From Microcaldota archaeon (GTDB taxonomy: Archaea > Micrarchaeota > Micrarchaeia > Micrarchaeales > CABMGC01), in NCBI GenBank assembly GCA_030040335.1, contig JASHTX010000059.1:1-33404 (forward strand): a stretch of DNA of 33,404 bases, read 5' to 3'. Of this stretch, positions 1 through 33,404 are shown piece by piece. A model generated the notes under the pieces. That model worked only from the letters and a program-made list of their open reading frames with translations, was not told where the DNA came from and searched no databases. Position numbers and translations under genes: made by a program. Position 1 is the stretch's first letter. Each line of letters begins with the position of its first letter.

Positions 1-443
1 CCGATCGCGTGCTTGCCACCTCCTATGATGTTGCTCACGGGCTTTGGCATCACAGCCTTTGCGTCTTTCAGAAGGTAGCGGTATAAAGGAACATTATGCT
101 CTCCTGCGAGTGCATTCAGCGACGCAAGCGAAACTGCTATAGCGATGTTGCCGCCAAGCTTCGAGAAGTCGCTGGTCTCGTCAAGCTCGTGGAGCAACGA
201 GTCGACCTCTGATATCTCTCTGAATTCTTTGCCGTCGAATTTCGGTGCTACGGTGGTGTTGAATACTTTTACACCCTCGTCTATGCTGTTTCTTGGATAG
301 TCCTTGGCCTCGAACTTGCCCTTGCTTGCACCGCTCGGAGAAGTAAATCTGCCAAATGTTGACGCAGAGTAAACGTCGACCTCCGCGGTGAACTTGCCCC
401 TCGAATCCAGAACCTTGCGTATGGATATTTTCTTTACTTTCAT
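1..443 (-). CDS. eno: Enolase, N-terminal part (runs off the left edge)
   Basis: Reverse-strand translation from ATG at 443: MKVKKISIRKVLDSRGKFTAEVDVYSASTFGRFTSPSGASKGKFEAKDYPRNSIDEGVKVFN...; the RKVLDSRG and PSGASKG motifs are typical of enolase. Confidence 0.93.
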   Translation of the reverse strand, partial: MKVKKISIRKVLDSRGKFTAEVDVYSASTFGRFTSPSGASKGKFEAKDYPRNSIDEGVKVFNTTVAPKFDGKEFREISEVDSLLHELDETSDFSKLGGNIAIAVSLASLNALAGEHNVPLYRYLLKDAKAVMPKPVSNIIGGGKHAI

Positions 444-609
444 CTCAGCCCTCCAGTTTTTTTCTATTCAGTAAGGCATTAATAGCCTGTGATGGACTCC
501 TTTTCCCTGACTGCAAGGCAGACCTCATATCGTGGGTTAAGGAGCAGAGGTTGTTCATTTATATACATTATTCCTCAATCCTCTTTTGAGAACACTAGCT
601 GGTCTTAAC

Positions 610-3279
610 ATGGGGGTAGAAGTCTATCTGTTTGATGAGGTACCGAAGGGAAGCATAACGAAAAACGCGCTGGGAGGGAAGGGTTACGGACTTGTTGAGA
701 TGACCCAACTTGATCTTCCAGTGCCGCTCGGAATAGTCGTAACCACGAGGATGTGCAACGATTTCTTCAAGAATGACAAGAGAATATGGCCGGAGCTCAA
801 GGCCGCAATACTGAAGAAAGTAGAGACTCTTGAGAAACGCGTCGGAAAGAAATTCGATGACATGGACAATCCGCTCCTTGTATCGGTAAGGTCCGGAAGC
901 CCGCTCTCGATGCCAGGAATGATGGACACCGTTCTCAACCTCGGAATAAACGACAAGATAACTGAGGCATTGGCGAAGAAGACTCGAGATCAGAGATTTG
1001 CCTACGATACCTACAGGAGATTCATCCAGCTCTTCGGCAAGATAGTAATGGGAATTGATGGGGCGAAGTTTGACAAGATACTCGAGCAGGTAAAAGAAGA
1101 ACATGGAGCGAAGACAGACATAGAGGTGAAGGCAGACGGCTGGAAGGAGGTTGTCAAGAGATACAAGGCATTGGTAAAGAAGGAAGCTGGCAAGGACTTC
1201 CCGCAGGACCCGATAGAACAGCTCCTGATGGCCGTTGGGGCGGTCTTCAACTCGTGGTGGAATCCGAGGGCTGCGGCGTACAGGAAGATATACAAGATAC
1301 CAGACTCGCTCGGCACGGCCGTGAACATAATGATGATGGTCTACGGCAACTTTGACGACAGGTCAGGAACGGGTGTAGCGTTCACCAGGAATCCGTCAAC
1401 AGGAGAGAAGGAGCTTTATGGAGAGTTCCTGATGAGAGCGCAGGGAGAAGACGTTGTAGCGGGCATAAGGACGCCGCTTCCGCTGAACAAGCTGAAGGGG
1501 CAGCTTCCAGAGGCCTACAAGGAGCTCGCCAGGATAATGGGCATACTTGAGAAGCATTTCAGGGACATGCAGGACATCGAGTTCACGATTGAGGGCGGCA
1601 AGCTCTACATGCTGCAGACAAGAACAGGTAAGAGGACAGCTGCAGCTGCTGTCAAGATCGCGATTGACATGGAAAACGAAGGCATGATAAAGAGGCAGGA
1701 GGCGGTTTTGAGAGTTGAACCTGATCAGCTCCAGCGCCTTCTCTACAAGCAGATAGACCCGAAGGCAAAGATGACGCCCATAGCGAAAGGATTGCAGGCT
1801 TCGCCCGGGGCTGCAGTGGGCAAGGTGATGTTCACTGTCGAGGAGGTGCAGCAGGCCAAGGAGAAGGGCGAGAAGGTCATACTGGTAAGGCCGGAGACAA
1901 CACCGGAGGACATTGCCGGAATTGCGGCTTCTGATGGCGTGCTTACAAGCAGGGGCGGGATGACAAGTCACGCAGCTGTTGTTACAAGGGGGATGGGCAA
2001 GCCTTGCATAGTCGGGGCAGAGGGAATAAGCGTAAGCGTGGAAAAAAGGATGTTCAACGTTGATGGCAAGCAGATCAGGAAAGGAGACACGATAACTATA
2101 GACGGAGGCAGCGGGCTCGTCTATACCGGCGAGATGCCGCTCGTTGAGCATGGAATAAACGCCCAGGTCGCTACGATACTCAAGTGGGCCGACGGATACA
2201 GGAGGCTTGGCGTGAGGGCAAACGCCGACACTCCGACAATGGCGGCAAAGGCCAGGGAGAACGGCGCCACGGGCATAGGACTTGACAGGACTGAACGTAT
2301 GTTCAACGCGCCGGAGAGGCTAGCGCTCGTGCAGAAGATGATACTCGCCGACAGCATGGGGGAGAGGCAGAAATACTTGGATTTGCTTAAGCCTCACCAG
2401 AAAGGGGACTTCGTGGGAATCTTCAAGGTGATGGAGGGCCTGCCCGTGACAATTAGGCTGCTCGACATGCCGCTCCACGAGTTCCTGCCGAAGATGGAGG
2501 AGATACTGCCTCAGGTTGTGGAGCTCAGGCTTGCTGGCAAGAACAAGGAAGACCTGAGGGAGAAGGAGAGGGTGCTGAAAAGGGTCATGGAACTCAGGGA
2601 GCAGAATCCGATGATGGGGCAGCGAGGAGTCAGGCTTGCGCTGGTTCACGCTGAGATATACAGGATGCAGGTCAGCGCCATCTTCGAGGCTGCGGCAGAG
2701 CTGATGAGAAAAGGCGAGAAGGCTCCGGAGATAGAGATAATGATATCACAGGTAGAGGGTGCTGAGGAGTTGAGGAAAGCAAGGGAAATTGTTGAGGAGG
2801 AGGCTTCGAAAGTGATGAAGGCGCAGGGAGTAAAGCTGAATTACAAAGTCGGCACTATGATCGAGACCCCGAGAGCCGCACTGACAGGCGCAGAGATAGC
2901 AAAATACGCGGACTTCTTCTCATTCGGTACAAATGACCTTACGCAGGCGACATTCGCGTTCAGCAGGGACGACGTTGAGGCGAAGTTCATACCATTCTAC
3001 ATAGAGAACAAGGTGCTTGATTCGAACCCGTTCGAAACTCTTGACTGGAACGGAGTTGGCAGACTTGTGATGATGTGCGCAGCAGAAGGCAAGAAGGCAA
3101 ACCCTAAGCTGAAGGTCGGAATCTGCGGTGAGCACGGCGGAGACCCGAAGTCGATAGAGTTCTTCAACACCACTGAACTCGACTATGTGAGCTGCTCTCC
3201 TTACAGGGTGCCGGTGGCGAAACTCGCCGCTGCGCAGGCGGAGCTTCGCAAGAGTCATGCAGGTTCAAGCAGCGTGTGA
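610..3279 (+). CDS. ppdK: Pyruvate, phosphate dikinase
   Basis: ORF 586-3279; the ATG at 610 (MGVEVYLFDEV) is the likely start because the TATA-like TTTATATAC at about 557-565 puts the TSS near 588. Contains LTSRGGMTSHAAVVTRGMGKPCIVG (phosphohistidine domain) and a C-terminal PEP-utilising domain (GTNDLTQ, GICGEHGGDP). Confidence 0.96.
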   Translation: MGVEVYLFDEVPKGSITKNALGGKGYGLVEMTQLDLPVPLGIVVTTRMCNDFFKNDKRIWPELKAAILKKVETLEKRVGKKFDDMDNPLLVSVRSGSPLSMPGMMDTVLNLGINDKITEALAKKTRDQRFAYDTYRRFIQLFGKIVMGIDGAKFDKILEQVKEEHGAKTDIEVKADGWKEVVKRYKALVKKEAGKDFPQDPIEQLLMAVGAVFNSWWNPRAAAYRKIYKIPDSLGTAVNIMMMVYGNFDDRSGTGVAFTRNPSTGEKELYGEFLMRAQGEDVVAGIRTPLPLNKLKGQLPEAYKELARIMGILEKHFRDMQDIEFTIEGGKLYMLQTRTGKRTAAAAVKIAIDMENEGMIKRQEAVLRVEPDQLQRLLYKQIDPKAKMTPIAKGLQASPGAAVGKVMFTVEEVQQAKEKGEKVILVRPETTPEDIAGIAASDGVLTSRGGMTSHAAVVTRGMGKPCIVGAEGISVSVEKRMFNVDGKQIRKGDTITIDGGSGLVYTGEMPLVEHGINAQVATILKWADGYRRLGVRANADTPTMAAKARENGATGIGLDRTERMFNAPERLALVQKMILADSMGERQKYLDLLKPHQKGDFVGIFKVMEGLPVTIRLLDMPLHEFLPKMEEILPQVVELRLAGKNKEDLREKERVLKRVMELREQNPMMGQRGVRLALVHAEIYRMQVSAIFEAAAELMRKGEKAPEIEIMISQVEGAEELRKAREIVEEEASKVMKAQGVKLNYKVGTMIETPRAALTGAEIAKYADFFSFGTNDLTQATFAFSRDDVEAKFIPFYIENKVLDSNPFETLDWNGVGRLVMMCAAEGKKANPKLKVGICGEHGGDPKSIEFFNTTELDYVSCSPYRVPVAKLAAAQAELRKSHAGSSSV

Positions 3280-3287
3280 AAAGAGAG

Positions 3288-3836
3288 CTAGGTCCCGTTG
3301 TCATTTACCCAGATGAAAGCGGCTGTCTTCCTGCCGTTGGTCACGCCCCTGGGCCTTGCCACCTTCCTGAAGCCCATCTTGAGGTGGAAGAGCTCTGTGG
3401 CCCTGTTATACGGAGAGGCCCAGCTTCCGGCTACTACCTTCATACCCTTGGCCTTCTTGAAAATAGTCTCGTACAGTTTTTTACCTATGGACCTGCCCTG
3501 CGAGCTGCGCAATACGCCGACCTGGTCAATGAAGATGGACTCAGGCTTGGAGTAGTGGTTCAGCACATACGCCTGCAGATAATTGTGCGGCTTTGTGTAG
3601 CTGGTGGGATAACCCATAACGAACCCGACTACTTTTCCTTTCTCAACCGCCACAAGAAAATATCCGGAATACTTGATTGCCTCCAGATATGATTCTGCAC
3701 GCACGTCTCCCCTCAAAAAACCCCTCGAGGTGTGCTCATTCGTTATCTCTCCGACTACCTTCAACGACTTTCCGACGTTAGAGATCGTTCTGGCATCGGA
3801 TGGTTTGGCTCTCCGGATCGTTATGCGTGCTTTCAT
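3288..3836 (-). CDS. GNAT-family N-acetyltransferase
   Basis: ITIRRAKPSDARTISNVGKSL... IFIDQVGVLRSSQGRSIGKKLYETIFKKAKGMKV: GNAT acetyl-CoA loop-like QGRSIGKKL. ATGA overlap with the upstream regulator stop at 3833. Confidence 0.82.
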   Translation of the reverse strand: MKARITIRRAKPSDARTISNVGKSLKVVGEITNEHTSRGFLRGDVRAESYLEAIKYSGYFLVAVEKGKVVGFVMGYPTSYTKPHNYLQAYVLNHYSKPESIFIDQVGVLRSSQGRSIGKKLYETIFKKAKGMKVVAGSWASPYNRATELFHLKMGFRKVARPRGVTNGRKTAAFIWVNDNGT

Positions 3837-4879
3837 TCAATGCCTTCGAGGATCGACTGCCAGTTGATTACCCTGTAAACCTTGCTGGTATCAAGGCTCC
3901 TGAGCGGGAGGTCTCCGATCAGCACCTTGTCGATCACGCCGCGCTCGCTCTTAGGCTTTTCAGCGACCATGTCCTCCTTGTAGTAGTTCCAGAACCTCTT
4001 CATCGCGGTCTCCAGGTCGTCGAAGACGCCTACCCCGAAGAAATCTCCGCTACCTACAAGCTGGTTCACGATCACGTATCTGCTTACCAGAGAATATTCG
4101 TCATCTGTCCTGAAGAAATCCCTCGTCGACCTCGCGTCCTGCTCGAACCTGCTCGAGATTATGTACTTGCCAAAGATCGTCATGACCGTGAACGGATCCA
4201 GCTTCTCCATCACGAGCGTGAACCTCTTTATGTAGCCGAGCTCGACGAGCTTCTTGAAGTTGTAGGCTATGGTGTTGAAGTGCATGCCGGTCTCCTTGGA
4301 AAGCTGCTGGAACGTGGCGCGCGAGTTCTTGTTGAGCAGCAAGAGCAGCGTCTTGTACTTCTCGGGCAGGTCGAGGCGCTCCAGGAGCTCGTTCCGCAAG
4401 GGATAGAAGCCGAGAGGCCTCCAGGCGACCTCTGACGGGTTCCACGAAACCCCGTAGTCTGCGAGGTGAATCTGCAGCCCGCGGTCCCAGTGGACATAGT
4501 CGTCCCTAGACTGCGCGTTTGCGTATATGAACATGTCGTACGAGCCCTTGATCGTCGCAACTATCTGCGGTATGTGAAAGCGCGAGAAGACCTGCTTGAG
4601 GTAATCGTCGCTCGGCCTCTTGTTGAACTTGATGATTATTATGTGCGGGTTGAACAGGCCGAGCTTGTCCTCGTCCAGCTCCAGCGTGTACCTTATGCCA
4701 AGCTCCTTCTCAAGCCTGGCAAGCCTGTCCTTGGCCGTCTTCCTGGAGAGACCGACGCTCTTCGCCAGCTCTGACATCGTTATCCTGGAGTTTTCGGAGA
4801 GCAGGCGGAGCATCTTCCTGGAAAGAAGGTTGTACTTGTCGTTGAACTGGCTCTTGAACTCACGACCAGGCTTTGGCAT
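3833..4879 (-). CDS. Lrp/AsnC-like transcriptional regulator with two HTH regions (paralogue of 7322-8374)
   Basis: N-terminal SRKMLRLLSENSRITMSELAKSVGLSRKTAKDRLARLEKELGI (Lrp-type HTH) and a second HTH-like segment KYKTLLLLLNKNSRATFQQLSKETGMHFNTIAYNFKKLVELGYIKRFT; collinear with the 7322 ORF. Confidence 0.85.
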   Translation of the reverse strand: MPKPGREFKSQFNDKYNLLSRKMLRLLSENSRITMSELAKSVGLSRKTAKDRLARLEKELGIRYTLELDEDKLGLFNPHIIIIKFNKRPSDDYLKQVFSRFHIPQIVATIKGSYDMFIYANAQSRDDYVHWDRGLQIHLADYGVSWNPSEVAWRPLGFYPLRNELLERLDLPEKYKTLLLLLNKNSRATFQQLSKETGMHFNTIAYNFKKLVELGYIKRFTLVMEKLDPFTVMTIFGKYIISSRFEQDARSTRDFFRTDDEYSLVSRYVIVNQLVGSGDFFGVGVFDDLETAMKRFWNYYKEDMVAEKPKSERGVIDKVLIGDLPLRSLDTSKVYRVINWQSILEGIE

Positions 4880-4994
4880 GCTTATGCTTCGCAGCGCAGA
4901 TTTTTTAACCTATTACAAAGTAACAAAAACTTCAGTAAAAGTGGTATTTTTCGGTTAGTATATAAGCAGCCTTTCCCAAGTGTAAGCGAGAAGG

Positions 4995-6230
4995 ATGAAG
5001 ATTCTGACGCGCGGTTACCTGTACATGGTGCTTTCCCTGATTCTGGGGGCGCTCTTCCCTGTAGTGCTAGTCTTTGCCAAAGGCGTCGACATCTTCGAGT
5101 TCTTCATGTTGAGCTATCTCCTGGCAATACCGTTCGCCTTGCTGCTGGTAATAGCCTCGAAGAGGTGGAAGACATTCACTGCCTACGTGACTGACCCTAA
5201 GAGGCTCGGAATAATAACGCTCATAGGCCTGCTCACATACGCGTCGGTGGGCATAGGACTCTTCTACGCAGAGCAGTTCGTGAGTGCGTCGCTGGCCACT
5301 GTGGTCTTCAGGACATCGCCGCTGCTCATGCTGCTGCTCCTGCCCACAGTGCTGAACGAGAGGCTGACCAAAAGCCAGATTGCAGCGCTGTGTCTAGCGT
5401 TTGCGGGCATATACATAGCGCTGAGCGGAGGGCAACTTTTCGGCATATTCGGCAACGCGAACATATCGATCGTGCTCTTCCTGGTTGCAGCGGCTTTTGC
5501 CTATGCGCTCGGAGCCGTGCTGATAAGAAAATACGTCTTCAACCTGGAGAGTGCGATGCTGATATTCAACATGGCCCTCTTCGTGATCTTTGCAGCGCTC
5601 TACGTTGCGACAGGCGTGAACTCGAGCCAGCTGCAGCTTTCTCAGCTCGGGGCGATATTCTATGTAGGCATCTTCACGAACATCTGCAGCTTCTACATGT
5701 ACTTCAATTCGCTCAGGATACTCAAGATGACAGTTGCCACTAACTTCCTCTTCCTCTCCCCGTTCCTCACGCTGCTCTTCGCAAGCGTGCTGCTGGGCGA
5801 GGTAATACAACCGTACTACGTGGTCATAGCGCTGCTGGTCGGGGCCGGCCTCATCATCCAGAGGTATGACAGGGTAGGAGGCAGCTACCGCACAAGGGAT
5901 TCCAAGAGACTCAGGAACTTCGCAATATTCGACGTCACCGGGGCTTTCGTCAACACCGGTGAGCTTGCAATCCAACATGCAATCCAGAAGGGCGGCAGGG
6001 TCCTGGCGCTCAAGCTCGATGCCGGGCAGAAGCAGAAGGTAAACTCGCTGATATCAGACGGTGGACACTCAGGCGTTTTTACAGATGAGCATCCGCGAAT
6101 AACCGAAGAATCCACTTTCGTCAAGGAGATAGTGGGGGCCAAAGAGAATGAGTTCGTGGTAATGAAAGCAGGAGATACTGAGGAAGGAGAGCGCTTCTTC
6201 GAGACGCTTTCAGATGCAATGGGAGTGTAA
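4995..6230 (+). CDS. EamA/DMT-type multi-helix transporter with about 110-aa hydrophilic C-terminal extension
   Basis: About ten hydrophobic segments; LATVVFRTSPLLMLLLLPTVLNERLTKSQIAALCLAFAGIYIAL resembles the EamA repeat. TATA-like TAGTATATAAGC near 4957-4968. Confidence 0.8.
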   Translation: MKILTRGYLYMVLSLILGALFPVVLVFAKGVDIFEFFMLSYLLAIPFALLLVIASKRWKTFTAYVTDPKRLGIITLIGLLTYASVGIGLFYAEQFVSASLATVVFRTSPLLMLLLLPTVLNERLTKSQIAALCLAFAGIYIALSGGQLFGIFGNANISIVLFLVAAAFAYALGAVLIRKYVFNLESAMLIFNMALFVIFAALYVATGVNSSQLQLSQLGAIFYVGIFTNICSFYMYFNSLRILKMTVATNFLFLSPFLTLLFASVLLGEVIQPYYVVIALLVGAGLIIQRYDRVGGSYRTRDSKRLRNFAIFDVTGAFVNTGELAIQHAIQKGGRVLALKLDAGQKQKVNSLISDGGHSGVFTDEHPRITEESTFVKEIVGAKENEFVVMKAGDTEEGERFFETLSDAMGV

Positions 6231-6320
6231 GCGGTAATAGGCCACTTCTCATATTAACAGCAATATCTGTTTAAAATGGAAAAATCGGAGGGTATTTATA
6301 TTTGCTAAGCGTAATAGTAT

Positions 6321-6410
6321 TGCGGGTTTTGAGTTATCAAATCTTTTTGATACGCTAAAACCCCACCACCCGGAATGGGGTGCGTCGCAAGATGCGCCCT
6401 CTTCTTTTTA
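6321..6410 (+). ncRNA. Candidate structured non-coding RNA
   Basis: Intergenic between convergent genes. TATA-like ATTTATAT at about 6294-6301. Paired arms GGGTTTT 6324-6330 / AAAACCC 6357-6363 enclosing TATCAAA 6335-6341 / TTTGATA 6346-6352; then 9-bp hairpin GGGTGCGTC-GCAA-GATGCGCCC (6378-6399) followed by TCTTCTTTTT. Confidence 0.45.
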
Positions 6411-6447
6411 ATTGCTTATTTTGAGAGACAGGGTATGGCAAGCAGTC

Positions 6448-6927
6448 CTAGAGCTCTTTCTCGCACCAGTACCGCATCTCTCCTTCTCCGTAGTAGTTGA
6501 AGACCTCCTTGGCGATCCTGTAACCCTGCTTCCTGAAAAACGCAATGCCGGTCTTGTTCGTCTTGTTTGTTGCCAGGCCGATCTTCTTCCTGCCGAGGTT
6601 TATCGCCTTCTCCTCAGCGAAGCGCATCATCTCGCTCCCTATTCCCCTGCGCCAGTGCGGTGGGTGGACGCATATTCTGAGCACCTCAAACTCGTCGGTC
6701 TCGGGCTTGTCGACCAGAGAGATGTAGGAGATGTAGTTGCCTGCCTTGTCCTTCCAGAGCCAGGTCTCCGAATCGTGCTCCACAGTCAGGTGGGTGAGCA
6801 GATCTTCCTTCGTCTCCAGGTGAAGGAGAGGGTGGTGGGCCTTCGAGACCTCTGCGTCGAAAGCGTGCAGCGAATCCAGGTTTTCCTTCACATCGAGCTT
6901 GCTTACATTGAGTCCGTCTTCGCTCAT
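6448..6927 (-). CDS. GNAT-family N-acetyltransferase
   Basis: EVLRICVHPPHWRRGIGSEMMRFAEEKAINLGRKKIGLATNKTNKTGIAFFRKQGYRIAKEVFNYYGEGEMRYWCEKEL: canonical GNAT motif A (RRGIGSEMM) and a C-terminal FFRKQGY segment. Confidence 0.9.
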   Translation of the reverse strand: MSEDGLNVSKLDVKENLDSLHAFDAEVSKAHHPLLHLETKEDLLTHLTVEHDSETWLWKDKAGNYISYISLVDKPETDEFEVLRICVHPPHWRRGIGSEMMRFAEEKAINLGRKKIGLATNKTNKTGIAFFRKQGYRIAKEVFNYYGEGEMRYWCEKEL

Positions 6928-6952
6928 GCAAGCACCCAGCCGTAAAGAGTAG

Positions 6953-6976
6953 ACGGCGCGGCTTGCGCTGCGCCGT
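6953..6976 (-). promoter_or_regulatory. Strong hairpin in the leader of the 6927 GNAT gene
   Basis: On the minus strand ACGGCGCAGC-GCAA-GCCGCGCCGT: 10-bp stem (one G-U/G-T pair) with GNRA-type GCAA loop, about 25 nt upstream of ATG at 6927. On the plus strand the same hairpin is followed by T6. Confidence 0.55.
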
Positions 6977-7001
6977 TTTTTGGAGCGGGCGCGGAATTTT
7001 T

Positions 7002-7029
7002 AGCTTTAAGGGTGGGTGACATTAAAGCT
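7002..7029. repeat. Perfect 8-bp inverted repeat AGCTTTAA-N12-TTAAAGCT
   Basis: Read directly at 7002-7009 and 7022-7029; upstream of the minus-strand GNAT gene near its TATA-like region. Confidence 0.6.
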
Positions 7030-7208
7030 GAGGAGTCATAAAAGATTACGCTCCGTATCCGGCCCATGTATGGTTATAAACTTGTATATATAAATGCGGA
7101 CCGAATTTGGGTAAAAAAGAGACACTTTGAGGATAATTTGTCGTTTTCGCAATCTACTTCACTCTAGGAACTCCGTAGATATAATAAAAATACTGAATTA
7201 TGGAGCTA

Positions 7209-7234
7209 GACAGGTTGACAATCTGTAACCTGTC
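7209..7234 (+). promoter_or_regulatory. Inverted repeat / leader hairpin upstream of the second regulator
   Basis: GACAGGTT (7209-7216) - N10 - AACCTGTC (7227-7234), perfect 8-bp arms, downstream of TATA-like TAGATATAATAAAAATA (about 7174-7190). Confidence 0.5.
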
Positions 7235-7321
7235 CTCTATGCATGTGTGCTATAACAGGGCAATCAGCTTGTTTTTTGTGGAAAACGCAACTTCTAAAGG
7301 CTTTGCGTGCAATAGATATGC

Positions 7322-8374
7322 ATGGAAGAGGAGTCGCTGGAGTTCTCGAGCAGGTTCAATGAGAAGTACAGCCTGGTATCAAGGAAAATGATACGCATGC
7401 TGTCAGAGAACTCGAGGCTGACCAGCACTGAGATTGCCGGCAGGCTTGGGATATCAAGGCAGGCGGTCGCGAAGAGGCTCAGCAGGTTGGAGAAGGAATT
7501 TGGGATCAGGTACGTGCCTGAGTTCAACGAGGACAAGCTTGGCATATCGAACCCTCACATCGTAATGGTGAAGTTCAGGGAGAAACCAAGCCAATCGTAT
7601 CTTGCAGACATCTTCTCCCGCTCTTACATAACTCAGGTCGTGGTGTCTGTGAAGGGTACCTACGACCTCCTCATATACGCAAACTCGCTTTCGAGGGACG
7701 CGTACATACACTGGGACAAGGGAATGCAGATACTGCTCGCAGACTACGAGCCCTCATGGCGCTCTTCTGACATAGGGCATGCGCAGCTCGGCTTCTATCC
7801 TTTGCGGAACGATCTCCTAGGCAGGGTCTCCATTCCAGAGGAGTACAAGACGATACTGAAGGCCCTGAACACCGATGCACGCGCATCATTCGAGTCGATC
7901 TCCAAGCAGTCTGGCATGCGCGTAAACAGGGTTGTCTACAACTTCAAGAAGCTGCTGAAGCTCGGTTACATAAAGCGCTTCACGCTTGCGATGACAAAAC
8001 TGGAGAATGCGGTGATAATGACGCACTTCGCCAAGTATAATATCTCTAGGACTTTCGAGAATGATGCAAAGGGGACCAGACCGGTCTACAGGGCCGACGA
8101 CCAGTACCCCTTGGTCAGTAGATACATAATAACAAATCAGCTCGTGGGCAGCTACGACTTCTTCAGCGCAGGAGTCTTCGACAGCCCGGAGGTAGCGTAC
8201 AAGAGGAACATCGCCTGGTTCAGGCACCAGCTGAAACCCGAGCGGCCGAAGCTGGTATACGGAATAGTGGACAAGGTCATCGTAGGCAATCTGCCTGTGA
8301 GGAGCGTAGACACATACAAGGAATACGATGCGATAGTGTGGTCGCCTGATTTTAGGAAGGAGGAACATCTCTGA
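7322..8374 (+). CDS. Lrp/AsnC-like transcriptional regulator with two HTH regions (paralogue of 3833-4879)
   Basis: SRKMIRMLSENSRLTSTEIAGRLGISRQAVAKRLSRLEKEFGIRYVPEFNEDKLGISNPHIVMVKF aligns along its length with the 3833 ORF, including SRDxYxHWDxGxQIxLADYxxSW and GFYPLRNxLL. Confidence 0.87.
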   Translation: MEEESLEFSSRFNEKYSLVSRKMIRMLSENSRLTSTEIAGRLGISRQAVAKRLSRLEKEFGIRYVPEFNEDKLGISNPHIVMVKFREKPSQSYLADIFSRSYITQVVVSVKGTYDLLIYANSLSRDAYIHWDKGMQILLADYEPSWRSSDIGHAQLGFYPLRNDLLGRVSIPEEYKTILKALNTDARASFESISKQSGMRVNRVVYNFKKLLKLGYIKRFTLAMTKLENAVIMTHFAKYNISRTFENDAKGTRPVYRADDQYPLVSRYIITNQLVGSYDFFSAGVFDSPEVAYKRNIAWFRHQLKPERPKLVYGIVDKVIVGNLPVRSVDTYKEYDAIVWSPDFRKEEHL

Positions 8375-9929
8375 GTTCGACCGAATCATTTCCTATCACT
8401 ATGACCTTCGCATATTTTTCACCTCTCCTGCGCAGCATTCTTTCCGTGTCTTCAGGCCTTTTCAGCCCTGTCTCGTACTCTATCGCGATCTTCTCGCCGT
8501 CCTTGTAGGCAATCACGTCGGGTCCGTAGGCATTATTGTAAACCATGTTTCTGATGCCGTTCTCGGTGAGATACTTGCTTATCAGGCTGACCATGATGTC
8601 GTGCTCTGCGCTGTTCCTCGGCATTGCGATATACCATGCACCTTCAAAGGGTGGCTCGGACACAACATGGTATCCGATTATTCCGGTTTTTATCAACTCG
8701 ATCAGCGACCTCGTCACTTCTTCCTGTTCGAATCCCTCGTTTCTGAGTCTCTCTTCGAGCTCGCGTTTGCTCACTATCCCCTTTGCCAGATCAACTATCC
8801 GGTGGACAGGGTCCCTGATTGCTGGCCTAAATCGCAGGCACCTAACTATTTTAGGACTCCTGTCATATGCCAGCTGCACCAGCGCGCAGCCGCGCTGGAG
8901 CTCCCTCAGCGCCTTCCTCACTTCGATGAACCTGTTGTACTCAGTGCCGGCTGCAATTATGTTGGCGATGTAGTTCTGCTCTTCAGGTTCCCTCTGCGTG
9001 AATGCGATCAGCGTAGCTGCGTTGCTCCTTATTTCCTTGTCCAGCGCCTTTGCCCGCTGCGCTATGGCGATCATGCCTAGGCCATACTTCCTGCCCTCTG
9101 CAACCAACCTTGCCACGACCGGGCTGTCCTGGAGTTTTTCCGCCTCGTCTATGACAATATAGAACCTCCTTTTGCTTCCTGATGCGCTGCCCTGCAGGAG
9201 GTTTGCATATATCTTCCTTAGTATACTCTCCATATAGAGCGCCTGTGCTTCTGAGCTATGCAGACTTGCGAGCGAGAAGACAGACCTGGAGTTCAGCAGG
9301 CTGCCAACGCTGACGCTCCTCTGGAACTGCTCTCCGGCTACTGCGAGCAGGCGCTTCTCAAGCGCGTCGAGCACGTTCTGCTCCGGCTTTGATCTTGACC
9401 TGCGCTTGAAGACCTTTATCGTGTAAAGCAGGCTGTGCATATTCGGCGTGCGCTCCTTGACAGCGCTTATCCAGTACGTGTATGCGATGCACCTGTAGAG
9501 CGTGCCAGCCTGCACCTCTCCGAGATGGAGCACACGCTTGAACATGCCGGTTATCTCTGATGTGCGTTCCCTCTCTGTTAGGCCGTCAAGGTCAAAGATA
9601 TTCACAGCGTGTATACTCGCGTCGTAGATCACGGCATGAATATCTTTCGCACCCTCCACATACTCTGCGTGCGGGTCCAGTACAAGAAAGTTTGCTCCGT
9701 GCCCTGCTAGCTGCCTGAGGATCAGCTTGCATGCGTTGCTCTTGCCGGCCCCACTCTCACCGGTTATCATCACGTGCCGGTTCGTACTTTTGTCCAGGTT
9801 AAGCCTCATGGATTTGAAGTACCTTCTTTGCCATTGCCATCTCAAAAGACCAAAGCGCCTCACTAGGCGCAACTCGCGATGGACTTTGCCGAGAGTTATA
9901 GAGTTTCTGTTTTTGAAAAAAGTAAACAT
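8352..9929 (-). CDS. HerA/VirB4-type ATPase with C-terminal HTH-like and putative PD-(D/E)XK-like region
   Basis: Start assigned at MFTFFKNRNS (ATG at 9929) rather than the ORF start. Walker A GESGAGKSNACK, HerA-like LVLDPHAEYVEG, Walker B FYIVIDEAEKL. C-terminal GPDVIAYKDGEKIAIEYETGLKRPEDTERMLRRRGEKYAKVIVIG. Confidence 0.87.
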   Translation of the reverse strand: MFTFFKNRNSITLGKVHRELRLVRRFGLLRWQWQRRYFKSMRLNLDKSTNRHVMITGESGAGKSNACKLILRQLAGHGANFLVLDPHAEYVEGAKDIHAVIYDASIHAVNIFDLDGLTERERTSEITGMFKRVLHLGEVQAGTLYRCIAYTYWISAVKERTPNMHSLLYTIKVFKRRSRSKPEQNVLDALEKRLLAVAGEQFQRSVSVGSLLNSRSVFSLASLHSSEAQALYMESILRKIYANLLQGSASGSKRRFYIVIDEAEKLQDSPVVARLVAEGRKYGLGMIAIAQRAKALDKEIRSNAATLIAFTQREPEEQNYIANIIAAGTEYNRFIEVRKALRELQRGCALVQLAYDRSPKIVRCLRFRPAIRDPVHRIVDLAKGIVSKRELEERLRNEGFEQEEVTRSLIELIKTGIIGYHVVSEPPFEGAWYIAMPRNSAEHDIMVSLISKYLTENGIRNMVYNNAYGPDVIAYKDGEKIAIEYETGLKRPEDTERMLRRRGEKYAKVIVIGNDSVELRDVPPS

Positions 9930-10022
9930 AATTTCACCAATGCTGCCCGACTTTAGAGGGTGAACATCGCAGCGGGCAGGAATAAAGCCAACCCTTTTAT
10001 ATCGGGAAAAGACAATGCCAGC

Positions 10023-10733
10023 ATGGAAAAGGGCAGGTCGCAAGAGGGCAGGACGTCTGAATTCATGGGTGTGAAGTACCTGCGGCGCCAGCACGAGCTG
10101 GAGCTCATAGGCACCAACATCTACACCTCTGGAGCTGCACATTCTGGCATCGGAAACATTCACGAATTACTTGACAGCGAGTGGATAAAGGATACGGGAG
10201 GCAGGAGCGGCAAGAAAGCAACGTCAGAGTACCAGTACCTCTGTTTCCCGCCCAGCCATCAACTCAGGACAGGGCTTGTCAGCGAGGAGGTGCTTGATGA
10301 CATAAAGAGCAATGGGAAAACGGTGCTGAGCGTGGGCGCTGGCTACGCCTTCACCGAACGAGTGTTGGTCAAGAAGCTTGGAGTGAATGCGGAGCAGATA
10401 ACGCTGGCAGACCGCGCGAACGTTATGCCGAAGGGTTTCAAGACCCTTCTCTTCGACATGGAAGAGGAATGGAAGCTCGGAGGCAAGAAGTATGACTACA
10501 TACTCTTCGCCCAATCCATAATACTGCCGAACGAGAGGTCGAAAAGGATGGGCAGGATACTAGAGAAGGCATACGCTGCGCTGAACGATGAAGGGCAGAT
10601 CAGAATCACCGGCACGTTCAGCCCAGAAGAAATAACAAACCTCAGAATATGGCTCGGAAAGAGGCATCCTGAAGCCGAGCTTGCAACAGACGACGAATTG
10701 TACCTCATTGTGATAAGGAAGGGCATACGGTGA
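10023..10733 (+). CDS. Uncharacterised protein with SAM-methyltransferase-like Rossmann core
   Basis: VLSVGAGYAFTERVLVKKLGVNAEQITLADRANVMPKGFKTLLFDMEEEWKLGGKKYDYILFAQSIIL resembles motif I-III order. ATG at 10023 preferred over GTG 9960: TATA-like CTTTTATATCGG near 9990-10000 implies a leaderless transcript. Confidence 0.55.
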   Translation: MEKGRSQEGRTSEFMGVKYLRRQHELELIGTNIYTSGAAHSGIGNIHELLDSEWIKDTGGRSGKKATSEYQYLCFPPSHQLRTGLVSEEVLDDIKSNGKTVLSVGAGYAFTERVLVKKLGVNAEQITLADRANVMPKGFKTLLFDMEEEWKLGGKKYDYILFAQSIILPNERSKRMGRILEKAYAALNDEGQIRITGTFSPEEITNLRIWLGKRHPEAELATDDELYLIVIRKGIR

Positions 10734-10809
10734 AGTAGCTGGCGCTTTGCCCAAGACTACGGCATTCTTTTTTGAAAATATCATAGCGTAGAATTCACCT
10801 CTTACAAGA

Positions 10810-10827
10810 TAACCAGTTTCCTGGTTA
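10810..10827. promoter_or_regulatory. Perfect inverted repeat TAACCAG-TTTC-CTGGTTA
   Basis: 7-bp perfect arms with 4-nt spacer, about 95 nt upstream of the 10921 ORF. Confidence 0.6.
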
Positions 10828-10920
10828 AAAGTGAATATTTTACCAACAAATAAATATGGGAAAATACCCTTATGTTACGTAGTTTTGCCTGATTTAGAAC
10901 TCGGAAGCTAGGAGGATGAG

Positions 10921-11595
10921 ATGACAAAAGCAGTGAAGCAAAGGGAAAAGGGAAGCGAAGACCTGAGCGCGTTCCTTACGAAGTACCCTGTGTTCAACGC
11001 CAGACAAGAAGAAGACAAGATGCACCTGCTGGCGAGATACGATCGCATAAAGGCGCTCTGGAGGGCGGACACAGAGCCGGATCTGAGGGCAAGGGGTAAG
11101 GATACAGTGACGCTCATGTATATGGTCAGCGCCTTCAAGCCTCCGAATGCAATCACAGTTGACCTCTCTTATCCCGATCAGGAGTGGCCAAACGCCCATC
11201 ATGAAGTTGACATCCACGTGACTTTCAGTTATGCGGGCAGGAAGAAGACTGTCTCTATGGGGCCTTTCCCAACTGTTGGGGAGCTTTCGCTGCCAGAGAA
11301 AGCGCGAATTTGGATGGCATTGAAACCCAAGAGCGATGACTCATCTGAAGCGGTCCAGCACGTGGCAGAGGTGATGGTGGGAAGAGACAAGAACGCAGGG
11401 GACCAGTTGTATCCGGAGTTCGATGACCATCAGGGGGCGATGACCACAAGCCTTGAGGCGCTTGGTTATAAGAAGGTAAGCGGGCCCGTAATGGTAAAGA
11501 ATACCGGCAGCCCAATAGGGCATGATTTCAGGTATCGGTTCGTGGATGCTCGAGATCTGCAGCGGTTGAGAAGGGCGAGACCGGGCGGGGATTGA
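10921..11595 (+). CDS. Hypothetical protein
   Basis: 224-aa ORF with upstream AT-rich promoter-like segment; no family recognised. Confidence 0.7.
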   Translation: MTKAVKQREKGSEDLSAFLTKYPVFNARQEEDKMHLLARYDRIKALWRADTEPDLRARGKDTVTLMYMVSAFKPPNAITVDLSYPDQEWPNAHHEVDIHVTFSYAGRKKTVSMGPFPTVGELSLPEKARIWMALKPKSDDSSEAVQHVAEVMVGRDKNAGDQLYPEFDDHQGAMTTSLEALGYKKVSGPVMVKNTGSPIGHDFRYRFVDARDLQRLRRARPGGD

Positions 11596-11734
11596 AGGCA
11601 TAATCCAATTATCGAATGGGGGCGGAATCAATTATTTTCTGAATGGGACTATTTATAATGGAACTTTTGCTTACAAAGTGCGAATAACGTCAATACTTAA
11701 ATAGACGGGAAAACAACCATTATGCAGTGAATTT

Positions 11735-12067
11735 ATGACTCGTGTGCGAGATGGAAGCAGGCTCAAAGATCCCAATGAAGGCAGGGTAATGGAAGCGGTA
11801 ATAGCCTTGAGGGACAGGCAGCTAGGCGGAAGGAAGGGCAAGATAACCGAGTCGGCAATACAGAAGAAGATTGGAGGTAAGGCCCGTTCAGAATCACATC
11901 TTGGTCTGCTTGCAATCAACGATATTGCTCAAGAACTGCGAAGGCGCGGATTGCTAGCAGAGGATTCGAAGCTGGGCTATCGGCCTACGGACCGTGACAG
12001 GGCAGCGAAAGAGGTTGCGAAACTGAACCGAACACTTCAGACAAGGAGCTCAGAGTCGGATCTGTAA
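11735..12067 (+). CDS. Hypothetical small basic protein
   Basis: 110 aa; TATA-like ACTTAAATAG near 11694-11703. KITESAIQKKIGGKARSESHLGLLAINDIAQELRRRGLL has possible winged-helix character. Confidence 0.6.
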   Translation: MTRVRDGSRLKDPNEGRVMEAVIALRDRQLGGRKGKITESAIQKKIGGKARSESHLGLLAINDIAQELRRRGLLAEDSKLGYRPTDRDRAAKEVAKLNRTLQTRSSESDL

Positions 12068-12140
12068 TACGTAACTATGATGCAGGAAGTATCATCTGCA
12101 GGCTATGAGCTTCTGGATAGGAAATATCACAGGGAAATGA

Positions 12141-12752
12141 ATGACTGGCACAAAAGAATCAGATAGTAAGGTATTGGACGTCCGCAGCAGGGCCATACTT
12201 GCCAACAGAGGCGTGGTCGGACTGGCGCACATACAGAAAGACCAGATACCAGACCAACTCAGCGAACCCTACATGAAGATGCTCAACAGGACCGATAGGA
12301 AGGAAGGCGATGCGGGGCAATTCGGCCTAGGGATGGCCCATTCGGTGATAGTGCATCTGGGCGCCCTGCCTGCGCCAAAACGCGTTATGCTCATGATCGA
12401 GGAGGACGCAAACCAGAAAACCGTGAATTTCTTCGCTGCAGTGCTCTACGGGCAGGAGGACTTTAACACAGTCCTCTCCTATTACGAGTTTTCATCGGGC
12501 AATGAAAAAGGGCAGGGTCTGAAGACTGTAGATCTTAAGGAGGAGAAGCCGGCACCTGGAAACGCGCCGCTCTATGCGCTGGTTATAGGACCATACAAGC
12601 TGGCCTCTGATGCATACCGCGACAGCATGGCGGTTGAGGAGGACAAGATGCTTGCGATTAGAAGATTTCGGGAAGAGTTTGGGCTGTCGAGCAAAGCGCA
12701 GGTCGAGATACCAAGCCCTGCAACTGAGCCTAGAGCTGAGCACCCGAACTGA
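12141..12752 (+). CDS. Hypothetical protein
   Basis: 203-aa ORF; no family recognised; convergent overlap with nfo. Confidence 0.68.
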   Translation: MTGTKESDSKVLDVRSRAILANRGVVGLAHIQKDQIPDQLSEPYMKMLNRTDRKEGDAGQFGLGMAHSVIVHLGALPAPKRVMLMIEEDANQKTVNFFAAVLYGQEDFNTVLSYYEFSSGNEKGQGLKTVDLKEEKPAPGNAPLYALVIGPYKLASDAYRDSMAVEEDKMLAIRRFREEFGLSSKAQVEIPSPATEPRAEHPN

Positions 12753-13569
12753 CGATCCTCCTAACCAGCCTCAGCTCGCCCTCTCCGGAGTGCTCCCCAG
12801 GGGTCTCGAGTATCATGGGCTTCGAACGTAGTTCCTCGTTTGCCAAAAGGGTTTCGAAACCGCTCCTGCCTATCTTACCGAAGCCTATGTTCTCGTGCCT
12901 GTCCAGTCCAGAGCCGCACTGGTACTTCGAATCGTTGAGATGTATTACGTGTATTCTGGAGACGTCAAGGGTGTGGAGCACGTCATCAATAACCTCTGGC
13001 TTTGTTATGTCGTAGCCTGCCGCGAAGATGTGACAAGTGTCTATGCAGAAACCAAGGTTTTTGGGGCCTATGCTGTTGTACAGCCCTACAAGGTCATCCA
13101 GGTCTGAGCCGACGCTGTTCCTCTGCCCAGCCTCGTTCTCCATAAGAATGTAGGTGTTCTTCGCTGCAGATGTCGCAAGCCTTACCGCTTCCCTCACTCG
13201 CTCGAATCCCTTCTCTTTGCCCTCGCCCAGATGGCTGCCCAGGTGTATGACAAGGTACTTCACGCCGAGCGCTTCGCACCTGTAGACTGCGTCTAGATAA
13301 GCCGCCTTGGTCTTCTCATAGACCTCTTCCCTGGGGGATGCGGGATTGGGGAGATAGGACATGTGTGCTATGACAGGCCTTATGCCGTATGATCTCTCCT
13401 TTGCTGTGAACCTCTCTAGCTCTCCGGTCTCGAGTGCTTTGGTGCTCCAGCTGCGTGGGTTCGTAAGGAAGAGCTGCATGCATGTGCATCCCAGATCCCT
13501 GGCGCGATCGAAGGCAAGGTCAAGGCTGGCAGAAATAGAAACGTGGTAGCCGATGCGGAGCATGGGCAT
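12730..13569 (-). CDS. nfo: Endonuclease IV (apurinic/apyrimidinic endonuclease)
   Basis: LRIGYHVSISASLDLAFDRARDLGCTCMQLFLTNPRSW, YLVIHLGSHLGEGKEKG, ILMENEAGQRNSVGSDLDDL, GFCIDTCHIFAAGYDI, HVIHLNDSKYQCGSGLDRHENIGFGKIG: canonical motifs. True start may be M3. Confidence 0.96.
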   Translation of the reverse strand: MPMLRIGYHVSISASLDLAFDRARDLGCTCMQLFLTNPRSWSTKALETGELERFTAKERSYGIRPVIAHMSYLPNPASPREEVYEKTKAAYLDAVYRCEALGVKYLVIHLGSHLGEGKEKGFERVREAVRLATSAAKNTYILMENEAGQRNSVGSDLDDLVGLYNSIGPKNLGFCIDTCHIFAAGYDITKPEVIDDVLHTLDVSRIHVIHLNDSKYQCGSGLDRHENIGFGKIGRSGFETLLANEELRSKPMILETPGEHSGEGELRLVRRIVSSGAQL

Positions 13570-13605
13570 ACTTGCAAAGCCGCGTTATTTATATCCAGAA
13601 GCAGG

Positions 13606-14340
13606 TCACTCTTGCTTCCCGGAATTGCCCGCCGGAAGCCGGTTCGCCTTGATCACTGAGCTGAGCTCGGCAATCTCGGTCCCGGTGACATTGAGATATT
13701 CAACAAGGTACTCTTGCAGTCCTCTGTACTCCTTCTTTCCGTATCCGCTGGCATAGATGAATGCACCGACAAGCGGCATCAGAGGTGCCGAATCGTCTCC
13801 GATTACGGCCCTGAGATTCGTCTTTCTCACCAGCGACACAGAGTCCTGAATCAACTCGCGCGTTAGCGCATAAGCATAGCCCACAGCCTCTATGCCTTCA
13901 ACCAGTTTCTGCGCGGTCGTCTCTATCCACCTTTCTTCTTTAATCTGCTGCTTTTCCTGCCCCCATGTCTGCCTTCCGGGTTTGTGACGATTCTTCTCTG
14001 TTACGGGCTCAATCTGGCTTGCTGCAGGGTCGGCTTTCTCAGTACTGACTGCTACTTTGGCCTGTACAGGTTTTGGCGCGCTCGCTGCCCTGGTCTGCTC
14101 CAGCTCCTCGAGCCGGTCCACCTCGCTCCTCAACTTTGCGAGCCTTATCAGATTCTCGACTCTCTCGCTGGCGTCCTTGTATGGGACGCGCTCTGGATCC
14201 AGCCAGTCCTTGCCAGTCTGGACCACGTCTCCGCATACATTGCAGACGCCAACCCCGCGCTTGTCGTACTTGACTGAGCCGGAGTTGCACTTCAGACACG
14301 GAGTCGGGCTTCTCAGCTTATACTTGTTGTTTTCACTCAT
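13606..14340 (-). CDS. Divergent TFB-like protein: TFIIB-type zinc ribbon plus single cyclin-like C-terminal region
   Basis: PCLKCNSGSVKYDKRGVGVCNVCGDVVQTGKDWLDPERVPY (CxxC-N15-CxxC followed by D/W/PE block like TFB ribbon), charged linker, then LMPLVGAFIYASGYGKKEYRGLQEYLVEYLNVTGTEIAELSSVI. Start at 14340 from TATA-like CATAAATAAGC at about 14414-14424. Confidence 0.68.
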   Translation of the reverse strand: MSENNKYKLRSPTPCLKCNSGSVKYDKRGVGVCNVCGDVVQTGKDWLDPERVPYKDASERVENLIRLAKLRSEVDRLEELEQTRAASAPKPVQAKVAVSTEKADPAASQIEPVTEKNRHKPGRQTWGQEKQQIKEERWIETTAQKLVEGIEAVGYAYALTRELIQDSVSLVRKTNLRAVIGDDSAPLMPLVGAFIYASGYGKKEYRGLQEYLVEYLNVTGTEIAELSSVIKANRLPAGNSGKQE

Positions 14341-14453
14341 TTTCACACCGGCGCGGGTATGTGCATTACCAGCAAGTCCGCGTTTTCCCGAGAGCAAGTA
14401 GATACTGTTTTCCGCTTATTTATGCATTGACTTTGGATCCTGAGCAGATGCGG

Positions 14454-15680
14454 TCAGGCTTTGAGCGCGACCTTCGAGCCGGTCTTGCTCATGGTAATCG
14501 CCTCTGCTGTATCGCGTATCACGTGGTTCCTCACCTGCGCCTCGTTAGATGCGCGCTTGAGCAGGCCGCTCTCGTACTCAGTTCCCTTGCCCGCAAGGTA
14601 GATGTAAGCGAAGGTCATCGCACGCGTAGATGGCGGGTTCTTGCCCAGCAGTTCGCTGAGCGTGGCAAAATCGGTTTCAGAGGCCAGTTTCATTGCCGGA
14701 CCTCTCAGTTCCTCTGGCAGGCTGCCGAGCTGCACCTTGCCTATTTCATCGATGACCTCTTTCTTGTCCCGCCCTGTCTTTAGCCCTTCTGCTACATCTC
14801 TTCCCATAGCCTGGCTTTGCTCTCGTGCATCAGGCTGAACTGGAGAACTATCATCTCGCAAATGCGGAGGTTCTGGAGGCTTGGGTTCCCTGGAATCGGG
14901 GATATCTGGTTGAATAGGAGGCAGCGGTTGCCCCGCTTCAGAGTATGCGGGAACAGTCTGCGCATGCTTGCTGGCTGCCCTGTGGGATCTGTTATTGACC
15001 GTAGTGGTATGCAGGCCGAGCCCATCCAGCTCGATTTTCAGTATGCGGAAAGCGGATTCGATGGTTCCTGTAGAAAAGCCGGAGGCAGATGCGAAATTTA
15101 CCATCGTCTTGCCCTCCTGTTCCATGAGAGAAGCGGCGTACATGCAAACGGCCGTGACCTTGACCGGACTAGTATTAATTGCGAAAAATGCCTTCCTTCC
15201 CTCGGCCTTGTCGATGATCTCCATCGTCCGCTGCGCTGTCCTCTCCGACACGCCAGTTTGGAAACTTAGTCTCTTGACAAAGTCCTTGGGTCCCAGATCC
15301 TTCTCTGTAAGGCTTAACAGAGAATGCAGCTCATTGTAGTCGCTCCCGAGTTTGGCCCTGTTCTCGCCAAAATCCCCGGGAAACATTCCAGCAAACTCCG
15401 GGAGCGTTATGGGAATTCCGATCACCCTTATTGCGGAATAGACGGCAACATTGGCTGCTCGTTGGTACGACCGCGTAGACGCGAAGTTCCTATCAAGGCC
15501 TTCCATGTAGTGGCGCGCGGCCAGCGTTTTCACTTCTCGTGCATCGCCGAGCCCGTAAACCTCGAAGAGCGTATCCAGCGCCGCGAAAGGCTGAGTCAGG
15601 TATGGATGGTTTGAAGGTATTTCAGATATGCCTGCCGACGTCGCATTTTGTCGCATGGCTGAGTCTGAATCTCCTGACAT
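14454..15680 (-). CDS. TFB-like core (two cyclin-like repeats) lacking an N-terminal zinc ribbon, with long C-terminal extension
   Basis: TRSYQRAANVAVYSAIRVIGIPITLPEFAGMF (repeat 1) and FVKRLSFQTGVSERTAQRTMEIIDKAEGRKAFFAINTSPVKVTAVCMYAASLMEQEGKTMVNFASASGFSTGTIESAFRIL (repeat 2) follow the TFB pattern; no CxxC pairs at the N-terminus. Confidence 0.72.
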   Translation of the reverse strand: MSGDSDSAMRQNATSAGISEIPSNHPYLTQPFAALDTLFEVYGLGDAREVKTLAARHYMEGLDRNFASTRSYQRAANVAVYSAIRVIGIPITLPEFAGMFPGDFGENRAKLGSDYNELHSLLSLTEKDLGPKDFVKRLSFQTGVSERTAQRTMEIIDKAEGRKAFFAINTSPVKVTAVCMYAASLMEQEGKTMVNFASASGFSTGTIESAFRILKIELDGLGLHTTTVNNRSHRAASKHAQTVPAYSEAGQPLPPIQPDIPDSREPKPPEPPHLRDDSSPVQPDAREQSQAMGRDVAEGLKTGRDKKEVIDEIGKVQLGSLPEELRGPAMKLASETDFATLSELLGKNPPSTRAMTFAYIYLAGKGTEYESGLLKRASNEAQVRNHVIRDTAEAITMSKTGSKVALKA

Positions 15681-15743
15681 ACCCTCAGAAGCTATTCCGT
15701 TCTAGCCTATTTAACCATTTGTAGAGGTTCGTTAGCAAGGCGC

Positions 15744-16184
15744 TTAATGAATGAGAGTGCTCTTTATCCTCTCCCTTAAAGCTGCGCCGTGCAGCTGCTT
15801 GTCGGCAGTTAAGAATTCATCGCAATTGGCATGCGCAAAGGATGCAATCTGGAGCGCGTCTGCGATGTAGATGTGGTTCCTGACCACATAGCCTAGGGAG
15901 TTAATGATGAGTTCGGAAGAGAGCCCAACAAATTCGATCCTGTTTGACGCTGCGAGCGTCTTGATTTCGTTCAGCAGCTCATCAACCAAAGCTTCAAGCT
16001 TTACCTTTCCTGTTCTTTCCTGCTTATCAAAAATCCCTACAATCTCCCCTATGTTCCAATAAGAAGTATAGATGACCAAATTTCCGACCCTCGCCTCCTC
16101 GAATATCTTGTCTATGCTTGGTGATCCATCCTCGAAGATGTACCTTTTGACGAGACTGCTAGTGTCCAAGTATACGCTTCTCAC
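15744..16184 (-). CDS. PIN-domain ribonuclease toxin (VapC-like)
   Basis: MRSVYLDTSSLVKRYIFEDGS ... HIYIADALQIASFAHANCDEFLTADKQLHGAA: PIN acidic residues YLDTSSLVK, ADAL, TADKQL. Confidence 0.9.
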   Translation of the reverse strand: MRSVYLDTSSLVKRYIFEDGSPSIDKIFEEARVGNLVIYTSYWNIGEIVGIFDKQERTGKVKLEALVDELLNEIKTLAASNRIEFVGLSSELIINSLGYVVRNHIYIADALQIASFAHANCDEFLTADKQLHGAALRERIKSTLIH

Positions 16185-16446
16185 GATCTTCCCTCATTTC
16201 CCTCAGCACCTTGGTGGAGTTAAGGCCTGTTCTTATCTTTCCCCTTCTTCTGATGACCTCTTCAGAGCTTATGTATCTTAGTTTTACACCGAATTGTCTC
16301 GCCAGGTCTTCTATCCAAGAATCTCCGATTGACCTGAAAAGGTCCTCAACGGCCTTGCTTACGCTCTCTCCTTTCCCTACCAGGCGTACTCTGGCATTCT
16401 TCAGCAACTCATCATCCACCGAAAGGGTGAGCTTCCTTTTGACCAT
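16159..16446 (-). CDS. VapB-like antitoxin
   Basis: MVKRKLTLSVDDELLKNARVRLVGKGESVSKAVEDLFRS: ribbon-helix-helix-like N-terminus; overlaps the PIN gene by 26 bp. Confidence 0.83.
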   Translation of the reverse strand: MVKRKLTLSVDDELLKNARVRLVGKGESVSKAVEDLFRSIGDSWIEDLARQFGVKLRYISSEEVIRRRGKIRTGLNSTKVLREMREDREKRILGH

Positions 16447-16810
16447 GTACGTATATACGTATATACGTATAAATACCTTCCTGTGCAGTGAGCCCGGGGA
16501 GGGGCGGCTGTACCGCCTCCTCCAAAGTAGACTGCCTCAGTGATCCTATCCCGAGAAAGTGCCTCGCTTCACTAGGACTCAGCACGCCGGATATTTCCAG
16601 GGCCTCGACGATTTCCGAGAGGTCCCCTTTGTGCTGGAGGTCGAAGAGCGCATCTATTATGCACAGCGCCATGTTCCGGCGCTCCTCTTCGAGAATGATG
16701 CCGTCACCCGAACGGGTAACCATGTACCTGTTCATCAGCACCACCTCGAGCTCCTTCCGCAACAGCCTATACTTCTTCCCAGACCCATAGTTTCCACTCA
16801 CTCTCACCAT
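16412..16810 (-). CDS. Hypothetical protein
   Basis: From M16 of the supplied ORF: MVRVSGNYGSGKKYRLLRKELEVVLMNRYMVTRSGDGIILEEERRNMALCIIDALFDLQHKGDLSEIVEALEISGVLSPSEARHFLGIGSL...; C-terminus reads through the TACGTATA repeats. Confidence 0.55.
   Translation of the reverse strand: MVRVSGNYGSGKKYRLLRKELEVVLMNRYMVTRSGDGIILEEERRNMALCIIDALFDLQHKGDLSEIVEALEISGVLSPSEARHFLGIGSLRQSTLEEAVQPPLPGLTAQEGIYTYIRIYVHGQKEAHPFGG
16448..16471. promoter_or_regulatory. Three perfect tandem copies of TACGTATA (putative VapB operator)
   Basis: TACGTATA x3 exactly, immediately upstream of the antitoxin ATG (16446) and next to the minus-strand TATA-like GTATTTATA. Confidence 0.8.
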
Positions 16811-16841
16811 ATCACCCAAAAAGCAGAGACGGCTCAAGCCG
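16811..16841 (+). repeat. Degenerate repeat of the pilin-leader core (copy 1; copy 2 is 16991-17020)
   Basis: ATCACCCAAAAAGCAGAGACGGCTCAAGCCG versus ATCACCCAAAA-GTAGAGGCGGCGAAAGCCG. Confidence 0.6.
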
Positions 16842-16974
16842 ATGGCTTTCGCCATGTCGTTTTGTATAGCGTTGACCTACGCTTTCCTGTGAATATGTAT
16901 TGAAGTAAAAGATTTATATCTCTTATGCTCACCTTATAGTAAAGTATATATTCTTTAATATCCAAAGTAATAGC

Positions 16975-17022
16975 GCCAGCAAAAACTGGCATCACCCAAA
17001 AGTAGAGGCGGCGAAAGCCGCC
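16975..17022 (+). promoter_or_regulatory. Structured leader of the pilin-like operon (two hairpins)
   Basis: GCCAG-CAAAAA-CTGGC (16975-16990), ATCACCCAAAAGTAGA linker, GGCGGC-GAAA-GCCGCC (17007-17022), between TATA-like AGTATATATTC (about 16943-16953) and ATG 17043. Confidence 0.5.
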
Positions 17023-17042
17023 CCAATGCTCAACGTGCTGCA

Positions 17043-17216
17043 ATGAAGGCGCAACTAAGTCTTGAGATTCTTATCAGCATGTCACTGTCGCTCCTGATAG
17101 TGCTCGCGATTCTGCAGTATTTTAGTGCGGCGCGGGTGCTGATGGTAAAAACAGAAGGCGCGCTGGTTGGCATGGCAAACAGTGCACGGGCATACGAGGG
17201 GAAGCCGGTCACATGA
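17043..17216 (+). CDS. Small pilin-like protein with class III signal peptide
   Basis: Translated by hand: MKAQLSLEILISMSLSLLIVLAILQYFSAARVLMVKTEGALVGMANSARAYEGKPVT; KAQLSLE followed by hydrophobic helix. Not in the ORF track because it is only 57 aa. Confidence 0.75.
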   Translation: MKAQLSLEILISMSLSLLIVLAILQYFSAARVLMVKTEGALVGMANSARAYEGKPVT

Positions 17217-17581
17217 AGCTTGTTATAATATCATTGGATCTGATGCTAGCCCTGCCCATCCTTGCGCTTGGCCTTGCAGTCCTCTTCTCGAGCATCGTGA
17301 ACTCTCAAACATATCTGCTTGCCTTTGCGGGATTGCAGAACAAGACACTGGACCTTTTCACGACCTCGCAGCAGATCGCGCACGCTCTGGATGCGAATCA
17401 GGTGAACGGAACCACTGCTGCAGAGCTCGCGTCCGATATTGCCTTGGGAAATGGAGTTGCTGCAGGAGTATTGGATGTTGGCTCTGCTGCTGATTGTGTC
17501 AACGCCCTCACGCTCTGCAGGATCGTGACGGTATCAGGCGCAGCAAGGCTGCTGGTGGTGAGCTATGAAAATGCAGGCTAG
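17213..17581 (+). CDS. Small membrane/secreted protein of the pilin-like operon
   Basis: ATGA overlap with the preceding gene; N-terminal hydrophobic helix MKLVIISLDLMLALPILALGLAVLFSSIV. Confidence 0.7.
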   Translation: MKLVIISLDLMLALPILALGLAVLFSSIVNSQTYLLAFAGLQNKTLDLFTTSQQIAHALDANQVNGTTAAELASDIALGNGVAAGVLDVGSAADCVNALTLCRIVTVSGAARLLVVSYENAG

Positions 17582-18533
17582 CATCGAGTTCCTGCTCGTA
17601 CTGAGCGCTATTGCAGCACTGAGTCTCAGCGTAATCTCCCTTTACGGGAAGCAGCTCTTTGCAGAGACAGGGGCATTTGCGGAAGTGGCCAATGCGTCTC
17701 AGGCAAATATCTCACTCTCGAACTACACGCTTCCTTACTACAGCCAGGCGGAGCAGGAAGCGTACTCGGCAGAGATAGTCGGGAGAAACGAGAGACTGGC
17801 GTACGTGATAAGCCAGCCTTCGAACATTACCAACCTTACAGAAAGAAGCCATTGTACATACTATGGCACGTACTATCCTCCGCCCGGCATTGGCGAGCAG
17901 TGCGGCACCTATAACGCCTGGTATTACCTTGCCGCGAACTCCCTCTGCCCGGACAGCAGCGCATACTGCATCTTTGCGAACGACACGGGATACGCAGTTG
18001 AGAACGCGGGCCCGGCCAGAAACTATATCTACAATTTCACTCTGGAGATAAGCGCGCAGGGCGACCGGATGCTGGCATATCTGCAGAGCGGGCAGAACGA
18101 GTCTCCGTTAATGCTTGGCAACACAACCGTGGGCTACGCAAGGGTCGTTGATGTAAGCAGCGGCGAGCCTGGCCTTAGCTTGAGCCTGATAAGCTACGGC
18201 GGCACCTACTCGCTGCTTAACGAGAGCCTTTATGGGCAATACGCGCAGTCCGAAAGCCTCGCGTATCCAGTTTTGAGCTACTACAACGGAAGCGAGGTTG
18301 ACTCTGACACGCAGGCAACCATACAGGAAGCCGTATACTCTTTCACCAAGGCTTCGAAGGAACTGAGGTATGGTCCTGCTTTGCATGCTCAGTGTGATGT
18401 GGCAGGGTCGCAGTACGTATGCAATGCAACCTACCCATTCTTCTACGTAATCGATGCCAACGTCTCCGGCGGCCTCGGAATCCAGAATGAGACCCTCTAC
18501 TACCTGGGTTCCGTGATAAGGGTGTATGCATGA
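17565..18533 (+). CDS. Large pilin-like secreted protein with class III signal peptide
   Basis: MKMQASIEFLLVLSAIAALSLSVISLYGKQ: archaeal pilin-type QxSIEF motif plus helix; extracellular region rich in N-x-S/T sequons and cysteines. Confidence 0.78.
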   Translation: MKMQASIEFLLVLSAIAALSLSVISLYGKQLFAETGAFAEVANASQANISLSNYTLPYYSQAEQEAYSAEIVGRNERLAYVISQPSNITNLTERSHCTYYGTYYPPPGIGEQCGTYNAWYYLAANSLCPDSSAYCIFANDTGYAVENAGPARNYIYNFTLEISAQGDRMLAYLQSGQNESPLMLGNTTVGYARVVDVSSGEPGLSLSLISYGGTYSLLNESLYGQYAQSESLAYPVLSYYNGSEVDSDTQATIQEAVYSFTKASKELRYGPALHAQCDVAGSQYVCNATYPFFYVIDANVSGGLGIQNETLYYLGSVIRVYA

Positions 18534-18925
18534 AGGCCCAGTTCGCAACCATAGAAGCAACGCTGTCGTTTGCGGTGATAGCTGTTGCAGCGATTTTCGT
18601 CTCACAGCAGATCGGCGCGGCAAACAGAAGTTTCCAAGCTGAGGAGAGCAGGCTTGCGCAGGCTGCTGCAATCTACGACATAGCCAATGAGTTTGAGAGG
18701 AATATCAGCGCAAACTACTGCCTTGCCTCATACCTCTCCCAGGATTCAGTATGCATGAGCTCTCTTGTAAGCAACTACGAGAAGGTCTATGGGCTGGCGA
18801 CAATTGCAATAAGCGGAAATATGACCGCTGCCTCAAGCGCTCCGGAGAACGGAACCGCTTGCTTTGAGGTTTACCTGCAGGCGGAGAACTCGACAGGCAG
18901 CGTCTGCATTGCTGCGGGTGGTTGA
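18530..18925 (+). CDS. Pilin-like protein
   Basis: MKAQFATIEATLSFAVIAVAAIFVSQQIG; 4-bp ATGA overlap with the preceding gene. Confidence 0.72.
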   Translation: MKAQFATIEATLSFAVIAVAAIFVSQQIGAANRSFQAEESRLAQAAAIYDIANEFERNISANYCLASYLSQDSVCMSSLVSNYEKVYGLATIAISGNMTAASSAPENGTACFEVYLQAENSTGSVCIAAGG

Positions 18926-19081
18926 ATGTCATTCTACGGCCTTGTTCTTGTGGCCATTGTTCTGATTGTTTGCATATACATGTCCCTATTCATGAACGAG
19001 CTAACTGCGGTAGCTTCGGCATCAAATGCGAGCATCGAGATCGCACAAAGCATAAACGCTGCGGCAGGAGAGCAGGGATAG
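18926..19081 (+). CDS. Very small membrane protein of the pilin-like operon
   Basis: Translated by hand: MSFYGLVLVAIVLIVCIYMSLFMNELTAVASASNASIEIAQSINAAAGEQG; begins immediately after the preceding stop. Confidence 0.6.
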   Translation: MSFYGLVLVAIVLIVCIYMSLFMNELTAVASASNASIEIAQSINAAAGEQG

Positions 19082-19364
19082 AACAAAGCCACTTGTCATA
19101 AACGTAAATGCGGCAACATTTCCGCACAAAAGGCGTATAAATATAACTCTGTAATATATCATCGGGGAATGGGTTAAGTGTCCTTGGGGGGAACATATTG
19201 GGGAATATGTACCACGCGAGGCAGTCAGAGATCGGTCATTTTGGCCGGGCCTGAGAAGCCATAACGGAGACAGCCTCAGCGCGGTAAAACGGGGGCAGAA
19301 GAATGCTGAGCTTAGCATAGACGGCACAGAGCTGCTTGACAGGCTCAATTATGCCAAGACTCTG

Positions 19365-20399
19365 ATGAAGAGCGGGAGCCTTGAGGAGCTGAACAACAAA
19401 GTCAGGAAGAAGATAATAAGCCTGGAACTGATGGCCGTGGAGCGTAGTCTTTCCAGCCCCTCAACCAAGAACGCGATAGAGGCGCTGGCAGAATTCGCGT
19501 GGAAACTTCCGGATAACAGGCTGTGGACCGTGCTTACGCTCACTCTTGAGGAGGGAAACGGGGGCCTCAGGATCGCCCCTGACCTTGCAAGGGCGCTCAT
19601 AACCAGCCAGTCGCCCGATTATGCGGTCAAGAAATACAGGGAAGAAGCCAAGATGCTCGGCAGGATGGCGAGGATCTCGTTCAGGGCCGATGTCACAAGC
19701 TACTGGCGCGAGGACGGGAGCGCCAAGAAGGGGCCGGAGCACTTCGTGCCATTGGTTGAGAGCGAGATAGACTGGAAAACCGGAATAGTGAGGGGCAAGT
19801 ACCTGTTCTACATGCTCAGGTACGAGGTGGACACGACCTTCAATGTTTTCGGAGGAGTTCTTGTAAACACCATGTTTCGTCTGCGGCCGACTCCGGAATA
19901 CGAAGGTGTGGGTTTCAGGTTTGCGGTAGACGGCAATGAGAGGCTTGTCCTTGAGGAGGCGGATCTGAGGGCACACTTCGGCGCATACAGGGTCCCGATA
20001 GAAATGGCCGAGAGGACGCGTGAGCGGAGGATAAAGGTCACGGCTGTGCCTGACAACGGGCACTATACGAACGGCCATGCGAACTTCCTTGTATTGAAGG
20101 ACGACCCGGAAACCCTGGCAAAGGTAGTTGCAAGGTATCCGCAGCTAGCGAACAAGGATATCAAGCACGCGCTGGACGTGATAATAGAGCTGAACCCGCA
20201 GATAGACTTCCTCAAGCACCTGAACCCGAAGCAGGCTTTCCAGGAACTGGAGCTGGTGATGTGGGGCTCCCCGAAAAGGGTGAAGGAATTCTACGAGCGC
20301 GGGGAGCGCTACGATGTGAGGGCCAAGCTGGTCATGGATGTCTGCGGGGAGCGGAGCAGACCATGCTCTGATCCTCTGATAGCCAATACGGCCGCATAG
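19365..20399 (+). CDS. Hypothetical protein; the coding frame appears to extend 5' of the annotated ATG
   Basis: 344-aa ORF; the same frame stays open upstream to about 19170 (…NAELSIDGTELLDRLNYAKTLMKSG) but has no ATG/GTG/TTG there. TATA-like CGTATAAATATAAC near 19134-19147. Confidence 0.72.
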   Translation: MKSGSLEELNNKVRKKIISLELMAVERSLSSPSTKNAIEALAEFAWKLPDNRLWTVLTLTLEEGNGGLRIAPDLARALITSQSPDYAVKKYREEAKMLGRMARISFRADVTSYWREDGSAKKGPEHFVPLVESEIDWKTGIVRGKYLFYMLRYEVDTTFNVFGGVLVNTMFRLRPTPEYEGVGFRFAVDGNERLVLEEADLRAHFGAYRVPIEMAERTRERRIKVTAVPDNGHYTNGHANFLVLKDDPETLAKVVARYPQLANKDIKHALDVIIELNPQIDFLKHLNPKQAFQELELVMWGSPKRVKEFYERGERYDVRAKLVMDVCGERSRPCSDPLIANTAA

Positions 20400-20457
20400 T
20401 CTCAGAGCTGCTAGTTTCATCAAGACTGCAAAAAGGCGTGCTGTTTCGATAGGATTT

Positions 20458-20475
20458 TATACTTATGGCAGTATA
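20458..20475. promoter_or_regulatory. Inverted repeat TATACT-N6-AGTATA overlapping the lemA promoter region
   Basis: Perfect 6-bp arms, 15 nt upstream of the lemA ATG. Confidence 0.5.
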
Positions 20476-20489
20476 AGAGTCTTGATTTA

Positions 20490-21104
20490 ATGGTGAGCGG
20501 TTTAGAGCTAGGTGTTATAGCAGTAATTGTACTGATTTTGCTCATCCTGGGCGCGATATGGAACGGACTGGTAGGCAAGCGCAACAGGGTGCAGGATGCG
20601 TGGGCGCAGATAGACGTGCAGCTCAAGCGAAGATATGACCTGATCCCCAACCTCATCGAGACCGTAAAGGGATACATGAAGTATGAGAAGGGCACGCTGA
20701 CGCAGATAACGGCGTTGAGGAGCTCGATAGTCACGGGCAGCGTGCAGGACAAGGCCGCAGCGAACAACATGCTGAGCGGCGCGCTCAAGAGCCTCTTTGC
20801 TGTTGCGGAGAACTACCCGAACCTCAAGGCGGATGAGAGCTACCAGAACCTTCAGAACGAGCTTGAGAACACGGAGAACAAGATCTCATTCGTAAGGACT
20901 TCTTACAACGATTACGTGCTTGATTATAACAACGCGATACAGCAGCTTCCAGGAGTGCTTGTTGCAGGCGCGTTCGGCTTCAAGAGGCAGGACTTCTTCC
21001 AGGCACCTCCAGAAGCGGCGGAGCCTGTGAAGGTCGACCTGACGAGCGACGACTCTGATGACGCGAAGCCGCAGGGCAAGGCCTCGAAGGCGCCGAAGAA
21101 GTAA
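20490..21104 (+). CDS. lemA: LemA family protein
   Basis: N-terminal TM helix then NRVQDAWAQIDVQLKRRYDLIPNLIETVKGYMKYE, YNDYVLDYNNAIQQLPG...FGF. Confidence 0.95.
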   Translation: MVSGLELGVIAVIVLILLILGAIWNGLVGKRNRVQDAWAQIDVQLKRRYDLIPNLIETVKGYMKYEKGTLTQITALRSSIVTGSVQDKAAANNMLSGALKSLFAVAENYPNLKADESYQNLQNELENTENKISFVRTSYNDYVLDYNNAIQQLPGVLVAGAFGFKRQDFFQAPPEAAEPVKVDLTSDDSDDAKPQGKASKAPKK

Positions 21105-21118
21105 GGGTACAGGTGTAG

Positions 21119-22030
21119 ATGGCCAGTTTCTTCGATGAGATAGCCAGGAATAAGACAAAGTCACTCATCTTCATGTTCATCTTCACCCTCTTCTTCATAG
21201 GAATCCTGTGGTTCTTCGTCTTCGCTTTCCTGGGCCTCGGCTGGATCACCTTCGCGATCGTCTCTCTGATCGTGCTGATATATGCGGCTTACAGCTACTA
21301 CCACGGCGAGAAGCTCGTGCTGCGCGTATCAAGGGCGCAGGAGGCGGACAGGAAGCAGTATCCAAATTTCTACGCTGCGGCAGAGGGCCTCTCGTCAGCC
21401 ATGCAGGTCCCGATGCCGAAACTCTACGTCATGAACGATCCGAACCCGAACGCATTCGCAACAGGAAGGCGCACCAGTCCATCGATCTGCGCGACGACTG
21501 GATTGCTCTCGATGATGAACAGGGACGAGCTTGACGGAGTCATAGCGCACGAGATGTCTCACATAGCAGACAACGACGTCCAGCTGATGACCATCGCGAT
21601 AGCCTACATCGGAGCGATAGGCCTTATAGCGGCTTTTGTGAGGGGCCTTATGTTCTTCGGATTGGGCGGCTTTGGTGGAAACCGCAGGGGTGGCGGAGCG
21701 ATCCTGGTGCTGCTGCTTGTGGGTTTCGTAATAGGACTGCTAGCGCCTTTGTTTGCCACGCTTATGCAGCTTGCGATCTCTAGGAGGAGGGAATATCTTG
21801 CGGACGCGAACGGTGCGAGGGTCACAAGGGATCCTGCGTCGCTTGTCAGCGCGCTGAAGAAGCTGCAAACTTATTCTGCAGCTCCTGCGGCTAAGCCGGT
21901 CCAGCACGCGAATGAGGTCACGGCGCCGATGTACTTCGCCAACCCGTTCACAGGAAAGAGCGTGATGAACCTCTTCTCAACGCACCCTCCGATCGACGAG
22001 AGAATAAAGAGACTGCAGGCAATGTACTAA
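21119..22030 (+). CDS. htpX: M48 family metalloprotease HtpX
   Basis: VIAHEMSHIADNDVQLMTIA (HExxH), NPNAFATGR, REYLADANGARVT, FSTHPPIDERIKRL. Confidence 0.96.
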   Translation: MASFFDEIARNKTKSLIFMFIFTLFFIGILWFFVFAFLGLGWITFAIVSLIVLIYAAYSYYHGEKLVLRVSRAQEADRKQYPNFYAAAEGLSSAMQVPMPKLYVMNDPNPNAFATGRRTSPSICATTGLLSMMNRDELDGVIAHEMSHIADNDVQLMTIAIAYIGAIGLIAAFVRGLMFFGLGGFGGNRRGGGAILVLLLVGFVIGLLAPLFATLMQLAISRRREYLADANGARVTRDPASLVSALKKLQTYSAAPAAKPVQHANEVTAPMYFANPFTGKSVMNLFSTHPPIDERIKRLQAMY

Positions 22031-22056
22031 GGAACGGGAAAAGATAGCTGTTGCTT

Positions 22057-22944
22057 TTACTTCTTAAGCGCATCAGCTACAGCTTCAGATATGTCTGTTA
22101 TGTGCGCCTTGGGATATAGCACTGTGTTTGTGCCGTAGAGCTCTGAAACGCCAGCCTCCTTCAGCTTCTTCGCAGCATCGCCTATCATAAGAAGATGCAC
22201 AGCAGCAGCAACGATGCGCTTGGCGCCCTTCTTTTTTGCAAACTCCGCGGTCTGCACAACTGTGCCGCCGCTGCTTATCATGTCGTCCACTATCACAACG
22301 TCCATGCCATCAAAGTCTTTGTCTGGTCCGCTTAGCATCCTTATCTTTCCTGTCAACCTGTCCCTTTGTTTCTCCATCGAGGCATAATCGCACTTCAGCG
22401 TTTCGGCAAAATTCTGTGCCATGTGCGTTGCACTCTTGTCTGCGGCGAGCACAAACGGCATCTTCACATTGCCTTTCAGCGCCCTGGCCAGAGGCACAGA
22501 GCCGTCGATCACTTTCACTGCACCATGAAAAGCGGACAGCGGCGCAGACTTGTGAGGCGCTACGGTAAACAGCGTTGTTATTCCTGAGTAGCCGAGCAGA
22601 TCCAGCACCGTCGATATGCTTACAGCGTTGTTCTTCCCCTCGAACTTCATATCCTGGCGCGCATAGGCCAGATACGGTATCACGGCCTTTATGCTCTTTG
22701 CCTTCTCTTTCCTCAGCTCGTCTGCAAGTATGAGCAATTCGACGAGGCCCTTGTCCTGATAGGGATACAGGGATTGCACTATCACAACGTCCTTTCCCCT
22801 CACCTCTCCGGGAATGACTATTTCGGACTCGCCGTCAGGGAAGAGCTTTCTGGAGACTTCGATTGACTCGCACCCCAGCGCAGATGCGACCGATCTGCCG
22901 ATCCCATTCCCGCTTGGGCCTTCTATAACAAGCATGAGAAACAC
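22057..22944 (-). CDS. prs: Ribose-phosphate pyrophosphokinase
   Basis: DGESEIVIPGEVRGKDVVIVQSLYP, IPYLAYARQDMKF, DVVIVDDMISSGGTVVQTAEFAKKKGAKRIVAAAVH (PRPP loop). Start may be the ATG at 22935. Confidence 0.96.
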   Translation of the reverse strand: MFLMLVIEGPSGNGIGRSVASALGCESIEVSRKLFPDGESEIVIPGEVRGKDVVIVQSLYPYQDKGLVELLILADELRKEKAKSIKAVIPYLAYARQDMKFEGKNNAVSISTVLDLLGYSGITTLFTVAPHKSAPLSAFHGAVKVIDGSVPLARALKGNVKMPFVLAADKSATHMAQNFAETLKCDYASMEKQRDRLTGKIRMLSGPDKDFDGMDVVIVDDMISSGGTVVQTAEFAKKKGAKRIVAAAVHLLMIGDAAKKLKEAGVSELYGTNTVLYPKAHITDISEAVADALKK

Positions 22945-22988
22945 TTGCGATTAAGAATTATAATGCTTCGCTGGCAGCAGGATAGCGG

Positions 22989-23384
22989 CTAGACCCTTGT
23001 CAGCGTGAGGCTGGATGTGGAAGTGGACGTGGAAGTGGCTGAAGTGCTCGCTGACGAGGTCGATATGCTGCTAGAGGCCGTCGTGCTGCTTGACGTAACA
23101 TTCACCGTAGTTGGTATTACGGTTGTGACTGTCGAGACCGTGGTTGGCGGAGGAGTAGGAGGAGGCTTGATAAAGAAGGCAAGCGCCACAACTATTATCA
23201 GCACCACACCGGCTATGACCCCGAGGTTTATCGAAGGTTTTGCGACGCGCTGATCTGGAGCTTTCTGCTGTTGCGCGGGTTTTTGCATCGGCTGTGGCTG
23301 AGGCTGAGGGGGTGTTGGTTCCTCATCGATCGTGATGTTCGTGGGCTCGCCTACAGGGCCAGGCTCGTCGGGCATCTCGTCCAT
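22989..23384 (-). CDS. Low-complexity single-TM protein (Pro/Gln-rich N-terminus, Ser/Thr-rich C-terminal stalk)
   Basis: EEPTPPQPQPQPMQKPAQQQ...INLGVIAGVVLIIVVALAFFI...TTVNVTSSSTTASSSISTSSASTSATSTSTSTSSLTLTRV. Confidence 0.65.
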   Translation of the reverse strand: MDEMPDEPGPVGEPTNITIDEEPTPPQPQPQPMQKPAQQQKAPDQRVAKPSINLGVIAGVVLIIVVALAFFIKPPPTPPPTTVSTVTTVIPTTVNVTSSSTTASSSISTSSASTSATSTSTSTSSLTLTRV

Positions 23385-23462
23385 GAATTCAAGCTACTTT
23401 CAACCAACATCAATAAAACTGTTTCTTTCCAAGGCAGAGGCTGAAGTTCACATGTTGGATTA

Positions 23463-23780
23463 CTAAGGTCCTGGCAGCTCGTGTACCACTTTGCTCATGA
23501 GCTCTGACCACGCTAGAGGTCCTTTGTCGCTTGCTCTTCTAAGCGCTTTGGCCGCAACAGTGTCAGACGCCCCGAGCTTGGTGTAATCTTTGGCCATCAT
23601 CGCAGTCATGACCCTCATACGTCTATGCGGCTCATCCAGCGCTCGCTGTACAGCCGCAATAACTTTGGCGTCAGGCACCGAAAAACCGTTGCCGTGCACG
23701 CCCTTGCGCATTGTAAGAGCGGCATTCGTTCCATTCCCTACAACCTTTCTGCCGTCTTTCCTATTTCCATGCAGGACCAC
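23463..23780 (-). CDS. Hypothetical protein
   Basis: 105-aa ORF, no antisense gene conflict; family not recognised. Confidence 0.5.
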   Translation of the reverse strand: MVLHGNRKDGRKVVGNGTNAALTMRKGVHGNGFSVPDAKVIAAVQRALDEPHRRMRVMTAMMAKDYTKLGASDTVAAKALRRASDKGPLAWSELMSKVVHELPGP

Positions 23781-23820
23781 CTTTAGAGTAGTGGTAGCTT
23801 ATCTGGGAGCGTTCTTAAGC

Positions 23821-24369
23821 TTAGTGTCCAATTGCCTCTCCGAGTATCCTGAAAAGATCGTCGATGTAGACGAACGGCACGTACTTTTTGGAGCTCCTTG
23901 GATCGCTCAGCTCCTTCTTGAGCTTTGGGAACGGCATGAGCTTCACCGCATCGACCTCCTCCTTCTGGAGTCTCAGCTCGCCGATGACGATATCGCGCTT
24001 GTAGATGTAGACATGCTGGAACTCCCTGTTGTGGTAGGTCGGGCTTATGATCTCGTCAAACCTTGTCGCAATTATTTCCCTGAGTTCGCTGGGTCTTGCC
24101 TTGACCCCTATCTCCTCGTCCAGCTCCCTCACAATGGCATCTCTCGGCGTTTCGCCTGCAGAGACATGGCACGTTGCTGATGCGGTCCAGAGTCCGGGCT
24201 GCGTTTCCTTATTCATCGAGCGTTTCTGCAGCAGCACCTCTCCCTTCGATGTGTATATCCACGCGTCGCAACCCTGGTGCCACAGCCCGCGCCTGTGGAC
24301 CTCGTTTCTGGGCATCACCACGCCGGTCTTTCTTCCGCTTTCATCTAGGACATCAAAGCTCTCGGCCAT
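23821..24369 (-). CDS. NUDIX hydrolase (isopentenyl-diphosphate isomerase-like subgroup)
   Basis: WHQGCDAWIYTSKGEVLLQKRSMNKETQPGLWTASATCHVSAGETPRDAIVRELDEEIGV: Nudix box with IDI/YfcD-like spacing. Confidence 0.88.
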   Translation of the reverse strand: MAESFDVLDESGRKTGVVMPRNEVHRRGLWHQGCDAWIYTSKGEVLLQKRSMNKETQPGLWTASATCHVSAGETPRDAIVRELDEEIGVKARPSELREIIATRFDEIISPTYHNREFQHVYIYKRDIVIGELRLQKEEVDAVKLMPFPKLKKELSDPRSSKKYVPFVYIDDLFRILGEAIGH

Positions 24370-24373
24370 AGAA

Positions 24374-25858
24374 TCAGGATAGCATCTTGTTCAGCTGCGG
24401 GTACTGTTCCAGGGCGTGCTCCTGCTGGAGCTGCTGGTAGACCATGTACATTATTCCGACGGTAAGCAGCACTCCCATTCCCGTGCCTACCGCTCCTGTC
24501 AGCGTTGCGAGCGCAGCGAGCAGTGCCACGAAGATGCTGCCAAGAACCGTTATCGTGGGTATGTACTTGTTGAGTATGTTCTCCACTATTCTCGGATCCC
24601 GCCTGAATCCGGGTATCTGCCATCCAACGTCCTCCAGCTGCTCCGCAACTGTCTTCGGGTTCTGACCGGTCATCTCTATCCAGAATTTTCCGAATGCAAC
24701 AGCAAGCGCGACAAGCACGAGGGTGTATACCACTATGTGTATCCATTCTGGAACGAAGAGTATGACAGGATTGGCTGCGCTACTCCATGGAACGTAGAGT
24801 TCGCTCGTGTGGGTTGCGAGATAGGAGAAATAAGCGGAATAGCCGCCTACGCCACCGTAGGTTGTTGAGTAGGGCAGCGGGAAGGTGGGGGATATAAGGT
24901 AGACCAGCCCGCCGACCAGCGTGAGCGAAGCGGCGCCTGCTGAGGTTGGTGCCAGCTGGTAGAAGGCTATGAAATGGGCGAAATTCGCCAGCGGGCCTGT
25001 TACGTTGGCTATGAACCTCATCCAGACCGTGAGGCTGAGCTCGAACGAAGTGGCCAGTATGACCGGAAGCACGCTGACGTAAAGGAACGGTATCGGCAAC
25101 CGTCCTCCCACACCTCTCAGCTGCGAGAAGACCAGGGGCAGCTCCACCTTCATGTCATACGCGTAGATGCTGACGAGGAAGACTATTATCGCAAAGAAGA
25201 GGGGTGCGAATGCCAGTACGGCGTTGGGAATCGCTGTTGAGCCGCCTGCTTGTATCGCCTGGATTGCTTCTGCGAGCAGTATGGTGGTTGTGCCGGCAAC
25301 TATTGAATATGCGACTCCGCCGGCTATGAATAGGTTTATGCCCGACGTTATCCCATACTTTGTCATCGCCTCGTCCATGAAGACTATGAAGACTGCGCAG
25401 AGAGCCAGCTGAAGCACCACAAGGCCCGTGTAGGCAGAGGATATGATGGGAACGTAGCCTGTCACAACGAAGATGTAGGCCTCGACAACAGCTATGATCA
25501 TTGCTGCTGTTTTCTGTATGCTCTGGAACCTGCCCTTCTGCTCCGGGTCGTTCAGGTCAACGTTGATTATTCCGGTGCCCATTATCAGCTGGAGCACTAT
25601 GCTTGAAAGCACTATCGGCCCTATGCCAACCGTTATCAGGCTTCCGATCCTGGAGGCGAAGACGATGCTTATCAGCTGTATGAGCGGCTGGTTTATCGTG
25701 GACGTGCTAACACCGAAAGCCGGGGTGCTAAACATCAGGTAGTAGATGCCCATTATTACCGCGGTCCACCTCAGCTTCTCCTTGAACGAGAGTGGCGCGC
25801 TGGGCCTGCTTATCGCAGGTACATATTTCAGGAACCTGTCAAGTGAATTGAGATTCAT
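24374..25858 (-). CDS. secY: Preprotein translocase subunit SecY
   Basis: Multi-helix protein with FGVSTSTINQPLIQLISIVFASRIGSLITVGIGPIVLSSIVLQLIMGTGII, QKTAAMIIAVVEAYIFVVTG, IPFLYVSVLPVILATSFE, PGFRRDPRIVENILNKYIPTITVLGS. Confidence 0.95.
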   Translation of the reverse strand: MNLNSLDRFLKYVPAISRPSAPLSFKEKLRWTAVIMGIYYLMFSTPAFGVSTSTINQPLIQLISIVFASRIGSLITVGIGPIVLSSIVLQLIMGTGIINVDLNDPEQKGRFQSIQKTAAMIIAVVEAYIFVVTGYVPIISSAYTGLVVLQLALCAVFIVFMDEAMTKYGITSGINLFIAGGVAYSIVAGTTTILLAEAIQAIQAGGSTAIPNAVLAFAPLFFAIIVFLVSIYAYDMKVELPLVFSQLRGVGGRLPIPFLYVSVLPVILATSFELSLTVWMRFIANVTGPLANFAHFIAFYQLAPTSAGAASLTLVGGLVYLISPTFPLPYSTTYGGVGGYSAYFSYLATHTSELYVPWSSAANPVILFVPEWIHIVVYTLVLVALAVAFGKFWIEMTGQNPKTVAEQLEDVGWQIPGFRRDPRIVENILNKYIPTITVLGSIFVALLAALATLTGAVGTGMGVLLTVGIMYMVYQQLQQEHALEQYPQLNKMLS

Positions 25859-25878
25859 TTTGCACCCGCTGGGCTAGA

Positions 25879-26880
25879 TCATTCCTCTGATACTTGCATT
25901 CTGACAATATAAATCCCTTTGCTGTCAGTATCTCTCTTGACTTTCACATTCCTCCCGAAGGCGCCCTTGAACATTCCGGAGAGCAGGGCTGTGGAGAGAT
26001 CTACGAAGCGGCTCACAGATGTAGTGGTATTGTAAGCCAGCCTTACGACCGCGCTGCCGTTCTTCCCATCGGTGACCTTCACACCATCTATACCCAGAAA
26101 ATCCGATGCCTTTTTGACCATGAACGCAAAGTTGTGCGCTTTCTGTGAAGCGACCAGCATCTTGCCTGAGAGGTAAAGGAACTTCGATGCCTCTCCGAGC
26201 ATCGGCTCTGAAAGCAGGGGCCTGATCGCGAGCATATAGTAGGCGCTTTCGCCTTTCCGGGCTTCTGCGTTCCTGATTCCCAGGTCAAGGGCTCTTACTA
26301 TGCTGACCATATCAAGGCTTGAGGAGTCCTGGGGGTTGAAGCTTTCGCCGCCAACTGCCACGAACTGGCATGCCCTCGCGCCGTTGAAAACGCACGCAAC
26401 CTCGCTTGCAGTGACTGTGGATTTTGAGTGCGCAGAGAGAAACCCTGCTATGACTCCGGCTTCAAAAGTGTGGGTGTTGATTCCGAGGTTGACGGATTTG
26501 GCCTTTATCCTGTATGATGCAAACATGCTCCTTGTCTCGAATGGGTAGTATGAGACCTTCCCGAGCCCAGCGTTCTCGAGTATGTGCTCAAGCGAACCTA
26601 TGGTACCGTCGGAGCATGCGAACGCGTCTGAACCAAGCTTGAATCCTGACCTGAAAGCCAGGGTCTGAAGTTCCGGGGCTACGTTGTAGAGCAGATCCTG
26701 AAGCTGAAGATGCCTCTCGGGCGCCTTGGCGGGCGGCTCTGTTATCTTTTTCAGCAGAAATTCCTCCCTTCCCGATGCAACTGGCGCATCTTCCTTCTTT
26801 GCGACAGATTTCTTCCTAACCGTTCCCTTCTTTGCAGGCATCGCCTTTCTCATCTTCCTGACTTTCTTTTTCATGCACAA
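25879..26880 (-). CDS. V4R-like domain protein with Lys/Arg-rich N-terminal tail
   Basis: TFEAGVIAGFLSAHSKSTVTASEVACVFNGARACQFVAVG matches the V4R C-terminal pattern (cysteine and acidic/aromatic spacing); N-terminus MCMKKKVRKMRKAMPAKKGTVRKKSVAKK. Confidence 0.6.
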   Translation of the reverse strand: MCMKKKVRKMRKAMPAKKGTVRKKSVAKKEDAPVASGREEFLLKKITEPPAKAPERHLQLQDLLYNVAPELQTLAFRSGFKLGSDAFACSDGTIGSLEHILENAGLGKVSYYPFETRSMFASYRIKAKSVNLGINTHTFEAGVIAGFLSAHSKSTVTASEVACVFNGARACQFVAVGGESFNPQDSSSLDMVSIVRALDLGIRNAEARKGESAYYMLAIRPLLSEPMLGEASKFLYLSGKMLVASQKAHNFAFMVKKASDFLGIDGVKVTDGKNGSAVVRLAYNTTTSVSRFVDLSTALLSGMFKGAFGRNVKVKRDTDSKGIYIVRMQVSEE

Positions 26881-26883
26881 ACA

Positions 26884-27402
26884 CTAGCGCTTCCTTTTGT
26901 GTACACCGCCTATACGAGTTATCCTTCCAAGCTGATAGTATATAAATATTAGATTCAGGGCTATGAAAAGCACAAGGAGCCAGTTCTGGTAATCCCCAAC
27001 GAATGAGATTGCATCGCTGACAGCGAGCGTCCCGAAGCCTATCGCGTACATGACCGACGCAAGTATCGGGGCGTAGCAGCTGCAGCCGATTACAAGGCCG
27101 GTCAGCGATGAGGTGATAATGCTGAGTATTCCGCCCTCTGCGCCGGCGTACTTGGCGCGAAGCGATTTGGCTATTGCATATATGCTCGTTGTCATCAGCA
27201 CCGCGGCGCTGAGTATCAGCGCGTAGATCAGGTAAACCGGAGCCGTGATGAAGAAGACATCCTTGTTGCTGATCAGTACAAGGTACTTGAAGAGTTCATA
27301 GTATGCGATTGCAGCAACTATGGTGATGAGTATGTACAGGGGAGATGAGAAGACGCTCTTGAGGACGTGGATCCTGTGAGGTCGCTCGGCCGTGACCGGC
27401 AT
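26884..27402 (-). CDS. Polytopic membrane protein with GCSCYAP motif
   Basis: Four to five hydrophobic segments; LVIGCSCYAPILASVMYAIGFG; start adjacent to the DUF929-like gene stop. Confidence 0.7.
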   Translation of the reverse strand: MPVTAERPHRIHVLKSVFSSPLYILITIVAAIAYYELFKYLVLISNKDVFFITAPVYLIYALILSAAVLMTTSIYAIAKSLRAKYAGAEGGILSIITSSLTGLVIGCSCYAPILASVMYAIGFGTLAVSDAISFVGDYQNWLLVLFIALNLIFIYYQLGRITRIGGVHKRKR

Positions 27403-28485
27403 CTAAAGACCCGCTGAGGTTTCTATCTTCTGGATCGCCGGCAGGGAGCAGACTGGCGCGGTGTTGTTGAGCGTCTGGCAGACCATGGCAACGTAGAAGT
27501 CTGCGGCAGCGTATTCGCTCCATGCAAACTGGTCGTTCGGGTCTGCGAGCTGGCTGAGCAGTTCTCCGTGCGTCCACTGGCTCATCTGGAGCGTGCTGTT
27601 GCTTGGCGGTGCATCGCCGAAAACTACTGCGTCAGCACCGGGCACTTCATAGGCGCCCCATATCGTAAACGGCGTTCCCTGGAAGCCCTGCGTGCTGATA
27701 ACATAATCCATTGCGTCCTCGTAGGCGAGGTTGCCTGTGGCGTTTACCCGCTGCTGCATTGTTGAAATCGGGTTGAGGTCGAAGCCTCCTGTTATTGGAT
27801 TTCCGTCTTCAATCGCGAGGAAGTTGATGTAATTGCTGTTGTAGAAGTCCCCGGCTACGGTGGCCGATTCGTTGTAGTGCGCCGGAGCCCAGTATATTGT
27901 GGGCAGGTCTGCGTCTCCGAATGAGCTGTAGCCTATGAAAATGTTGGAGAAGTTCCCAAACCTTGAGAGCGCCAGTGCCATGGCCCACCTGTTTTCGCCG
28001 CAGTACACGCAGGTGATCGAGCCAAGGTATATGACCGTGGGCTTGCCGTTTAGGATAAAGAGAGGTAGTTTGCTTGGAGTTGTGCCAACGTTGTTCGCCA
28101 GAGAGTGATTGAGGTACATCTCCCCTGCAGTCTCATAGTAGGAATCTGGCGCGTTGTTTATGATGCTGAGCGCGCTTGCGTTGAAAGGAGAGTCGATGCC
28201 AGTAAGCCTGTGCCCGAAGGACTCGTTCGCCGTCACTACCGGCGAGTCGCTGTATGACGTGGCTGGCACCAGTATCTGGCTCGTTATGTTGTAGCCCATC
28301 ACGTTGGGGCCGCTGGGAGTTGTGACATTCTTGTATACGGTGACGTTCCTTGTCACGTTCCTTGTTATGTATACGACCTTGCCCTGTGCGGTTGCGAGCG
28401 CGTAGGAAAGTATCGCTATCGCGACTATGCAGACAAGCAGCGCGACAACCAGAAGCGTGTTGGTGGAGTTGGTGTATCTTTCCAT
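27403..28485 (-). CDS. DUF929-like extracytoplasmic thioredoxin-fold protein
   Basis: N-terminal TM anchor, KPTVIYLGSITCVYCGENRWAMALALSRFGNFSNIFIGYSS (CxxC in a Trx-like context). Confidence 0.75.
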   Translation of the reverse strand: MERYTNSTNTLLVVALLVCIVAIAILSYALATAQGKVVYITRNVTRNVTVYKNVTTPSGPNVMGYNITSQILVPATSYSDSPVVTANESFGHRLTGIDSPFNASALSIINNAPDSYYETAGEMYLNHSLANNVGTTPSKLPLFILNGKPTVIYLGSITCVYCGENRWAMALALSRFGNFSNIFIGYSSFGDADLPTIYWAPAHYNESATVAGDFYNSNYINFLAIEDGNPITGGFDLNPISTMQQRVNATGNLAYEDAMDYVISTQGFQGTPFTIWGAYEVPGADAVVFGDAPPSNSTLQMSQWTHGELLSQLADPNDQFAWSEYAAADFYVAMVCQTLNNTAPVCSLPAIQKIETSAGL

Positions 28486-28624
28486 AGAAACTTCTGACTC
28501 TTGTGGTTAGTGAAGTTATTGGGAGGATAAGTATATAAAAGGTAAGTGAAACGTGAGGAGGCTATCTGGAAATGAATAAAAGAGAAGATGTATTAAAGAT
28601 TATGGTGAGAGCACGTCACAGTAC

Positions 28625-29386
28625 ATGGCGATGGAGATAGAGAGGCAGCAGATAGCAACGCGCCTGGAGTTTATTGATGCCCATTGTCACCTGAACCTGC
28701 TCGACAACCTCACCCTGGAGGAAGCTCTGGCAGACGCAAGAAACAGAGGAGTAAGCACAGTGATAACATCAGGAGGCAGTGCCAAGGACAATTTCGAGAG
28801 CGCGAGACTGGCAGAGAAGGAGCATGTATTTGCAGTGGTTGGCATAGGGCCAGACTTTGCAGCAACAGATTCTGCTTACGCAGTAGAGGTGCCGGGCCTG
28901 ATAAGGAGCAGCAAGAAGATCGTCGGTATTGGGGAGATAGGAATGGATGCAAAAGTGGCTGATAAGAACTCGCTCGCAATACAGAAGGAGGTCTTCTCGC
29001 AGCAGCTGAAGGTCGCGAAGGAACTCGACATGCCCGTAGTCATACACTCGAGGGGAATGCTGGGCGAGGTCGCATCCATGCTGATAGACATGCAAATCAA
29101 ACGCGTAATGTTCCACTTCTTTGAGGGAGACGAGAAGCAGGCGGTCGAGCTCGCAAGCAGGGGCTATCTCATATCGATCCCTCCGGCGCAAACAGAGAAG
29201 AGGAAAAGGGTTATAAAGGAAGTAAACCTTAAGAGTATCGTAGCCGAGACAGACTCACCGGTCGTTGGGAAAACGCCTGCTGATGTGATAGGCGTCTGCG
29301 AAACGATCGCGCAGGTGAAGGGAGTTTCGCTGGAGGAAGTCGCGGCGCAGACAACAGAAAACATAAGAAGACTGTTTTACATATGA
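28625..29386 (+). CDS. tatD: TatD family deoxyribonuclease
   Basis: FIDAHCHLNLL, VVGIGPDFA, VGIGEIGMDAKV, QQLKVAKELDMPVVIHSRG, IVAETDSPVVGK. Confidence 0.92.
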   Translation: MAMEIERQQIATRLEFIDAHCHLNLLDNLTLEEALADARNRGVSTVITSGGSAKDNFESARLAEKEHVFAVVGIGPDFAATDSAYAVEVPGLIRSSKKIVGIGEIGMDAKVADKNSLAIQKEVFSQQLKVAKELDMPVVIHSRGMLGEVASMLIDMQIKRVMFHFFEGDEKQAVELASRGYLISIPPAQTEKRKRVIKEVNLKSIVAETDSPVVGKTPADVIGVCETIAQVKGVSLEEVAAQTTENIRRLFYI

Positions 29387-29396
29387 CTATCCGAGC

Positions 29397-29471
29397 GGGC
29401 TCGTAGCTCAGCTTGGATAGAGCAACAGCCTTCTAAGCTGAAGGTCGCGGGTTCAAATCCCGCCGGGCCCG
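29397..29471 (+). tRNA. tRNA-Arg (anticodon TCT), 3' CCA not encoded
   Basis: GGGCTCG/CGGGCCC acceptor, D-arm GCTCAGCTTGGATAGAGC, anticodon loop CTTCTAA (TCT), T-arm GCGGGTTCAAATCCCGC. Confidence 0.95.
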
Positions 29472-29482
29472 TTGGTGATTTC

Positions 29483-29752
29483 ATGAAGGACGATGCGAAA
29501 CACGAGGAAACGATCACGCAGATAAAGCAGCAGATAGACATACTGCTGAACGACAACAGCGTACCAAGGAATGTGAAGGCCGCACTCGAAGACGCGAAGA
29601 AGGCTCTGCAGCAGGAGGGCAATGATTACTCGGTGAAGTCATCGACAGCGACCTACAAGATCGATGAGATAAGCAACGACATCAACCTTCCGCCCTACGC
29701 AAGGACCGTGATCTGGAACATACTCAGCCTGCTGGAATCGGTGAAGGACTAA
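29483..29752 (+). CDS. UPF0147 family protein
   Basis: LLNDNSVPRNVKAALEDAKKALQ...YKIDEISNDINLPPYARTVIWNILSLLESV. Confidence 0.88.
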   Translation: MKDDAKHEETITQIKQQIDILLNDNSVPRNVKAALEDAKKALQQEGNDYSVKSSTATYKIDEISNDINLPPYARTVIWNILSLLESVKD

Positions 29753-29852
29753 ATTTCCTCTTTTCTTTTATCTGATTGCACGTGGGTGCGCATACAGCTT
29801 TAAATAAGACCTAAGAGAAAGTAACCTACTACTTGTATGGGGGCGAATTCTC

Positions 29853-31364
29853 ATGGCGAAAGACACTCTGATGGAGCTTGTGAACAGACTGAGCGGCAAG
29901 GTAATCATAAGCTCTGAGATCACCGATTCTGACGTTGAGAATATAGACACAGAGTCGCTCGTCGCCAACATAATAGAGAAGTTTGAGAAGTCTCCGGGAA
30001 CTATACTCGGGAAGAAGGAGCTTGCAGAAGTTATCGCAGGGCTCAGGGAGAAGAAGGAACCGGTGCAGATAGAGATAATCAGATCTGCTGATTTTAAGCC
30101 TGAAGCGAAGGAGATGGAGTCGAGCTACAGGATAAGGAATGCAAGAGTTGACAGGACATCTTCGAACGTGACAGACTTCGTGGATTACTTCCAGGACCGC
30201 TTCAGGAAGCTAAAGGCGATGGTCAGCACGTACGGCAACGGCTTCGGAGGCATGGTCAACACAATCGAGAGCGTAAACCAGTACATGACCGGCAGGGAGA
30301 TATCAATAGTAGGAATGGTCTACGACAAACTTGTTACAAGGAAGGGCGATCTTCTTGTGCTGCTTGAGGATGAGACCGGTATTGCAAAAGTATTCTTCTC
30401 AAGGCCGGGGAGGGTGGCAGGGGATCATGCAGGCGAGCTCTTTGACTCGGCAATGAAACTGGTAAAGGACGATGTTGTAGCAGTAAGGGGCAAGGTCTCG
30501 AATTCCAAATTCATAATCGCAAACAGGTTGCTCTGGCCCGACGTTCCGATGCATATGCAGAAGAAATGCGAGGAAGATGTTGCGATCGCGCTGGTCTCCG
30601 ATACCCACGTGGGCCACAAACTTTTCATGGAGAAGCAATTCGGCAAGTTCCTGGAGTGGCTGAATGGGGGTGTGGAAAAGAGGAAGGACCTTGCAAAGAA
30701 GATAAAATATGTTGTGATCGCAGGTGACCTAGTAGACGGGATCGGAGTTTATCCTGAGCAGGAGAGAGAACTGGCGATAGACGACGTTTACAAGCAGTAT
30801 GCAGTATTCTTCGATTTCATAAAGAACATACCAGATTACATAGAGGTTTTCCTTGCGCCGGGCAACCATGACGCGGTGCAGAGGGCCGAGCCGCAGCCGC
30901 AGGTCGGCAACGGCTTCCTCAAGGATTTCAAGCAGAAGAACGTGCACCTGATAACTAATCCTTCATTCCTAACGCTCCAGGGAGTGAAGCTGCTGGAGTA
31001 TCATGGAACTTCACTTGACTCGGTCATTAGGAATGTACAGGGCTGCAGCTATGCCGCCCCAGCAAAGGCCATGAAAGAGATACTAAAACGCAGGCATCTC
31101 TCGCCGATATACGGTGGAAACGTGGTCGTGCCCAGCAAGAACGACTCGCTTGTCATAGACGAAGTTCCTGACATACTTCACATGGGCCACATACACAAGA
31201 ATGGTTATGACGTTTACCATGGAGTGGAGATAATAAACAGCGGCTGCTGGCAGCTCCAGACCGGCTTCCAGTTAAAGCAGGGCCACATACCTTCCCCATG
31301 CATGCTGCCCGTTTACGAGGCGAAGACGATGAAGATGAGCCTCGTTGATTTCAACAACCTGTAG
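29853..31364 (+). CDS. polB: DNA polymerase II (family D) small subunit DP1
   Basis: VALVSDTHVGHKLFMEKQF, VVIAGDLVDGIGVYPEQE, FLAPGNHDAVQRAEPQP, ILHMGHIHKNGYDVYHGVEIINSGCWQLQTGFQ: calcineurin-like DP1 motifs. Confidence 0.96.
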   Translation: MAKDTLMELVNRLSGKVIISSEITDSDVENIDTESLVANIIEKFEKSPGTILGKKELAEVIAGLREKKEPVQIEIIRSADFKPEAKEMESSYRIRNARVDRTSSNVTDFVDYFQDRFRKLKAMVSTYGNGFGGMVNTIESVNQYMTGREISIVGMVYDKLVTRKGDLLVLLEDETGIAKVFFSRPGRVAGDHAGELFDSAMKLVKDDVVAVRGKVSNSKFIIANRLLWPDVPMHMQKKCEEDVAIALVSDTHVGHKLFMEKQFGKFLEWLNGGVEKRKDLAKKIKYVVIAGDLVDGIGVYPEQERELAIDDVYKQYAVFFDFIKNIPDYIEVFLAPGNHDAVQRAEPQPQVGNGFLKDFKQKNVHLITNPSFLTLQGVKLLEYHGTSLDSVIRNVQGCSYAAPAKAMKEILKRRHLSPIYGGNVVVPSKNDSLVIDEVPDILHMGHIHKNGYDVYHGVEIINSGCWQLQTGFQLKQGHIPSPCMLPVYEAKTMKMSLVDFNNL

Positions 31365-31371
31365 GAATTCT

Positions 31372-33404
31372 ATGGACACAAATACCTATTTCGAAACTCT
31401 GGAGAAAGGCTTCAAGGAAGCATATGCAATAGCCAGTGAAGCCAAGACACGCGGATTCGACCCCAGGGCGTATGTGGAGATAAACGCAGCTCCTGACATA
31501 GCCGGAAGAGTCGAGGCACTGATGGGAGTTAAGGGCCTGGCCGACCTGATAAGGAAGACGCAGGAAGGCATGTCGCGCAACGAACTCGCTTTTGAGATGG
31601 TTAAGGAGATTTGTACTGACCAGATGTTCGCGAACTACGAGACCATAAAGAGGATTGAACTTGCGGTCAAGGTAGGACTGGCGATAATGACAGAAGGCAT
31701 ACTCGTGGCTCCAACCGAAGGCTTGCAGAGCGTAAGCCACTACAGGAACAGGGATAACACAGATTACATATCAGTTTCGTATGCAGGTCCGATAAGGAGC
31801 GCGGGAGGCACTGCTGTCGCGCTCTCTGTTGCACTCGCAGATTACGCCAGGAAGTTCTTCAATGTCGGTGAATACAAGGCAACGCAAGATGAAGTTGAGA
31901 GATTCGTGGAGGAAGTTGAGATTTATCATGCAAGGGTCGTGAGGCTGCAGTACAAGCCGAACAACGACGATCTGAGGAAGATAGTGGAGAATTGTCCAGT
32001 ATGCGTTGAGGGTGTGCCGACAGAGGACATAGAAGTGAGCGTGCACGCGAACCTCTCGAGGAAAGGTTTTGATATGAAAGACCGCCCCATACCCAACAGG
32101 ATACGGGGAGGCGTGCCTCTGGTTCTGAGCAGCATTGCCCAGAAGGCCAAGAGCGTCTCCAAGGAGGTGAAGAAAGTCAACCTGAACTGGAGCTGGCTGG
32201 ACAGCATAATAACAGTGGACAAGGTGAGGAAGCAGAACGAGAGCGACGATTCATCTGTTTTCTTGGAGGAGCTTGTTGCTGGAAGGCCAGTGCTCGCGTA
32301 TCCGAAGCACTTCGGAGGGTTCAGGCTCAGGTATGGAAGAAGCAGGACCACTGGCATAGCCGCGAAGGGATTCAGCCCAGCAACAATGATCATACTAAAC
32401 GATTTTATCGGCATTGGCACGCAGATAAAAGTGGAACTGCCTGGAAAAGGATGCGTTGCGGGACCCGTCGACTCGATAGAGGGACCTTTTGTCAGGCTCA
32501 AGTCCGGAGAAGCGTTGAGAATAAACGATGCTGAGACTGCGCAGAGACTAAGGAAGGAAGTTTCGGAGATAGTATGCCTGGGAGACATACTCATAACATA
32601 CGGCGACTTCAGAAAAACGAACACGCCACTCCAACAGAGCAGCTATGTTGAAGAATTCTGGCAGGCGCAGTTGAAGAACGCTGCAGGCGAGAAGAAAACA
32701 GACTACAACGTTGACACTTTTGAGAACGCCTACAACATTTCACTCAGGCATAAAGTACCGCTGCATCCGAACTATCTCTTTGAGTTCCAGGGAGTGAAAA
32801 TAGAGGAATTGGAACTCTTGGCAAAAGCCATCATAAACGGCAACAAGGAACTGGATTCAAGGGGGCTTTTTGAAGTGGAAAGGGTAAATCTGCACGAAGG
32901 ACCGGCCAATGCAGAGCTTAAGAGAACCTTGGAGCTGCTCACCGTTCCTCACAAGGTCGAAGGAGACAACATAGTGGTATTGAAAGACTTTGCGCAGAGC
33001 ATGCTTGCCTCTCTCGGTTTTGTTGATGCCAGTGGGAAGATTGTAAGCATAAATGACGGCACTCTTGCAAGATACAGGGAGAGCTATGAGAGCATACTGG
33101 CACTCGTCAACGTGCTCTCTCCGGTAAAGCTGATGAAGAGGTCAACTTTCATCGGAGCAAGGGTCGGAAGGCCGGAAAAGGCGAGGGAGAGACTCATGAA
33201 ACCTTCGCCAAACGTGCTCTTCCCTGTCGGCCTATATGGCGGCAGCGCGAGGAACATAACAACCGCATACGCATCTGACACAAAGAAACTTGGGAAGCAG
33301 GGAAAGAAGGTCGAGATGGCAAGATACAAGTGCAGCTCCTGCGGATTGGACCTCGATTCGCCGCACTGCTACAACTGCGATAAGCACGCTTTCATAGAAA
33401 GGGT
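31372..33404 (+). CDS. polC: DNA polymerase II (family D) large subunit DP2, N-terminal part (runs off the right edge)
   Basis: Not in the ORF track. Hand translation from ATG 31372: MDTNTYFETLEKGFKEAYAIASEAKTRGFDPRAYVEINAAPDIAGRVEALMGVKG...SYAGPIRSAGGTAVALSVALADYARK..., and KCSSCGLDLDSPHCYNCDKHA near the edge. Confidence 0.95.
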   Translation, partial: MDTNTYFETLEKGFKEAYAIASEAKTRGFDPRAYVEINAAPDIAGRVEALMGVKGLADLIRKTQEGMSRNELAFEMVKEICTDQMFANYETIKRIELAVKVGLAIMTEGILVAPTEGLQSVSHYRNRDNTDYISVSYAGPIRSAGGTAVALSVALADYARKFFNVGEYKATQDEVERFVEEVEIYHARVVRLQYKPNNDDLRKIVENCPVCVEGVPTEDIEVSVHANLSRKGFDMKDRPIPNRIRGGVPLVLSSIAQKAKSVSKEVKKVNLNWSWLDSIITVDKVRKQNESDDSSVFLEELVAGRPVLAYPKHFGGFRLRYGRSRTTGIAAKGFSPATMIILNDFIGIGTQIKVELPGKGCVAGPVDSIEGPFVRLKSGEALRINDAETAQRLRKEVSEIVCLGDILITYGDFRKTNTPLQQSSYVEEFWQAQLKNAAGEKKTDYNVDTFENAYNISLRHKVPLHPNYLFEFQGVKIEELELLAKAIINGNKELDSRGLFEVERVNLHEGPANAELKRTLELLTVPHKVEGDNIVVLKDFAQSMLASLGFVDASGKIVSINDGTLARYRESYESILALVNVLSPVKLMKRSTFIGARVGRPEKARERLMKPSPNVLFPVGLYGGSARNITTAYASDTKKLGKQGKKVEMARYKCSSCGLDLDSPHCYNCDKHAFIER

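Follow-up and report, generated by a model that had tools for sequence, protein, structure and literature searches.

A TFB core without its zinc ribbon beside a separate ribbon protein in a Micrarchaeota genome: candidate TFB-derived regulators

Two neighbouring genes in an archaeon whose nearest relatives are Candidatus Micrarchaeota divide the parts of TFB between them, an unusual architecture in which a 408-aa TFB core paralog, here P0001, stands beside a 244-aa zinc-ribbon protein, here P0002. The window, that is, the whole stretch of DNA analysed, is 33,404 nucleotides long and is contig C100 of a 907 kb genome in 103 contigs that is ~84% complete. In our best reading, P0002 resembles Sulfolobus TFB3 and P0001 is a DNA-blind TFB core. 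The chance that the two proteins are fast-evolving TFB-derived regulators and not a basal factor is, in our judgement, about even, and the pair probably regulates transcription start instead of performing it, because the core has lost its DNA reading and the ribbon sits apart. Both open reading frames lie on the minus strand at the positions originally predicted and are intact, and the coding frame has the highest codon score among the six frames. The features of the pair are the following:

14454..15680, minus strand: P0001, with a first cyclin repeat (cyc1) at ~aa 26-122, a second (cyc2) at 131-220, a linker and a C-terminal helical domain at ~285-408
13606..14340, minus strand: P0002, with a zinc ribbon at ~aa 12-41, a charged linker and a C-terminal helical cyclin-like domain at ~127-233
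14454..14825, minus strand: aa 286-408 of P0001, its C-terminal domain, which resembles a cyclin repeat in the pooled comparison
15015..15069, minus strand: recognition helix of the second repeat of P0001 (~aa 204-222), with G at the V283 position and E208 at the R286 position
14218..14307, minus strand: TFB-type zinc ribbon of P0002, C15-C18/C33-C36, CxxC-x14-CxxC
15681..15743, minus strand: gap 5' of P0001, with a TATA-like TTAAATA at -34
14341..14453, minus strand: 113-bp gap 5' of P0002, with a TATA-like ATAAAT at -26 from TTG 14397

An alternative start of P0002 at TTG 14397 is possible and would give a protein of 263 aa. Given their own TATA-like boxes, P0001 and P0002 may be transcribed separately.

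P0001 contains two cyclin-fold repeats in TFB order. The Pfam TFIIB repeat (PF00382) matches it at 5e-8, above the curated cut-off, and the NCBIfam TFIIB model covers aa 34-218 at 4.8e-16, but far under the family cut-off. The protein is 28-29% identical to the archaeal TFB core of 1ais/1d3u, and phmmer aligns aa 47-214 with this Pyrococcus core (1ais_B) at 4.8e-15; a core HMM built from 21 canonical Micrarchaeota TFBs matches aa 44-219 with an E of 1e-12 among 1287 ORFs. The AlphaFold model of the core (~aa 25-220) has a pLDDT of ~90, and Foldseek retrieves 1d3u_B with it (4.8e-8, prob 1.00). The zinc ribbon and the B-reader are absent from P0001, the ribbon being found instead on P0002, and upstream of P0001 there is no place for one, since only 63 bp separate this gene from a PIN gene. 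Pfam, phmmer, the HMM and Foldseek therefore agree with the original prediction that this gene encodes a two-cyclin TFB core without a zinc ribbon. Whether a full-length TFB exists elsewhere in the genome, a question raised with that prediction, is answered by a canonical TFB on contig C53; the genome also has one TBP, so P0001 and P0002 are additional, and the pair as the sole TFB of the genome was rejected. The idea that a frameshift or an assembly error had split a single TFB was likewise rejected, because the ribbon gene lies 3' of the core gene and the flanks keep the order that they have in congeners.

In P0002, four cysteines stand at positions 15, 18, 33 and 36. A zinc-ribbon HMM derived from Micrarchaeota TFBs places this protein third of 1287 ORFs (E 5e-4), below just two real TFBs and above the second TFB of the congener G001 described below. 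The predicted TFIIB-like ribbon was thus recovered, with a CxxC spacer of 14 residues, not 15. P0002 alone has no TFB match in Pfam, NCBIfam or PDB, and the core HMM gives no cyc1-cyc2 match. Two marks of a TFB3-type protein are present, in that the TFB ribbon is kept and the BRE-binding HTH, or second cyclin repeat, is missing. The C-terminal part is modelled as about five helices with a pLDDT of ~60-80, and its top Foldseek matches are to TFIIB and weak (E at least 0.11).

The pair lies in a variable slot, the stretch between an AP endonuclease and the pilins, the content of which turns over between congeners. The AP endonuclease, the pilin trio and a HerA-like ATPase are all conserved in the genus. 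In two genomes of the genus, the same slot holds one intact second TFB (TFB2) in like orientation. The genes concerned are as follows:

12730..13569, minus strand: AP endonuclease family 2 (PF01261), left flank of the slot, 52-59% identical in five congeners
17213..18925, plus strand: three class-III-pilin-like genes, conserved right flank, found close to the slot in five congeners
8352..10163, minus strand: HerA/CedD-like ATPase, 64-71% identical in six congeners
15744..16446, minus strand: PIN-domain/DUF6364 genes in the slot, putative toxin-antitoxin pair
L029:6433-7842 (L088): TFB2 of G001 (JAKASU01, isolate YP1.bin77), 469 aa, with ribbon, cyc1, cyc2 and C-terminal domain
L028:6901-8334 (L056): TFB2 of G003 (JAMCYP01, deposited as 'Marsarchaeota'), 477 aa, with ribbon, cyc1, cyc2 and C-terminal domain
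L029:5584-6399, L028:8396-9256, L045:6334-7317, L047:2922-3746 and L047:3806-4693: members of a possible slot family

The small DUF6364 protein is encoded 5' of the PIN-domain protein, and the two are likely a toxin-antitoxin pair. The slot family, which is possibly fast-evolving, comprises proteins of 270-330 aa in four congeners that were grouped by eye; the two members tested have no Pfam match. The top NCBIfam match of the HerA-family ATPase is CedD (1e-18, well under the cut-off). The first ~70-80 aa of its ORF fall outside the homology, and its first start codon is probably ~70-80 codons too early. Together with the nearby pilins, this ATPase may mark a DNA-uptake-like locus that the genus has conserved.

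The repeats of TFB2 are well recognised by Pfam, and its core shares 60-69% identity with Nitrososphaeria TFBs but only 39-41% with the canonical Micrarchaeota TFB; among 303 phylum genomes, the best matches of the G003 protein outside itself are ~42% identical. The simplest reading of these identities is that TFB2 is of Nitrososphaeria type and was acquired horizontally. P0001 is not demonstrably nearer to TFB2 than to canonical TFB: among 61 diagnostic columns, 13 are Nitrososphaeria-like and 9 canonical-like, and its branch in the tree is very long, at ~8 substitutions/site. No closer relative of P0001 was found in the 303 Micrarchaeota phylum genomes (E 1e-12). With P0002 as query, the 79 genomes of the family gave only ribbons belonging to canonical TFBs and the 131 of the order gave no match, and six short peptide patterns run over the genome contigs found no orthologue of it. 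The original prediction had staked itself on a conserved pairing in relatives, and there it failed: neither protein has an orthologue in the genomes searched, and the pair was found only in the genome of the window (303 phylum genomes for the core, 79 family and 131 order genomes for the ribbon protein).

The isolation of the pair bears on the idea of two unrelated acquisitions, in which P0001 would be a divergent TFB paralog, P0002 a separate zinc-ribbon regulator and their adjacency incidental. That neither protein is close to any single TFB lineage and that whole P0002 has no detectable relatives would agree with it, but the location in the TFB2 slot, the TFB-type ribbon and the common type of C-terminal domain speak against it, and we regard this explanation as very unlikely. 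A viral or plasmid origin found no support: the phage searches gave no matches, and the plasmid matches of P0001 are haloarchaeal TFBs with <=~31% identity among the matches listed. PADLOC gave no defence-system match for P0001 or P0002.

Several other TFB-like genes were encountered in the searches. At L030 (G024:C9), positions 4161-7249 hold another TFB cluster within the family, with a canonical TFB in the middle, a 334-aa divergent TFB that keeps its ribbon and has a core net charge of 0, and a TFB-like fragment of 215 aa that is truncated where the contig ends. In the window genome, a 124-aa ORF at L032 (G000:C1), 1526-1900 on the minus strand, has a weak TFIIB-repeat match (E 0.0014, under the cut-off) and is a possible stand-alone cyclin repeat. 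A 232-aa TFB-repeat-like protein at L090 (JAHJCL010000036), 6559-7257, is 30% identical over part of its length; its contig is labelled Patescibacteria, which suggests misbinning or transfer.

The C-termini of P0001 and P0002 had been described as alike, a claim that is weak for the two sequences compared directly (Smith-Waterman score 45 vs 28.6+-5.1, with 5/500 shuffles reaching the score) and strong when four domains are pooled. The pooled C-termini of P0001, P0002 and the two congener TFB2s score 30.7 in hhalign against a TFB cyclin-repeat profile, a value with some selection built in because the segments were chosen for their repeat-like look as C-terminal domains; of the two sets of 120 control quartets, the shuffled ones reached at most 15.2 and those assembled from the ends of other real ORFs at most 17.2. 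Most pairs of C-termini alone beat their own shuffles against this profile. The individual domains gave no significant match to it, leave-one-out C-terminal HMMs did not recover the fourth member significantly, and in 79 family genomes the C-terminal-domain model found its four training members only. The AlphaFold models of the two C-terminal domains are too uncertain to define a fold, with a pLDDT <60 in P0001. Since the pooled C-termini match the cyclin profile far above the controls, a third cyclin repeat at the C-termini of both proteins is likely. The Nitrososphaeria TFBs nearest to the congener TFB2 end directly after the second repeat, so that, judged from these sequences, the extra domain was gained either within Micrarchaeota or by a donor outside the sampling. 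A literature search that covered few subscription papers returned nothing relevant on a three-cyclin TFB.

The second cyclin fold of TFB contacts the BRE (PMC7289017). In P0001 the scaffold of the core is largely kept, with the residue class retained in 35/43 conserved hydrophobic or small columns, while 6/18 conserved basic columns are still basic, and the net charge of the core is -1, whereas the TFBs used for comparison (canonical, Nitrososphaeria and congener second TFBs) range from +8 to +16. The alignment places a G at the position of human V283 and E208 at that of R286, the two TFIIB residues that we take to be those reading the BRE. Both congener TFB2s still have arginine or lysine at the BRE-reading site, and the BRE-reading recognition helix expected of a TFB is lacking in P0001. 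As the BRE residues, the basic residues and the positive charge are lost, what P0001 binds is most likely a protein partner and not promoter DNA.

These losses weigh on the interpretation of the pair as a genuine two-subunit alternative TFB, in which the P0002 ribbon and the P0001 core would join via their C-terminal domains and serve special promoters. The complementary domains, the adjacency of the genes on one strand, the similar C-terminal domain in both proteins and the fused version held by congeners in the slot would all suit such a factor. Set against them are the missing BRE-reading residues and most of the conserved basic ones, the B-reader and B-linker, recognisable in neither protein, the separate TATA-like boxes and the pairing that is not conserved, and we find a two-subunit TFB of this kind unlikely. 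What stands of the original reading is the split architecture; a two-subunit initiation factor, although possible, has become less likely for the core half than TFB-derived regulators, and the other option then offered, a competing or anti-TFB factor, fits better, as does a TFB3-like regulator. Rather unlikely, too, is a split factor of two interacting proteins that would derive from a horizontally acquired three-cyclin TFB and pick BRE-free promoters. The division of roles belonging to it, with P0002 as the RNAP-docking subunit and P0001 as a TBP-docking subunit of three cyclin repeats and no DNA reading, is similarly improbable.

The fast divergence of the pair, its restriction to one genome in a slot that turns over between congeners, and the ribbon of the G001 TFB2, which is also degenerating and has no fourth Cys, are what one would expect if the two genes were decaying, now functionless remnants of an accessory second TFB. 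With the pair known from a single genome, decay in a hypervariable slot is a serious rival, although we consider it doubtful. Both ORFs are intact with codon bias in frame, and the TATA-like boxes stand at plausible distances. The pattern is also unlike random decay, because the basic residues have been lost selectively while the scaffold and the four zinc cysteines were kept.

For the preferred reading, that of TFB-derived regulators, we infer the descent from TFB2, the partners and the direction of regulation as follows. The ancestor would have been a three-cyclin TFB2-like gene such as two congeners keep in the slot. Tandem duplication and subsequent reciprocal loss would have left P0001 without the ribbon and P0002 without cyc1-cyc2, yielding 'core + third repeat' and 'ribbon + third repeat' in the observed order. 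By analogy with TFB3 of Sulfolobus, P0002 would dock to RNA polymerase through its zinc ribbon and either rival or assist the canonical TFB. P0001, with its BRE-blind core, would sit on TBP or on the canonical initiation complex. The two proteins, or other partners, may meet at the cyclin-like domains of the C-termini.

If this is true, a minimal archaeal genome has dismantled a basal initiation factor and put the parts to new use, with docking to RNAP on one protein of a natural pair and binding to TBP/DNA on the other, so that the roles of ribbon and core could be tested apart. The congener TFB2, with its Nitrososphaeria-type core and probable third cyclin repeat, would be a further unusual form.

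Paralogs of basal factors have taken on other functions elsewhere, as in TFS4, a basal-factor paralog that has become an RNAP inhibitor (PMC5715097), and paralogous TFBs diversify promoter choice in haloarchaea and others (PMC7289017). TFB3 of Sulfolobus keeps the ribbon, lacks the B-finger and HTH and in vitro competes for RNAP with TFB1 (PMC2246294); it appears to activate in trans together with canonical TFB (PMC7289017) and is reported to control the ups pilus and ced DNA-import genes (PMC6934391). P0002 is like TFB3, itself not a basal factor, in being a TFB paralog with a ribbon in a genome that also has a canonical TFB and in having no B-finger or BRE-binding HTH, a likeness that is architectural and drawn from the published papers. 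The pilin operon and the HerA/CedD-like ATPase in its neighbourhood recall the control of ups/ced by TFB3 in Sulfolobales, a parallel that is suggestive only. TFB3 is a single protein, whereas P0002 stands beside a ribbonless core protein, P0001, and no account of such a protein partnering TFB3 was found in the literature; a further difference is that P0002 has a C-terminal domain grouping with the additional third repeat and not with the first. P0001 shares the two-cyclin fold and its order with the archaeal TFB/TFIIB core (1ais, 1d3u) and differs from it in having no ribbon or B-reader, a near-neutral charge, an extra C-terminal domain and lost BRE residues. The congener TFB2 is like the pair in its slot, its orientation to the AP endonuclease and the kind of its C-terminal domain, and unlike it in being a single protein with the DNA-reading helix kept. 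The multiple TFBs of haloarchaea and others are full-length factors, whereas here the parts of one are divided over two proteins.
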